This document shows, piece by piece, positions 1-48,328 of a stretch of 48,328 nucleotides of DNA. The first letter of the stretch is position 1. The number at the start of each line of letters is the position of its first letter. A program made the translations under genes and the position numbers. The notes below the pieces were generated by a model. It saw only the letters and a program-made list of their open reading frames with translations, was not told the origin of the DNA and made no database searches. This stretch comes from a virus, in IMG/VR virus record IMGVR_UViG_3300032116_000331, positions 1 to 48,328 of that record; one strand, given 5' to 3'.

Positions 1-75
1 TGCCATTTCCCCCGCATCTACTACCAACGTGCCAGAGGGACCCCGGACGCATGCCGCCCCCGTGTCGGCGCTCAC
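1..75 (-). CDS. terS: Terminase small subunit, N-terminal part (gene split by the window ends)
   Basis: A GTG at 75 overlaps the stop of the preceding gene as GTGA, the same coupling used throughout this cluster. The 25 codons from 75 to 1 are open and continue in frame at base 48328. The N-terminal residues include VDAGEMAG, which supplies the first helix of a winged helix-turn-helix whose second helix, MDRKTVSKRL, lies at the right-hand end. The joined product is 176 residues, similar in size to lambda Nu1. Nu1-type subunits bind the packaging site and recruit the large subunit. The join is inference from frame continuity and domain completeness; without it the gene at the right end would start in mid-HTH. 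Confidence 0.8.
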   Translation of the reverse strand, partial: MSADTGAACVRGPSGTLVVDAGEMA

Positions 76-464
76 CGCTTGTCCTCAATCGCTCGCGTCG
101 CCAGCTGATCGCCGATCACGCCCATGATGTAGTTCGTCAGCGCAGTGGCCGCGAAGTGGATCGGCAGGAACATGTCTGCCCTTTCCTCTACGGTGTCAGG
201 CCACATGCACATCGATCGCTGGTTGATGTAGATCGGCACGATGTCGAGCTTGTCGCTGTAGACCCAGCCGGATCGGCCCTGGTATGGGCAAGCCGTGCCG
301 CTGTCATCCAGCTCCATGCGCAGGCCGAACTTGCGGAACTCTTCCGACTGGCTCAGCCAGCTCGCCATCAGCTCCCAGGCGCGCAGGCAGTGGGCCTCAT
401 AGTCGTCATGGGACATCTGCACGTCCCGCACATCGACGAAGCGCACGTTCACGGAATCGCTCAC
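72..464 (-). CDS. Hypothetical protein between the spanins and terS
   Basis: This 130-residue protein starts at GTG 464, sharing GTGA with the stop of the Rz1-like gene, and ends with a GTGA overlap into terS. An upstream in-frame start at 554 would lie inside the spanin gene and adds an arginine-rich shadow segment, so I rejected it. The protein is acidic-aromatic with no signal peptide and no clear membrane segment. It sits where lambda has the end of its lysis genes and cos, and here it links lysis and packaging genes without a gap. I do not recognise the family. A virion or packaging accessory role would be a guess. Confidence 0.75.
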   Translation of the reverse strand: MSDSVNVRFVDVRDVQMSHDDYEAHCLRAWELMASWLSQSEEFRKFGLRMELDDSGTACPYQGRSGWVYSDKLDIVPIYINQRSMCMWPDTVEERADMFLPIHFAATALTNYIMGVIGDQLATRAIEDKR

Positions 465-781
465 TGCCCGCACTCCCGAGTCACGCCGCACACGATCCCC
501 ACCCGCTCCATGTTCTCGACGCAGCGCAGGCAGGAAGCGCGGGCTGCATCGCACTGTTCGGCCAGCTCGCGCAGAGGCAGGGCCACTTGCTCAGCCAGGG
601 CATCCCATGTCTCGGGTGCTTCCGGGTTGCCTGTCCACCGAGGCCACTGCGGCGGCAGGCACGAAGCCTTGCACTCAGCACTGCAGCTCACGGACACAGG
701 CCCGAGGTCAGGCGGTCGGATGGCCTGTTGGGTGCAGCCTGCGAGGGCCAGCACCAGCAGCGCCACGGATGCGCGCATCAC
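461..781 (-). CDS. Rz1-like outer-membrane spanin lipoprotein
   Basis: The 106-residue product has a short hydrophobic signal (VALLVLALAGC) ending in a lipobox cysteine near residue 16, as expected for an outer-membrane lipoprotein. It follows the Rz-like gene with a GTGA overlap (GTG at 781; the next codon is ATG at 778). o-Spanins bind the periplasmic end of the i-spanin and fuse the two membranes in the last step of lysis. It is longer than lambda Rz1 and only mildly proline-rich, and it is placed in tandem after Rz rather than embedded within it. Function is assigned from the lipobox plus position. Confidence 0.75.
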   Translation of the reverse strand: MMRASVALLVLALAGCTQQAIRPPDLGPVSVSCSAECKASCLPPQWPRWTGNPEAPETWDALAEQVALPLRELAEQCDAARASCLRCVENMERVGIVCGVTRECGQ

Positions 782-1176
782 TCCCCACCCACCAGAGCAT
801 TGACCGCATCCATGCGCTCTTGCCCAGGCGCACAGGCGGGCGCAGGCAGCGAGGCGATACGGTCGCGGTAGACCACGCGCGCGGTGCGTCCGCGCTCGGC
901 GATCTCGATCAGGTCTTGCAGCAGCAGGCTGCGATCCAACTCGGCCAGGCTCACAAGCTGGGCCAGTTGGTCGGCGCGCTCAGACAGCGCTTCCGCCCGG
1001 CCACGCTGCACAGCCGTGGCGATCTCACCTTCCGCTTTCTCGCGCGCGGCGCCGAGCTTCAGCAGCAGCCATGCGTTCCCGCTCAAGCTCAGTAGCAGGG
1101 TCGAGCCCAGCACGCCCGCTGTGATCCATGCAGCGCGCGCCGTCGTTGCCCCAGACAGGGATGCAAGGATGGTCAC
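778..1176 (-). CDS. Rz-like inner-membrane spanin
   Basis: The product has 132 residues. One N-terminal membrane segment (about residues 15-40, WITAGVLGSTLLLSLSGNAW) is followed by a charged region that looks coiled-coil (AAREKAEGEIATAVQRGRAE) and a short tail with one cysteine. This is the layout of i-spanins, which cross the inner membrane and reach through the periplasm to the o-spanin. The start is GTG at 1176, whose TGA partner (1175-1173) ends a 24-codon frame upstream. The next gene encodes the lipoprotein partner. Family assignment rests on topology and context, since spanins share little sequence. Confidence 0.8.
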   Translation of the reverse strand: MTILASLSGATTARAAWITAGVLGSTLLLSLSGNAWLLLKLGAAREKAEGEIATAVQRGRAEALSERADQLAQLVSLAELDRSLLLQDLIEIAERGRTARVVYRDRIASLPAPACAPGQERMDAVNALVGGE

Positions 1177-1243
1177 TCTGCTGTCTCCCGCATCTGTACC
1201 GTTCGGGCTGCCAGTGCGTGCAGGTTGCGCATGTAAGGGTCAT
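1025..1243 (-). CDS. Possible cysteine-rich small protein overlapping Rz
   Basis: ATG at 1243 overlaps the previous stop as ATGA and opens a 72-residue frame. Its first half is cysteine-rich (CATCTHW, then three more cysteines, with GNDGARC), resembling small phage proteins with a C-x2-C-x2-W zinc-ribbon-like start. The second half (from about residue 45) overlaps the Rz gene out of frame and looks like its shadow. It competes with the 24-codon frame at 1173-1247, which couples directly to Rz. Either one or both may be translated. Confidence 0.45.
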   Translation of the reverse strand: MTLTCATCTHWQPERYRCGRQQSDHPCIPVWGNDGARCMDHSGRAGLDPATELERERMAAAEARRRARESGR

Positions 1244-1247
1244 TCAT
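1173..1247 (-). CDS. 24-codon frame linking two lysis genes
   Basis: ATG at 1247 begins MNDPYMRNLHALAARTVQMR and so on, ending with TGA at 1175-1173 that shares GTGA with the Rz start. It also overlaps the end of the gene at 1240-1464. The unbroken stop-start chain is the argument for translation: without it, the Rz start would be the only one in this cassette lacking an upstream partner. The peptide has no recognisable motif. It may serve only to carry ribosomes to Rz. Confidence 0.4.
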   Translation of the reverse strand: MNDPYMRNLHALAARTVQMRETAE

Positions 1248-1464
1248 CCGCGGGGCTGGTGACAGCGCCCAAGGCGACCGAAAGCATGCCAGCGATCTCG
1301 ATCGAGTCCATGTCTCGGCCGAGGGCGCGCAGTGTGACCTCGCCCTTGCATTCGGTGATCAGGACGGCGCGGTTGACTGGCGAGCGCAACAGGTCGCCGG
1401 CCAAGTCTTGCAGGTCTTGCGGGATGCTCCCGCCGCCGATGCTCTCGATCTGGCGCACTATCAC
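1240..1464 (-). CDS. Hypothetical 74-residue protein of the lysis cassette
   Basis: GTG at 1464 overlaps the lipoprotein gene stop as GTGA. The product is soluble and mixed alpha/beta in character (MIVRQIESIGGGSIPQDLQD at the start, ending ...AVTSPADE) with no signal sequence or membrane segment. Its place between an exported lipoprotein and the spanins says only that it is expressed late. I do not recognise the family. Confidence 0.7.
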   Translation of the reverse strand: MIVRQIESIGGGSIPQDLQDLAGDLLRSPVNRAVLITECKGEVTLRALGRDMDSIEIAGMLSVALGAVTSPADE

Positions 1465-2198
1465 TCGTCCTCGTCAGGCTCAGGCAATGGCGCCGTCTGC
1501 TGGCACAGGTTGCCAGTGCAACGCGGGCCTGTGTTGCCAAGGTCGCGATACGGGCCGGGGCTGTCCAAGCGATTGCCAGTGCCGAAGTCGGTAGCCGTGT
1601 CGATCCGATCGCCGCCGATGGTGTCGCGACGGGTGTCGTCACCCATGCGCCAGTCGCCAACGTGTTGGTCGCGCCCGATCTGGTCGCGCCCCACGGTGGT
1701 GGTGTCGCCGATGTGCTGCGTCCCGCTGATCAGGTCGCCGCCGACATAGGTGCCAGGGGCCTGCATCGCAAAGGCGTCTGCCACGCGGCCGGTGACGCCT
1801 CCTAGCGCTTCCACGATGGCCACCTCGCGCCCGGCGTTGACCTCGGCAATGCGCACGCTGTTGCGGCCGGCGTCGATAGCCGCATAGGTCTGGCCAAGAC
1901 TAGGCAACGCGCCCAGCAAGGCCAAACCGACACGCTCGGCAGCGCCAGGCTGGCGAACGTACTGGCTGACTCCCTGCTGGCCTGCGCCGCCCTGCACTGC
2001 CATTGCGGCGAAAGCCTTGGCGGCCACGACGCAGGTCGGGTCGCCGTTGCATGCGTCGGCGTCGGCGATCGTGGCGAGCTGCTGCGCCTGCTGCTGCTGT
2101 GCGCGGGCGTTGGCTTCGATATAGGCCGAGTAATTCGCGTCCGGGGTGCTCGCGCACGCGGAAAGGGCCAGCACAGCCAGCACGAGAATCGATCGCAT
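1461..2198 (-). CDS. Phage-encoded lipoprotein with repetitive acidic C-terminus
   Basis: This is a 245-residue protein with a typical lipoprotein signal (ILVLAVLALSACAST; lipobox cysteine near residue 15) and a good ribosome site (GGAGAACACC before ATG 2198). After a glutamine-rich stretch comes an alanine-rich middle that contains two cysteines (DACNGDPTC). The C-terminal third is built from loosely repeated short G-D/R-x-I units (GGDLISGT, GRDQIGRDQHVGDW, GGDRID), which suggests a regular beta structure. It follows the endolysin with an 8-base gap. It could act in lysis, or be a surface protein made late. No specific function is supported. Confidence 0.75.
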   Translation of the reverse strand: MRSILVLAVLALSACASTPDANYSAYIEANARAQQQQAQQLATIADADACNGDPTCVVAAKAFAAMAVQGGAGQQGVSQYVRQPGAAERVGLALLGALPSLGQTYAAIDAGRNSVRIAEVNAGREVAIVEALGGVTGRVADAFAMQAPGTYVGGDLISGTQHIGDTTTVGRDQIGRDQHVGDWRMGDDTRRDTIGGDRIDTATDFGTGNRLDSPGPYRDLGNTGPRCTGNLCQQTAPLPEPDEDE

Positions 2199-2207
2199 GG
2201 TGTTCTC

Positions 2208-2723
2208 CTAGCCCGGGACGGGCGTGTTGCCCAGGCACAGCGAGCGCGCGTGATCGCGTCGCACCACAATGCCGCGGCAGTTGTTCTTGGGGTCGCGGCA
2301 GTCACGGCCGCCGACGAATGTCCAGCGCATGAATTGCTCGCAGTAGACGGCCGGGGGCTGCCCACTGTTGATCTGTCGCACCAGCGTGCTGCTGCACACA
2401 GCTTGCTCGCCGACGTTGTAGCCGAGGTCAACCAGCGAGACGGCCACGTTGACCGGCACCGGACGATGTAGGCAGCGCTCGATGCGCGACCACGAAACTT
2501 CGACCCGGCGGCCGAGCATCTGCATGCATTGCTCGTGCGTGAAGGTCTGGCCCATGCGGATGTGCGGGCCTGTCTCGCCAACGCAGGCAGTCGGCACGCG
2601 CTCGCCCCATACCGGGTCCGCGTAAGTCCGAAGCACCACGTTCTCATTTGCCACCAGCAGCGCAGACGCGCCAAGGATGACCGCTGCGGCGCTTCCGCCG
2701 ATCAGCTTGCTCTGCGGCTTCAC
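2208..2723 (-). CDS. SAR endolysin (GH24 lysozyme)
   Basis: The 171-residue muramidase starts at GTG 2723, in a GTGA overlap with its neighbour. Residues 8-25 (IGGSAAAVILGASALLVA) are a weakly hydrophobic, glycine/alanine/serine-rich signal-anchor-release segment, so export should use Sec with later release from the membrane. The active site follows at once: Glu27, then Asp36 after eight residues, as in T4-type lysozymes, with Thr45 as the third residue. The D-to-T spacing is three residues longer than the classic five because of the WGERVP insert. C-terminal motifs (NVAVSLVDLGYNVG) fit GH24. It cleaves the glycan strands of peptidoglycan. Confidence 0.9.
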   Translation of the reverse strand: MKPQSKLIGGSAAAVILGASALLVANENVVLRTYADPVWGERVPTACVGETGPHIRMGQTFTHEQCMQMLGRRVEVSWSRIERCLHRPVPVNVAVSLVDLGYNVGEQAVCSSTLVRQINSGQPPAVYCEQFMRWTFVGGRDCRDPKNNCRGIVVRRDHARSLCLGNTPVPG

Positions 2724-2989
2724 AGGAGGCCGAACTGCTTGCGGAGCCAGTGCGAGAACGGCATCGGCGCAGCAGGCGCCACGTCCTCGGGGTTGTTCAT
2801 GGCGCGCTCAAGCGCGACGGCGATCTGGTCCTCAGTGAACAGGAGCGGACGCAGCGTGTCGCCGTCATCGATGTGGGCGCAGTAGTAGCTTGCGCCTGAT
2901 CCGAACTTCCGTTCTGTGTTCGGCGTGCGCTCGCTGACATAGATGCGGGAACGCACGGGCGGCGGGGTGATGATGATGATCGTGCTCAC
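2720..2989 (-). CDS. Hypothetical protein upstream of the endolysin
   Basis: This 89-residue protein is coupled on both sides by GTGA (start GTG 2989; its stop overlaps the endolysin start). It opens with MSTIIIITPPPVRSR, too short for a membrane anchor, then a charged soluble body containing LLFTEDQIAVALERAMNNPE and a C-terminal WLRKQFGLL. The LFTEDQI-x-VA-LERA pattern looks conserved in tone, but I cannot name the family. Position between the small membrane proteins and the endolysin suggests late expression, not a known lysis role. Confidence 0.7.
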   Translation of the reverse strand: MSTIIIITPPPVRSRIYVSERTPNTERKFGSGASYYCAHIDDGDTLRPLLFTEDQIAVALERAMNNPEDVAPAAPMPFSHWLRKQFGLL

Positions 2990-3273
2990 TCGGCGTCCTC
3001 GGGCTTGAGATGGGGCGCTTGGGCGTAGATCGCCGCCAGGTAGTCGCGCAGGGTCTGGACGTCACGGCGCAGCTCGCTCACTTCGGCATCGCGCCGCTGC
3101 GCCTCTTGGCGCGAGACGACGACGAAGACCACCGAAAGCGCGCACACCACTGCCAGAGCGGTAGTGCACAGCCAGACCCCGACGCCTCCGGCGTTGATCT
3201 GGACTGTCGTTGTGTTGGTCCCTCGCAGCGCTTTAAGCAGGCCAGCGAGTTCTTCGTGCCTATCCGTCGGCAC
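2986..3273 (-). CDS. Small membrane protein of the lysis cassette (holin or antiholin candidate)
   Basis: I take GTG 3273 as the start, giving 95 residues; the longer frame to 3399 would lie deep inside the preceding gene. It has an N-terminal soluble stretch (HEELAGLLKALRG), one membrane segment around residues 30-52 (GVWLCTTALAVVCALSVVFVVV) and a coiled-coil-like charged tail (RRDAEVSELRRDVQTLRDYL). Being a single-span protein next to another single-span protein and a SAR endolysin, it could form part of a holin/antiholin pair. The shared coiled-coil design of the two also fits a hetero-oligomer. Assignment is by topology only. Confidence 0.6.
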   Translation of the reverse strand: MPTDRHEELAGLLKALRGTNTTTVQINAGGVGVWLCTTALAVVCALSVVFVVVSRQEAQRRDAEVSELRRDVQTLRDYLAAIYAQAPHLKPEDAE

Positions 3274-3583
3274 GCGGTTTGATCCGGCTGTTGACTCGGG
3301 TGTATCGCGCACCGTCGATCCCTTCGCGGTCGGAAAGGATGTCGACCGCTCGCTGGAGTGGCTCAAGCCGCGATTCCAGCTCGTCGAAGCACTCGCCAAT
3401 GAATGCCCGAAGCGCTTTCATGTCGGCCTCGAACTTGGGCGCATGAACTGCCGTGTCTTCCTGGCGCTGCACGCGCAGCTCAATGGCGTGGATGCGCTTT
3501 TGAAGGGCCAAGATCCAGCCCACAACAGCACCGCCCACGGTCACCAGACCGCCCGCGATTGTCAGGAAGGTCATCAGGTCCAT
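3260..3583 (-). CDS. Holin-like small membrane protein
   Basis: First gene of the late lysis cassette, 107 residues. Residues 4-26 (MTFLTIAGGLVTVGGAVVGWILA) form a glycine-rich membrane span, followed by a long predicted coiled coil (LQKRIHAIELRVQRQEDT and on to FDELESRLEPLQRAVDIL). Many phages of this type place their holin first. The start at ATG 3583 has only a weak ribosome site. It overlaps the next gene by 14 bases. Holins depolarise the inner membrane and so trigger release of a SAR endolysin. Sequence alone cannot separate holin from a structural membrane protein. Confidence 0.6.
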   Translation of the reverse strand: MDLMTFLTIAGGLVTVGGAVVGWILALQKRIHAIELRVQRQEDTAVHAPKFEADMKALRAFIGECFDELESRLEPLQRAVDILSDREGIDGARYTRVNSRIKPRADG

Positions 3584-3848
3584 GGGAATCCATGCCGGGT
3601 CACGCTAGGGGAGAACATAGGCCGTTGGCGCGAAGGAACGGGCGCGCCGCAGAAACCAGACCGCAACGCGGGAGGCTAACGCCCCGGCTGCCTAAGTTGT
3701 GCCGTGAAGTCGGCCCCGCACCCTCGGCTTGCGAGTGCCGGCGTTTTGCCGGCGGGGTTCGGAAACGAAAAAGCCCCGCACTTGGCGGGGCTTTCGCGCC
3801 GGCAACTTCGCCAGCGTGCCAAGATTTCACCACCGCATGGCTGCCACG
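3584..3848 (-). promoter_or_regulatory. Late-gene leader between the putative antiterminator and the lysis cassette
   Basis: About 265 bases without a gene. It holds an intrinsic terminator (3770-3794) and a second hairpin (3737-3753, GCCGGC arms around a five-base loop), both ahead of the lysis genes. This is the lambda pR'-tR'-lysis arrangement, in which a Q-type protein lets polymerase through. I could not find a convincing late promoter; TTGGCA-like bases near 3809-3826 on the minus strand lack a clear -10 box. Confidence 0.5.
3770..3794 (-). terminator. Intrinsic terminator in the late leader
   Basis: A perfect 10-base stem (AAAGCCCCGC against GCGGGGCTTT) with a 5-base loop. On the minus strand it is followed by a run of five T, so it should stop leftward transcripts unless they are antiterminated. 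It is nearly symmetrical and may also act on the plus strand. Confidence 0.85.
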
Positions 3849-4268
3849 TCAAGCGGCCCGAGCAAGCGCCATGAACCGCCCTTCGACAAGGGCGAATCCG
3901 ACATCGTGCAGCGCTCGATACTGTGCCCGACTGATCTTCTGCCCGATCAGTTCGCATGCCGTCTCAAGGCGCTCAACTTGGACACGACCGCGGCCGGCGT
4001 ACCAAGCTCGCAGGACGTGCGCGGCCTTGGGTCGCGTAATGCCCAGCTCGTGCACCATCACTTCAACCTCGAAGGCCTCCTGATCGACCTCAAGAGGCTT
4101 GAAGCCAGTGGGCCGCGACGGCATTTCGCCCTTGTGCTCGATCAGCACCTGGAGCATGTTTTTGCTTTGGTGGCCGAGATACTCGCAATCTCGGTGCAGG
4201 GCGAACTCGCGCCCCCACGCATGCAGACGGGCCTCGACGTAGGCGCCGAAGGTGTTGATCGAAGTCAT
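3849..4268 (-). CDS. Putative late-gene antiterminator (Q-like)
   Basis: 139 residues from ATG 4268, chosen because AGGAACGCC lies eight bases upstream and because ATGA overlaps the preceding small gene. The protein contains an HTH-like segment (VEVMVHELGITRPKAAHVLRAWYAGRGR) and a C-terminal helix pair (LETACELIGQKISRAQYRAL). The supporting evidence is position: last gene of the early leftward operon, directly before the leader with a terminator and the lysis cassette, which is where Q sits in lambda. I cannot match a named Q family, so it could be a different DNA-binding regulator of late genes. Confidence 0.55.
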   Translation of the reverse strand: MTSINTFGAYVEARLHAWGREFALHRDCEYLGHQSKNMLQVLIEHKGEMPSRPTGFKPLEVDQEAFEVEVMVHELGITRPKAAHVLRAWYAGRGRVQVERLETACELIGQKISRAQYRALHDVGFALVEGRFMALARAA

Positions 4269-4420
4269 AGGCGGCGTTCCTCTGGCAGCGATTCGGGGAA
4301 GCAGAGTTCGGGGTGCTCGCACATGCGTTCGCCCCAGCAGTAGAAGCAGTCACCCAGCCGAGGCTGGTAGCGCACAGGCGGTGGCGCGAACAGGTCGGGC
4401 TGGTCATGGTCAGGCTGCAC
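4265..4420 (-). CDS. Small cysteine-rich protein (51 residues)
   Basis: Starts at GTG 4420 inside the end of the RuvC-like gene (11-base overlap) and ends with ATGA into the antiterminator gene, filling what would otherwise be a gap. The product begins VQPDHDQPDLFAPPPVRY and holds four clustered cysteines (DCFYCWGERMCEHPELC), which could bind zinc. Coding use of GC-rich third positions matches the neighbours. Function unknown; small zinc-ribbon proteins are common in lambdoid nin regions. Confidence 0.7.
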   Translation of the reverse strand: MQPDHDQPDLFAPPPVRYQPRLGDCFYCWGERMCEHPELCFPESLPEERRL

Positions 4421-4886
4421 GGGTGATGCCCTCGGGCCGAAGTCCTGCGACGGTGACTGCGACCGCCAGCGCTGGCCATGCGTGGGACTTGACGCCGTAT
4501 GTGGGGCCGGGCGACTTCTTGCTGCCCTGTGGCCCCAGCAGATCGATCAAGGCCTGCCGGATGTTGGCGTCCTTGGCCCTGGCGCTGCCGCAGAGGTGCA
4601 TCTTGACCGCGTGCCGGGTGACAAGCTGCACTTCGCGACCGCGCTCTGCGCACGTCTCAACCATGCGGCCGATGTTGACGCAGGTGGCGAAGACCTCGGC
4701 GCCTACAGGCATGCCGTAGGACGCGATCATCTCGACGGCGATCCGACAGGCGGGCGTGTGCGTCGCCGTGCCGCGCAGCATCGCCAGCGTCTCGTGCAGG
4801 GTGGACACGCCCGAGTCCATCACGGTCAGGCCGGAAAGCAGAGCCCATCCGCATTGTTCGGGGCCGGGGTCGATTGCGAGGATCAC
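4410..4886 (-). CDS. RuvC-like Holliday junction resolvase
   Basis: 158 residues from GTG 4886, which shares GTGA with the upstream stop. The N-terminus has the RNase H-fold first strand with catalytic aspartate (VILAIDPGPEQCGWALL). A glutamate follows in VEMIASYG, and the C-terminal KSPGPTYGVKSHAWPALAVA places the final acidic/His region of RuvC-type enzymes. KDANIRQALIDLLGP matches the helix before the last catalytic residue. It should resolve branched recombination or replication intermediates before packaging, working with the Erf/exonuclease/SSB set encoded on the other strand. Lambdoid phages often carry Rap, RusA or a RuvC homologue at this place. Confidence 0.85.
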   Translation of the reverse strand: MILAIDPGPEQCGWALLSGLTVMDSGVSTLHETLAMLRGTATHTPACRIAVEMIASYGMPVGAEVFATCVNIGRMVETCAERGREVQLVTRHAVKMHLCGSARAKDANIRQALIDLLGPQGSKKSPGPTYGVKSHAWPALAVAVTVAGLRPEGITRAA

Positions 4887-5176
4887 GCCATCCTCCGGCC
4901 GATCTCGGCGGCTACGCGGGTGATGGCGCGGCGTACGTCGGCGGTTGATTCCACATTCCCGCCGTGCTCCCAAATCAGCCAGTCAATGGTTTCGTCTTGA
5001 AGCACCTTCACCATCAACCGAAACGCATCGCCGTCGTCGTCGATCGGGTTCCAGAACATCCAGACACCGTCCGCGACACCGCCATCGCAATGGAACTTTC
5101 CAGGCGCGTACTCTCGCACCCTGTAGCCAGCCGCCTTCGCCGCCAGCTCCAACAGCTCGCGATCCTCACTGTTCAT
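4883..5176 (-). CDS. Hypothetical phage protein
   Basis: 97 residues starting at ATG 5176 (ATGA overlap; GGAGG lies upstream). The opening, MNSEDRELLELAAKAAG, followed by a small alpha/beta domain with FWNPIDDDGDAFRLMVKV, is a pattern often seen in small proteins of phage replication/nin regions. It ends in a helical RRAITRVAAEIGRRMA. The upstream in-frame extension to 5374 is arginine/proline-rich shadow and was excluded. Function unknown. Confidence 0.8.
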   Translation of the reverse strand: MNSEDRELLELAAKAAGYRVREYAPGKFHCDGGVADGVWMFWNPIDDDGDAFRLMVKVLQDETIDWLIWEHGGNVESTADVRRAITRVAAEIGRRMA

Positions 5177-5439
5177 GCCGCCTCCGCTTGCTTGGCGCGC
5201 TCGATCACGCGCGGGTCTTGTGGGATGTGCCGGCAGCCGAGGCAGCGCCAGCCCTCGCGCCCGGGGATCGACTCGGTAGCGGGGTCTTCCTGCGGGTGGA
5301 CTGCCCAGGACTTGCAGTCCTGCGACATGGGCAGCGGGAAGTCGGGTCGGTTGAAGCACAGCGGCCTTTCCCATGCCCGCGCGCGCATGGCGTTCTCGGG
5401 CTGCGTGGGGTACTGGATGGGCTGGCTGTAGATGCTCAC
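5173..5439 (-). CDS. Hypothetical protein with a CxxC motif
   Basis: 88 residues from GTG 5439 (GTGA with the HNH gene stop), ending in ATGA with the next gene. It contains one C-x2-C pair (WRCLGCRHIP) and one further cysteine pair at a distance (CFNRPDF, DCKSW), so a zinc site is possible. The sequence is proline-rich and hydrophilic throughout. I do not recognise it. Confidence 0.75.
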   Translation of the reverse strand: MSIYSQPIQYPTQPENAMRARAWERPLCFNRPDFPLPMSQDCKSWAVHPQEDPATESIPGREGWRCLGCRHIPQDPRVIERAKQAEAA

Positions 5440-5912
5440 GGACTGCACTCCATGTAGGCCGCGATCACTTCTGCCGCGACCTGCGGGACGAGATAGGCGA
5501 TTGCCCGCTGCAGAATGGCCGGATCGTCGCCAACAACTCCCAGCATGTGATTGCAACCACGGCATAGCAGGCCACGAACGGCGCCAGTCGCGTGACAGTG
5601 ATCGACATGGAACACGCCCTTGAACTGGTCAGCCTCAAGGGCATGGCAAATGGCGCAGTTGCCACCCTGCGCTTCCAGCATTGCCTGATAGTCGGCCAGC
5701 GTCACCCCGTACTTGCGCACTAGGTGGCGCTCTCGGGTAGCTGTCTTGTCCTTGGCATACCGATCCCGCTCATACGTTGGCTTAGCTTCGCGCCATGCGC
5801 GCTGAGCGGCCGTCCGACAGTCCTTGCAGCGCGACATGTGACGCCCACGTCTCGCCTCGTACAAAAAGCAATCAAGCGGGCGCTGCGTCTTGCACCCTGT
5901 GCAGATCTTCAT
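5436..5912 (-). CDS. Endonuclease VII-like HNH endonuclease
   Basis: 158 residues from ATG 5912, overlapping the methyltransferase stop as ATGA. The N-terminus has a two-C-x2-C zinc-binding element (CTGCK, CKDC). The core is the recombination endonuclease VII pattern: KYGVTLADYQAMLEAQGGNC, then CAIC, VDHCHATG, VRGLLCRGCNHMLG. Catalytic His/Asn and zinc cysteines are present. Such proteins include T4 gp49 and free-standing homing endonucleases. The last 17 residues (PQVAAEVIAAYMECSP region) match the C-terminus of the adjacent methyltransferase, not an HNH protein, which points to insertion next to or into a methyltransferase gene. Confidence 0.85.
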   Translation of the reverse strand: MKICTGCKTQRPLDCFLYEARRGRHMSRCKDCRTAAQRAWREAKPTYERDRYAKDKTATRERHLVRKYGVTLADYQAMLEAQGGNCAICHALEADQFKGVFHVDHCHATGAVRGLLCRGCNHMLGVVGDDPAILQRAIAYLVPQVAAEVIAAYMECSP

Positions 5913-6946
5913 GGGCGGCAATCCAGATAGGCGGCAATTACTTCCGCGGCAAGCGGGGGCGCGATGGCGTTGCCGTAGGCGCGCAGGCGCACCACGCGGC
6001 CGGGTATCCCATGAGCCAGCGGGAATGAGCCGGGTTCAACTGGCCGGGCTTTACCGTCTCGGCAGGGCAGCCAGTCGCAAGCGCCCCAGAAGCCTGCCGT
6101 GGCAGTTGATCCATCCGGCTGCGCTCGCTGCCGTCCGGGTTCGTCGCTGTCGTCGCCATCCCCGGCGAGTCCTTCCAGTCGCGGGCCGATGGCGTTACCC
6201 AGCTCGCCAGACACACCATCGCCGCCAGATCCGCGCCACGGCTCCGCATCGCTTCCCTGATTCCGCCCTCCATGCTGCGCACTCCCTTGTCCGCCAGTGC
6301 TGCTGTCGGCGTCGGCCAGCTCGCCAACTGTGCAGCCATTCCCAGAGTCAGGCCGAATCCGTTGTTTCCGTGCTGTTTCGCGCACGCTTCTCGGCGCGCC
6401 TGCCATTTCGTGTCCGTGTCGTTCTGAGGCCCCGCATTCGGCGTCGGCCACGAACCACAGCCGCTGCCGGATGTGAGGGGCGCCGACGCTGTGTGCGCCC
6501 AGAACCGCAGCCCCGACGCGGTAGCCTTGGCCTTCCATGTCTGACGAAACAAGATCGAGCCAGCCGAAGCCAGCCGCTGCTGCAACCTGCTCCCCAAACA
6601 CTGTGTCAGGTCGGCACTCTTTGATGAGATGGAACCAGGCCGGCCAGAGATGCCGCTGATCTTCAAACCCATCGCCGCGACCTGCCGCGCTGAAAGGCTG
6701 GCAAGGGCATGAGCCAGTCCAAACTCGTCGGTCGTCCGGCCATCCGGCAAGACGTAGAGCCAGGGACCATCCGCCGATCCCTGCAAAGAAGTGACACTGC
6801 GTGTATCCGCGTAGGTCATTGGGGGTCACGTCCTCGATGGATCGGGTATCGACGTCGCCGGGTGCGATGTGACCGGCAGCGATCAGGTTCCGCAGCCACT
6901 GCGCAGCCGCCGGGTCAATTTCGTTGTAGTAGGCGCGCGCGCTCAC
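5909..6946 (-). CDS. C5-cytosine DNA methyltransferase
   Basis: 345 residues from GTG 6946 (GTGA overlap). Ordered motifs are visible: motif I FFAGIGGW (about 53-60), motif IV with the catalytic cysteine PCQPFS (81-86), motif VI as GEQV (118-121, where ENV is usual), the VIII-like HIRQRLWFVAD, a long glycine-rich variable segment with LADAD and ELGNAIGPRLEG, and motif X YGNAIAPPLAAEVIAAY at the end. It transfers a methyl group from AdoMet to cytosine C5. With no cognate nuclease beside it, it is probably an orphan enzyme protecting phage DNA from host restriction. Phage orphan Dcm-type genes of this length are frequent in nin-like regions. Confidence 0.92.
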   Translation of the reverse strand: MSARAYYNEIDPAAAQWLRNLIAAGHIAPGDVDTRSIEDVTPNDLRGYTQCHFFAGIGGWSLALRLAGWPDDRRVWTGSCPCQPFSAAGRGDGFEDQRHLWPAWFHLIKECRPDTVFGEQVAAAAGFGWLDLVSSDMEGQGYRVGAAVLGAHSVGAPHIRQRLWFVADAECGASERHGHEMAGAPRSVRETARKQRIRPDSGNGCTVGELADADSSTGGQGSAQHGGRNQGSDAEPWRGSGGDGVSGELGNAIGPRLEGLAGDGDDSDEPGRQRAQPDGSTATAGFWGACDWLPCRDGKARPVEPGSFPLAHGIPGRVVRLRAYGNAIAPPLAAEVIAAYLDCRP

Positions 6947-7446
6947 CCCTCCACCCCCTGCCCGCCTTCCAGCGTGGGGCGCGGCTCGCAACCGAACCGG
7001 CCAAGGCGCACCGTTTCATCCGCCAGGAAAAACTCAGCCCCTGTCCAGTAGCCGCCTGCCATCACGCGAGGCTTTCCGCGCGTCCAGTAGCAGGAGCCAT
7101 TCACCGTTTCGCATAGGTGAGTCGCGTTCCAAGGCGCTTTGGCCCACCGCGCCAAGTACGCGGCGCGCTCGGCGTCGGCCTGATCTTCAAGGCTCACCAA
7201 GCCAGGGCAGCTCCCGGCCAAGCTGCTGAGTGTCGGCAGGTCGCTGTCGGGAGTTCTCGGAATCATCTTCTGCAGCCGAATCAGGTACAGCAGCAGGTCG
7301 CTCGCCTCTTCAATGGCATGCTGCACCCAGTCACCGGCCTGCAGGTCGGCCCTGTCGACCGTGGTGCCGTACTTCGCCAGGCCCACGGCCTCGCGCTCTG
7401 CCAGCAGCCGCTGCGCAGCCTGCACGGTTTCACTCGGAATGTTCAC
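6943..7446 (-). CDS. MazG-like nucleotide pyrophosphohydrolase domain protein
   Basis: 167 residues from GTG 7446 (GTGA). The N-terminal part (EREAVGLAKYGTTVDRADLQ, then DWVQHAIEEASDLLLYLIRL) has the helical layout and acidic EExxD cluster of MazG/DUF550-type all-alpha NTP pyrophosphohydrolases. The C-terminal half (about 95-167; HLCETVNGSCYWTRGKPRVM and on) is a separate domain without a name I can support. MazG-type enzymes clean or adjust nucleotide pools, including ppGpp-related signalling in some phages. The domain call is moderate; the second half is unknown. Confidence 0.65.
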   Translation of the reverse strand: MNIPSETVQAAQRLLAEREAVGLAKYGTTVDRADLQAGDWVQHAIEEASDLLLYLIRLQKMIPRTPDSDLPTLSSLAGSCPGLVSLEDQADAERAAYLARWAKAPWNATHLCETVNGSCYWTRGKPRVMAGGYWTGAEFFLADETVRLGRFGCEPRPTLEGGQGVEG

Positions 7447-7691
7447 AGCTCACCTCCACAGTGAGGACAGCGCGCGGGCGTGGCCGCAGCGTCGTCGATG
7501 AAATACTCGAAGGGCGGCATGCCCGAGTTCATGGTGTAGCGCCGCCTCCGCTGGATCAGGTCGCGGTCGTACAGGGACTTCAGCTCCTGTCGGCATGCCT
7601 CGCGCCCCGCGCCGGTCAGGCGCTCGGCCTCGATTGAGGTCAGCACGCCGCCACCCATGAGGTGCCGGAGCATCACGGCGCGGGCGCTCAC
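7443..7691 (-). CDS. Small winged-helix protein with C-terminal zinc knuckle
   Basis: 82 residues from GTG 7691, coupled by GTGA on both sides. Residues 5-50 (VMLRHLMGGGVLTSIEAERL, then AGREACRQELKSLYDRDLI) read as a winged helix-turn-helix. The tail holds CPHCGGEL, one half of a zinc ribbon. The longer frame to 7991 overlaps the next gene and is a shadow. Probably DNA-binding; the target is unknown. Confidence 0.7.
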   Translation of the reverse strand: MSARAVMLRHLMGGGVLTSIEAERLTGAGREACRQELKSLYDRDLIQRRRRYTMNSGMPPFEYFIDDAAATPARCPHCGGEL

Positions 7692-7984
7692 CGCACCACC
7701 TCCAGAACCATCACCGGCTTGACACGCACGGCCCGGCCGGCGGGCTCGATCATTGGCCGCTCCCGCACCTTCCCCGATCGCAACATCCGGCTGATTGCGT
7801 CCGCAAACGCCTTGCGGTCTTCTGTTCCTGCGCTGGGGTGAATCACCGCCAGGCATTCGCGGCGAGTCACCGGACCATCTGGCAGGGTTTCGAGTATTCG
7901 ACCCGTCCATGCGATGCGCTTCTGATTCGTTGCGCCAATCCGCTGAGCAAGCGACTGCACCCTTGCGCGTTCTGCCGCCGTCAT
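7688..7984 (-). CDS. Hypothetical DNA-binding protein
   Basis: 98 residues from ATG 7984 (ATGA overlap). The segment LETLPDGPVTRRECLAVIHP followed by AFADAISRMLRSGKVRE resembles a winged helix: an HTH with a basic recognition helix and a wing. It is one of three consecutive short HTH-like genes here (7443-8169), a layout common in nin regions. The role is not known. Confidence 0.65.
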   Translation of the reverse strand: MTAAERARVQSLAQRIGATNQKRIAWTGRILETLPDGPVTRRECLAVIHPSAGTEDRKAFADAISRMLRSGKVRERPMIEPAGRAVRVKPVMVLEVVR

Positions 7985-8169
7985 GCCGCACCCCGCATGC
8001 TGTACCGCACGGATCGCAGGGCAGCCCAGGTCAGACCAGCGCCCGCTCCAATCACTGCAGCAATTCGCCTGCGGGCGCCTTCAACGCTCAGACCAAGACG
8101 GCATGCAATTCGCCGCTCGGTCAGCGTCTGCCCTTCCACTACCCAAACCCTCAGAGGGTCGCGTTTCAT
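7981..8169 (-). CDS. Small helix-turn-helix protein
   Basis: 62 residues from ATG 8169, which overlaps the DUF1367-like gene stop as ATGA. LTERRIACRLGLSVEGARRR matches a sigma-region-4/LuxR style HTH (turn at LGLS), as in the small NinH-type proteins of lambdoid phages. No other domain is present. Likely a DNA-binding accessory factor. Confidence 0.65.
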   Translation of the reverse strand: MKRDPLRVWVVEGQTLTERRIACRLGLSVEGARRRIAAVIGAGAGLTWAALRSVRYSMRGAA

Positions 8170-8681
8170 CGGTTGTCCCCTGTCATCAGCCAATACTCGG
8201 CGCGCGCTTCTTCGGGGAAGTGCGCGACCACGTTTTCGTCAATCCATCGCGTGAGCCCGGCGAACAGCTCGCCGAACTCGGTTTCGTCCATCGAGTCGAA
8301 GGCCAGTGAGCGCGCGACCTTCACCTGCGCCTTACCCAGCGGCCCAAGGTCGATCGCCTGCAGGTCGCACGCGGTGCCGGACTCGACCTGCGCGCGCTTG
8401 ATCGCGTCGTGAGCAGTCAGCCCGGCGAAGGCAGGCCAGTGATCCGCCAGCAACTGGCCCAGCGCGTGCACGAGGCGGTGGAACTTGACGTTGCGCGGCT
8501 TGCTCAGCTCTGCGCGCAGGCTTTGACCCTGGCCCAGCTTGAGGGCACGCAGTCGGCGGCTGTCGTAGGGGCTGGCAGGCACCAATGCGCCGATTTCCTC
8601 GCCGGTGGCAGGGTCCACGAGGCGGCGGGCCTCCAGGTAGACCGGCTGGCGCTTGGGCTTCTTGGCGGTGGCGGCCATCAC
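8166..8681 (-). CDS. DUF1367-like phage protein
   Basis: About 171 residues; GTG 8681 shares GTGA with the dnaB stop, and ATG 8678 is an alternative. The signature SKPRNVKFHRLVHALGQLLA, then HDAIKRAQVESGTACD and a C-terminal FGELFAGLTRWIDENVV, agrees with the DUF1367 family found beside replication and nin genes in lambdoid phages, where NinB-type recombination mediators also sit. The biochemical function of DUF1367 is not established; the family call is from memory of its pattern. Confidence 0.75.
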   Translation of the reverse strand: MMAATAKKPKRQPVYLEARRLVDPATGEEIGALVPASPYDSRRLRALKLGQGQSLRAELSKPRNVKFHRLVHALGQLLADHWPAFAGLTAHDAIKRAQVESGTACDLQAIDLGPLGKAQVKVARSLAFDSMDETEFGELFAGLTRWIDENVVAHFPEEARAEYWLMTGDNR

Positions 8682-9979
8682 GCGGCCTCCAGGTCACGGA
8701 AGCGCATCGAGTCGGCGAGCCACGCACACTTGATCATCCCCGTGGGGCCGTGGCGGTTCTTCTCGACGTTCAGCTCGGCGACGCCCTTGTCGGCCGTCTC
8801 GGGGTTGTAGACCTCATCCCGGTACAACATCACGATGATGTCCGCCTCGCGGGTCAGCTCGTCGCTGTTCGCGAGGTCGCCGATGTCCGGCCTCTTGTCC
8901 GAGCGCTGGTCAACACTGGCCTTGACCTGCGCGAGGCTGATCACCGGGATGTCCAGGTCGCGCGCCAAGTCTTTCAGCGTGCGCGCGCTCTCGCCCACCT
9001 CTTCGTGCCGATCGCGCCCCGGAACGCGGATGCGCTGGATGTAGTCCACATACAGGGCTTCGATGTTGTGTCGGCGCTTCCACGCGCGGGCGACGCGGCA
9101 CAGTTCATCCAGCGTCGGCGCGCTGCGGTCGTAGACCCAGGCCAGCCGCCCGGTCGCCAAGTCGGACACGGACTGCGTGTAGCGCTGCCAGTGCTCCTCC
9201 TCGAACCGACCGTTGCGCAGGATCTCAGCAGGCAGCGGCCCGTTCATCGCGATCAAGCGCTGCGCCAACTGCACCGCGGGCTGCTCACCCGAGATGATGC
9301 CGACCCGATGCCCCGCCTTTGTCGCGGCGTCGGCCATGTTCATCATCTTTGCCGTCTTGCCGATGCTGGGGCGCGCGCCGAAGATGATCAGGTCGCCGCG
9401 GTGGAAGCCTCCAAGGCGCTGGTCCAGGCGCTCGATACCGCACGTGATGCCGCGCAACGCTCCCTTGGCGTTGTAGGCCGCCAGCACCTCGGCATGCGCT
9501 GCCTTCACTGCCTCGGCGAGCGTGTGGTCATGGTCGCGCTGGCTGCCCGAAAGCTCCATCAGGTCGCGCACGCCAGAGTCCGCGACGGCCAGACCGTCGT
9601 CAGCCGCCATCGCCTCGCGCTGCAGCCGCTGCCCGACCTCGATCACGCGTCGCAGCACGGACTTGCTGCGGACGATCTTCGCGTAGCTCTCGACGTTGGC
9701 CGCGCTCGGCGTCGTGCTGGCGAGCTCGACGATGTAGGAACCGCCGCCCACCGCGTCCGACTCGCCCGTGGCCTCGAACCACTCGCCGAGCGTCACCGCG
9801 TCGCACGGCTGGCCTCGGGCGATCAGCTCCGATGCGGCCCGCCAGATCAGCCGGTGCGCAGGGGCGAAGAAGTCGGCCTCTGCCAGCTTGCCGGCCACGC
9901 GATCCAGCGCATCAGGGTTCAGCAGGATGGCGCCGATGACGGCCTGCTCAGCCTCCAGGCTCTGCGGAAGGCGGCTCAT
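8678..9979 (-). CDS. dnaB: Replicative DNA helicase (DnaB family)
   Basis: 433 residues. The N-terminal DnaB domain (SLEAEQAVIGAILLNPDALD) is followed by the RecA-like motor: Walker A GARPSIGKT (201-209), IISGEQPAVQLAQRLIA (motif H1a), Walker B ALYVDYIQRI (about 315-325), VISLAQVKASVDQR (H3) and ANSDELTREADIIVMLYRDE (H4). It unwinds DNA at the phage fork as a hexamer. The gene follows the replication initiator/loader gene with an ATGA overlap, so the phage brings its own helicase, like P22 gp12, in place of recruiting the host enzyme through a lambda P-type loader. Confidence 0.95.
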   Translation of the reverse strand: MSRLPQSLEAEQAVIGAILLNPDALDRVAGKLAEADFFAPAHRLIWRAASELIARGQPCDAVTLGEWFEATGESDAVGGGSYIVELASTTPSAANVESYAKIVRSKSVLRRVIEVGQRLQREAMAADDGLAVADSGVRDLMELSGSQRDHDHTLAEAVKAAHAEVLAAYNAKGALRGITCGIERLDQRLGGFHRGDLIIFGARPSIGKTAKMMNMADAATKAGHRVGIISGEQPAVQLAQRLIAMNGPLPAEILRNGRFEEEHWQRYTQSVSDLATGRLAWVYDRSAPTLDELCRVARAWKRRHNIEALYVDYIQRIRVPGRDRHEEVGESARTLKDLARDLDIPVISLAQVKASVDQRSDKRPDIGDLANSDELTREADIIVMLYRDEVYNPETADKGVAELNVEKNRHGPTGMIKCAWLADSMRFRDLEAA

Positions 9980-10749
9980 AGCATCTGCCTCGGCTTCGTG
10001 GGCGCGCTGGAGTGCGGCACCCCGTTGCGGGCGATGAAAGTCACGTTTGTCGCTTTGTCAGCCAGCCAGTCGGCCTTGAACCCCTGCCATCCGCGTTCGC
10101 AGCAGTTGCGCAGAGCGTCGCCCAAGGGCATGCGGGCTTTAGCGGCCTCGCGCTCGATTCCCTCTAGGGCCGTCAGCGTGAGAGCGGCCTTCTTCGACTT
10201 CCGCAGTGCGATGAAGTCGCGGGCGACGGATTCGTCCACGCCCTTCGCTTGCAGCCAGGCCGAAGGCGAAAAGGCCGGCGACGCGGCAGCGGCGCCCTGC
10301 TCTTGCTCTTTCTTCTCTTCTCTTCTCTTCTCTTCTCTGGTTACGCTTTCTGTAACGCTAGGTGTAACGCTTGCGTCGTTACACTCAGCGTTACTGTTTC
10401 GTTGCATCTCGCGTGACTTCGCCACCCTCTCGTTCGTAAGTGCCCGTTTCTTAGCGGTTTCTCCGTTGTGTCTTCCGAAGTTGGGAATCCGCAACACAGA
10501 CCCGCTCTGCTCAAGCCATCCGCACATCGCCATCGCTTCGGCAAAACCTGAAACGCCAGCGATACGGTCTAGTAGCGGATATGTAACGCTGGAAGCGTTA
10601 CCGTCCTGAGTGTGCGAGTCGAACCAGGCCCACACGCGAAGCAGCTTTCCGACCACGGAATCAGCGTCGATCCCAAGGAAGCCGGCCATGCTCCAGACTT
10701 CCGGCTTGTCCGGTAAGTCCTTGGTCATCTTGATCCAATCGCCTGCCAT
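9976..10749 (-). CDS. Phage replication protein (initiator/helicase loader type)
   Basis: 257 residues from ATG 10749, with GGTGGA upstream; GTG 10758 is an alternative. The N-terminus (AGDWIKMTKDLPDKPEVWSM, GIDADSVVGKLLRVWAWFD) is the winged-helix domain of phage replication proteins. A low-complexity charged linker (TESVTREEKRREEKKEQE) follows, then a helical C-terminal domain ending WQGFKADWLADK, as in DnaT/O-like helper proteins. It should bind the origin and load DnaB. Its own coding sequence carries iteron-like repeats at 10340-10601, as lambda O does. Immediate coupling to dnaB supports the role. Confidence 0.85.
   Translation of the reverse strand: MAGDWIKMTKDLPDKPEVWSMAGFLGIDADSVVGKLLRVWAWFDSHTQDGNASSVTYPLLDRIAGVSGFAEAMAMCGWLEQSGSVLRIPNFGRHNGETAKKRALTNERVAKSREMQRNSNAECNDASVTPSVTESVTREEKRREEKKEQEQGAAAASPAFSPSAWLQAKGVDESVARDFIALRKSKKAALTLTALEGIEREAAKARMPLGDALRNCCERGWQGFKADWLADKATNVTFIARNGVPHSSAPTKPRQML
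10340..10601. repeat. Iteron-like repeats within the replication gene (candidate origin)
   Basis: The 9-mer TGTAACGCT occurs at 10351-10359, 10363-10371 and 10582-10590. Inverted copies AGCGTTAC are at 10387-10394 and 10594-10601, with variants GTTACGCT at 10340 and GTTACACT at 10378. Five tandem TCTTC units (10311-10335) lie beside the cluster, and the following bases to about 10480 are visibly less GC-rich. This copies the plan of lambda ori inside gene O: initiator-binding iterons next to an easily melted, purine/pyrimidine-asymmetric tract. The repeats encode the SVT-SVT-SVT residues of the linker. Confidence 0.7.
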
Positions 10750-10844
10750 TCTTTCCACCCTGTTCCCCTGAAAACCAACACCGCCAACCTGCAGGGTCAG
10801 GCTGTCCCCCGGTCATGACTCCGGGGTCAGGCGGGTGGCGTCTC

Positions 10845-10997
10845 TCAAGCCGCTGCCAGCAGCTCCTGCTGCACGGGCGGCCACCGTTGATCGAGCCCGA
10901 GGGCTCGGGCTGCTGCTTCGACTTCGTGCTCCGGGTGCTCGCGCTCTGCGTGCTCGATGCAAGCGGCGATGCGCTGCAGGGTTTCCAGGCGCGTCAC
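10845..10997 (-). CDS. Small hypothetical protein (50 residues)
   Basis: GTG 10997 overlaps the Ref gene stop as GTGA, and the frame runs to TGA at 10845. The product begins VTRLETLQRIAACIEHAERE and continues as a helical, glutamate/histidine-rich peptide (HPEHEVEAAARALGLDQRW). Codon third positions are GC-biased like the neighbours. It is too short for a domain call. About 95 bases of non-coding leader separate it from the replication gene. Confidence 0.65.
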   Translation of the reverse strand: MTRLETLQRIAACIEHAEREHPEHEVEAAARALGLDQRWPPVQQELLAAA

Positions 10998-11335
10998 GCC
11001 TCACCCCGCAGCATCTGTTCCTGCAGTTCCAGCAGCTCGGCGTCGGTGCCGTAGGCGGCGCGGAACGACTTGCTGCCGTCCATCAGGCTCGGGCCGTACT
11101 GGAACCGCATCTGCGGCGGCGTGACGCCCGGCAGCGGGTGTCCGCGGTGATGCCATAGGCAGAGCGCCACGCTGGCCTCGTGCCCGATCCGTCGCCCTCC
11201 AGAAAGCAGGTGGTGCGCATCGCACCCGATGGTGACCATGCCGCGCTTCCAGCACGCGACGCAGCGGCCGGCCTTGATCTGGCCGAAGCGCTCGGACTGC
11301 GCGGCGGTGATGCGCTGGCTGCTGCCGAGGCTCAC
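10994..11335 (-). CDS. Ref-like RecA-dependent nuclease
   Basis: 113 residues from GTG 11335 (TAGTG overlap). The conserved block CVACWKRGM, then CDAHHLLSGGRRIGHEAS, LCLWHHRGHP and the C-terminal YGPSLMDGSKSFRAAYG fits the P1 Ref family, an HNH-type nuclease that cuts DNA at RecA-made displacement loops and enhances recombination. The HH pairs and four cysteines/histidines for zinc are visible. Placed upstream of the replication genes, it may support recombination-dependent replication. P1 Ref is longer; this is the compact phage version. Confidence 0.8.
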   Translation of the reverse strand: MSLGSSQRITAAQSERFGQIKAGRCVACWKRGMVTIGCDAHHLLSGGRRIGHEASVALCLWHHRGHPLPGVTPPQMRFQYGPSLMDGSKSFRAAYGTDAELLELQEQMLRGEA

Positions 11336-11556
11336 TACGTCGCCCTCCGGCGCAGCTCGCGCCGGGCGTCGATCCGGCACATGCAGTAGCGCCGCAGCGA
11401 GGCCATCGCGCGCGACTCGCCGCCGCTGATCAGGTTCGGCCAGGGCCCGGCCATGCGCGCCTCCAGTGCGTCGCGGTAGTGGCGCGCGTCGGTCGCCTGC
11501 AGGCTGGATGTGACCAGCAGCAGGGTCGCGAGCTGCGGGCTACTCAGCGACTGCAT
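11335..11556 (-). CDS. Hypothetical protein
   Basis: 73 residues, overlapping the preceding gene by 17 bases and touching the next start at TAGTG. The sequence (MQSLSSPQLATLLLVTSSLQ, then YRDALEARMAGPWPNLISGG and a basic C-terminus) is amphipathic, with a single N-terminal hydrophobic patch too short for a membrane anchor. No family recognised. Confidence 0.6.
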   Translation of the reverse strand: MQSLSSPQLATLLLVTSSLQATDARHYRDALEARMAGPWPNLISGGESRAMASLRRYCMCRIDARRELRRRAT

Positions 11557-11770
11557 GGAGCCACCTGTACGCGCGGGACTGGCGGGAGCCGCCGGCGGTC
11601 TTGACCTCGCCGGCAGCGACCCATCGGGCTATCAGCTGACCGGCCAGGTTGTGCACGCCCGAGTCCACGCCGTTCTCGGCAAGCTCACGGGCGAGGCCAT
11701 CGGTATCGAAGGTGCGCCGGGTCTTCGCCCACTCGCGGGCGTCGGCGATCTGGCCGGGCGAGAGGGTCAC
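11540..11770 (-). CDS. Hypothetical small winged-helix-like protein
   Basis: 76 residues; its ATG at 11770 lies in an ATGA overlap with the CII-like gene. SPGQIADAREWAKTRRTFDT, then GVHNLAGQLIARWVAAGEVK and SRQSRAYRWL, suggests a short winged helix. It lies between the CII-like regulator and the Ref gene. Function unknown, DNA binding possible. Confidence 0.6.
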   Translation of the reverse strand: MTLSPGQIADAREWAKTRRTFDTDGLARELAENGVDSGVHNLAGQLIARWVAAGEVKTAGGSRQSRAYRWLHAVAE

Positions 11771-12159
11771 GCGACCGCCCTCAGCGCGCCGAGCCGTTCC
11801 ATCCGGCTCTCGATCGACTTCAAGCCCTTCACCGCTTCAATGAACTCGCGCTTGAGGCGGGCCTCTTCGTCCTCGAACACGAGCGGCTGCGGGTCCGCAT
11901 AGCCGGCCTCGCGCATCTCATAGGCGGCCAGCGTGTCGATCCCGCGGCAGCGCGCTTCCTTCCGGATCAAGGCCAGCTCAGCGATGTCCAGCTTCTCGCG
12001 CTTCTCCGGGTTCAGCGTGTCGTTCAGCCAGCGCGCGGCCGCGTCTGCGGGCATGCTGGGCTTGAGCATGGCGCCCACGCGCTTGTAGCCGCCGAGGGCC
12101 ATCACGGTCGCGCGAATCGCGTCCTGGTAGGTGTCAAACCACAGCGGGATCTGGCTCAT
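11767..12159 (-). CDS. CII-like regulatory protein (Phage_CP76 family)
   Basis: 130 residues from ATG 12159 with GGAG nine bases upstream; the in-frame extension to 12279 crosses a terminator and was rejected. DTYQDAIRATVMALGGYKRV, then GAMLKPSMPADAAARWLNDT and LNPEKREKLDIAELALI is the pattern of the CP76/CII regulators that guide the lysis-lysogeny choice. A helical, charged tail (EARLKREFIEAVKGLKSIES) may tetramerise. Its position after the Cro-like gene and an intrinsic terminator equals cro-tR1-cII of lambda. It probably activates repressor or integrase promoters. Confidence 0.8.
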   Translation of the reverse strand: MSQIPLWFDTYQDAIRATVMALGGYKRVGAMLKPSMPADAAARWLNDTLNPEKREKLDIAELALIRKEARCRGIDTLAAYEMREAGYADPQPLVFEDEEARLKREFIEAVKGLKSIESRMERLGALRAVA

Positions 12160-12303
12160 TCCGACGCACTCCGAGCCCGTCGGATAGCGTCGGACAGGCT
12201 CATGCAGGCAAAAAGAGAGGCGATGAACGCCTCCGAAGAAAAACGCAGCCCCGACACACCGGCCTTCCTGGCTCGGCATGCCGGGGTGCGCCCGGGGGAA
12301 CGG
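12160..12303. other. Gap between the CII-like and Cro-like genes
   Basis: These 144 bases hold the terminator described at 12205-12233 and the ribosome site of the CII-like gene. No credible reading frame was seen; possible nut-like antitermination sites could not be recognised. Confidence 0.6.
12205..12233 (-). terminator. Intrinsic terminator between cro-like and CII-like genes (tR1 equivalent)
   Basis: On the minus strand GAGGCG, a five-base loop and CGCCTC are followed by TCTCTTTTT. The stem is short but the T tract is good. It lies exactly where tR1 lies in lambda, so early transcription past this point would need antitermination or leak-through. Confidence 0.75.
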
Positions 12304-12576
12304 TTAGGCCGCACGTTCGGCGGCCTCGGGGAGGGGCTTCGTGTAGCCAGTCACGCGGCCCTTGCAGTCGCGGTTCCAGTGCAGGTGCGGCATGAACTGC
12401 TCGCAGCGCAGACCGGTGGCCAGCTCGATCGAGGGGGCGCGATCCGGGTCAAGCTCGCGACGCCCGGCCAGCCAGTGACCTACAAGGCTGGTCGAGACGC
12501 CGCAGACGGCGGCGACTTCCTCTTGGGTGATCTTCCGAGAGGCCATGTGCTCTCGGAGACGCTGCGCATCGAACAT
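12304..12576 (-). CDS. Cro-like HTH repressor
   Basis: 90 residues from ATG 12576. The HTH is clear at residues 15-40 (KITQEEVAAVCGVSTSLVGH, then WLAGRRELDPDRAPSIELAT), of the YdaS/Cro type. The C-terminal part ends in KPLPEAAERAA. It is transcribed divergently from the repressor gene over an 88-base region with two operators, so it probably represses the repressor promoter and allows the lytic path. It is first in the leftward operon that leads to replication and late genes. Confidence 0.85.
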   Translation of the reverse strand: MFDAQRLREHMASRKITQEEVAAVCGVSTSLVGHWLAGRRELDPDRAPSIELATGLRCEQFMPHLHWNRDCKGRVTGYTKPLPEAAERAA

Positions 12577-12585
12577 TGGCGGAAT

Positions 12586-12626
12586 CCTACGATTCGTAGA
12601 TTTCGGGTCATCCTACGATTCGTGGG
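12586..12626. promoter_or_regulatory. Two operators between the cro-like and repressor genes
   Basis: CCTACGATTCGTAGA at 12586-12600 and CCTACGATTCGTGGG at 12612-12626 are near-palindromes centred 26 bases apart. On the minus strand the first overlaps a TAGGAT -10 box (12590-12585), with ATGACC 16 bases upstream as a -35 candidate, giving a cro promoter that bound repressor would cover. The same motif recurs at 13411-13450. The repressor-side promoter is not clear. Confidence 0.8.
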
Positions 12627-12664
12627 ACGCAAGCGCAAGGCCTTGCCTCAAACTTTCAGCCGCC

Positions 12665-13021
12665 ATGTCGCAGCCTAAGAGACAGCCCCACGAGATATTG
12701 ACCTCCCGCCTCAAGGAGCGCGGGGTGACGCGCCGTGCTATATGGCAGGCGTTGGTGCGCCAAGGGCTCAAAGTATCCGAGTCAGCGGTGAGCCACTACT
12801 TCTCAGGGGAAAGGAAGAGGCCGCGCGACATGAAAGTGTTGATGGCGATCTGCAAAGAGCTGGATCTGCGGGTGGATGAGGTGTTGACCGGCGAGCCGTC
12901 CAAGGCGCACACCGGCATGGAAGAGGTAGCGCTGCAGCAGTTCCGTGCTCTGGAGCCGGCGCAGCAGGAAGCGGTGCTCTTGATGATGAAGACCATGGCG
13001 CCAAAGCATGGGAAAGACTGA
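12665..13021 (+). CDS. CI-type prophage repressor (HTH, no peptidase domain)
   Basis: 118 residues from ATG 12665; the upstream extension to 12527 runs through the operators and was rejected. The N-terminal XRE domain includes EILTSRLKERGVTRRAIWQA, the recognition segment KVSESAVSHYFSGERKRPRD and DMKVLMAICKELDLRVDEVL. The C-terminus (GMEEVALQQFRALEPAQQEA) is a short helical dimerisation-like tail. There is no Ala-Gly cleavage site or Ser/Lys dyad of LexA/CI proteins, so RecA-stimulated self-cleavage is not expected and induction must work another way. No clear ribosome site precedes the start, as with lambda cI from pRM. Confidence 0.85.
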   Translation: MSQPKRQPHEILTSRLKERGVTRRAIWQALVRQGLKVSESAVSHYFSGERKRPRDMKVLMAICKELDLRVDEVLTGEPSKAHTGMEEVALQQFRALEPAQQEAVLLMMKTMAPKHGKD

Positions 13022-13385
13022 GCAAGCCCCCGCCGGCAACGGCTGCTTGGCGCTGATAGTCATCTCCGGCGTGCTGACCGTCGGGCTGATCGCTCTCGGC
13101 AAGGTGTCCAAGCCTAGAGCGTCCGCCAGCAACCACGAGTCCACGATGTCCGTGGCGCGCCCGGCCTGCACCGACGCAATCAAGAGCCAAGCGAGGTACG
13201 CGGCCAGGTTCACCACCTGGGGCGCAATGTCCGCCACGCACGCGCGCGCGGATGGCGACAACACCGTCTTCCTTGGCGACGACTTGGAGATGCAGAACGG
13301 CTTTGGCGTCTGGCGCAAGGCCTCCTACCGCTGCACCTTCAACCGCGTGACCGGCAAAGCGACGGCGATCGTGGTTGAGAGGTAG
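13008..13385 (+). CDS. Membrane-anchored protein co-transcribed with the repressor
   Basis: 125 residues, overlapping the repressor gene by 14 bases. After a short start there is one membrane span (about 13-31, CLALIVISGVLTVGLIALG) and then an exported domain with two cysteines and a conserved-looking block (FLGDDLEMQNGFGVWRKASY, RCTF). This resembles small secreted domains with a C...QN-x-FG-x-x-R...Y-x-C pattern in bacterial and phage proteins. Expression with the repressor means it should be made in the lysogen, so superinfection exclusion or another lysogenic-conversion role is plausible, but this is inference. Confidence 0.75.
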   Translation: MGKTEQAPAGNGCLALIVISGVLTVGLIALGKVSKPRASASNHESTMSVARPACTDAIKSQARYAARFTTWGAMSATHARADGDNTVFLGDDLEMQNGFGVWRKASYRCTFNRVTGKATAIVVER

Positions 13386-13410
13386 GCCCGAAAAAAATTT
13401 CGGCCGAAGT

Positions 13411-13452
13411 CCTACGAAACGTATTGACAGCCAATCCTACGCGCCGTAGGAT
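13411..13452 (+). promoter_or_regulatory. Strong early promoter overlapped by two repressor operators
   Basis: TTGACA (13424-13429), a 17-base spacer and TAGGAT (13447-13452) form a near-consensus sigma-70 promoter, with an A/T tract at 13391-13400 upstream. Operators CCTACGAAACGTATT (13411-13425) and CCTACGCGCCGTAGG (13436-13450, perfect palindrome) touch the -35 box and cover the spacer and -10 box. This is a pL-like promoter for the plus-strand operon, which the repressor should block by occlusion. Confidence 0.85.
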
Positions 13453-13491
13453 TCTCCCACGCCGGCACCGAAGCCGGGACGGGAGGACCGC

Positions 13492-13731
13492 ATGAACATG
13501 GCAGCTTTCACCGCGCGCCACGCCGCTGACGCTGAAGCCCAGGCCCGCAAGTGGCGCCAGGAAGCCCGCAGCGATCGGCAGAAAGCCGACGCAGCCCTGC
13601 GCTTCGGCGACCGCGAGGGGCACGCCCGCTGGCTGCGTCAGGCCGCGCAGTGTGACCAGTGGGCGCGTGACGCCGAGCGCACTGCTGATGACTTCGCAGC
13701 ACTTCGCGACCGCGCCGAGGTGCTGGCATGA
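13492..13731 (+). CDS. Hypothetical coiled-coil protein, first gene of the plus-strand early operon
   Basis: 79 residues, ATG 13492 with GGGAGGACC upstream. It is highly charged and alanine/arginine-rich (AEAQARKWRQEARSDRQKAD, then WLRQAAQCDQWARDAERTAD), typical of a helical coiled coil. It is about 40 bases from the promoter, so it will be among the first proteins made. No family recognised; lambda-like phages place host-takeover or antitermination proteins here. Confidence 0.75.
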   Translation: MNMAAFTARHAADAEAQARKWRQEARSDRQKADAALRFGDREGHARWLRQAAQCDQWARDAERTADDFAALRDRAEVLA

Positions 13732-14117
13732 AGCGCCGCAGTTGGACCCACGCCCTGCGCTACAGCCGGCATCGCCTGCGCCTCGAACTGCGCAGCCTGC
13801 CGGACTCCAACAGCCCGGCCTTTTCGCACCGGACAATGGACGAAGCGCGGCAGATCAATATCGCGCTGTGCCGCATCGGCGCCGACCTGCTGCGCGAGCG
13901 CATCAAGTGCGGGAACGAGGTCGAGTGCGATCGGAACCTGCGCTGGCTGCGGCTGCGCGAGGAACTGCAGGAAGCCGTCGCCGATACAGCGCGCCGCCGC
14001 GAGCTCGCCCGCGTCCGGTCCCTGCGCAGCTACCAGCAGGCGGACCCGCTGGCCAAGACGCTGATGGCGCTGAAGGTCAGCTTCGGCGGGCAGAGCGCGC
14101 AGGAGGCTGCTGCATGA
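13728..14117 (+). CDS. Hypothetical basic helical protein
   Basis: 129 residues in an ATGA overlap with its neighbour. Strongly arginine-rich at the start (MKRRSWTHALRYSRHRLRLE), then helical (DEARQINIALCRIGADLLRE, RWLRLREELQEAVADTARRR). It could bind nucleic acid. No conserved domain recognised. Confidence 0.7.
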   Translation: MKRRSWTHALRYSRHRLRLELRSLPDSNSPAFSHRTMDEARQINIALCRIGADLLRERIKCGNEVECDRNLRWLRLREELQEAVADTARRRELARVRSLRSYQQADPLAKTLMALKVSFGGQSAQEAAA

Positions 14118-14248
14118 ACCGCCCCGACGAAACCCACATCAAAGCCACTCGCGGCCTGCTGTTCGGCGCGCTGGGCGGCCTGTTCATCTGGTCCGTGGCC
14201 TTGGGCTACGCCTGTCACCTGATCGCGGAGGCTTTGTCATGGCTGTGA
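14114..14248 (+). CDS. Single-span small membrane protein (44 residues)
   Basis: ATG 14114 overlaps the preceding stop as ATGA. The peptide begins MNRPDETHIKATRG and then has one clear membrane span (LLFGALGGLFIWSVALGYAC). Small early membrane proteins of this sort can act in superinfection exclusion or host-membrane takeover, but nothing here is specific. Confidence 0.65.
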   Translation: MNRPDETHIKATRGLLFGALGGLFIWSVALGYACHLIAEALSWL

Positions 14249-14454
14249 TTCAGATCCACAACTTCGCTGGCGCCGTTGCTGCGCGCGCCGTCGTGATGCA
14301 GCGCTGCGCCGACTATCAACTCAGCCACGAAGAAACTGCCGCGCGTCGTCGCATGACTGTGCGCGCTCTGATGCAGGGCAAAAGCGCCGGCTTCGCGATC
14401 CAGGCCGGAAACCGCGGCCTGCGCGCCTACACGGCGCAGGGCGGTGCCGCATGA
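14239..14454 (+). CDS. Hypothetical protein
   Basis: 71 residues. ATG 14239 has GGAGG seven bases upstream inside the preceding gene, which it overlaps by 10 bases. The middle (DYQLSHEETAARRRMTVRAL) looks like a helix-turn-helix or helical hairpin. Function unknown. Confidence 0.65.
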   Translation: MAVIQIHNFAGAVAARAVVMQRCADYQLSHEETAARRRMTVRALMQGKSAGFAIQAGNRGLRAYTAQGGAA

Positions 14455-14546
14455 GCGCCGAATCCGTCCTCGCCCTGATCCTGCTGTGCTTCGCGCCCTT
14501 CGTGGCCGTGACTGGCTGGCGCTGCTATCGCCGGCGGCGGGGGTGA
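14451..14546 (+). CDS. Tiny membrane protein (31 residues)
   Basis: ATG 14451 in an ATGA overlap; the frame ends at TGA 14546, six bases before the helicase gene. MSAESVLALILLCFAPFVAV is one membrane span, followed by a basic tail (WRCYRRRRG) that would stay in the cytoplasm under the positive-inside rule. Confidence 0.55.
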   Translation: MSAESVLALILLCFAPFVAVTGWRCYRRRRG

Positions 14547-14552
14547 CAGCGA

Positions 14553-15956
14553 ATGAGCTATGCCGATTTCGTCTCGCGCAAGCTGACGCGAGTCCCGCCG
14601 ACTGGCCTTGCCGATGCGCTCAGCGTTGCGCTGCCTGCCGGCCTGTTTGACTTCCAAGAGTGCCTTGTGCGCTGGGCGCTTGGCCGCGGTCGTGCCGCCA
14701 TCTTCGCCGACACCGGCCTCGGCAAGAGCCGCATGCAGCTTTCATGGGCTCATGCAGTCCACGCCGCAACCGGCCATGACGTTCTGATCCTCGCGCCGCT
14801 GGCTGTCGCAGCTCAGACCGTGGAGGAAGGCCAGGCGATCGGCGTCACCGTGAAGCAGTGCAAGGACGGCGCGGAAGTCGAGCCGGGCATCACGATCACG
14901 AACTATGACCGCCTGCATCGCTTCGATACCTCGCGCTTCGGTGCGGTGGTTCTCGATGAGTCGAGCGTCATCAAGCACCACACCAGCAAGACGCTGCAGA
15001 TCCTGCTGGAAGCGTTCGCGCAGACCCCGTTCAAGCTGTGCGCGACGGCCACGCCGGCCCCGAACGACTGGACGGAACTCGGCACGCATGCGCAGTTCCT
15101 CGGCGTCTGCACTCAAGTCGAGATGCTTTCCGAGTATTTCGTCCACGACGGCGGCGAGACGCAGACATGGCGCATCAAGGGCCACGCCCGAGAGCAGTTC
15201 TGGCGTTGGGTGGCGAGCTGGGCCGCGCTGGTCCGAAAGCCGTCTGATCTTGGGTTCGACGGCGGCCGGTATGAGCTGCCCGCGCTCAGGGTCAGCCAGC
15301 ACACGGTCAAAGATGACAGCCACGACTCAAGCGAGACGGGGATGCTCTTTGCCCTTGAGGCCAACACGCTGAGCGAGCGCCGAGACGCCCGCAAGCGCAG
15401 CTTGGCTAAGCGGGTCGAGGCATGCGCGGCGATGGTCAACGCAGACCAGCAGCCGTGGATCGTCTGGTGCGACCTGAACGCCGAGGGCGACGCGCTCAAG
15501 GCTGCCATCCCGGGCGCTGTCGAGATCCGCGGAAGCGATGACGCCGACCTGAAAGAGCAGCGACTGATGGACTTCGCGCACGGCCGCATCCGCGTGCTGA
15601 TCACGAAGCCCAGCATCGCCGGCTTCGGCCTGAACTGGCAGCACTGCGCCCGCATGGCTTTCGTGGGCGTGACCGATAGCTGGGAGTCCTACTACCAGGC
15701 CGTCCGCCGCTGCTGGCGCTTCGGACAGCGGCGCGAGGTCGAGGTCCACATCTTCGCCAGCGACCTTGAGGGCGCAGTCGTGGCGAACCTGCAGCGCAAG
15801 GAAACCGATGCGCTGGCCATGGCCGAAGCGCTCTCTGCCGAAACCCGCGGCGCCGTGATGGAAGCCGTCACCGGCAGCACCCGCATGACCAACACCTACC
15901 TGCCCAAGCGCAAAGCAGCGCTGCCGGCGTGGATCAAAACCGAGGAAGCAGCGTGA
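14553..15956 (+). CDS. SNF2-family DEAD/DEAH-box helicase
   Basis: 467 residues. Motifs: Q-like FDFQECLVRWAL, Walker A TGLGKS (54-59), DExx box LDESS (134-138), motif III ATATPAPNDW (164-173), and in the second RecA-like domain ITKPSIAGFGLNWQHC and motif VI YYQAVRRCWRFGQ with the arginine finger. This is a compact SNF2-like translocase as found in many phages beside a DNA methyltransferase; here the methyltransferase starts within GTGA of its stop. Possible roles are remodelling or moving along DNA to help methylation, replication or anti-restriction. The pairing is known from other phages; the mechanism is not. Confidence 0.9.
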   Translation: MSYADFVSRKLTRVPPTGLADALSVALPAGLFDFQECLVRWALGRGRAAIFADTGLGKSRMQLSWAHAVHAATGHDVLILAPLAVAAQTVEEGQAIGVTVKQCKDGAEVEPGITITNYDRLHRFDTSRFGAVVLDESSVIKHHTSKTLQILLEAFAQTPFKLCATATPAPNDWTELGTHAQFLGVCTQVEMLSEYFVHDGGETQTWRIKGHAREQFWRWVASWAALVRKPSDLGFDGGRYELPALRVSQHTVKDDSHDSSETGMLFALEANTLSERRDARKRSLAKRVEACAAMVNADQQPWIVWCDLNAEGDALKAAIPGAVEIRGSDDADLKEQRLMDFAHGRIRVLITKPSIAGFGLNWQHCARMAFVGVTDSWESYYQAVRRCWRFGQRREVEVHIFASDLEGAVVANLQRKETDALAMAEALSAETRGAVMEAVTGSTRMTNTYLPKRKAALPAWIKTEEAA

Positions 15957-16831
15957 TCGAAGTCATCAACCAAGCGTCTGGCGAGAACTGGACGGCGTTC
16001 CATGGCGATTGCGTCGAAGTGGTCTCCGGGCTGCCCGACCGGAGCGTCGACTACAGCATCTTCAGCCCGCCGTTCGCGAGTCTCTACACCTACAGCAATA
16101 GCCCGCGCGACATGGGGAATTGCCGCGATGATGCCGAGTTCTTCGCGCATTTCGATCATCTGGTGCGCGAGCTGGCGCGCGTCATCAAGCCCGGCCACAA
16201 CGTCAGCTTTCACTGCATGCAGCTCCCGACCAGCAAGGAGCGCGACGGGTACATCGGGCTCAAGGATTTTCGCGGCGACCTGATCCGCGCGTTTCAGCGC
16301 CACGGCTTCATCTACGCGAGCGAGGTCTGCATCTGGAAAGACCCCGTGACCGCCATGCAGCGCACCAAGGCGCTCGGCCTGCTGCACAAGACCATTCGCA
16401 CCAACGCCACCATGAGCCGGCAGGGCATCGCCGACTACCTGGTCACGATGCGGACGCCGGGAGAAGTCGAGGATCGCGTCGCTCACGCCGACCTGCCAGT
16501 TGACGAGTGGCAGCGCCTCGCCAGCCCGGTCTGGATGGACATCAATCCGAACGACACCCTGCAATTCCGGAGCGCGCGCGAGCACGACGACGAGCGGCAC
16601 ATCTGCCCGCTGCAGCTCGAAGTGATCCGGCGCGGCGTCCGTCTCTGGACGAAGCCCGGAGGCGTTGTGCTGTCGCCCTTCATGGGCATCGGGTCGGAGG
16701 GCTACGTCAGCCTGCAGATGGGCCGGCGCTTCGTCGGCGCCGAGCTGAAAACCAGCTACTTCGAGCAGGCCGCGCGGAACCTGCAGATGGCGACCTCGCA
16801 GGAGGATCTGTTCGGGGGTGCGGCTGCATGA
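15953..16831 (+). CDS. Beta-class DNA methyltransferase (N4-cytosine or N6-adenine)
   Basis: 292 residues from GTG 15953 (GTGA with the helicase stop). Catalytic motif IV SPPF is at 38-41, and the AdoMet motif I region LSPFMGIGSEGYVSLQMGRR lies near the C-terminus, the permuted beta-class order. SPPF favours N4-cytosine but N6-adenine is not excluded. The middle part (CIWKDPVTAMQRTKALGLLH, TIRTNATMSRQGIADYLV) would be target recognition. No restriction partner is visible. Together with the C5 enzyme at 5909-6946 the phage could carry two different DNA modifications. Confidence 0.9.
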   Translation: MIEVINQASGENWTAFHGDCVEVVSGLPDRSVDYSIFSPPFASLYTYSNSPRDMGNCRDDAEFFAHFDHLVRELARVIKPGHNVSFHCMQLPTSKERDGYIGLKDFRGDLIRAFQRHGFIYASEVCIWKDPVTAMQRTKALGLLHKTIRTNATMSRQGIADYLVTMRTPGEVEDRVAHADLPVDEWQRLASPVWMDINPNDTLQFRSAREHDDERHICPLQLEVIRRGVRLWTKPGGVVLSPFMGIGSEGYVSLQMGRRFVGAELKTSYFEQAARNLQMATSQEDLFGGAAA

Positions 16832-17106
16832 CCGCCCTGATTCTGATCCCGATCGTCGCCGTGCTGGTCGCGACGCTGTATCGGACGGCGCGCCCTGAGC
16901 GCATCGGGTTTGTCGAGCGCACGGCGCGAGGCTGTCGCCCGCTTCCGCCGTTGTCTCGCCGGCAGCGCCTTCACCGCTGGATGGCCCTCTATGGACAGAC
17001 CACCGTAGAGCAGCGCATCGATCCTGGCGCGTGGCCGTTCCAGCCGAGCGCGGTGCACGGCCTGCCGAAGTCGCAGCAGGTGGATCCGCGGGAGCTGATC
17101 AGGTGA
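16828..17106 (+). CDS. Hypothetical membrane-anchored protein
   Basis: 92 residues from ATG 16828 (ATGA). An N-terminal membrane span (ALILIPIVAVLVATLY) is followed by a basic soluble part (RTARPERIGFVERTARGCRP, LSRRQRLHRWMALYGQTTVE). Coupled to the methyltransferase gene upstream and a zinc-ribbon gene downstream. No family recognised. Confidence 0.65.
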   Translation: MTALILIPIVAVLVATLYRTARPERIGFVERTARGCRPLPPLSRRQRLHRWMALYGQTTVEQRIDPGAWPFQPSAVHGLPKSQQVDPRELIR

Positions 17107-17303
17107 AAGGGCGAGCCGAGTCTTGGGCGCATACCCCGTTCGCCTTGAGCCGCGAGAAGGCACGAATGAGGAACCCCGGCGTCAACCTCGACATGCCAGT
17201 GCGCAGGACGGGCTATGCCCACTGCGAGGGCTGCCAGAGCTACCGATACGCAGGTCAGAAGGTCAACAAAGGCTGGCGCTGCGCCAGCTGCAAGGAGAAC
17301 TGA
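17103..17303 (+). CDS. Small zinc-ribbon protein
   Basis: 66 residues from GTG 17103 (GTGA). The C-terminal half has two C-x2-C pairs (HCEGCQSYRYAGQ, then WRCASCKEN) spaced as in a zinc ribbon. The upstream extension to 17031 overlaps the preceding gene and was excluded. Nucleic-acid or protein binding is likely; partner unknown. Confidence 0.7.
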   Translation: MKGRAESWAHTPFALSREKARMRNPGVNLDMPVRRTGYAHCEGCQSYRYAGQKVNKGWRCASCKEN

Positions 17304-17313
17304 CGGAGAGCAC

Positions 17314-18429
17314 ATGACTACCGAACTTGCACCGATCGAGCGCGCGAAGACCGTGCTCGCGTATGACGAAACGAAGGCCAAGCTCGCCGGGCTGGCCGCG
17401 AAGTCCGAGCGCATCACGGACATTACCGGCCCGGCCGGCTACCAAGAAGCGCAACGCGCGCGAATCGAGCTGAAGAACACCCGCGTCGAGATCCAGCGCC
17501 GCGGCAAGGATGCCCGCGAGGACGCGACCGCGTACAGCAAGGCCGTGATCGCCGCCGAGAAGGAGCTGGTGGCCGTGATCGAGCCCGAGGAATCCCGCCT
17601 GCAGGCTCTTCAGGACGCATGGGACGCGGCGCGCGAGGCAGAGCGGCAGGCGAAGATCCGGGCCGAGCAGGAGCGCGTGGAGGCGATCCAGAAGCGCATC
17701 GCCGAGATTCACAAGGCTCCGGCGTGCGTCGCTGATGCTTCGTCCGAAGCATTGCGCCGCTCGCTCGCAGAACTGCAAGCCATCGTGATCGGCGAGGACT
17801 TCGCCGAGTTCGTGCCGGTCGCCATTGCCGCGCAGGCCGAAGCGATCGACACCACCGAAAAGCTGATCGCCTACGCCGAGCAGCGCGAAGCCGCCGAAGC
17901 CCAGCGCGCCGCCGAAGCTGCCGCCAAGGCCGAAGCCGACCGGATCGAAGCCGAGCGGCTGGCCGCCGAGCGTGCGGAACTGGAGCGCCAGCGCGCCGAG
18001 CTGGAAGCTCAGCGGCAGGCGGCTGCAGCGGAACAGGCTCGCATCGAAGCCGAGCACCGCGCCAAGGTTGAAGCGGAGCAGGCCCAGTTGCGCGCGCAGC
18101 AGGAGGCCGCAGCCAAGGCCCAGGCGGAAGCGGAAGCCGCACAGCGGGCCGCGCAGGAAGCCCAGCGCAAGGCCGAAGAGGACGCGCGCCGGGCAGAGCT
18201 GGAGCGCCAGCGCGAAGCCGAGCGCGTCGCCCGCGAGGCGGCAGAGGCGCAGGCCCAGGCCGCACGCGAGGCAGCTGCAGCCGCAGAGGCTGCGCGCGAG
18301 GCTGCCGAGATCGCCGGCGCCACGCTTCGCGAAGCTGCAGAGGAAGCCGTCGGCCTGCTGGCCGAGCTTGGCGAGGGCGACCACATCACCACCCGCAAGC
18401 TGGCTGCAGCTTTGGCTAAGGAGGGTTGA
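17314..18429 (+). CDS. Long coiled-coil protein of the recombination operon
   Basis: 371 residues from ATG 17314 with ACGGAGAG upstream. The N-terminal 170 residues (PIERAKTVLAYDETKAKLAG, ITGPAGYQEAQRARIELKNT, VIAAEKELVAVIEPEESRLQ) are a conserved-looking helical domain. Residues about 190-340 form an extreme Ala/Glu/Gln/Arg coiled coil, and the end (LLAELGEGDHITTRKLAAAL) is folded. Proteins of this plan often lie just upstream of Erf or RecT-type genes in phages. It could be a structural partner for the annealing/exonuclease pair; no activity is evident. Confidence 0.8.
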   Translation: MTTELAPIERAKTVLAYDETKAKLAGLAAKSERITDITGPAGYQEAQRARIELKNTRVEIQRRGKDAREDATAYSKAVIAAEKELVAVIEPEESRLQALQDAWDAAREAERQAKIRAEQERVEAIQKRIAEIHKAPACVADASSEALRRSLAELQAIVIGEDFAEFVPVAIAAQAEAIDTTEKLIAYAEQREAAEAQRAAEAAAKAEADRIEAERLAAERAELERQRAELEAQRQAAAAEQARIEAEHRAKVEAEQAQLRAQQEAAAKAQAEAEAAQRAAQEAQRKAEEDARRAELERQREAERVAREAAEAQAQAAREAAAAAEAAREAAEIAGATLREAAEEAVGLLAELGEGDHITTRKLAAALAKEG

Positions 18430-18431
18430 TC

Positions 18432-18620
18432 GTGACGCGAACCGAACCCTGGCACCGCGACGAGTACGCAACCGTCGACGGCAAGCCGCTGATCTACACG
18501 CGAGAGGGAGACGAGATGCTGATCCGATTTCCTGGCGGTGGCGCTGCGACGCCGCGCGAGTTGGCCGCCGCTGGCGTGGCCTTCCAGTATCCGACGATCG
18601 CGCGGGGGTGGCAGCAGTGA
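18432..18620 (+). CDS. Hypothetical 62-residue protein
   Basis: I choose GTG 18432 because AAGGAGGG lies seven to eight bases upstream; TTG 18426, in a TTGA overlap, is the alternative. The sequence (TRTEPWHRDEYATVDGKPLI, then REGDEMLIRFPGGGAATP) is a small beta-rich domain. It is coupled to the Erf gene by GTGA. Function unknown. Confidence 0.65.
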   Translation: MTRTEPWHRDEYATVDGKPLIYTREGDEMLIRFPGGGAATPRELAAAGVAFQYPTIARGWQQ

Positions 18621-19369
18621 GCGCACTTGAAGCCATGCGGGAACAGCCCGCTAACCTGCCCACGGCGGCGGCCACACCGGCCCATCTGCTGCAGATCGCA
18701 GTCAGCCAGGGCGCCGACATGGACAAGCTCGAAAAGCTTATGCAGCTGCAAGAGCGCTGGGAGACGAACGAGGCGCGCAAGGCCTACGTCGCCGCGATGG
18801 CGGCCTTCAAGTCGGAGCCGGTGCGCGTGCTGAAGACCAAGCAGGTCAACATCCCGGGCGCTGCACGATTCAGCCACGCCACGCTCGCCGATGTGGTCGA
18901 CGCTGCGGTCGCCGGCATGGGGCAGCACGGCTTGTCGCACCGCTGGGACGTGACGCAGAGCGAAGGGCTGATCACCGTCGCCTGCATCGTCACCCACGAA
19001 CTCGGGCACAGCGAGCGCACTGTCTTGCAGTCGCGCCCCGACGACAGCGGCAAGAAAAACCAGATCCAGCAGGTCGCCAGCGCCGTGACCTACCTGCAGC
19101 GCTACACGCTGATGGCTGCACTCGGCCTGGCCGCCAGCGACATGCAGGAAGATGACGGGCGCGGCTCAGGCCAGCAGGAAGCGACACTGACTGAGCAGCA
19201 GAAAGCCGTTCTGCAAGACCTGATCGAAGCGAACGGACGCGACCGCGCGAAGTTCTTGGAGTGGGCTAAGGTCGAGCGCATTTCAGATATCCCGCAAAGC
19301 TGGTTTGCCAGGTGCAAAGAAGTTCTATCGGCGAAGAAGCCCGGAGGCGTCAATGCTTCCGCCGCTTGA
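18617..19369 (+). CDS. Erf-family single-strand annealing protein
   Basis: 250 residues from GTG 18617 (GTGA). The ERF signature is clear: AYVAAMAAFKSEPVRVLKTK, FSHATLADVVDAAVAGMGQH, GLSHRWDV, and QVASAVTYLQRYTLMAALGL followed by an Asp-rich stretch (MQEDDGRG). A C-terminal helical domain (EQQKAVLQDLIEANGRDRAK) may bind the exonuclease or SSB. It anneals complementary single strands in phage recombination, as P22 Erf does. Followed by a YqaJ-type exonuclease and SSB, it completes a Red-like system. Confidence 0.92.
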   Translation: MSALEAMREQPANLPTAAATPAHLLQIAVSQGADMDKLEKLMQLQERWETNEARKAYVAAMAAFKSEPVRVLKTKQVNIPGAARFSHATLADVVDAAVAGMGQHGLSHRWDVTQSEGLITVACIVTHELGHSERTVLQSRPDDSGKKNQIQQVASAVTYLQRYTLMAALGLAASDMQEDDGRGSGQQEATLTEQQKAVLQDLIEANGRDRAKFLEWAKVERISDIPQSWFARCKEVLSAKKPGGVNASAA

Positions 19370-19979
19370 GGTCTTCCACTGCGAGCAGGGCACGCCTGAA
19401 TGGTTCGAGGCGCGCCGCAACATCGTGACCGCCAGCGAGTTCGCGACGGTCATGGCCAAGGGGCGCGGCGGCGGCGAGTCGGTGACGCGCCGCAAGTACC
19501 TGCTGACGCTGGCCGGCGAAGCCATCACCGGCGAAGTCGCCGACAAGTGGGAGGGAAACCGTCACACAGAGCGCGGCAAGCTGCTGGAGCCCGAGGCGCG
19601 CGACGCCTATGCGCTGATCACCGGGGCCGAACCCCAGCAGATCGGATTCATGCGGCGCGGCGGAGCCGGCGCGAGCCCTGACTCTTTGATCGGCACGTAT
19701 GGCCTGCTCGAGATCAAGACGAAGCTCCCGTACCTGCAGATCGAGTGCCTGGAGGCCGACCGCCTCCCGCCGGAGCACGTCGCCCAGGTGCAGGGGCAGC
19801 TCTGGATCAGCGGCCGGCAGTGGTGCGACTTCGTGAGCTACTGGCCGGGCCTGCCGATCTTCATCAAGCGTGTGCACCGGGACGAGGAATACATCGCCGG
19901 CCTGTCCGTCGCGGTCAATGATTTCATCGCCGAGCTTTCGGCCATCGTCAACAAATACACACAGAGGGAAGCGGCATGA
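19353..19979 (+). CDS. YqaJ-type (lambda exonuclease-like) recombinase nuclease
   Basis: 208 residues from ATG 19353, overlapping erf by 17 bases. PD-(D/E)xK fold landmarks: NIVTASEFATVMAKGRGG, GKLLEPEARDAYALITG, ASPDSLIGTYGLLEIKTK (catalytic D and E-x-K) and HVAQVQGQLWISGRQWCDFV (motif QxQ). It should degrade the 5' strand of duplex ends to make 3' overhangs for Erf. The upstream start at 19305 lies deep in erf and adds shadow residues. Confidence 0.92.
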   Translation: MLPPLEVFHCEQGTPEWFEARRNIVTASEFATVMAKGRGGGESVTRRKYLLTLAGEAITGEVADKWEGNRHTERGKLLEPEARDAYALITGAEPQQIGFMRRGGAGASPDSLIGTYGLLEIKTKLPYLQIECLEADRLPPEHVAQVQGQLWISGRQWCDFVSYWPGLPIFIKRVHRDEEYIAGLSVAVNDFIAELSAIVNKYTQREAA

Positions 19980-20383
19980 ACAATTGGAACATCGCCGGCC
20001 GCGTCGGCCGTGACGCGGAACTGCGCCGCACCAGCGGAGACACCGCAGTCCTGAACTTCCCCGTGGCCTTGGATCAACGGCGCAACGGCGAGAAGCAGAC
20101 GCTTTGGGTCGACGTCGCAGTGTGGGGTAAGCGTGGCGAGGCGCTGGCGCAGTACGTCACGAAGGGAACGGTGATTAGCGTTTCGGGCGAGGCCGGTGCC
20201 AAGTCCGGCAAGGACGGCGCCGTCTACATGAAGCTCGACGTTGGGATGAGTGGCAATGTCACCCTGCTGGGAGGAGGCCAGCAGCAGGACCGCAGCGAAC
20301 GCCCCGCCCGCCAGGCGCAGCAGAGGGCGCCGGCGCAGCAGCCGCCCGCATCCGAATTCGACGACTCGGACATCCCTTTCTAG
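19976..20383 (+). CDS. ssb: Single-stranded DNA-binding protein
   Basis: 135 residues from ATG 19976 (ATGA overlap). An OB-fold start, NNWNIAGRVGRDAELRRTSG, TAVLNFPVALDQRRNGEKQT, LWVDVAVWGKRGEALAQYV, and a flexible Gln/Pro-rich linker lead to the acidic tip DDSDIPF, which binds host replication and repair proteins. It is shorter than E. coli SSB in the linker. It protects single strands during Erf/exonuclease recombination and phage replication. Confidence 0.95.
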   Translation: MNNWNIAGRVGRDAELRRTSGDTAVLNFPVALDQRRNGEKQTLWVDVAVWGKRGEALAQYVTKGTVISVSGEAGAKSGKDGAVYMKLDVGMSGNVTLLGGGQQQDRSERPARQAQQRAPAQQPPASEFDDSDIPF

Positions 20384-20391
20384 GAGATCGC

Positions 20392-20802
20392 ATGGAATCT
20401 AGAGAGCAGTGGAGAGCGGTTCCTTCATCGCCTTGGATCTTTGTTTCATCCCATGGGCGAGTGATGGTTCCGCCGAAAATTGGAACTATGCCGAACGGAG
20501 GGATCAAGCACTACGAAGGCAACCCAAGGTTTGGGCAGTGGGATGGATCGCGATACATCGTCACTGTGAATGGGAAGACCTACAAGGTCGCTCGCCTCGT
20601 GTGCGAGGCATTCAACGGGCCGCCGCCGGAGGGCATGAATGTGTGCATGCACTTGGACGAAAACTCCAGGAACAACCTGCCTACAAACCTGCAATGGGGG
20701 ACGCAAAAAGAGAACCTGAATGCGCCTGGATTCATCGCCTACTGCAAGAGCAGAACAGGGCCAAACAGCCCGGCCGTCAAGGGCAGGAGGAAAGCAGCAT
20801 GA
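20392..20802 (+). CDS. HNH homing endonuclease (NUMOD4-HNH type)
   Basis: 136 residues. An N-terminal NUMOD4-like segment (REQWRAVPSSPWIFVSSHGR) is followed by IVTVNGKTYKVARLVCEAFN, GPPPEGMNVCMHLDENSRNN and LPTNLQWGTQKENLN, the HNH core with His, Asn and Asn positions. The gene is visibly less GC-rich than its neighbours and uses A/T-ending codons (for example AAA, GAA, TCT), which marks it as recently acquired. It sits between SSB and a small gene and interrupts neither, as free-standing homing endonucleases do. Confidence 0.88.
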   Translation: MESREQWRAVPSSPWIFVSSHGRVMVPPKIGTMPNGGIKHYEGNPRFGQWDGSRYIVTVNGKTYKVARLVCEAFNGPPPEGMNVCMHLDENSRNNLPTNLQWGTQKENLNAPGFIAYCKSRTGPNSPAVKGRRKAA

Positions 20803-20969
20803 ACCAAAGCAGTCTCCCTATGCCTGACTCGCATATGGCCCAGGCCCACCGGATCGCAGCAGAGCACGCCCTGCGCGATCCGTTCCGCGGGCCGCGCGAG
20901 AGGCAGGAGCGGCACGACTACTACATGCGCAAGGCCGAAGAGGCGGAGCGCAAGGATCGGGCGGACTGA
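20799..20969 (+). CDS. Small hypothetical protein (56 residues)
   Basis: ATG 20799 overlaps the HNH gene stop (ATGA). MNQSSLPMPDSHMAQAHRIA and AEHALRDPFRGPRERQERHD lead into a charged helix (MRKAEEAERKDRAD). GC-rich third positions return, so this gene belongs with the phage background rather than the HNH insert. Function unknown. Confidence 0.6.
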   Translation: MNQSSLPMPDSHMAQAHRIAAEHALRDPFRGPRERQERHDYYMRKAEEAERKDRAD

Positions 20970-21051
20970 CCGCCGGAGCGCCGCGGGAGTCGCGGCACCC
21001 AGAAAGATTGATGGTGCGGGCGGCGCGACCTGGAAATTGGAGCCGCCGGCA

Positions 21052-21082
21052 GCCCGCCGCCGTGAAAGGCGGGCGCTGTTTT
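21052..21082 (+). terminator. Possible intrinsic terminator or first hairpin of an RNA element
   Basis: GCCCGCC (21052-21058) pairs with GGCGGGC (21068-21074) across a nine-base loop, followed by GCTGTTTTC. The T run is weak. The right arm touches the start of the 25-position stem described next, so the two folds may exclude each other, as in an attenuator. Confidence 0.5.
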
Positions 21083-21237
21083 CGGTCTGGGCACTTGGCG
21101 GCGTGGATGGACACGCAGAACTGCCCCATATGAAGGCGGACGGAAGATTGGGGCCATCCCGGGTGGCATAGCTAAGAGTCTCCGAAGTCGCCAAGCCGGT
21201 ATCAATCCCGGCCCAAGTGCCCAGACCCAAGACAGCG
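21074..21237 (+). ncRNA. Candidate structured RNA element 1 (25-position closing stem)
   Basis: Bases 21074-21098 pair with 21213-21237: 15 uninterrupted Watson-Crick pairs on the inner side (GGTCTGGGCACTTGG with CCAAGTGCCCAGACC), one C-C mismatch, then nine more pairs including one G-U. The enclosed 114 bases can form a further hairpin next to the stem (21195-21212, GCCGG/CCGGC). It lies in the plus-strand operon between coding genes. No known RNA family was recognised; I rejected tRNA. Length and single mismatch resemble an RNase III substrate. Confidence 0.6.
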
Positions 21238-21283
21238 ACACACACGCCCCAGGCCGGGGCGCCTACTCACGATGGAGGGCGGT

Positions 21284-21535
21284 ATGTTGAAGGTATTCAG
21301 GTGCGGCGAGTACGACTGGTACGCAGCAGAGAACGCAGAGCAGGCGGCGCGTCTGTATTTGGAGCAGATCGGGGACGAGCTTGAAGAGCTTCCAGACGAG
21401 CTGACAGACGAAGAACTCGACAAGGAATTCCATGAGTTTGACGAGGACGAGAGCCCCACAGGTGGCATGACAACTTTTCGCAAGATGCTTGCAGAACACG
21501 GGACTGAGCCTGGTTGGCTCTGCGGCACGGAATGA
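21284..21535 (+). CDS. Small acidic protein between two RNA-fold candidates
   Basis: 83 residues from ATG 21284, chosen because GGAGGG lies just upstream; ATG 21272 would add four residues. It begins MLKVFRCGEYDWYAAENAEQ and is very acidic in the middle (IGDELEELPDELTDEELDKE, FHEFDEDE). The net charge and size recall DNA-mimic inhibitors of restriction or CRISPR systems, but charge alone is weak evidence and no family is recognised. It is flanked on both sides by long-stem RNA elements, which suggests its mRNA is processed or its expression is controlled post-transcriptionally. Confidence 0.7.
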   Translation: MLKVFRCGEYDWYAAENAEQAARLYLEQIGDELEELPDELTDEELDKEFHEFDEDESPTGGMTTFRKMLAEHGTEPGWLCGTE

Positions 21536-21542
21536 CCCCGCC

Positions 21543-21684
21543 GCCGCGCCCTAGCCCGGCGCGGCAGGTGGCAGCACCTTGAGAGCTGGCGGCTGCAGAA
21601 ACCGTCCGGACGGCGCGACAGTTTCGCGCTGGTCAGCGGCAGCAGGTGAGAAACCAGCTCAGCCGCCAGCTCTGAGGGTGTTGC
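21543..21684 (+). ncRNA. Candidate structured RNA element 2 (25-position closing stem)
   Basis: An 8-pair hairpin (GCCGCGCC 21543-21550 with GGCGCGGC 21558-21565) precedes a stem pairing 21571-21595 with 21660-21684: 14 perfect pairs inside, one G-G mismatch, then ten pairs with two G-U. Inside the 64-base loop lie CCGTCCGGACGG, a six-pair hairpin at 21614-21630 (GCGCGA/TCGCGC) and a CTGGT/ACCAG stem (21629-21656). Architecture matches element 1 although the sequence differs. Together with 21685-21797 this is a 262-base stretch without a gene. Confidence 0.6.
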
Positions 21685-21797
21685 ACGCGGGGGCGACCCG
21701 CAGCGGCTGAATGTCGTGTATGAGGCGCGCGGACGAATCGGCCACCGTGCCATGCCGGACTCGCACCCGGCCCCTCACCAATCAACAGGAGACACGC

Positions 21798-22106
21798 ATG
21801 ACCACGACAAACGACGACGGCATTCACCCGATGGTGATGAAGGCGGCGCGAGCTTATCTCGAAATGGATGATGGAGATTCCGCCCCGTTGGAATTTTACA
21901 TTACAAAAGCTACTCGAATCCTCACCGTCTGCGGGGCGCTGGAGCTGTTGGAGGCCTTTGAGGAGTGGAAGCGTCTAGGCGACAGCGGCTGCTCTCATGA
22001 TGACTGGCAGAACTGTCTGAACAAGCGAGACACGATCATCGCCAAGGCACGAGACGTGCCGAGTGACGGAAAGTCGCAAAGCGACTATGAGGCCAACAGC
22101 CGATAA
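21798..22106 (+). CDS. Hypothetical protein
   Basis: 102 residues from ATG 21798 with CAGGAGACACGC before it; the longer frame to 21711 starts inside the RNA region. It is helical and mixed charge (HPMVMKAARAYLEMDDGDSA, LLEAFEEWKRLGDSGCSHDD), with less GC-biased codons than the replication genes. No domain recognised. Confidence 0.7.
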   Translation: MTTTNDDGIHPMVMKAARAYLEMDDGDSAPLEFYITKATRILTVCGALELLEAFEEWKRLGDSGCSHDDWQNCLNKRDTIIAKARDVPSDGKSQSDYEANSR

Positions 22107-22127
22107 GGTCTACGGGAGCGCGCCAGA

Positions 22128-22334
22128 ATGAAGATCAGCAAAACTGCAACCTACGATGTAACGTTTCAAGTTGGATATTTTGAGGCGCTTGAAGGCGGCA
22201 TGGACAGCAGAACTTTCGGCCCAGACTGTTCCGATCTGTCAGAAGCTATCCATCATCTTGAGCTTGCGGAAATCGCGAGGCCCGGTCATGACTGGATCAT
22301 TACTGCAACCGTATCGAAGAGCATTAAGCCATGA
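22128..22334 (+). CDS. Hypothetical protein
   Basis: 68 residues, ATG 22128, coupled to the next gene by ATGA. A small beta-alpha protein (KISKTATYDVTFQVGYFEAL, DLSEAIHHLELAEIARPGHD, WIITATVSKSIKP). A/T-richer codons suggest it was acquired with its left neighbour. Function unknown. Confidence 0.65.
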   Translation: MKISKTATYDVTFQVGYFEALEGGMDSRTFGPDCSDLSEAIHHLELAEIARPGHDWIITATVSKSIKP

Positions 22335-22894
22335 CTGACACCACCAACGCGGGGCCGGTGTTGCCGGAGTTTCCGGAAGTCCCCGATCCCACCGCGCCGC
22401 TTGTCAACTACGGGTCAGCCGGAGCCGGCTACGAAATTTTCGTCAGAGAGGGCTGTCAATACACAGAGGAAGAAGTGCGCACGCACGCCGAAGCCTACGG
22501 CCTCCAGTGCTGGAACGCCTGCGTCGAGCAGGTGGCGGGGCCGCTGCGGGAGCGGGTCGCGGAGTTGGAGCGGGAGAACGCAGTGCTAGCCGAGAGCATC
22601 GCACTCGGCCCCGGCGCCGAAGCGGTCAAGTCGATTTCGGACGAACTCGACCGCCTCCGCGCCGAGAACGTCATCGAGTGGGAGCCAGGCCGGAGCTACA
22701 CGGCCGCCGAGCTGCTGCGGCGGGCGATCCGAGGGATCAGGGTGCGCAAGGGGCGGCCGCTCTGGCCGGCGGTCATGAACCTGTGCGGCGTCGGCAGTAA
22801 CGTGGGCCACCACCTGTGCCGTTGGGCTGGCCGCGATCCGGACACCGGGGCTGATCTGGACGCCGCACGAGTGGCGATTGAGGGGAACCAGTGA
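22331..22894 (+). CDS. Hypothetical protein with central coiled coil
   Basis: 187 residues (ATGA start). A proline-rich N-terminus (GPVLPEFPEVPDPTAPL) leads to a tyrosine/cysteine segment, a leucine-zipper-like helix (LRERVAELERENAVLAESIA) and a C-terminal segment (AAELLRRAIRGIRVRKGRPL) ending with a tryptophan-rich part. I see no enzymatic motif. Similar 'coiled coil plus tail' proteins fill the accessory part of many early phage operons. Confidence 0.7.
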   Translation: MTDTTNAGPVLPEFPEVPDPTAPLVNYGSAGAGYEIFVREGCQYTEEEVRTHAEAYGLQCWNACVEQVAGPLRERVAELERENAVLAESIALGPGAEAVKSISDELDRLRAENVIEWEPGRSYTAAELLRRAIRGIRVRKGRPLWPAVMNLCGVGSNVGHHLCRWAGRDPDTGADLDAARVAIEGNQ

Positions 22895-23088
22895 TCAGGC
22901 ATGGCAGGTTTGCAGACCCGTGGCGCGGCGACGGTTGGATGATCGCGGCCGGCAACTGGCTGTTGGCGATCCGCTGGCGATGGCGGTTCGCGTTCGTTCG
23001 GCCGGCGGGGAAGCCAGGATATGCCCGGCTGTACGTCGGGCCGGTCGAGATCGAGCACAGGGGAGCCCGTACGGGCTTGGATGGGTGA
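22891..23088 (+). CDS. Small hypothetical protein (65 residues)
   Basis: GTG 22891 in a GTGA overlap. It is rich in Arg and Trp (ADPWRGDGWMIAAGNWLLAI, RWRWRFAFVRPAGKPGYARL), with a short hydrophobic patch that is not a full membrane span. Function unknown. Confidence 0.6.
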   Translation: MIRHGRFADPWRGDGWMIAAGNWLLAIRWRWRFAFVRPAGKPGYARLYVGPVEIEHRGARTGLDG

Positions 23089-23336
23089 TGGTTCTCTGCC
23101 GACGCAAGACAGACGGCGCGATATTCCGCCCGTCGCACCCAGACGACTACTGCCACGGGCAAGCGATGGCCGACGCGATCCTCGGGAATCTTCGGTTCTA
23201 CTTCCGAGGCGTTCGCTGGCAGCCTCGCCGATGGTGGCAGATCCGCGGCAGGTGGATAGACACGGGCGAAATCTGGGAGTCGGAGTCCGGCGAGTTCGAT
23301 GTAATCAGACAGCCAGGAAAGGAGACCGACAAATGA
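23085..23336 (+). CDS. Small hypothetical protein (83 residues)
   Basis: Starts at GTG 23085 (GTGA) or at ATG 23088 (TGATG). The middle contains DDYCHGQAMADAILGNLRFY and a tryptophan cluster (VRWQPRRWWQIRGRWIDTGE). It is coupled to the excisionase gene by ATGA. No family recognised. Confidence 0.6.
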   Translation: MMVLCRRKTDGAIFRPSHPDDYCHGQAMADAILGNLRFYFRGVRWQPRRWWQIRGRWIDTGEIWESESGEFDVIRQPGKETDK

Positions 23337-23614
23337 TCGACATCGGCCCCGCCGGCTTCATGCGAGCGCCTGCGCAGCCCGCCGAGCCCGTCGCCCTACT
23401 CCGCCTGCCCCAGGTGCTGGCCCGCACCGGCTACAGCCGCTCCGGCTGGTACAAGGCCATCGCCGAGGGTCGCGCCCCGGCTCCGGTCAAGCGCGGCCGG
23501 GCGAGCCTGTGGCGCTCTGACTTGATCGCGGACTTGATCGACCGCGAGAGTATGGGCCCCGGTATGGGCCGGGAATCCGGAGTCTCCGCCGAACCCAGTA
23601 GCCGCGCGGCCTGA
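23333..23614 (+). CDS. AlpA-like excisionase/regulator
   Basis: 93 residues from ATG 23333 (ATGA). The MerR-like HTH typical of AlpA/Xis proteins is clear: LLRLPQVLARTGYSRSGWYK, AIAEGRAPAPVKRGRASLWR, SDLIADLID. Standing directly before the integrase gene, it probably acts as recombination directionality factor and may also activate int, as AlpA does in P4-type elements. The C-terminal tail (ESMGPGMGRESG) is encoded by a tandem repeat that recurs at the int start. Confidence 0.85.
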   Translation: MIDIGPAGFMRAPAQPAEPVALLRLPQVLARTGYSRSGWYKAIAEGRAPAPVKRGRASLWRSDLIADLIDRESMGPGMGRESGVSAEPSSRAA

Positions 23615-23766
23615 CGGCGAAGTGATGGCGGAGGGAGTGGCCGTTTTCGACGTCCGCCGACGTCCGCCATAGTCCACCGCGCCGCGCCCTGCAAGGGCTG
23701 GCGTCCATCGGCGTCTATCGGCATGCTCCGCGATCCACCACCGGAGTATGGGCCGGAGTATGGGCC
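23551..23766. repeat. Clustered tandem repeats between xis and int (candidate attP/arm sites)
   Basis: TATGGGCC occurs four times, in two pairs each spaced 12 bases (23551, 23563; 23747, 23759); the second pair is a perfect 12-base tandem CCGGAGTATGGG. Between them lie two further tandems: CGACGTCCGC twice at 23648-23667, and GCGTCCATCG then GCGTCTATCG at 23701-23720. Such 10-12 base phased sites suit cooperative Xis/Int binding. P4-type integrases usually have attP on the 5' side of int, so attP is likely here; the core cannot be identified without a host junction. Confidence 0.6.
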
Positions 23767-24893
23767 GACCGATCAATCGCCTGTCCGCGCGCGCTGCGCA
23801 GACGCTCGGGCCGGGGATGCACGCCGACGGCGGCGGCCTGTACCTGCGCGTCGACGACAGCCGGCGCACATGGATCTTCCGGTATCGCCGAGCCGGCCGC
23901 CTGCGCGACATGGGTCTCGGCCGCGCCGCTGACGTGAACCTTGCAGACGCCCGCCGCCGGGCCGCCGAGGCGCGCGCGCTGCTGGCGCAGGGGATAGACC
24001 CGATCGAGTCTCGCGAGTCGCACAGCGCGCCGCGGACGTGGGGCGACGCCTGCGCCGACTACATCGCCAGCCAGTCCGGCGCATGGCGGAATGACGCCCA
24101 GGCCCAGCAGTGGCGGCAGAGCCTCGCCGACCACGGGCCGGATCCAGCTTTGCCGCTGGCGGCCGTCACCACTGACGTCGTGCTGCGCTGCCTGTCAGCG
24201 CTGTGGCAGGACCGCACGGAGACGGCAACGCGGATCCGCGGCCGGATCGAGCGGATATGGGACGCGGAGCGCGTGCGCGGCAACGTCACCGGCGAGAACC
24301 CGGCGCGCTGGCGCGGGCACCTGTCCGCCCTGCTGCCGAAGCCGGCGCAGGTGCGGCGCGTGCGGCACTTCGCGGCCATGCCCTACGCGGAGCTGCCGGG
24401 CTTCATGCGCGAGCTGCTGGCAGGAGAAGGCGTCGGCCGGCTGGCGATGGCGTGGACGATCCTCACCGCGGCACGCACGGGCGAGACAACGGGCATGCAG
24501 TGGGGTGAGGTTGCCGGCGACCTGTGGACGATCCCGGCCGATCGGATGAAGGCAGGCCGGGCGCACCGCGTGCCGCTGGTGCCGCAGGCTCTGGCGCTGC
24601 TGGAGCGCCGGCCGCGCGAGGCCCCGCCGTGGGCGCTGTCGGAGAACACAATGCTCTTTCTGCTGCAGCGCGAGCCGCCGCGCGGGCTGGGCCGTCCGTA
24701 CACGGTCCACGGCTTCCGCTCGGCGTTCCGCGATTGGGCCGCGGAGCAGACCAGCCACGCCAGCGAGGTGATCGAAATGGCGCTCGCGCACTCGATCCGC
24801 GACAAGACGGAGGCGGCCTACCGGCGCGGGGATCTGCTCGACAAGCGCCGGGCACTCATGCGGGACTGGGCGCAGCACCTGCTGCCAGAATGA
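23748..24893 (+). CDS. int: Tyrosine integrase (P4 type)
   Basis: 381 residues from ATG 23748 (ATG 23760 is equally possible). The N-terminal DUF4102-like arm-binding domain (LSARAAQTLGPGMHADGGGL) is followed by the core-binding domain and a catalytic domain with Arg243 (TAARTGETTG), His321 and Arg324 (VHGFRSAF), His348 (LAHSIRDKTE) and the nucleophile Tyr358 (EAAYRRGD). It catalyses site-specific insertion of phage DNA, commonly at a tRNA or tmRNA gene for this type; no such 3' end is recognisable in the window. Confidence 0.95.
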   Translation: MGRSMGRPINRLSARAAQTLGPGMHADGGGLYLRVDDSRRTWIFRYRRAGRLRDMGLGRAADVNLADARRRAAEARALLAQGIDPIESRESHSAPRTWGDACADYIASQSGAWRNDAQAQQWRQSLADHGPDPALPLAAVTTDVVLRCLSALWQDRTETATRIRGRIERIWDAERVRGNVTGENPARWRGHLSALLPKPAQVRRVRHFAAMPYAELPGFMRELLAGEGVGRLAMAWTILTAARTGETTGMQWGEVAGDLWTIPADRMKAGRAHRVPLVPQALALLERRPREAPPWALSENTMLFLLQREPPRGLGRPYTVHGFRSAFRDWAAEQTSHASEVIEMALAHSIRDKTEAAYRRGDLLDKRRALMRDWAQHLLPE

Positions 24894-24894
24894 A

Positions 24895-24922
24895 AAAGCC
24901 CCGCCATCGCTGGCAGGGCTTT
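24895..24922. terminator. Bidirectional intrinsic terminator between int and the tail operon
   Basis: AAAGCCC and GGGCTTT close a stem with a mismatch and four more pairs. On the minus strand it ends in five T, so it should stop the late tail transcript; it also ends the converging int transcript. The rest of the gap to 25069 holds only short palindromes (AGGGCT-GG-AGCCCT at 24927-24940; GGATG/CATCC near 24954-24967) and no gene that I can support. Confidence 0.8.
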
Positions 24923-25069
24923 GAGTAGGGCTGGAGCCCTTGCCCACCCCCGAGGATGGGCGCATCCCTGCCTATGGCGGGGACCGACCGTCCAGGGCCG
25001 GCGGCATGGGCGCAACCCCGATTGCTCGGAGACTCCAGCTTTAGCGCTCCACGGCGCAATGATGCTGGA

Positions 25070-25198
25070 TCAGCGCAGCCCAATCAACCGCTTGGCCGCC
25101 TCGCGGATCTTCCGGCAGCGCTCGCAGGGCGGCTTAGGGTCAGGCGGCGGCGCGCGCTTCGGTGCCGGTCGCGACTTCGGACGCGCGAACCGGATCAC
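25070..25198 (-). CDS. Small basic proline-rich protein, last gene of the late operon
   Basis: GTG 25198 in GTGA with the preceding stop; 42 residues. VIRFARPKSRPAPKRAPPPD is followed by PPCERCRKIREAAKRLIGLR with a single C-x2-C. Short CERC-containing proteins at the end of tail modules occur in related phages as far as I recall. The role is unknown. Confidence 0.6.
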   Translation of the reverse strand: MIRFARPKSRPAPKRAPPPDPKPPCERCRKIREAAKRLIGLR

Positions 25199-25530
25199 TC
25201 GACGATCTCCACTGACGTCACCAGAACATCGAACACCTCGCCGTCGCACGCGCGGGTGAGCTGCCACGTTCCCGGGCTCTCGCTCTGGTCGCAGTAGCTG
25301 GGCTCCGCGGTGTAGCCCTCTGGTACCGCCGTGAGCAGGGTCCAGCAGATCTCTTCGCCGGTGATCACGCCGCGCACGGACGCCGCTGCCGGCGGGTCTG
25401 CCACGCCGGTGCAATCGCCAGGGGTCGGCGTCTCGCGCTCGCGCGGCGGGCGCACGGCGGGCGGCAGCACGATGGTCTGAGTAAAGCCGGACTGCGTGGT
25501 GATAGGCAGCAGGCGGAATCGCCGGGTCAT
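25195..25530 (-). CDS. Hypothetical protein of the tail-tip cluster
   Basis: 111 residues (ATGA start). A basic start (MTRRFRLLPITTQSGFTQTI) is followed by a proline-rich stretch and a small domain with four cysteines (DCTGVAD, EICWTLL, YCDQSE, RACDGEVFDVLVTSV). The position at the distal end of the tail genes suggests a tip or accessory structural part, perhaps disulfide- or metal-stabilised. Confidence 0.65.
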   Translation of the reverse strand: MTRRFRLLPITTQSGFTQTIVLPPAVRPPRERETPTPGDCTGVADPPAAASVRGVITGEEICWTLLTAVPEGYTAEPSYCDQSESPGTWQLTRACDGEVFDVLVTSVEIVE

Positions 25531-26780
25531 ACCGTCACTTCCGTGGCGAACTCGCGGCCGTCCGCGGTGCGCACTTGGATGACATGCACACCCGGCGGCA
25601 TGGCGCTGGCCGGGAAGCTGACGCGGCCGGCGCCGTCGGTCTGGCGGGTGATGTTGTCGTTCAGGCGACAGGACGCGCCGACGATCGGGCGGCCGTCAGC
25701 CTCGCGCAGCGTCAGCACGCGCTCGCTGCCGATCGTCTCGATGGTGATGGCCTCGTACTGCTGCACGTCCAGCGCAGCCGACTGACTGACTAGGCGCACC
25801 GCGGGCACGTCGCCGACCGGCACTTCGAATCGAACGCGGGTGCTGCCGTCCTGCGGGTCAAGCTCGCGGCCCAGCACCACGGCCGAGGCCTGCACCGGGA
25901 ACGTGGGGTGATCCAGCGCCACGACATCGCCGATGCGCAGCACGCGCTCGACCGCGCCGGTGCCGACCGACCATGCAGGCCGGGCGCGCTGGCGCAGGGC
26001 GCGCGAGGCGACGGCGATGGCGACGCGGGGCGAGGCGAGCCAAGGCGCATCCTCGACGCGCTCGCGCCGGCCGTAGGCGGCCACGCTGTCGGGGGCTTCG
26101 ATCCGAACAGACGCGCGCGGCTGGCCGTCTTCGATGGCGAACCGGAGCGTCAGGTCATTGGCTAGGGTGTCCAGCTGCAGGGCCGCGTCGATCTCGACCT
26201 CGGCGCCGATGCGCCAGCCTGCGGTCGGGGCGTCGCCAGGCCAGAGGAAGGCCCTACCCTCGGAGAACACAGCGCCGATGCTGGCGCACAGGCTGCGGAC
26301 GACGGCGCGCAGGATGTCGGCGCGCTCGATGCTGCCGCCGACCTCAAGACCTGCAGCGGCGCACGCGCCCCGGAACTCCGACAGGTCGATCGCAGGGCGG
26401 CCGGCGATGCTGGTCAGGATGTCGGCCAGCACGTCCGCCGGATTGGTCATCAGCCCGCTGGCCCCCAGCTTGCCGCGGCCGCGCGCCACGAGGTCGGCGC
26501 CCTCTTCTACGGGCTGCGTGAACTCCACGAACGCGACCGCGCGCCCGGTGTCGTCCGTGCCGTTGCGGTGCTCCCAGTTGCCCACGGCCTGGCCACCGAC
26601 AAGCACGGCATCCACGCCGGCGACAGGATGGTCGGCCCACACGAACGTGCGCCGGTCTTGGCTGTACTGCAGCAGCCGGCCGCCGGTCACGCCGTAACGG
26701 TGCGGGATCGGCACGGGCTCGCGGAAGCCCGGCCAGACGGCCGTAGTGCGCAGCGGTAGGGGCGCGGAGAGCGGGGTCAT
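25527..26780 (-). CDS. Tail-tip protein with C-terminal Ig/carboxypeptidase-regulatory-like domain
   Basis: 417 residues from ATG 26780 (ATGA); the 112-codon extension to 27116 is a shadow of the next gene. The body (WEHRNGTDDTGRAVAFVEFT, NPADVLADILTSIAGRPAID, IERADILRAVVRSLCASIGA) looks like part of a baseplate hub of gpJ/gp27 type. The last 80 residues (LTLREADGRPIVGASCRLND, DGAGRVSFPASAMPPGVHVI) match the pattern of carboxypeptidase-regulatory or bacterial Ig-like beta domains often found on phage tips. Likely a tail-tip component contacting the host surface. Confidence 0.7.
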   Translation of the reverse strand: MTPLSAPLPLRTTAVWPGFREPVPIPHRYGVTGGRLLQYSQDRRTFVWADHPVAGVDAVLVGGQAVGNWEHRNGTDDTGRAVAFVEFTQPVEEGADLVARGRGKLGASGLMTNPADVLADILTSIAGRPAIDLSEFRGACAAAGLEVGGSIERADILRAVVRSLCASIGAVFSEGRAFLWPGDAPTAGWRIGAEVEIDAALQLDTLANDLTLRFAIEDGQPRASVRIEAPDSVAAYGRRERVEDAPWLASPRVAIAVASRALRQRARPAWSVGTGAVERVLRIGDVVALDHPTFPVQASAVVLGRELDPQDGSTRVRFEVPVGDVPAVRLVSQSAALDVQQYEAITIETIGSERVLTLREADGRPIVGASCRLNDNITRQTDGAGRVSFPASAMPPGVHVIQVRTADGREFATEVTV

Positions 26781-27103
26781 GATTCCACCGTGACCGTGGC
26801 CGAGCCGCGGCCGAGCCGGATCTCGGCGACGATGCCGCTGAACACCTGCCCGGCAGGCGTCATCAGCCGAGCGCGCGCACCCACAGGCGGGCGCCGCGCC
26901 AGCAGGGCCGAGGCCTCGCCGTTGGTGTTCATCAGTTCGAGCGTGATGTTCGGGTCTTCGCCGTCCACGTCCGCGCGCAGGGCGCCGACTCGCTGCAGGA
27001 TCGCGTGCCTGGACGCCTGCGCATCCATGTGCTGCAAGGCCGCTGCGTCGGCGTAGAACTGGCGCACGGGGTTGCCCTCGATCACAAGCCAGACGGGCGT
27101 CAT
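26777..27103 (-). CDS. Tail protein of unknown function
   Basis: 108 residues, coupled by ATGA to both neighbours. Begins TPVWLVIEGNPVRQFYADAA; the rest is a beta-rich small domain (DPNITLELMNTNGEASALLA, GQVFSGIVAEIRLGRGSATV). Situated between the very large tail protein and the tip protein, it may be a hub or tip adaptor. Confidence 0.7.
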   Translation of the reverse strand: MTPVWLVIEGNPVRQFYADAAALQHMDAQASRHAILQRVGALRADVDGEDPNITLELMNTNGEASALLARRPPVGARARLMTPAGQVFSGIVAEIRLGRGSATVTVES

Positions 27104-30100
27104 GCCACCGCCTCAAGATCGACGGAGATGGTCAGGCGGCGCGCGTTGATGTCGGCCGGCTGGTGCGTGAATAGATCCTCGACCTCGATCGGGTCATCCG
27201 GCACCCGCACGATGGCGGCCTCGCTGTCGCTGATCAGGATGCCGATCAAGCGCCGGTCGTTTTCGCAGGCCCAGCCCAGGGCGTCCATGAGGTCATCCAC
27301 CGCGGCCTGCGTCAGCGCCTCGTGGCGAACCGTGCCGCCGCTGGCCAGACGGCGACCGATGCCGGGCAGCTGGTAGCGCCGGACCAGCGCGCCAAGCTCG
27401 GGCCGGCCGGTCGGAATCGACGGCTGCAGCGCATCGCCAAGCCACAGCCAGCGGATCGAGCCGCCGCGGTTGACGAGTAGGCGGTACGCGAGGCGCGGCG
27501 ATTCGATCGGAATCCAGATGTGCCGGACCCGCCAGTCGATCGTCTGCGTGCTCAGCACCGTGGCGAATGCGTCATCACTGCCCTGCAGCTCGATCGTCGC
27601 ATCGGCCGGGATTGTGTGGTCTGCGATGAGCAGGCCCTCGACCGGGCCGGCCGCGGGCGTGATCGCGATCGCCGTGCTGCCGGTCCAGCTCAGCGCGTCG
27701 TCCGTCGGCTGCAGCGCGCGCGCCGGGCCGTTGATCGCCTCGGCCAGGAATGACCAGCGATCGAGCGCGACCCAGCTCGGGGCCACGCCAGGGGTGAAGA
27801 CTGCCGACAGGCCCGCCGTCAGCGCGACCGTGCCCGCAGCCTCGATCGGTGCGGACCAGCTGCCGCCGTTGATGCGCCACTGCGCGCGCGAGCCCTCGAC
27901 GGTGAAGGTGTAGCGGTCGCCGAGCGCAAAGGGCACGGCGCCCAGCGTGATGGCGAACTCCAGGCCCGCGTCGCTGTAGGCGTTCGGCGTCACCGTGCTC
28001 AGCGCGTAGTCGTCAAGCCGACCGTCCACGCTGCCGATGACGCTCCAGGTCAGGGTGTCGTTTCCGTCTTGGCCGCCGGACAGCGCCACCGGCTCGGCGC
28101 GGTTGATCTGGATGACGAACTCGTCGCCCTGCTGGTACGTCGCCCGCGGCACGCCGGCCAGGTCGATCGTGATAGAGAGCCTGTCGCCGTCCTGCAGCTG
28201 CTGGCAGGGCACGTCCACGCCGATGCCGAACTCTTGCGTCGAAACAGGGACGCGCCGGCCCGTCTCATCCTGAGCGAGCCGTGCGCTGTGGTAGTAGTAG
28301 CCGGGCTGGATGGGCAGCAGGTCGTGTGACGTGCACTCGAACCATGCTTCCCCGCCGCGATCTCTCCAGATGCGGTTTCCGCCCAACCCGGCGTCATCAA
28401 AATTTGGATCGATGCCTGCGGCTGCGAGCACCTTGTTCATGGCGGCCTGATAGCGCTGCAGGTCCACGTCGAAGCCACTGACATCCGCGCCGCGGTTGCG
28501 GAACAGGGCCTGCCAGACCACGGAGCCATCGGTCACCGGCACGCCCACATCCTGCGGCCACACCGGTTCGCTGCTGCCCGAGGTTCCGCCGGTCGTGGCG
28601 CGGTAGGCGAAGCCGTTGAATGGCCGCACGATGTCGCCTTCGGCGTAGGCCTGGCTAGCAGACCAATAGGCGCCCTTGTCGCGCCAGAGGTAATCGCCGT
28701 CCGCCACGGTGCCGCCGTTGGTCGGCCACGTCGGTTCGCTGCCACCCTGCGCCGGCGCGGTGCCGGTGAAGGACTCGACCCGGTAGTAATGGCCGTTCCG
28801 GACGGTCGGCACGCAGAGTGCGCCAACGCTGACGGCGCCCAGCAGGTCAGACGCCCAGGCCTGCGCCGAGGTCTCGCCCGCCGAGTTGAGCCGGCCTGCG
28901 ATCTGCTCCGCGTCCTCGCGGAACTGCGCGAACTCCGCATCCCACATCGCCCACACCGTGCGCCCAACGTTGGTCCAGGTGCCGGTGCCGTCAGCCACCG
29001 TCTCGCCCTCGCCCGTCGGCCACGTCGGTTCCGTCTCGCCAGTCGTGCCGCCGCTATAGGCGTACCGGTAGCCGTTGCGGGCCGTCGGCTCGCGCACGCT
29101 GTCGGCAGACACTGCCACTTCGGCAGCCCAGACAGGCCACTGCGGCGTGCCGCCAGCCACGCGCGTCAGCGTGCGGCTCAGCAGCGAGGCTACAGCGTTC
29201 GCCCATGCGGCATCAGGACCGCCACTCACAAACGGCGTGGCGTTGGAGCGGATGTGTTCGGCGACGTAGTTGGCGAGCCTCTGCACGCGGAGAATCCGCG
29301 ATGCTTCGCTCATGGTGGTAGCTCCTTCGGGCAGTGCGATGCCCAGCAAGTCGGGGTCGGGGCCGCCCTCGATTTCGGCTTCGGTTTCGCACGGGCACGG
29401 GTCGGGCCGCGTCCTCCACTCGAATTCGTATGTGGTCGCCTTGGCCAGCCGGCCGACGATGGCGTCTTCCACGCACAGCGTCGGGCGCTCGGAGGCGTTG
29501 CTGCGCTGCGCGTCCAGGATCGCGGTGATAGAGCTCGTGGTCGGGATGATCGGGCTCGGCACCAGCGGGATGGTGAAGCCGTAGGCGCCGCCGCTGTACA
29601 GGACATTCGTGATCGCGTCCGTCAGCCGGCCCGACACCTGCCCGCGCACAGACCAGCGCTCGCGGCCGGACTCGCTGGCGTCGGCGCAGCGGATCGTCAG
29701 CGTCTCCGTGGGCGCGGTCGCGGCGACGGTCACAGAGAACTCCGCGTCTCGCGCGTACTCCGTGCCGTCCGCAGTTCGGCTCGCGGCATAGCTCTGCGTG
29801 TAGACGGACAGGTCAGTGATGCCCTGCCCGCCAGGGCGGAAGTCGGCGACGATGGCGCCGTCCACGCGCACGAGGTCCGAGCCGTCGCGGATCGCGGAAA
29901 GCGCGTCGAACAGAGTCACGATGCCGGTGAAGGTCTCCACGTCCACCTGATCCGTGATGCGGATCGATCGGCTACCGGAGACGGCCTTGATCGTGGTGCC
30001 GGCGGGCGCGCTGCGCACAGGGGCCGGCGTGAAGCTGTAGACCCAGCGGCCGGAGACGTAGCGCTTGAAGGGCCGGTATACCTGCGGGTCAATCCCGAAG

Positions 30101-30657
30101 CGGATGCGCGGGGCGTTCTGCGGGATGGTGCCATCGGGGTTCAGGGCGACGGCGCCGAAGTTCCACTGGTCCCCGGTGTACTCGTTCTGGCCCTCGCGCA
30201 GCTCTTCCTGCAGGGCGAAGTCGGTCGCCTCATCCGTCAGGCCGCTGCTGTCCACGGTGACCGTGATCGCGTTTCCGGTGCTGCCCGCGTCCTTGGCGAC
30301 CAGCACCGCAGACTGGAAAGGCGCCTGCGCGGCGCGCGTCTCGATGCCGAGGTTTTCCAGCGTCACGGTGAAGGTCTGCGGATCGACCGCGGCTTCCGCT
30401 TCAAGCGCGCCAATCTGCCCGCTGCCCACGCCCACGAACTGCGGGGCGCTGATGCGACGCGCGCTGCCGCCGTCGCCCAGGATCTCGACGTCGATCGTGG
30501 CATCCGCGCTGCCGGTGTATGCGCCGGCCAGCGACACGGCGCCGCCGCCCGCCTTGGGCGCGCTGTCGGTGCGCGTGATGGCGGTACTGGGCACGATGTT
30601 CGTCGCGGCGATGGTGCCGGTGCGGGCCAGGTTGTCGCGGTTGGGCAGGTAGCGCAT
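27100..30657 (-). CDS. Very large tail protein with three approx. 45-residue repeat modules
   Basis: 1,185 residues directly after the tape-measure gene, where a distal tail or central fibre component is expected. Beta-rich throughout. In the middle (nt about 28505-29100) are three modules with the pattern R-NG-x-Y-x-Y/V ... G-G/T-S-x-P-x-WP ... V-x-DG-x-x-W. The same module appears once in the major tail protein. The last 200 residues (RRYQLPGIGRRLASGGTVRH, NDRRLIGILISDSEAAIVRV) look like a tail-attachment domain. Probably extends or decorates the tail tip. I could not match a whole-length family. Confidence 0.75.
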   Translation of the reverse strand: MRYLPNRDNLARTGTIAATNIVPSTAITRTDSAPKAGGGAVSLAGAYTGSADATIDVEILGDGGSARRISAPQFVGVGSGQIGALEAEAAVDPQTFTVTLENLGIETRAAQAPFQSAVLVAKDAGSTGNAITVTVDSSGLTDEATDFALQEELREGQNEYTGDQWNFGAVALNPDGTIPQNAPRIRFGIDPQVYRPFKRYVSGRWVYSFTPAPVRSAPAGTTIKAVSGSRSIRITDQVDVETFTGIVTLFDALSAIRDGSDLVRVDGAIVADFRPGGQGITDLSVYTQSYAASRTADGTEYARDAEFSVTVAATAPTETLTIRCADASESGRERWSVRGQVSGRLTDAITNVLYSGGAYGFTIPLVPSPIIPTTSSITAILDAQRSNASERPTLCVEDAIVGRLAKATTYEFEWRTRPDPCPCETEAEIEGGPDPDLLGIALPEGATTMSEASRILRVQRLANYVAEHIRSNATPFVSGGPDAAWANAVASLLSRTLTRVAGGTPQWPVWAAEVAVSADSVREPTARNGYRYAYSGGTTGETEPTWPTGEGETVADGTGTWTNVGRTVWAMWDAEFAQFREDAEQIAGRLNSAGETSAQAWASDLLGAVSVGALCVPTVRNGHYYRVESFTGTAPAQGGSEPTWPTNGGTVADGDYLWRDKGAYWSASQAYAEGDIVRPFNGFAYRATTGGTSGSSEPVWPQDVGVPVTDGSVVWQALFRNRGADVSGFDVDLQRYQAAMNKVLAAAGIDPNFDDAGLGGNRIWRDRGGEAWFECTSHDLLPIQPGYYYHSARLAQDETGRRVPVSTQEFGIGVDVPCQQLQDGDRLSITIDLAGVPRATYQQGDEFVIQINRAEPVALSGGQDGNDTLTWSVIGSVDGRLDDYALSTVTPNAYSDAGLEFAITLGAVPFALGDRYTFTVEGSRAQWRINGGSWSAPIEAAGTVALTAGLSAVFTPGVAPSWVALDRWSFLAEAINGPARALQPTDDALSWTGSTAIAITPAAGPVEGLLIADHTIPADATIELQGSDDAFATVLSTQTIDWRVRHIWIPIESPRLAYRLLVNRGGSIRWLWLGDALQPSIPTGRPELGALVRRYQLPGIGRRLASGGTVRHEALTQAAVDDLMDALGWACENDRRLIGILISDSEAAIVRVPDDPIEVEDLFTHQPADINARRLTISVDLEAVA

Positions 30658-30659
30658 GG

Positions 30660-33600
30660 TTACAGGGAAGTCCTTCCGTTGGCGCCGCGGCGCTGCAGCT
30701 TCTCAAGCTCGCGCAGCACAGTTCGCGCGGTTTCTTCAGGGTTGCCGCCAGTGATGTTGAAGACCGGAGCGAAGCCACCAGCGACCGGACCGGGTGGCGT
30801 GCTGGTAGGCACAACCGCCGCGCCAGCAGACCCGCCACCGCCGCGCCGCCGCCGGGTGTCTTCGTCCACGCGGCGATTGGAGTCGATCTGCTCGCGCTCC
30901 TTGGCGCGGATCTCTGCGAGGTCGGCCTCGAAGTTCTTCTTGGCCAGCGCCCTGGCCAGCGCGGCCTTGGCCGTCTCGGCAGCGCCGCCGGCCTGTGCCA
31001 GCTCATCGATCCGGCGCAGCTCTTCCTCATAGGCACGGCGGCGGATTGCCTCTTCGTCGCCGTCGCGCCGGTCGGCCAAGTCCTGCTGCTGGCGTAGCAG
31101 GCTGGATAGCTCGCTACTGGCCTGCTGCGCGGCCTGCCCGATGCGCTCCATCTCGGCACGCGCGCGCTTGGCGCGCTCTTCGGTGTTGCCGATCTGCAGC
31201 GCCAGCTCTTCGGCGTTCTTGGCCGCGAAGCCGGCGCGGTCGGCGATCAGCTGCATCACGTCGGCAGTGCTGCGGCCGGTGGTGTCCACAAGGCCTAGCT
31301 CGCCACGCAGGCGGTCGAACTGCGCGACGGCCTCTTCGCCGTACTCGGCCACAGAGTCGCGCGCGTCCTTCGTGACTTGGATCAGACCCAGCAGAGCATT
31401 CGACACGCCGAGCTTGACCTTCTCGCCGGCGTTCTGCCCCTGCTGGCCAATGTCGTCAACGGCGGCCGCGGTTTCCTTGGCCTGCAGGGCGGCATCCTTG
31501 AGCAGCGGCGTGAGGCTGTTGATGCCGGCCGCAGCGCGCTTGCCGCCATCCTCGCCTGCGTCGCCGACTTCGCCAAGCCCCTGCTGCAGGCCGGCGATCC
31601 GGCCCGAGGTCGCGGCAATCTCGCCCTGCAGACCGGCGAGCTGTTCCTGCAGCGCGGCCACAGGTTCGCCGGCGGCCAGCCCGCGCTGGATCGCCAGCGC
31701 CAGATTGCCGGCCTCCGTCTCCAAGCCCGCGCGCGCCGCCTGCAGCGAGGCGATCAGGTCGCGCGCCATGCGGCGGCCGGCCTCGCCTACGCCGTCGAGT
31801 GCGCCGGACGCTTCCTGCGCGCCCTTGCTGATTTCGCTGGTGCGCGCCGCCGCCGCAGAGATGGCCGCGCCCAGCTGCTGTGCGCTGATCTTGCCGGCGT
31901 TGAAGGCTTGACGCAGCTCGGACTCAAGCGCTTCGACTTCGGCCGTGGTCTGCGCCTTGCTCAGCGCTGCACGGAACGCAGCCCCGATGGCATCGGCCGA
32001 CAGCTGCGAGCTGGTGGCAATGCCCCGGAAGGTGGCGATGATCTGCCGGCCCTGCTCCGTGATCTTGATGCCGGCGGCTTCGACATTGACACCCAGCCGG
32101 CGCAGCTGTTCCTGCACCGTCTGGTCAATGATATTCGCCGCTTCGACAGACAAGCCGCCAAGCCCGCCAAGCGCAGACTCAGCAGCCTGCTGAAACGCGG
32201 TCAGATCTTCGGCCGACAGCTTGGACAACTCTGCGCCCAGCGACTCACGCACCACGCGGGCGGTCTCTTCGCTGTCAGTAGCCACTGAGGCCAAGGCAAG
32301 AGCAATTGCATCGATGCCCTCGGCGCCACCGCTGAAGTCCGCGCCCTTGAAGACTTCGCCGATGGCCTTGCCCAAGCCGTCAGCTTCACCGCTCGCCTTG
32401 CGCAGCTGCTCAGCAAGCTGGCTGGCGGGTGACTTCTCCTGCTCACCGGCGAGGTTTGCAATGCTGCGCGACACGGCTTCAAACTTGCCGGCGAGTGGGC
32501 CAAGCAACTGGCTCACCGCCCCATAGACGCCAACGTCTTGCACCAGCAGGCGGCCCTGGCGCTCGAACTCGGATGATGCTTCTCGGATCGTATCCCTGAG
32601 TTCGGCCTGCCGACGCTCAAGGGCGAGCGTGCTGCCTCCCAACAATGTGGACTGCGAAAGCGCCTGCTCTCGCGCAATCCGCAGACGCTCATCAACCTCG
32701 ACAAGCTCTTCAGTTGCTGCGCGCAGGTTCTCAATCGCCGTCTGCTGCTCGGCGTTGCGGCCCTCTTCTTGGGCGCGCTTCAGCAGGCCTTCTTTCTCGA
32801 TCCGAGACTGCAGCTCATCGTTGTAGGCGCGCAGCGAGGCGATGCCCTCGCGCTCACCCTCAAGGCGCTCTTCGGCTGCCGCCTTGGATGCCAGCATCGC
32901 CGCAGCCAGCGCGCCGAATGCGGCAACCGCAATTCCGACGGGGCCAGAGAGAAGAGCAACGGATCGGCCCAGCAGCGTGGTTCCAGCCGCTGCCGTCGTG
33001 GCCGCCGGCCCGATCGCCCGCAGGCTGCCCAGCAGCAGAACCAGCGCCGCGCGGCTCTGCACGATGGCGATGGCCAGCGGGGCGACTACGGCCGTCAGCG
33101 CGGCGATGCCCGCAATGCCAGTCCGCACGCCGGCCGGCAGCTCGTTGAACAGGTTGACCGCGGAGGTCAGGCCGTCCAGCAGCGGGGTGAGCGCGGTGAC
33201 CGCCTGGCCGAAGCTGATTTGCAGGTCGCCGACGGCGGCGCGGAACAGCTGCAGCCGCTGCTCTGGCGTGTCCTGCAGCTTGGCGAAGGCCTCGGCCGTG
33301 CGGCCGGCGCCCTGCTCCATGTCGGACAGTGCTTTGGCGAAGGCATCAGCCTGGTTGCCGGTCAGCGCCAGCACGCCCTGCAGGCCCTCGACGCGGCCGA
33401 ACAGCGTCGCGAGCGTGGTCTCGTTGCCCTGCGCCGCCTCGGATACGCCCAGCAGGAACTGCTGCAGACCCTGCGAGCGCAGCGCCGCCACATCGAACTG
33501 GATGCCCAGCGCCTCGGCCGCCTTCTGCGCCTCGGCCGTGGGCTTGACCACCGCCGTCAGTGCCGACTGGATCTGCGTGAAGGCCTGCCCGGTATCCAGA

Positions 33601-35072
33601 CCGCCAGCAGTGAGCGCGCCGACCGCGCTGGTCAGCTGCTCGACCGACACGCCGACAGAGGCCGCCAGCGGCGCGACGCCGCCGATGCTCTGCGACAGCT
33701 CTTCGATGGTGGTGTTACCGGCCGCGGCGGCGACGAAGAAGGCGTCGCTCACGCGCGTGGCTTCTTCGGCCGCGAGGCCGTAGGCGTTCAGCGTGGCGAC
33801 CAGCCCGCTGGCCGCGACTTCGGTATCCGCCAGGCCGCCGATGGCGAGCTGGTTGGCAACGCGCAGGATCTCCAGCGCCTGCGTGGTGTCCTCGACACCG
33901 GCCGCGATGATCTCGTACAGCGCCGCCGCGTTGCGGCTGGCGTCCCCGCCGAACTCGCGGGTCAGCTCGCGCACGCTCGCGCCCAGGGCATCCAGGTCTG
34001 CCTGCGGCGCGATGGTGCTGATCGCAGCCAGACTGCGCTGGAACTGACTGGCCGCAGCCGCGGCATTGCCCAGCAGCCGCGTCGCGGTGAACAGGCTCGC
34101 GCCGGCGGCAATCAGGCTGCCCTGCACCTGCTGCAGCGACTGCCCGAGGCTGCCGTACTCGGCGCGCAGCTGCCGGGTGCGCTCGATGGTCAGTGACTGT
34201 GCCTGCGCCAGCTCGCGCCCGGTCAGTGTGCCGCTGGCGCGCAGGGTTTCGTAGGCTTGCCGGACCTTCTCAATCTCGACGCGCACCTCGGCGAAGCTGC
34301 GCCGGCCGAGGGTGGCGTTGGCATCGGCCAACGCCTGCTGGGCGGCCGCGTTCTGGCGCGCAGCAGCGGCGGCCTGCTGGTTGACGGCGACCTGCTCGCG
34401 CAGGTTGGTGGCCAGCGTCTGCGTGCTGGCGCCGGTCTGGGCCAGGCGCTTCTGCAGCTCAGCCTGCGCGTTGCCCAGGTCCTCCACCGACAGGCCCGCG
34501 GCCTTGATCGCGTCCTCGCTCTTGCCGATGTTGGCGGTGAGCTTGTCCTGCGCGGTGACGGCGCGGTCATATTCGGTGGTGGCCTGGCGCAGGGTGCCAG
34601 CGGCGGCTGCGTATTCCGCCTGGGCGGCTTTCTGCGCGGCCTGCGCTTCCTTCAGGCTGGCGGCGAACTGGCGGGCACCTTCGGTGGTGCGCTCTTCGCT
34701 GGCGTTGTAGCGGTCGCGCTCGGCGCGCAGCTCGGCCAGCGCCTGCTTCGATTGCTCGAGCGCAGCCGCAGAAGCCGATTCCTGCTCGGCCGCCAGCTTG
34801 AGCCGCAGGGCGGCCTTGTCGACCGCATCGGCCAGCCGCTCTTGCTCGCTGCGGTACTGCTGCAGCGCGGAGATCGAGGCCTGCAGCCCGCTGGCGGCGG
34901 CCGCCTGCTGGTTGAGTTCTTCGACCGCGCCGGTGACCGCGGAAAGCTGCTCATCGGTGAGCTCGCCCTGCGTGCCCAGGTCGCGCAGGTCCTCGAGCAG
35001 CACGCGCGTGCTCGGGTCAGTGACCGAGCGCAGCGCAACCTCAATGACCTGCTGGAAATTCTCAGCCACCAC
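30660..35072 (-). CDS. Tail tape-measure protein
   Basis: 1,470 residues from GTG 35072 (or 35069). Long coiled-coil start, then the conserved TP901/lambda-type core: ELTREFGGDASRNAAALYEI, VANQLAIGGLADTEVAASGL, GNTTIEELSQSIGGVAPLAA, and hydrophobic spans near residues 650-750 (TGIAGIAALTAVVAPLAIAI, LLSGPVGIAVAAFGALAAAM), followed by a very long coiled coil. It sets tail length; at about 1.5 angstrom per residue this predicts a tail near 220 nm. It is the longest gene in the window. Confidence 0.95.
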   Translation of the reverse strand: MVAENFQQVIEVALRSVTDPSTRVLLEDLRDLGTQGELTDEQLSAVTGAVEELNQQAAAASGLQASISALQQYRSEQERLADAVDKAALRLKLAAEQESASAAALEQSKQALAELRAERDRYNASEERTTEGARQFAASLKEAQAAQKAAQAEYAAAAGTLRQATTEYDRAVTAQDKLTANIGKSEDAIKAAGLSVEDLGNAQAELQKRLAQTGASTQTLATNLREQVAVNQQAAAAARQNAAAQQALADANATLGRRSFAEVRVEIEKVRQAYETLRASGTLTGRELAQAQSLTIERTRQLRAEYGSLGQSLQQVQGSLIAAGASLFTATRLLGNAAAAASQFQRSLAAISTIAPQADLDALGASVRELTREFGGDASRNAAALYEIIAAGVEDTTQALEILRVANQLAIGGLADTEVAASGLVATLNAYGLAAEEATRVSDAFFVAAAAGNTTIEELSQSIGGVAPLAASVGVSVEQLTSAVGALTAGGLDTGQAFTQIQSALTAVVKPTAEAQKAAEALGIQFDVAALRSQGLQQFLLGVSEAAQGNETTLATLFGRVEGLQGVLALTGNQADAFAKALSDMEQGAGRTAEAFAKLQDTPEQRLQLFRAAVGDLQISFGQAVTALTPLLDGLTSAVNLFNELPAGVRTGIAGIAALTAVVAPLAIAIVQSRAALVLLLGSLRAIGPAATTAAAGTTLLGRSVALLSGPVGIAVAAFGALAAAMLASKAAAEERLEGEREGIASLRAYNDELQSRIEKEGLLKRAQEEGRNAEQQTAIENLRAATEELVEVDERLRIAREQALSQSTLLGGSTLALERRQAELRDTIREASSEFERQGRLLVQDVGVYGAVSQLLGPLAGKFEAVSRSIANLAGEQEKSPASQLAEQLRKASGEADGLGKAIGEVFKGADFSGGAEGIDAIALALASVATDSEETARVVRESLGAELSKLSAEDLTAFQQAAESALGGLGGLSVEAANIIDQTVQEQLRRLGVNVEAAGIKITEQGRQIIATFRGIATSSQLSADAIGAAFRAALSKAQTTAEVEALESELRQAFNAGKISAQQLGAAISAAAARTSEISKGAQEASGALDGVGEAGRRMARDLIASLQAARAGLETEAGNLALAIQRGLAAGEPVAALQEQLAGLQGEIAATSGRIAGLQQGLGEVGDAGEDGGKRAAAGINSLTPLLKDAALQAKETAAAVDDIGQQGQNAGEKVKLGVSNALLGLIQVTKDARDSVAEYGEEAVAQFDRLRGELGLVDTTGRSTADVMQLIADRAGFAAKNAEELALQIGNTEERAKRARAEMERIGQAAQQASSELSSLLRQQQDLADRRDGDEEAIRRRAYEEELRRIDELAQAGGAAETAKAALARALAKKNFEADLAEIRAKEREQIDSNRRVDEDTRRRRGGGGSAGAAVVPTSTPPGPVAGGFAPVFNITGGNPEETARTVLRELEKLQRRGANGRTSL

Positions 35073-35700
35073 GCACCCCCAGGGCGATCTGCCGCTGCAG
35101 CTCGGTGATGTAGACGGTCCGCAGCTCAGCGAGGATGGCCTCGGCCGGCACGCTGCCGTAGCTGCCCAGCGGGTTGCGGCGCTGGTCGGCGCGCTGGCCG
35201 AGCACCATCATTCGAGGCGATGGGCCCCGGATGATGATCAGCGGGCCGCGCGGCGCGCGCTTGCCCTGCCGGATCTTGCGTTCGCGGATCGACTGCAGAC
35301 CGCGCACGGTGTTGATGAAAGCGCCGGCGAACACCTGAGCACCGCCGCTGCGCTCGATCTGCGCGCTGGCGCCCGGCGTCTTGACTCCGGCCCAGCGACC
35401 ACCGAAGTCGATTGCCGGCAACCGCCGATCGCTGGCAAACAGGCGGATGCTGTCGGACGTGGTCACAACGCGGAACTTGCCCTGCAGCTTGCTCACAGGG
35501 ATGTTGAAGCTCGCCGTAACCTCGCGCTTGGCCAGCGGCTCAAGCTTGCGCGCAGTGCTGGCCACCGCCCGCTTGGTCGATTGCTCGGTGCGCTTCACCA
35601 GCTGACCAACAAATGCCGACAGCCCGAACGCGTCGTCGGCGCGCTTGCCGTTGGTGAAGAACCTTAGCGCCTGGTTCTTCTTATTTCGCAGGCGTGCCAT
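35062..35700 (-). CDS. Minor tail protein (lambda gpZ-like)
   Basis: 212 residues from ATG 35700. Basic N-terminus (LRNKKNQALRFFTNGKRADD), helical LVKRTEQSTKRAVASTARKL, then DFGGRWAGVKTPGASAQIER, VFAGAFINTVRGLQSIRERK and RGPSPRMMVLG, the order of features in gpZ: a GAFI-type loop and basic strands. In lambda, Z stands before U; here it stands between the tail chaperone and the tape measure, so the family call is tentative and it may be another tail-completion factor. Confidence 0.65.
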   Translation of the reverse strand: MARLRNKKNQALRFFTNGKRADDAFGLSAFVGQLVKRTEQSTKRAVASTARKLEPLAKREVTASFNIPVSKLQGKFRVVTTSDSIRLFASDRRLPAIDFGGRWAGVKTPGASAQIERSGGAQVFAGAFINTVRGLQSIRERKIRQGKRAPRGPLIIIRGPSPRMMVLGQRADQRRNPLGSYGSVPAEAILAELRTVYITELQRQIALGVRGG

Positions 35701-36043
35701 TCGGCGCACCCTTCAAGCCCTGCAGCACCACCTGCGCCAGCTCATTGGTCTGCTGGATTTCCGCCAAAACCGGGCCGGCGAGGTATCCGCCCCACTGCAC
35801 CGCCGCCGCAGCGATGATCTCCCGCGTGGCCTTGATGCACTCATGCAGCGGCAGGATTGCGGCATCGATACCGAAGGCCTCGCATAGCGCCACCACCGCT
35901 GCCAGCGCCTCCGGCGTGGTCAGCGCCTCGGGTTCGGCCCCGGCCGAATCGACCAGCGCGCGCAGGCGCATGAACGCCAGCGCCTTGCGGCCGGTCAGCT
36001 CGCCGAGGGGGTACTGCTTGCCTGCCACCGTAATGCTCGCCAT
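35681..36043 (-). CDS. Tail assembly chaperone (gpG-like position)
   Basis: 120 residues from ATG 36043. Starts ASITVAGKQYPLGELTGRKA, then a helical domain (LALCEAF-like VVALCEAFGIDAAILPLHEC, IIAAAAVQWGGYLAGPVLAE). Position between the major tail protein and the tape measure matches lambda G. I found no slippery heptamer for a G-T frameshift near its 3' end; the next gene simply overlaps by 20 bases. Confidence 0.75.
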   Translation of the reverse strand: MASITVAGKQYPLGELTGRKALAFMRLRALVDSAGAEPEALTTPEALAAVVALCEAFGIDAAILPLHECIKATREIIAAAAVQWGGYLAGPVLAEIQQTNELAQVVLQGLKGAPNGTPAK

Positions 36044-36068
36044 TGCTGTTCTGTCCTCAAGAGAAGAG

Positions 36069-36136
36069 CCCCGCGCGCCCTCTCCGGTTGCCCGATCGAG
36101 CCCACGCACTCAGCGTGAGCCCTCGGGCGCGCGGGG
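36069..36136 (-). terminator. Strong hairpin after the major tail gene (attenuator or mRNA stabiliser)
   Basis: CCCCGCGCGCCC (36069-36080) is perfectly complementary to GGGCGCGCGGGG (36125-36136) around a 44-base loop that holds a second hairpin. On the minus strand it ends CTCTTCTCTTG, a weak U tract. Partial termination or 3'-end protection would set major tail protein above the downstream chaperone and tape measure. Confidence 0.7.
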
Positions 36137-36151
36137 TGATGCCAGTCGGCC

Positions 36152-37180
36152 TTACAGGCCGGCCGGGCGGCCGTCGATGTAGATGGCGCGGGTGACGCTG
36201 TCCTTGATGCCGATGCCGACGTTGAACTCCACCGCGGCGATGTCGTCGCCGGTGATGAAGGGCAGCGCGCCGTTCGGGGTCAGCGTCACCTGCGGGCAGA
36301 AAAGGTCCTCGTTCTCGCTGTCGCCCGGGTTGTCGGCGATGAACTTCAGCTCGCCGACCACGCTCTGCTCGCCGCCCGTGCGAACCTGTTCGCGCGTGTT
36401 GGCCGCGGGGGTGAAGTCGACGTGCAGCGACACGCGGGCACCCGGCACCGCTGCGCCGTATCGGGTGTTGGCCTGGGCAATGGTGCCGTCGGTGGTTGCG
36501 GACAGCAGCGCCAATCCAGCATCGAGGCGGTAGTTCACGTCGGTCGTCGAGGGCACAACAATCAGGCCCATGTCGATAAACGTGGCCGTGCCGTCGGTGA
36601 AGGTGGTGCCGTCCGTGGTGAAGCTGGGCGCCGAGCCGGCCGAGGTGCCACTGACCGTGCACAGATAGAAGCGGCCGTTGGCAGAGGCGGGCTTGTAGAA
36701 GTCGCCGACGACATAGGCGGTGCTGTTGGCGCGCGTCGGCGCATCATCGCCCTCCTTGATGCTGACGCTGACGGCAGAAACACCACGCACGCCGCTCGGG
36801 TTGGCTTCGGTCTTGCCCAACTGGTAGAAGCGGCCAGCGTTGACTTGCTCGAGCACGTAGTTGGTCACTGGCGTGGCCGACTGCGTCACCGTCACCTGCT
36901 CACCGGCCAAGAACAACGCGATGTTGGACTTGCTCAGGTTGTCGCAGTTGATGGTCGCGCTGCGGGTGATGCCCAGCGGCACGGTGAAATCGGTTTCGGA
37001 GATGCCGCCCTCGGAGCTGGTGTGCTCGAAGGTTTCGCCCTCGACGCTGATCTCGAAGCCCGGGCAGTTGCCGAAGGGCTGGAAGCCCTGGTAGATGCCG
37101 TTGACCAGCGGGTTGAAGAACAGTCGGCCGCGGCCGAACTTGTAGGCCTTGTTGTACGGGGTGACGTTGGGAGCTGCCAT
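36152..37180 (-). CDS. Major tail tube protein
   Basis: 342 residues, GAGGAT upstream of ATG 37180. N-terminal NKAYKFGRGRLFFNPLVNGI and FQPFGNCPGFEISVEGETFE followed by HTSSEGGISETDFTVPLGIT, IALFLAGEQVTVTQSATPV fit siphophage tail-tube proteins. An inserted module at residues about 150-200 (STAYVVGDFYKPASANGRFY, SAGSAPSFTTDGTTFTDGTA) is of the same kind as the repeats in the protein at 27100-30657 and should project from the tube surface. It assembles as hexameric rings around the tape measure. Confidence 0.88.
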   Translation of the reverse strand: MAAPNVTPYNKAYKFGRGRLFFNPLVNGIYQGFQPFGNCPGFEISVEGETFEHTSSEGGISETDFTVPLGITRSATINCDNLSKSNIALFLAGEQVTVTQSATPVTNYVLEQVNAGRFYQLGKTEANPSGVRGVSAVSVSIKEGDDAPTRANSTAYVVGDFYKPASANGRFYLCTVSGTSAGSAPSFTTDGTTFTDGTATFIDMGLIVVPSTTDVNYRLDAGLALLSATTDGTIAQANTRYGAAVPGARVSLHVDFTPAANTREQVRTGGEQSVVGELKFIADNPGDSENEDLFCPQVTLTPNGALPFITGDDIAAVEFNVGIGIKDSVTRAIYIDGRPAGL

Positions 37181-37407
37181 GTCGGGATCCTCAGTGGCGG
37201 GGAGAAAGCGCAGCGCAAGCGCCGCGTGCGTGATCTCGGGCTCGGCGGCGGGCTCTCGCTCGCCTCCGCTGGCGTGTCCACGATCTGGCCGGCGCCGAGG
37301 TCACGCAGGCGGCTTGCCTTGTGTTCCGGCAGATCGATGCGGTTGCCGGCGGCGTAGCGCTCGCCGGCGTGCTCCCACTCGCGGGAGAACTCAAAGGAAA
37401 CGGTCAA
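36934..37407 (-). CDS. Small head-tail region protein; 3' end overlaps the major tail gene out of frame
   Basis: ATG 37407 opens with TVSFEFSREWEHAGERYAAG and NRIDLPEHKASRLRDLGAGQ, like small phage proteins of about 60-70 residues (beta hairpin plus helix). The frame then runs on through the major tail gene to 36934. From about residue 50 coding character moves to the major-tail frame (27 open codons just upstream of its ATG, reading EREPAAEPEITHAALALRF). The true product is probably short, ending by frameshift or otherwise; the annotated end is only the next stop in frame. Confidence 0.5.
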   Translation of the reverse strand: MTVSFEFSREWEHAGERYAAGNRIDLPEHKASRLRDLGAGQIVDTPAEASESPPPSPRSRTRRLRCAFSPPLRIPTWQLPTSPRTTRPTSSAAADCSSTRWSTASTRASSPSATARASRSASRAKPSSTPAPRAASPKPISPCRWASPAARPSTATT

Positions 37408-37900
37408 GGCGGTGCGCTCCTTGGCTGCCGTCCTGCGATCCGTAGGGGTTGCCGTTGCCCTCGGCGTAGGTCACGGTGATGCTCACGCGCAGCAGCTCAG
37501 CGTCGCCGCCGTCCTGTCGGTTGACGTTGGTGGCGCCGCGGTAGGTCAGCGAGCCGATGCCGCCCAAGTCGTCAGACAGCGCGCCGCCGAACTGCGCGAA
37601 GACCGCGCGCTTGATGTCGGCCTTGAGCAGCTGGCGATCGGTGCCAGCGCAGTCCGGCGACAGCGCCGCCTGGATCTCCACCGACAGGGCCATCGTCCAC
37701 GAGCCTTGATTCCCGGCACCGTCAGACGGCTGCTCGCCGACTTCAAACACGCTGATCCACGGCAGGTCATCGCTGCCGGTTGACTCGCCCTCGCGGACGA
37801 CGTTGCGGCCGGCGTCGCTATTGAAGCCGCCCGGCCGGCGAATCTTCTGCAGCCGGCAGACGATGGCGCGCAGGGCGCGCTCGGATAGGGGGATGTTCAT
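37391..37900 (-). CDS. Tail terminator/minor tail protein (gpU-like)
   Basis: 169 residues from ATG 37900 (ATGA). NIPLSERALRAIVCRLQKIR, GSDDLPWISVFEVGEQPSDG, LSVEIQAALSPDCAGTDRQL and LKADIKRAVFAQ give the alpha/beta layout of tail-terminator proteins, which cap the tube and join it to the head. It lies upstream of the major tail gene as U does in lambda. Confidence 0.75.
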   Translation of the reverse strand: MNIPLSERALRAIVCRLQKIRRPGGFNSDAGRNVVREGESTGSDDLPWISVFEVGEQPSDGAGNQGSWTMALSVEIQAALSPDCAGTDRQLLKADIKRAVFAQFGGALSDDLGGIGSLTYRGATNVNRQDGGDAELLRVSITVTYAEGNGNPYGSQDGSQGAHRLDRFL

Positions 37901-40425
37901 CGGACGATTTGATTTCCGGCGACGAAATGGGCGAACCAATCGATAGTCACGCCAATGAGGCCAGTGACTTGCGCAACGGGGGCCCCGCGAGTTGTGTCGG
38001 CAATGACAGAAATTGCGACGCCAGCAAGCCCAGCTGCGGTGAATGTGTAGTCTGGATTTTGCGCGGCTATTGCGGTAGACGCGGCATTTGCCCCGCGAGT
38101 AGCTACCACGTCGATCCGCGTGTAAACCACATCGCCTGCGCTAGATCGTCCTGTCACTATTACCTGACCTGTCCAGCACGAGTTGTTCGGCAGCACCATG
38201 ACGTTTGTGGTGCTAGGCGCGTTCCTGTCAGCCGTCAGAATCGTGGGCGTGGCGTCTGTGGTGCCTCGCTGAACTGGCAACCCGATACACTGGTTGTCGC
38301 CTTGCGATGCCCTTCTTGCGCTAGACCACGCATAAGCAGAGAACAGCCCGCGCGTCAAGGCATTTACACCGCCCGGAATCCAGGAGGATTCGCCGGATGA
38401 AGTGTTTGACTCGCCGCAAAGTACGCCTGCGCGAACGCCAGATGCGAGATTTGATATTCCGCACAAGACACCTGCGTTTTCTGCTGAAGCCGCGCAAGCA
38501 AAACCGCCAGCAACAATGGCGCGTTGTCCAGAGGCGCTGTTATTTGTCCCGGCCACTACACCAGCAGTGGTTCCGCTAGCCGAGTTGCTAGCCCCTGCAA
38601 GCACACCAGCCTGAGTTCCGCCTGCGGCGTTTGTGCTTCCGGAAACAACGCAAGACTGAGGCCCAGACGATGTATTGTTTATGCCAGAGCCGATAAACGA
38701 TTCTTGGCCGCTTGCGACATGCGTTGCAAGTGATCTTTGTCTCTGAAAATCTGTTGCCCTGACGCCGCGCTTGTTTCCACCCGTCGTGGTGTTGTCTGGA
38801 ATCTGAGCCAGCAGCGCAAACGTCCCTTTCCCGGAGAAGACAACATCGACGTTAGTTGCTGCATTGCTTGCAACCAGTGCACACACAGGCACAGCCGCAT
38901 TCGGCGCCGAGGTGTTGACGCTCTCGGTGAAGTTGGTCAGGCCACCGCCAGGCGCAGCCGCAAGCTCGTCAATCGCAGCCTGCACGTCTGTGGCAGTCAG
39001 GCCAGATGTGGCGTTGCTGTAAGTGACGGCAGATGCGGCGGGAGCGCCACCAGTCGCGCTGATGACGCCACCGGTGATGTCGATTCCGTTTCCTGGTGTC
39101 AGCGTGTCCTGTTTGCTGCTGGGCGCGATGGCGTGCCATCCCTGCAGGTTCGCCGAAAGGTTCAGCGTTGCGCCGGCGAATGACAGACCAGTCCCCGGCG
39201 TGATTGTGTCCTGCTTGCTGCTGGGCGCCAGTGCGTGCCAGCCCTGCAAGTTGGCGGACAGCACCAGTGTGGTGCTGCTGAAGCTCAGGCCCGTTCCGAG
39301 GGCGATCGCTGTCGCTGCGCTTCCGTCGGTCTGGCCGATCAGGCTATTCGCGGACAGCACCAGTTTGCTGGCCGATAGCACGGGGATGTCGGACTGCACC
39401 AGAGCCCGGAACACGGGCGCGCCGTCGCCGTCCGCAGGGCTGGCCCACACAAGCCCCAGCGTCTGGCTAGCGAGCGTGGCAGAAAGGGTGCCGGAGCCAG
39501 TGACGGGCGAGCCCGAGACGCTGAAGATCGCGGGCAACGACAGCCCCACGCTCGTGACCGTGCCGTTGCCGGTGCCTGCGCCCAGGGCTGCGCGCGCAGC
39601 CTCCGCGGTGGTCGCGCCGGTGCCGCCGTTGGCGATGGCCAGCGTGCCGCCGAGGGTCAGCGTGCCGAACGTGGTGACAGGGCCGCCGCTGAAGGTCAGA
39701 CCCGTGCTGCCGCCCGATGCCTGCACGCTGGTGACGGTGCCGGAGCCGCCGCCGCCCGTGCCGCTAGCGGAAATCGTCAGGGTCTGAGTAGCGCCGGAGC
39801 CCCCTGGCGTTAGGGTGACGTTGCTGCCCTGCTGCAGCATCGCCAGCACCTGCGCGCGCACGTTGCCCGCGAAGTTCGCAAGCAGCGTGGCGTAGAAGGT
39901 GGACAGCAGGCCGGCCGTGGATGGCGTGGCCAGTGGCAGCGCGGCCGATGCGCCCGTGCTGCTGGTGATCGTGCGTGCGTCGCCACCGCCGCCCACGCCG
40001 AGGTTGGTCGGCACATTCACCTGAGCATTGGGCGCAATGCCGTCGAGCTTTGCTTTGTCAGCCGCCGCCATGAAGCCCGCAGCGGTTGTGGTCGCAGTCG
40101 AGTGCAGCCCGCCACCCGGCTGCGCGCCATGGGCGTGCACATGATCTCCACGCGCGGCGCGGGTCGACGTGCCAGGGCTTGCGGTGCCCAGCGGCGCCGG
40201 CAGCGCGCTGCTCAGCGTCGGATCGGCCAGCGCGTCCAGCTTGGCCTTGTCCGTAGCCGATAGGCTGCCAGGCGTGGTCTGCGTGGCGGGCAGAATTGCC
40301 AGCGTCGGCGTGCTGCCGCCCGTGGTGGTCAGCGGGCCTTCGACGTTGATCGTGGCCACACCGGTGGCGCCGCGGGCGACGATGCGCACCACGCGCTCGA
40401 TCGCGGTGACTCGGATGCTGCTCAC
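37897..40425 (-). CDS. Trimeric fibre with YadA-like head repeats, encoded in the head-tail junction cluster
   Basis: 842 residues from GTG 40425 (GTGA). The N-terminus (LSATDKAKLDALADPTLSSA, RGDHVHAHGAQPGGGLHSTA) and glycine/threonine-rich shaft with repeated TGLSF and SANLQGWHALAPSSKQDT units are typical of phage fibres. The distal part (about 590-710) carries 14-residue YadA/Hep-Hag style repeats (TQAGVLAGASNSASGTTAGV, AGVLCGISNLASGVRAGVLC). Its coding region at 37.9-38.9 kb is less GC-rich than the rest, suggesting domain exchange. Encoded between head-completion and tail-terminator genes, it may be a head or neck fibre instead of a tail fibre. Confidence 0.8.
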   Translation of the reverse strand: MSSIRVTAIERVVRIVARGATGVATINVEGPLTTTGGSTPTLAILPATQTTPGSLSATDKAKLDALADPTLSSALPAPLGTASPGTSTRAARGDHVHAHGAQPGGGLHSTATTTAAGFMAAADKAKLDGIAPNAQVNVPTNLGVGGGGDARTITSSTGASAALPLATPSTAGLLSTFYATLLANFAGNVRAQVLAMLQQGSNVTLTPGGSGATQTLTISASGTGGGGSGTVTSVQASGGSTGLTFSGGPVTTFGTLTLGGTLAIANGGTGATTAEAARAALGAGTGNGTVTSVGLSLPAIFSVSGSPVTGSGTLSATLASQTLGLVWASPADGDGAPVFRALVQSDIPVLSASKLVLSANSLIGQTDGSAATAIALGTGLSFSSTTLVLSANLQGWHALAPSSKQDTITPGTGLSFAGATLNLSANLQGWHAIAPSSKQDTLTPGNGIDITGGVISATGGAPAASAVTYSNATSGLTATDVQAAIDELAAAPGGGLTNFTESVNTSAPNAAVPVCALVASNAATNVDVVFSGKGTFALLAQIPDNTTTGGNKRGVRATDFQRQRSLATHVASGQESFIGSGINNTSSGPQSCVVSGSTNAAGGTQAGVLAGASNSASGTTAGVVAGTNNSASGQRAIVAGGFACAASAENAGVLCGISNLASGVRAGVLCGESNTSSGESSWIPGGVNALTRGLFSAYAWSSARRASQGDNQCIGLPVQRGTTDATPTILTADRNAPSTTNVMVLPNNSCWTGQVIVTGRSSAGDVVYTRIDVVATRGANAASTAIAAQNPDYTFTAAGLAGVAISVIADTTRGAPVAQVTGLIGVTIDWFAHFVAGNQIVR

Positions 40426-40799
40426 GGGCGCGCGACCTCTTTGGCCTGCACGATCACGGTCAGGTCCGCCAGGGTCTGGCTGTTGGTTTCCTCGCTGGCC
40501 GGCGTGTAGTTCCGCCACGCCATATTGACCTCGTGCGCCAGCGTGCCGAGCGGCGGCGCCAGGGCTTCGGTCTGCGTCGCCGTGGCGTTGAACACCAGCT
40601 GGCCGTCGTCCTGCACCGAAGTGACGCCCGCGCCTTCGGTCAGCGTGAGCAGCACCTTTCCGCCTGCGCGGAACTCGACGATCGAGTGGGTACCGGGCAG
40701 CGCCTTGTTCGGCGCATCGTCCGCATCGGAATCGACGTAATCGATTCGCAGCCAGCCGAGCGAATCGCCGGCGCGGATATAGATCGGATCGCAGCTCAT
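40422..40799 (-). CDS. Structural protein, possible fibre-attachment (BppU-like N-terminal) domain
   Basis: 125 residues (stop in GTGA with the fibre gene; start just before the FII-like stop). DPIYIRAGDSLGWLRIDYVD, GTHSIVEFRAGGKVLLTLTE and VTSVQDDGQLVFNATATQTE resemble the small beta domain at the N-terminus of baseplate fibre-holding proteins. Coupling to the fibre gene suggests that it anchors the fibre to the virion. Confidence 0.65.
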   Translation of the reverse strand: MSCDPIYIRAGDSLGWLRIDYVDSDADDAPNKALPGTHSIVEFRAGGKVLLTLTEGAGVTSVQDDGQLVFNATATQTEALAPPLGTLAHEVNMAWRNYTPASEETNSQTLADLTVIVQAKEVARP

Positions 40800-41122
40800 T
40801 TGCGCCTCAAGAGGAAGCGGAACATGGATTCGTCGGCAGCCTGCGGAGTGCTGTCGATCAAGAATTCGCCGTCGGTGAGCAGGACGCCCCAGCCCTTGGT
40901 GATGCCCTCGGGGGCGTCAGGGCGCAGCACGTCCAACGTGGTCGCGTTGCTGGCCACGGTTGCCTCATCAACGATGAACTGCACCCCGCGCCGCACGAAG
41001 CAACGCACGTCGGGGATGGCCGGGCCGGACTTCGGCAACAGCGTGCAGGTGTCGGCCAGGCCGGCGCGCGCAGCAACGCGGTGGATCCGCGCATCCATCG
41101 CGGCCAGTCGGGGGTTTGTCAT
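40796..41122 (-). CDS. Head-tail connector (FII-like)
   Basis: 108 residues from ATG 41122 with GGAG upstream. MTNPRLAAMDARIHRVAARA, VRCFVRRGVQFIVDEATVAS, NATTLDVLRPDAPEGITKGW, GEFLIDSTPQAADESMFRFL: helical start and a beta-barrel body like lambda FII, which binds the filled head and then the tail. Position after the capsid genes agrees. Confidence 0.75.
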   Translation of the reverse strand: MTNPRLAAMDARIHRVAARAGLADTCTLLPKSGPAIPDVRCFVRRGVQFIVDEATVASNATTLDVLRPDAPEGITKGWGVLLTDGEFLIDSTPQAADESMFRFLLRRK

Positions 41123-41136
41123 CTTGGCTCCAGAAA

Positions 41137-41168
41137 GGACTCGGCCCGCGCGAGGCGGGCCGGAGTCC
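41137..41168 (-). terminator. Strong hairpin after the capsid genes (attenuator or processing site)
   Basis: GGACTC-GGCCCGC pairs with GCGGGCC-GAGTCC across a five-base loop with one bulged G: 13 pairs. On the minus strand it is followed by TTTCTGG, a poor T tract. It separates the abundant capsid products from the low-copy connector genes. Confidence 0.7.
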
Positions 41169-41185
41169 TGGTGCTGCGGGGTAGG

Positions 41186-41350
41186 TCAGTCCTTGCCTTT
41201 CGGCTTCTCAGCCTTGGGCTCTTCCAAGGCTTCGGCGACGCCCGCAGCCGTGAGGCCGCGCGCAACGCTGTCGGGAAGCTCGTAGACGCCCGGCGCGAGG
41301 ATCTCGCCGTTTGCCTCGTAGGCCACTGCGGTGAGGGTGCGGACTTTCAT
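41186..41350 (-). CDS. Small head protein (54 residues; FI position)
   Basis: ATG 41350 overlaps the capsid stop by one base (TGATG). MKVRTLTAVAYEANGEILAP and GVYELPDSVARGLTAAGVAE then a lysine/glutamate tail (LEEPKAEKPKGKD). Same small beta-helix type as the start of the protein at 37407. In lambda FI lies here and helps packaging; identity with FI is by position only. Confidence 0.7.
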   Translation of the reverse strand: MKVRTLTAVAYEANGEILAPGVYELPDSVARGLTAAGVAEALEEPKAEKPKGKD

Positions 41351-42372
41351 CAGCGCACCGTCGCGCAGAAGCTGGCATCGACGCGGTAGGGCACCACCAG
41401 CGGCGCCGACTGCAGCAGCAGGATGCGGGCCGAGGGGTCAGGCACGGGCCAGCTCTTGCTGAAGAACTCCAGCGGCTGCAGGCCGGCTTCTTCGTCGCGG
41501 ATCGCGCCCTGGTGCTGCACGCCATCCAGGTCTTCGCTGACCAGCAAGACCGTATTGGCGGGCATGATCGCGACCTCGGAGCCGGCGTCGTTGATGTACC
41601 AGTCCGAGTAGACCCAGAACCGCAGCTGGCCGATTGCACCCTGATAGCTCAGACCCGGCGAGGCGAAGCGAGCCAGCGAAACGGCCTCTTCGGTCGCCGA
41701 CAGCGGGCGGGTGTTGAGGAACTTCTCGACCTGAGCGTCAGCACGGAACAGGCGCCAGGCGGCGGTGTCCATGATGACGTTGCGGATCGTCGCGCCAGAG
41801 TTCTGCAGGACCGTCAGCGTCCAGTCCTCGATGTTCTCCAGCGGCTTGACGCCCGACTCGCCCCAGCGTGCGGCCAGCGTCAGCGTGACGGTGTGGTTCG
41901 CATTGCGGCCGAAGTCCACCTCGACGCTCGGATAGCCATCGCCGGAGATCACGCACTTACCGGTGCGAAGCACTTCGGAGGCCATGACCTCCTTGCGGCG
42001 CATCAGCATGTCCACCTGGTCAGCCAGCGCCGTCGCGAGGTTCGCCTGGTGCCGGTTGATCGGCGCTTCACTGCCGCCGATGGTCTCGCCCATGCGACGC
42101 TTCAGGGCCTTGTTCGGATCGAGGACACGCTTGTCCTTGATGTAGGCCGGGCGGAACAGCTTCGTGGTGTATCCCTCGTCCGAGACCAGGCGGCCCTCCT
42201 TCAGCGGCGAGACGAAGGGCGCGATGCGGCGCTTCTTGTTCTCGACGTCGAAGTAGATCGTCTCATCATCCGAAGTCTGGATTTCCGGGAAGAACGCGGA
42301 CAGCAGCGCGGTCTGCGGGCGCTTCAGGCTTGCGACCAAGCGCTGCAGGGTGGCGGTGGTGTAGATATCCAT
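41350..42372 (-). CDS. Major capsid protein (lambda gpE family)
   Basis: 340 residues, close to lambda gpE (341). AAGGAG precedes ATG 42372. DIYTTATLQRLVASLKRPQT, FFPEIQTSDDETIYFDVENK, RRIAPFVSPLKEGRLVSDEG and YDVENKK-type motifs are characteristic, as is NVIMDTAAWRLFRADAQVEK and the P-loop VYSDWYINDAGSEVAIMPAN. It has the HK97 fold and builds the shell with the gpD trimers encoded just upstream. Confidence 0.95.
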   Translation of the reverse strand: MDIYTTATLQRLVASLKRPQTALLSAFFPEIQTSDDETIYFDVENKKRRIAPFVSPLKEGRLVSDEGYTTKLFRPAYIKDKRVLDPNKALKRRMGETIGGSEAPINRHQANLATALADQVDMLMRRKEVMASEVLRTGKCVISGDGYPSVEVDFGRNANHTVTLTLAARWGESGVKPLENIEDWTLTVLQNSGATIRNVIMDTAAWRLFRADAQVEKFLNTRPLSATEEAVSLARFASPGLSYQGAIGQLRFWVYSDWYINDAGSEVAIMPANTVLLVSEDLDGVQHQGAIRDEEAGLQPLEFFSKSWPVPDPSARILLLQSAPLVVPYRVDASFCATVR

Positions 42373-42384
42373 GGTGCGGGCTCC

Positions 42385-42771
42385 TTAGCGCGCGACGCCG
42401 TTGGTGAGGAAGATGCCGAGGCCGCGCAGGCCCTCGCGGATGGTGGCGACGGTGTGGCTGGCGCCCAGCGTCAGAGCGTTCTCGTTGAAGTCGCCCGACT
42501 CGTAGACGATCGCCTCGGCGGTCGCGCCGGTGGTGGTGATCGACTCGGCCGCAATGAAGCGCGGGGTCTGGCTGCCGTCGCTCGCCGCGGACAGCGACAC
42601 GATGACGTTGCCGCCGCTGGTGATCTGGCCCAGGACGTGGCCGCGGACGATGGTCTGGCTCGTGCCGATGGTGACCTTGCGGGCACGGACGGGCATGTCG
42701 CCGGCGATCAGGTGGTCAGGGTTGTAGGTGCCCTCGGTGGCGAGGGTTGCGCGGGTCTGGTACTCGCTCAT
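42385..42771 (-). CDS. Head decoration protein (lambda gpD family)
   Basis: 128 residues. ATLATEGTYNPDHLIAGDMP, VRARKVTIGTSQTIVRGHVL, GQITSGGNVIVSLSAASDGS and AEAIVYESGDFNENALTLGA give the gpD fold order, ending with AGLRGLGIFL-type residues (REGLRGLGIFLTNGV). Trimers cement the expanded shell at the three-fold sites. Confidence 0.92.
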   Translation of the reverse strand: MSEYQTRATLATEGTYNPDHLIAGDMPVRARKVTIGTSQTIVRGHVLGQITSGGNVIVSLSAASDGSQTPRFIAAESITTTGATAEAIVYESGDFNENALTLGASHTVATIREGLRGLGIFLTNGVAR

Positions 42772-42777
42772 GAGGTC

Positions 42778-43212
42778 TTACTCCTTGGCCAGGCCGAGTG
42801 CGACGGCGGTGGCGATGAGGGAATCGGCAGGGGTGCCGTCGGTGTTGCCGCCGTGCGCGGCGGGTTTCGGGGAGTCGGAGCGGATGCCGCGCATGCTGAC
42901 GCCGCGGTCCCGCTGCGCGCGGAGCATCGCCAAGGCGAAGTCGCCGGGCTGCGTGCCGTCGGCGACGGCCTGCTGCAGTTCGGCCTCAAAGCCTTCTTCC
43001 TGCATGCCCAGCAGGGCAGTCAGGCGCGAGCGCTCTGCGGTGGTGGCTTCGGCCTTGGCCGCTGAGATCTGCTCGGCGGTGGCGTCGATTCGCTCGACGG
43101 TGGATGCAGCCGCAGGCTGCTCGATCTCGATCTGGTCGGCGGTGTAGCCGGCCTCCAGCGCGAGGCGAAGGTCAGCGGTGTTTGAAACCGTGACCGTGGA
43201 CTTATCGCCCAT
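42778..43212 (-). CDS. Nested scaffold protein (Nu3-like internal start)
   Basis: Within the protease gene, ATG 43212 (residue 281) is preceded by AAGAGGAACACCACC, a good ribosome site placed nine bases away. Translation from here would give 144 residues with only the scaffold domain (MGDKSTVTVSNTADLRLALE and on). This reproduces the C/Nu3 arrangement of lambda, where most scaffold comes from an internal start. Confidence 0.75.
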   Translation of the reverse strand: MGDKSTVTVSNTADLRLALEAGYTADQIEIEQPAAASTVERIDATAEQISAAKAEATTAERSRLTALLGMQEEGFEAELQQAVADGTQPGDFALAMLRAQRDRGVSMRGIRSDSPKPAAHGGNTDGTPADSLIATAVALGLAKE

Positions 43213-44052
43213 GGTGGTGTTCCTCTTCGTAGGGCTTGCGGTGCCGGCAAGCTCGGCGATCACGGTTTCGAGTGATCCAAGACGGTCGGCCATTCGTGCA
43301 GCAACAGCAGAGGCGCCGACCAGCACTCCCCCGCTGCCAAAGTCGGCGATCACGGTTTCAGCCGTGACGCCGCGGTTCCGCGCGACCGCGCCGACGAACA
43401 CATCGGCCATCGCATCCACGATCGCCTGCACCTGCGCGCGGCCGGCTTCAGTCGCTGGGTCGGTGCGCTTGTTCGGGCTCTGGCTGCTGACGATCTCCAG
43501 GCGTCGCGCACCGCTGCGCTCGTCGCGCTCTCGGGTGTCGGTGTAGGACATGACGACGCCGATCGAGCCGACGATGGCGGTCGGGTCCATGACGATTTCG
43601 CCAGCTGCCGATGCGATCCAGTAGGCCGCACTGGCGCCGGCGCCCTCGACGTAGGCCACGATGGGCTTCGTGTCGCGCGCCTGATAGATCGCCTCGGCGA
43701 GCTCGTTGATGCCGGTGGCCTCGCCGCCAGGGCTGTTGATCTCCAGCACGATGCCGCGGACGTAGGGGTTCTCGACTGCCGCTTGGAAGTCGCGCGCGAT
43801 CACGCCGGTGGCAGTGGCGCCGCTGACTTCTGTCAGCAGGTTGGCGTAGCGGAAGACGGGGCCGGTGATCGGGATCACGGCCACGCCGTCGCGCATCTGC
43901 ACGGTGCGGGTGTTGTCCAGCGGGCGCCCCAGGCGCATCGATACCGCCTCGGGATCGCCCATGCGCTCGGCGACCTGCAGGATCGTTTCCAGCGATTCCT
44001 GCTGGATCAGCCACGGCCGCCCGGCCGCCAAGTCAAAGGCTCGGATGGTCAT
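42778..44052 (-). CDS. Prohead protease with fused scaffold (S49 family, lambda gpC-like)
   Basis: 424 residues (ATGA with portal stop). The S49 peptidase core covers about 50-270: IVLEINSPGGEATGINELAE, IVAYVEGAGASAAYWIASAA with nucleophile Ser141, PTAIVGSIGVVMSYTDTRER and Lys195 in SSQSPNKRTDP as the likely dyad partner. The C-terminal part (from about 281) is a charged helical scaffold domain (EQISAAKAEATTAERSRLTA). It cleaves scaffold and portal during prohead maturation. Confidence 0.92.
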   Translation of the reverse strand: MTIRAFDLAAGRPWLIQQESLETILQVAERMGDPEAVSMRLGRPLDNTRTVQMRDGVAVIPITGPVFRYANLLTEVSGATATGVIARDFQAAVENPYVRGIVLEINSPGGEATGINELAEAIYQARDTKPIVAYVEGAGASAAYWIASAAGEIVMDPTAIVGSIGVVMSYTDTRERDERSGARRLEIVSSQSPNKRTDPATEAGRAQVQAIVDAMADVFVGAVARNRGVTAETVIADFGSGGVLVGASAVAARMADRLGSLETVIAELAGTASPTKRNTTMGDKSTVTVSNTADLRLALEAGYTADQIEIEQPAAASTVERIDATAEQISAAKAEATTAERSRLTALLGMQEEGFEAELQQAVADGTQPGDFALAMLRAQRDRGVSMRGIRSDSPKPAAHGGNTDGTPADSLIATAVALGLAKE

Positions 44053-45602
44053 GCTGTTTCCTCTGTCGGGGGCGCGTCTCGGCGCACCACTTCCTGCACG
44101 CGGCTCTGCTCAATCCACGTGCCATCTGCCTTGCGGCGGTTCACCTCTTCGAGCCGCTGCTCGTAGACGTCCTCCCAGTCCTCGCCGGTCATCTGCGCCG
44201 TCTCGATCGCCTCATTGCTGACGCCGATCTCGATGCGCGTCTTGGCTGCGCTGGCTTCCTTCTCTTCGTCCATCGATCCGCGGCTCGGGCCGATCCACAG
44301 CGCGCGCGAGTAGGCGATGCGGCGCATCGGGTCGGCATAGCCGGGCAGGTTCAGCCGTCCGCTCGCGACTTCGAGATCCAGCCACAGCGCATAGATCGGC
44401 TGGCAGAACTGCTGCGCCAGCACCCAGCGGCGCATGGTGTAGAAGCGCCAGGCCTGCAGCATCGCGGCGCGCGCGGCGCTGTAGCTGCTCTGGTAGTGCA
44501 GCAGCAGCTCGTCAACCGGCAGCTCCAGCGCGGCGCCGATCTGCTTCGTGACCGCCATGAAGAACGGGTCGAACTGCGCATTGGGCCGCGCAGGGTTGGC
44601 CATGTTGACCTTCTCCCTCGGAGCCAGATCAACCGCGGCACCCTCGCCCAGCTTGAAAGTGTTCCCATCCTCAACAAACGGGATGGGGTTCCCGTTCTCA
44701 TCCAGCTGCTCGGATTCGCGCTCAATGAAGAACGTGAGCATCGCGGAGACCACGGCGGCCATCAGCTCGGCGCCGCCGTACCGGCTGATCTGCACCAGCG
44801 GTTCCAGAATCGGCGCCAGGTATGGCGCGCCGCGAACCTGCCCCGGACGCTCCTTGTCGTTCCAGACATGCAGCACGCGGCGGCGGCCGGTGTCGGCACC
44901 GAAGAACGGATAGAACTCCCAAGACGCAATGCGGGTCGTGGTGCGCACTTCGCCCGGGTGCTGGCTGCGAATCCAGCAGCCAACAGGGACGCCGCCGTCC
45001 ATCACGATGCCGTCCATCAGGCTGTCGGTGTCGGCGCCGTCGCGCGGGTTGCTCACGCGGTCGGCCTCGACCAGCTGCACCTTGAGCTCGCTGGTGTTGC
45101 CCGGTCGGTCCTGCAGCGGCGTCAGCGCGAACACATCGCCGGAAGCCATCGCGGACAACAGGGTCAGGCCCTGCAGCCCATAGAAGTCGCTGTTCGCCTC
45201 CCAATCGCAGGCCTGCGGCGACTCCGCCCAGGCGCGGAAGCGCTGGCGCAGGGTGCGGTTCAGGGCCTTCGCCGCTTCGGGCGACAGCCCGAGCACGTCC
45301 GAATCGACAGCAGGCCGGCACATCATGCCGGTGCCCACGATGTTGGTGCGGTTGCGTGTCAGCGCAGCGCGGGCAATTGGGTGATTGCGGAAGGCGTCGC
45401 GCGAGCGAGCGCGCAGCGTCATCTGCTCCCACTGCGGCAGGTCGCTTGCCGCGCTGCCCAGCAGCGGCGTGTAGGCCTGCATCGAGCGCAACACATGCGA
45501 CGCCCCACGGTAGGCAGTCTCCGGCCGCTCGGGCGGGCTCGTGCTGGCTGCCGGCGCCAGGAACTCGCCCCAGCTCGCCGGCATGGATTCGGACAGGCGC
45601 AT
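44049..45602 (-). CDS. Portal protein (lambda gpB family)
   Basis: 517 residues (lambda gpB 533). Signature stretches: RDAFRNHPIARAALTRNRTN, IVGTGMMCRPAVDSDVLGLS, LTLLSAMASGDVFALTPLQD, GRRRVLHVWNDKERPGQVRG, YLAPILEPLVQISRYGGAEL and LELPVDELLLHYQSSYSAAR. Twelve copies form the DNA channel at one capsid vertex. ATG 45602 overlaps the gpW stop (TGATG). Confidence 0.95.
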   Translation of the reverse strand: MRLSESMPASWGEFLAPAASTSPPERPETAYRGASHVLRSMQAYTPLLGSAASDLPQWEQMTLRARSRDAFRNHPIARAALTRNRTNIVGTGMMCRPAVDSDVLGLSPEAAKALNRTLRQRFRAWAESPQACDWEANSDFYGLQGLTLLSAMASGDVFALTPLQDRPGNTSELKVQLVEADRVSNPRDGADTDSLMDGIVMDGGVPVGCWIRSQHPGEVRTTTRIASWEFYPFFGADTGRRRVLHVWNDKERPGQVRGAPYLAPILEPLVQISRYGGAELMAAVVSAMLTFFIERESEQLDENGNPIPFVEDGNTFKLGEGAAVDLAPREKVNMANPARPNAQFDPFFMAVTKQIGAALELPVDELLLHYQSSYSAARAAMLQAWRFYTMRRWVLAQQFCQPIYALWLDLEVASGRLNLPGYADPMRRIAYSRALWIGPSRGSMDEEKEASAAKTRIEIGVSNEAIETAQMTGEDWEDVYEQRLEEVNRRKADGTWIEQSRVQEVVRRDAPPTEETA

Positions 45603-45820
45603 CAGTGCGGCACCGCGTAGCTGATCCGGGCCCGGCCGCGACCGGCGCGAGCGTTCGCCTGTGCTGCGACCTTGGCCGTGTAGCTGTCCTCAAGCGCGCG
45701 CAGCTCGCCCAAGTCAGCAAGCGATACCCAGCGATCCCCATAGCGGACGGTCTGCCCACCCTCCAGCACGGCATCAATCGCCGCCTGCACTGCAGCCAGT
45801 CGTGTGCGGTAGTCGGTCAC
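45602..45820 (-). CDS. Head-tail joining protein gpW-like
   Basis: 72 residues from GTG 45820 (GTGA with the terminase stop); lambda W is 68. TDYRTRLAAVQAAIDAVLEG, GQTVRYGDRWVSLADLGELR and ALEDSYTAKVAAQAN match the helix-beta hairpin-helix fold of gpW, which binds the portal after packaging. The extension to 45997 is arginine-rich shadow. Confidence 0.88.
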   Translation of the reverse strand: MTDYRTRLAAVQAAIDAVLEGGQTVRYGDRWVSLADLGELRALEDSYTAKVAAQANARAGRGRARISYAVPH

Positions 45821-47907
45821 AGCTGCACTCCTGACGTGCGGTTCCCGCGTCGGATAACGCGGAGTGGTTGCGGCTCTGGGTCGCCTTCTTTCCGCACGTC
45901 CGGGTTTTCGTCCCAGTCGCGCGCCCAAGGCGGCGGGTTCGTCCAGTTGATCTTGTCGGCCTGCAGCGCGATCCACGCGGCCTCGCCGTAGACGCACAGG
46001 TCGAGCTCTTCGTTGTGCCGCTTGCTGGCGTTGACCCAGCCCTTGGCGGTGCGCGTCTCGGCGGTCAGTTCCTCAAACGCCGAGGTCGGCATCCACGAGG
46101 CGAAGTGCCAGAACCCGGGGCCGGGCTCTTCGCGCTTCAGGTCCGCCGCGATCGTGTCCTTGATCTGGTCGGTGTTGATGAAGAGCACCGGCACATCGCC
46201 CGTGGCGCCGCTGTTGCTCTGCTTGTTGCCGCGCGCGTCAGGCCTGCGCTCTTCCACTCGCGGCGCGTTGCTGCTGTTCGCGCCCTTCACCAGCCGGAAC
46301 TTGTGGCCCATGCCCTCGCGCGCCATCTGGCGCCAGAACTCATAGGCCCGGCTGGTGACGCCATCCTCGCCGCCGGAGTCGCACAGCGTGACGCGCACCG
46401 GCATCGTCCGGCCGCTGCCATCCTCCAGCGGGTAGCGGCGCTGAATCGCCTTCTCGACCAGGCGCTGCCAGTCCTCGACGTAGCCCGCCGGATCCAGCAG
46501 CAGTGGCTGGCCGTCTTCGCCCTCGCGCTCGCTGTGCCGCAGGTGGAAGCGGTCGATCGTCCAGTGCTCGCGATGCGGGCCCCAGCCCAGCACCTTGACC
46601 ACGAACCCCGCGCGCTTGCCGGCCTGCACGTCCACCGATGCGGTGAGGAACCGCACGCCGCGGGGCACGTAGCCCTGCCGCTGTTCCTCCGCGCGTTTCT
46701 GCAGCTCGTGGCCGGCCTTGCGCTTGCCCTGCAGAGCGAAGGGCAGGTAGGCCCGGCCCTGGTGCAGGTTCACCGTTTCCTTGATGCCCGTCTCCAGCCC
46801 GGTGCGCTGGTACTCCAGGATCGCGACCCCGTAGTCCCGCAGCAGCTTGGGCCAGTGCGCATAGCCGGCGGCGACGCAGGACAGTTGATAGCTGTCGATG
46901 TCCGTCTCGCGTTGCTCGCCGATGATCTCGCCGTCCGGCGTGATGCGGCAGCCGTCCGGCACCCACCGGGCGCCCTTGTTCAAGGCGCGCCGCTGATCTT
47001 CCTTCGCGACCGCGCCGCAGTGCGGGCAGGCGATGCAGGCGTGGTGCCTGACCCAATCCTCCAGGGTGTCGGCCGTCAGCTTGTTGGCCAAGTGCTCGAT
47101 CGGATCGAGCCCGAACATGACATGCACGTCCGGGTTCAGCGGGTAGAACTCGCGGCACTCGCGGCACTGCCAGTACAGCCAGTTCCGGGTGCCCATGTTG
47201 TAGAGCAGCGTCGCGCCACCGGCCGGCGGGGCCTCGTGCGGAAGCTCCCTCTTCGGCCGCCACTGCGCGTCCGTGTAGACGCGCCGGATCGATGTCTCGA
47301 CAACCGTCATGCCCGCAGACATGTAGCTCTGGGTCCGCATGCTCCCGAGGGTGAAAAGCGATCCCTCTTCGTCGATGTCGTCCGCGGCGAGGTCGTACTC
47401 GGTGATCGCCACATACCGGAAGTCGCGCCCGGACAGCTGCGCGCCGGAGGGCCAGCCGAAGGCCAGCACCATGTTCCGGAAAACCTTGTCGTACGTGTTG
47501 TCGTCTTGCCGGCGCGTCGATAGACGCTCGCGCACCTTCGGTGACGCCTTGATGATCTTGTCGAACCGCTGCTTGCTGTAGTAGCGCGCCAGGTCTTGGC
47601 TCGACTGCACTATCAGCATGTCGCCGGGCGCGTACCGGATGTTCCGGACTGCCCAGCCGTCAATGAGGGTCGCCGTCTTGCTGCAGCGGCCCGGCCCGAT
47701 GAAGACCACCGCGCGGTACTTGCGCGAGTCCAGGCGGTCGGCCGGCTGCGCCATGTACGGCGACAGCTCCGGGCTGTACGGCCCGTCCTTCGTCACCAGC
47801 GTGCGGTTGATGCCCTCGCTGACTGAAATGCGCTCTGCCGGCCGGAAGCCCTCGCAGACGCTGCGCCGGACCTCAGCCGCTGACCCGTAGCGCATCGTCT
47901 TCCTCAT
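45817..47907 (-). CDS. terL: Terminase large subunit (lambda gpA family)
   Basis: 696 residues from GTG/ATG 47907 (ATG 47895 is also possible). The packaging ATPase holds Walker A GPGRCSKT (71-78), SGRDFRYVAITEYDLAADDI with the Walker B acidic pair, a zinc-type C-x2-C pair twice (QCRECREFYPL, IACPHCGA), and a C-terminal nuclease region (TASVDVQAGKRAGFVVKVLG, VTLCDSGGEDGVTSRAYEFW). It cuts concatemers and drives DNA into the prohead. GpA-type enzymes normally cut at cos. Confidence 0.95.
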   Translation of the reverse strand: MRKTMRYGSAAEVRRSVCEGFRPAERISVSEGINRTLVTKDGPYSPELSPYMAQPADRLDSRKYRAVVFIGPGRCSKTATLIDGWAVRNIRYAPGDMLIVQSSQDLARYYSKQRFDKIIKASPKVRERLSTRRQDDNTYDKVFRNMVLAFGWPSGAQLSGRDFRYVAITEYDLAADDIDEEGSLFTLGSMRTQSYMSAGMTVVETSIRRVYTDAQWRPKRELPHEAPPAGGATLLYNMGTRNWLYWQCRECREFYPLNPDVHVMFGLDPIEHLANKLTADTLEDWVRHHACIACPHCGAVAKEDQRRALNKGARWVPDGCRITPDGEIIGEQRETDIDSYQLSCVAAGYAHWPKLLRDYGVAILEYQRTGLETGIKETVNLHQGRAYLPFALQGKRKAGHELQKRAEEQRQGYVPRGVRFLTASVDVQAGKRAGFVVKVLGWGPHREHWTIDRFHLRHSEREGEDGQPLLLDPAGYVEDWQRLVEKAIQRRYPLEDGSGRTMPVRVTLCDSGGEDGVTSRAYEFWRQMAREGMGHKFRLVKGANSSNAPRVEERRPDARGNKQSNSGATGDVPVLFINTDQIKDTIAADLKREEPGPGFWHFASWMPTSAFEELTAETRTAKGWVNASKRHNEELDLCVYGEAAWIALQADKINWTNPPPWARDWDENPDVRKEGDPEPQPLRVIRRGNRTSGVQL

Positions 47908-48328
47908 ACCCGGTCAGCGCGCCCGCGATCTGCTCGCGGATCTGGTCAGCGTCCTGCAGCAGCCACTCCACCACTTCGGGGCCGACTCGCAGGTCACGCT
48001 CTGCCCGGTCGGCCTGCGTCTCCAGGCAGCGCACAACCGTCGAGACAATCGTGGCCATTTGTTCCTCGACCTCGGCCGCAGGGATCAGCCGGCCCGCCCG
48101 TTCCTCCACCGCCATGCGGTCGAGCTCGGACGCATACCAAGCCTTCCGGTCCTGCGGCTTCATCCGCCGAGGGTCCAGCTCGACGCCTTCCTCCCCCTCG
48201 CCAACCTGCGGCAGCAGACACGCCTCACAGGCCTGCCGGCCGTCATAGACCGGATACCCGTCGCGCTTTCCAGCCGCCGGCACATTGCAGTCCAGCAGCC
48301 GCTTCGATACCGTCTTCCGGTCCATGCC
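47873..48328 (-). CDS. terS: Terminase small subunit, main part (continues at base 75)
   Basis: From the right edge GMDRKTVSKRLLDCNVPAAG and RDGYPVYDGRQACEACL form the recognition helix and wing of an Nu1/DUF1441-type HTH. A helical middle (DRKAWYASELDRMAVEERAG, LIPAAEVEEQMATIVSTVVR, CLETQADRAERDL) should mediate oligomerisation, and the tail binds TerL. Taken alone the frame would start at ATG 48325, in the middle of the HTH. Joined to bases 75-1 it becomes 176 residues. It overlaps terL by 35 bases (or 23). Confidence 0.88.
   Translation of the reverse strand, partial: GMDRKTVSKRLLDCNVPAAGKRDGYPVYDGRQACEACLLPQVGEGEEGVELDPRRMKPQDRKAWYASELDRMAVEERAGRLIPAAEVEEQMATIVSTVVRCLETQADRAERDLRVGPEVVEWLLQDADQIREQIAGALTGYEEDDALRVSG

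Follow-up and report, generated by a model that had tools for sequence, protein, structure and literature searches.

Covarying long stems with exchanged interiors and conserved linker hairpins between early genes of related or mosaic-sharing phages

In bacterial pre-rRNA processing, a long stem formed around unrelated sequence is cut by RNase III, and the enclosed part is a conserved functional RNA. Phage transcripts are cut by the same enzyme: according to the passages on the R1.1 substrate in PMC4858673, it releases the T7 early RNAs from a precursor. Inverted repeats also recur between early genes of Cluster K mycobacteriophages, where the ESAS, whose function is unknown, are 17-bp imperfect repeats of one consensus with 4–13-bp spacers and are linked to a start-associated sequence of 13 bp, GGGATAGGAGCCC, located between repeat and start codon (PMC3203893). 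For phage mosaicism, conserved boundary sequences are an established idea (discussed in PMC3029335), and Red-promoted mosaicism has been described (PMC2327257).

Here we analysed the early region of IMGVR_UViG_3300032116_000331, a virus record of 48,328 nt (48.3 kb) whose whole length is referred to as the window and whose gene set, with terminase, portal and integrase, is that of a tailed, temperate-type phage. Directly downstream of its YqaJ/RecE-type exonuclease and SSB genes lie two elements, each closed by a long stem, which by comparison with described systems are nearest to the ESAS in description and would work most like the T7 RNase III sites. In common with the ESAS (PMC3203893), the elements of this phage group recur between early genes as imperfect inverted repeats whose spacers vary; unlike them, they span 21–28 positions, belong to several sequence families and have spacers of mostly 30–136 nt, and the ESAS format of repeat, consensus and spacer was not found among them. 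The sequence GGGATAGGAGCCC is absent from 21238–21283 and 21701–21797, both of which were read directly.

With the T7 early RNase III sites (R1.1 and its kin) the elements share stems about two turns long that lie between early cistrons and contain a non-paired position, a largely free stem sequence, and the short messages with hairpins near their ends that would result; a T7-type double helix of at least about 20 bp between cistrons is found here as predicted RNA. The T7 sites, however, have small loops, whereas the interiors here are long and exchanged between phages, and they have no sequence relation to the present stems. Pre-rRNA stems likewise enclose unrelated sequence, but what is enclosed here is variable and mostly unstructured. 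As with conserved boundary sequences (PMC3029335), short conserved blocks stand at module joints and the flanking modules differ; in contrast to them, the blocks are hairpins or stem arms whose pairing is kept through sequence change, and the boundary description, although it applies, leaves this kept pairing unexplained.

A segment of one relative (G002) carries the AGCCGG...AACACCGGCAGC hairpin of Rfam family RF03044 (Proteo-phage-1), with 30.4 bits against a gathering score of 42; the family has no match in the window, including both elements. We rejected this identity because the score is sub-threshold and Proteo-phage-1 lies near lysis genes in Pseudomonas phages, not in early cistron gaps. 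At L018:4158–4231, a sub-threshold Proteo-phage-1 match, the specific hairpin is common to Pseudomonas phages phiAH14a and Solano, and GGGAAAGAC hairpins near the match recur in both phage groups.

Two long stems in the window

Both 25-position stems described by an initial, sequence-only reading are present (Table 1). Counted from the outside, element 1 consists of nine pairs, a C-C mismatch at pair 10 and 15 further pairs, with one G-U, and element 2 of ten pairs, a G-G mismatch at pair 11 and 14 further pairs, with two G-U. The term 'perfect match' used in that reading does not apply to these stems. The GC-rich hairpins that it placed before each stem are also found, and base 21074 is claimed twice, by the first of them and by the outermost pair of element 1. 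Its judgement that chance origin is unlikely was borne out: the folding energies correspond to z −3.8 (element 1) and −5.8 (element 2), none of 200 dinucleotide shuffles was as low, and both stems are closed in the MFE folds. When the entire window was scanned for long stems with spans up to 300 nt, elements 1 and 2 ranked as the top two (scores 55.5 and 55.0; next 46.0), and none of 30 block-wise dinucleotide shuffles of the window reached 55 (best 53.5). The arms of the two elements are unrelated in sequence, as had been stated, but the outer arm of element 2 is related to arms of three further stem families (3, 5 and 6) in relatives.

Table 1 Parts of the element region between positions 20980 and 21798 of the window
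Feature	Position	Strand	Remarks
Linker hairpin I (GCCGCGGGAGTCGCGGC)	20980..20996	+	identical in G002, G004
Linker hairpin A (CGGCAGCCCGCCGCCGTGAAAGGCGGGC)	21047..21074	+	hairpin proper 21052–21074; 28/28 or 27/27 in nine other phages
Element 1 left arm	21074..21098	+	pairs with 21213–21237; arm conserved in G004, G008
Element 1 interior	21099..21212	+	z 0.04, no more structured than shuffles
Element 1 right arm	21213..21237	+	pairs with 21074–21098
Linker K	21246..21283	+	hairpin 21246–21260, then ribosome-binding site GGAGGGCGG
Small acidic gene, 83 aa, phrog_5459-like	21284..21535	+	exchangeable occupant of the K–gene–D slot
Linker hairpin D	21542..21566	+	hairpin proper 21543–21565; at stop codon; same in G001, G002, G004, G008
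Element 2 left arm	21571..21595	+	pairs with 21660–21684; compensatory changes in G001, G002, W02
Element 2 interior	21596..21659	+	unalignable between phages; mildly structured, z −2.2
Element 2 right arm	21660..21684	+	pairs with 21571–21595
Linker E (GAGGGTGTTGCACGCGGGGGCGACCCGC)	21674..21701	+	5′ part is element 2 outer right arm; 3′ part is hairpin 21687–21701
Linker hairpin G	21749..21772	+	upstream of next gene's ribosome-binding site (start 21798); conserved in G001, G002, G004, G007

The Rfam scan that the initial reading had proposed gave no match to either element; gathering and relaxed Rfam scans and ARAGORN returned nothing credible for them, and no tRNA or tRNA-like sequence was found in the window by ARAGORN or RF00005. 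The resemblance of GCCGGTATCAATCCCGGC in element 1 to a tRNA T-arm was discounted, since hairpins of the form GCCGG-loop-CCGGC also occur in linkers G and H and in G008, none of them with a tRNA score. The closely packed same-strand genes suggest that transcription runs across the whole region.

Covariation and module exchange among related phages

Relatives were gathered by Blast, protein and linker searches, which yielded ten further phages plus near-identical fragments. Cy-LDV1 (W02) matches the window at 88% identity across 31 kb and the isolated phage Cr-LKS3 (W01) at 84%; among the IMG/VR contigs, G001 is 83%, G002 84% and G003 85% (over 2.8 kb) identical, G004, G007 and G008 have little DNA alignable with the window, and G005 and G006 have none except an exact copy of linker A. 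The records of Cr-LKS3 and Cy-LDV1 are assigned to Cylindrospermopsis, yet their G+C content is 66–67%.

The window terminase has a relative in a Pseudomonadota genome, Proteobacteria bacterium UBA2363 (L058), and no linkers occur in the 22 kb surrounding it. Linker A was found neither in GTDB genome contigs nor in 399 genomes from the order of UBA2363, and weak linker E–G matches in five genomes of that order come without a strong long stem. In the middle of locus L065, from a genome of the same order, a gene start, CAATCGACAGGAGACACGCC, resembles that of the window phage group, and several near-repeated hairpins (TTCTTTCCCC.GAAAG; GGCTGT.CC.ACGGTTTCAGGG) adjoin it.

In all ten relatives, the non-coding stretches of the early region consist of the types of part seen in the window: hairpin linkers of 15–31 nt, identical or nearly so between phages, and between them segments of 50–140 nt that are mostly unalignable. 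Some segments recur in several phages, and a pool is therefore being reshuffled; the segment after linker A is 88% identical between G004 and G005, and G004 shares a 233-nt block with G007 and a 272-nt block with G008, each at 100% identity. In every phage read, the elements of the early array lie between genes and in gene sense. The initial reading had treated elements 1 and 2 as a pair, but they do not form a unit: G002, W02 and G001 have only element 2 of the two, G004 and G008 have element 1 followed by other elements, and the G002 locus wholly lacks element 1, so that its site is not essential. Genes further downstream (window 21798 onward; L018, L011, L024, L027, L030) have near-identical starts (ATGACCACGACAAACGACGG..., MTDTTNAGPVLPE...) and differing bodies, a protein-level counterpart of a conserved-boundary mosaic.

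Little of the DNA shared between the phages is as well conserved as the stem arms, those of element 1 being common to the window, G004 and G008 and those of element 2 to the window, G002 and W02. The claim that shape is shared while sequence differs gained support from covariation in related phages, the comparison that the initial reading had put forward. In G001 the outer half of element 2 is the same, but the inner half is replaced by GAGAGAGCCGCCCCG/CGGGGCGGCTCTC, perfectly paired again; further changes are A-U to G-C and C-G to U-G in W02 and G-C to U-A in G002. Across the four phages, two-sided compensatory changes affect 10 of the 25 pairs, which are not ten independent events because eight stem from the G001 block replacement. 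In the aligned element 2 arms 95% of cells pair (in G001 a single cell, that of pair 8, is unpaired), as against 37–52% when the partner arm is slid.

Further stems, counted after elements 1 and 2 as families 3 to 7, were found in the relatives: family 3 (CACTCTCCGGCC/...GAGGGTG) in G001, G003, W01, G004, G007 and G008, family 4 in G004 and W01, family 5 in G005 and G006, and families 6 and 7 in G005. The families are small (2–7 sequences each), and in most of them a mismatch falls at pair 8–11 from the outer end. In rows that were chosen because they pair, the outer pairs can be aligned across families 2, 3, 5 and 6 and show covariation. Starting the search from the linker side removed this bias: all six linker E copies, in six phages and with three different left partners, close a long stem, as do all three copies of the element 1 right arm. 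Their scores are 36.5–55; 300 random anchors gave a median of 16.5 and reached 39.5 at most. A scan of viral sequences for further CACCTTTGAG...CTCAAAGGT elements gave chance matches only, with a gap range too long to recover G006. Outside the array studied, G005 (L040–L041) has another 26-position stem, TATCTCCAAAGG...CCTTTGGAGATA, at 8472–8565 of the reverse complement.

The sequence enclosed by the stems behaves differently from the arms. Identity between phages, compared for the window with G002, the window with W02 and G004 with G008, stops at the inner stem end or no more than one or two bases from it, or else at the stop codon of the gene upstream. Enclosed interiors measure 4–136 nt across families, mostly 30–136 nt; those of element 1 (114 nt in the window, 118 in G004 and 78 in G008) are alike only in their first few bases. 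Compared with shuffles, interiors have a mean z of −0.36, with −0.8 to −2.2 for those of element 2 and values near 0 for most others. Family 3 encloses a 30-nt interior in G001, G003 and W01, whereas in G004, G007 and G008 its stem is closed by the loop GCGA alone. Because identity is limited by the junctions, interiors resemble shuffles and family 3 occurs with a bare loop, selection acts on the stem, and the interior of at least one family looks dispensable.

Possible functions of the stems

We tentatively favour a reading in which the elements serve as exchangeable RNA punctuation in an early operon, with stems that are cut by RNase III or that insulate or protect the message, and that are shuffled at their linkers. 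The elements would be co-transcribed with the genes, each folding into a stem of about 21–28 positions, and this stem, not the enclosed 4–136 nt, would be the working part. Host RNase III would cut it, or it would otherwise insulate and protect the mRNA, and the polycistronic early transcript could thus be split, much like that of T7, into short messages that carry hairpins close to both ends, with K or G ahead of the ribosome-binding site and D by the stop codon. RNase III-type processing is the best candidate reading of the stems. RNase III cuts about one turn from a helix end, and the mismatch at pair 8–11 is compatible with cutting about one helical turn in. The near-identical linkers and arms would offer short stretches of homology for swapping gene and loop modules, possibly aided by the phage's RecE/YqaJ-type exonuclease and SSB, and such linker-based exchange fits both the conserved-boundary idea (PMC3029335) and Red-promoted phage mosaicism (PMC2327257).

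In phages with little else in common, the shape of an RNA appears to be selected and the sequence inside it exchanged. Should the stems be processing sites, transcript punctuation would double as the joints of a modular phage genome, and gene-expression architecture would be tied directly to mosaic genome assembly.

Foremost among the alternatives, although we consider it unlikely, is that the interiors are what matters: each element would be a cassette for a small non-coding RNA (a regulator, a host antisense RNA or an anti-defence decoy), and the stem a holder that releases or displays the payload. Interiors are indeed swapped as whole units between conserved arms and change faster than genes, as arms-race payloads would (those of the window and W02 are unalignable, against 88% identity elsewhere); the element 2 interiors are mildly structured, and a neighbouring W02 segment is tRNA-like (RF00005, 35.4 bits). 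Yet the structure of most interiors does not exceed that of shuffles, the interiors hold no recurrent motif and no Rfam match, and family 3 also occurs without an interior. Selection on the stem speaks against a payload and favours processing or insulation, but is not decisive for families 1 and 2, and the keeping of 50–130 nt in a compact genome sits awkwardly with irrelevant loops. The tRNA-like segment (L005:5088–5158), placed between linker E and the gene that follows, is degenerate; it scores above the RF00005 gathering score, and ARAGORN makes no call.

Ranking next, and also doubtful, is a role mainly in DNA, with the linkers and arms acting as short conserved boundaries for recombinational module swaps and the inverted repeats serving recombination or arising as a by-product. 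Near-identity of linkers and arms in phages that share little else, their coincidence with module joints, the established boundary idea and the YqaJ-type exonuclease and SSB encoded by the phage all speak for it. Boundary homology, however, needs no complementarity between arms, yet G001 changed its inner arms and stayed paired, and every element is on the coding strand. Moreover, a symmetric finder that treats G-T and A-C alike counted 30 G-U against 10 A-C among the non-Watson–Crick pairs in gene sense (21 and 9 when only distinct contexts are counted), an excess that modestly suggests selection acting on the + strand RNA and, with it, an RNA rather than a DNA function.

We give less credence still to a library of non-coding RNA cassettes, in which phages would maintain conserved, paired RNA brackets and linker hairpins and exchange unrelated RNA payloads within them as whole units, directed against the host or rival phages. 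Gene-sense stems and hairpins of such strength between cistrons could also suit transcription attenuators, terminators or put-like antitermination RNAs that set polymerase reach, but this is highly improbable, as terminator-like sites are not in excess (4 found against 4.8 expected) and antitermination RNAs depend on sequence, whereas the inner sequence is freely replaced here. A promoter role was rejected with the terminator role, there being no excess of such sites either.

An RNA partnership between the elements and the small acidic protein, raised by the initial reading, was not supported. Linker K copies precede unrelated genes in G002, G004 and G008, so the slot between K and D changes its gene, and judged from these gene orders the acidic gene is an occupant of an exchangeable slot rather than a partner of the RNA. 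At the other edge of the slot, the TAG stop codon of the upstream gene sits inside the D hairpin in G001, G004 and G008. Integron cassettes, too, place small genes between structured recombination-type sites; the linkers here, in contrast to attC, belong to several unrelated sequences, and the core sites RYYYAAC/GTTRRRY are absent at the arm ends of the window elements, as checked by eye. A relative of the acidic gene, 56% identical, lies at L008:2925–3320 without such a stem element, between two imperfect palindromes with RYYYAAC/GTTRRRY-like ends that resemble integron attC sites; being flanked in this way, the small acidic gene seems also to travel as an integron-type cassette.
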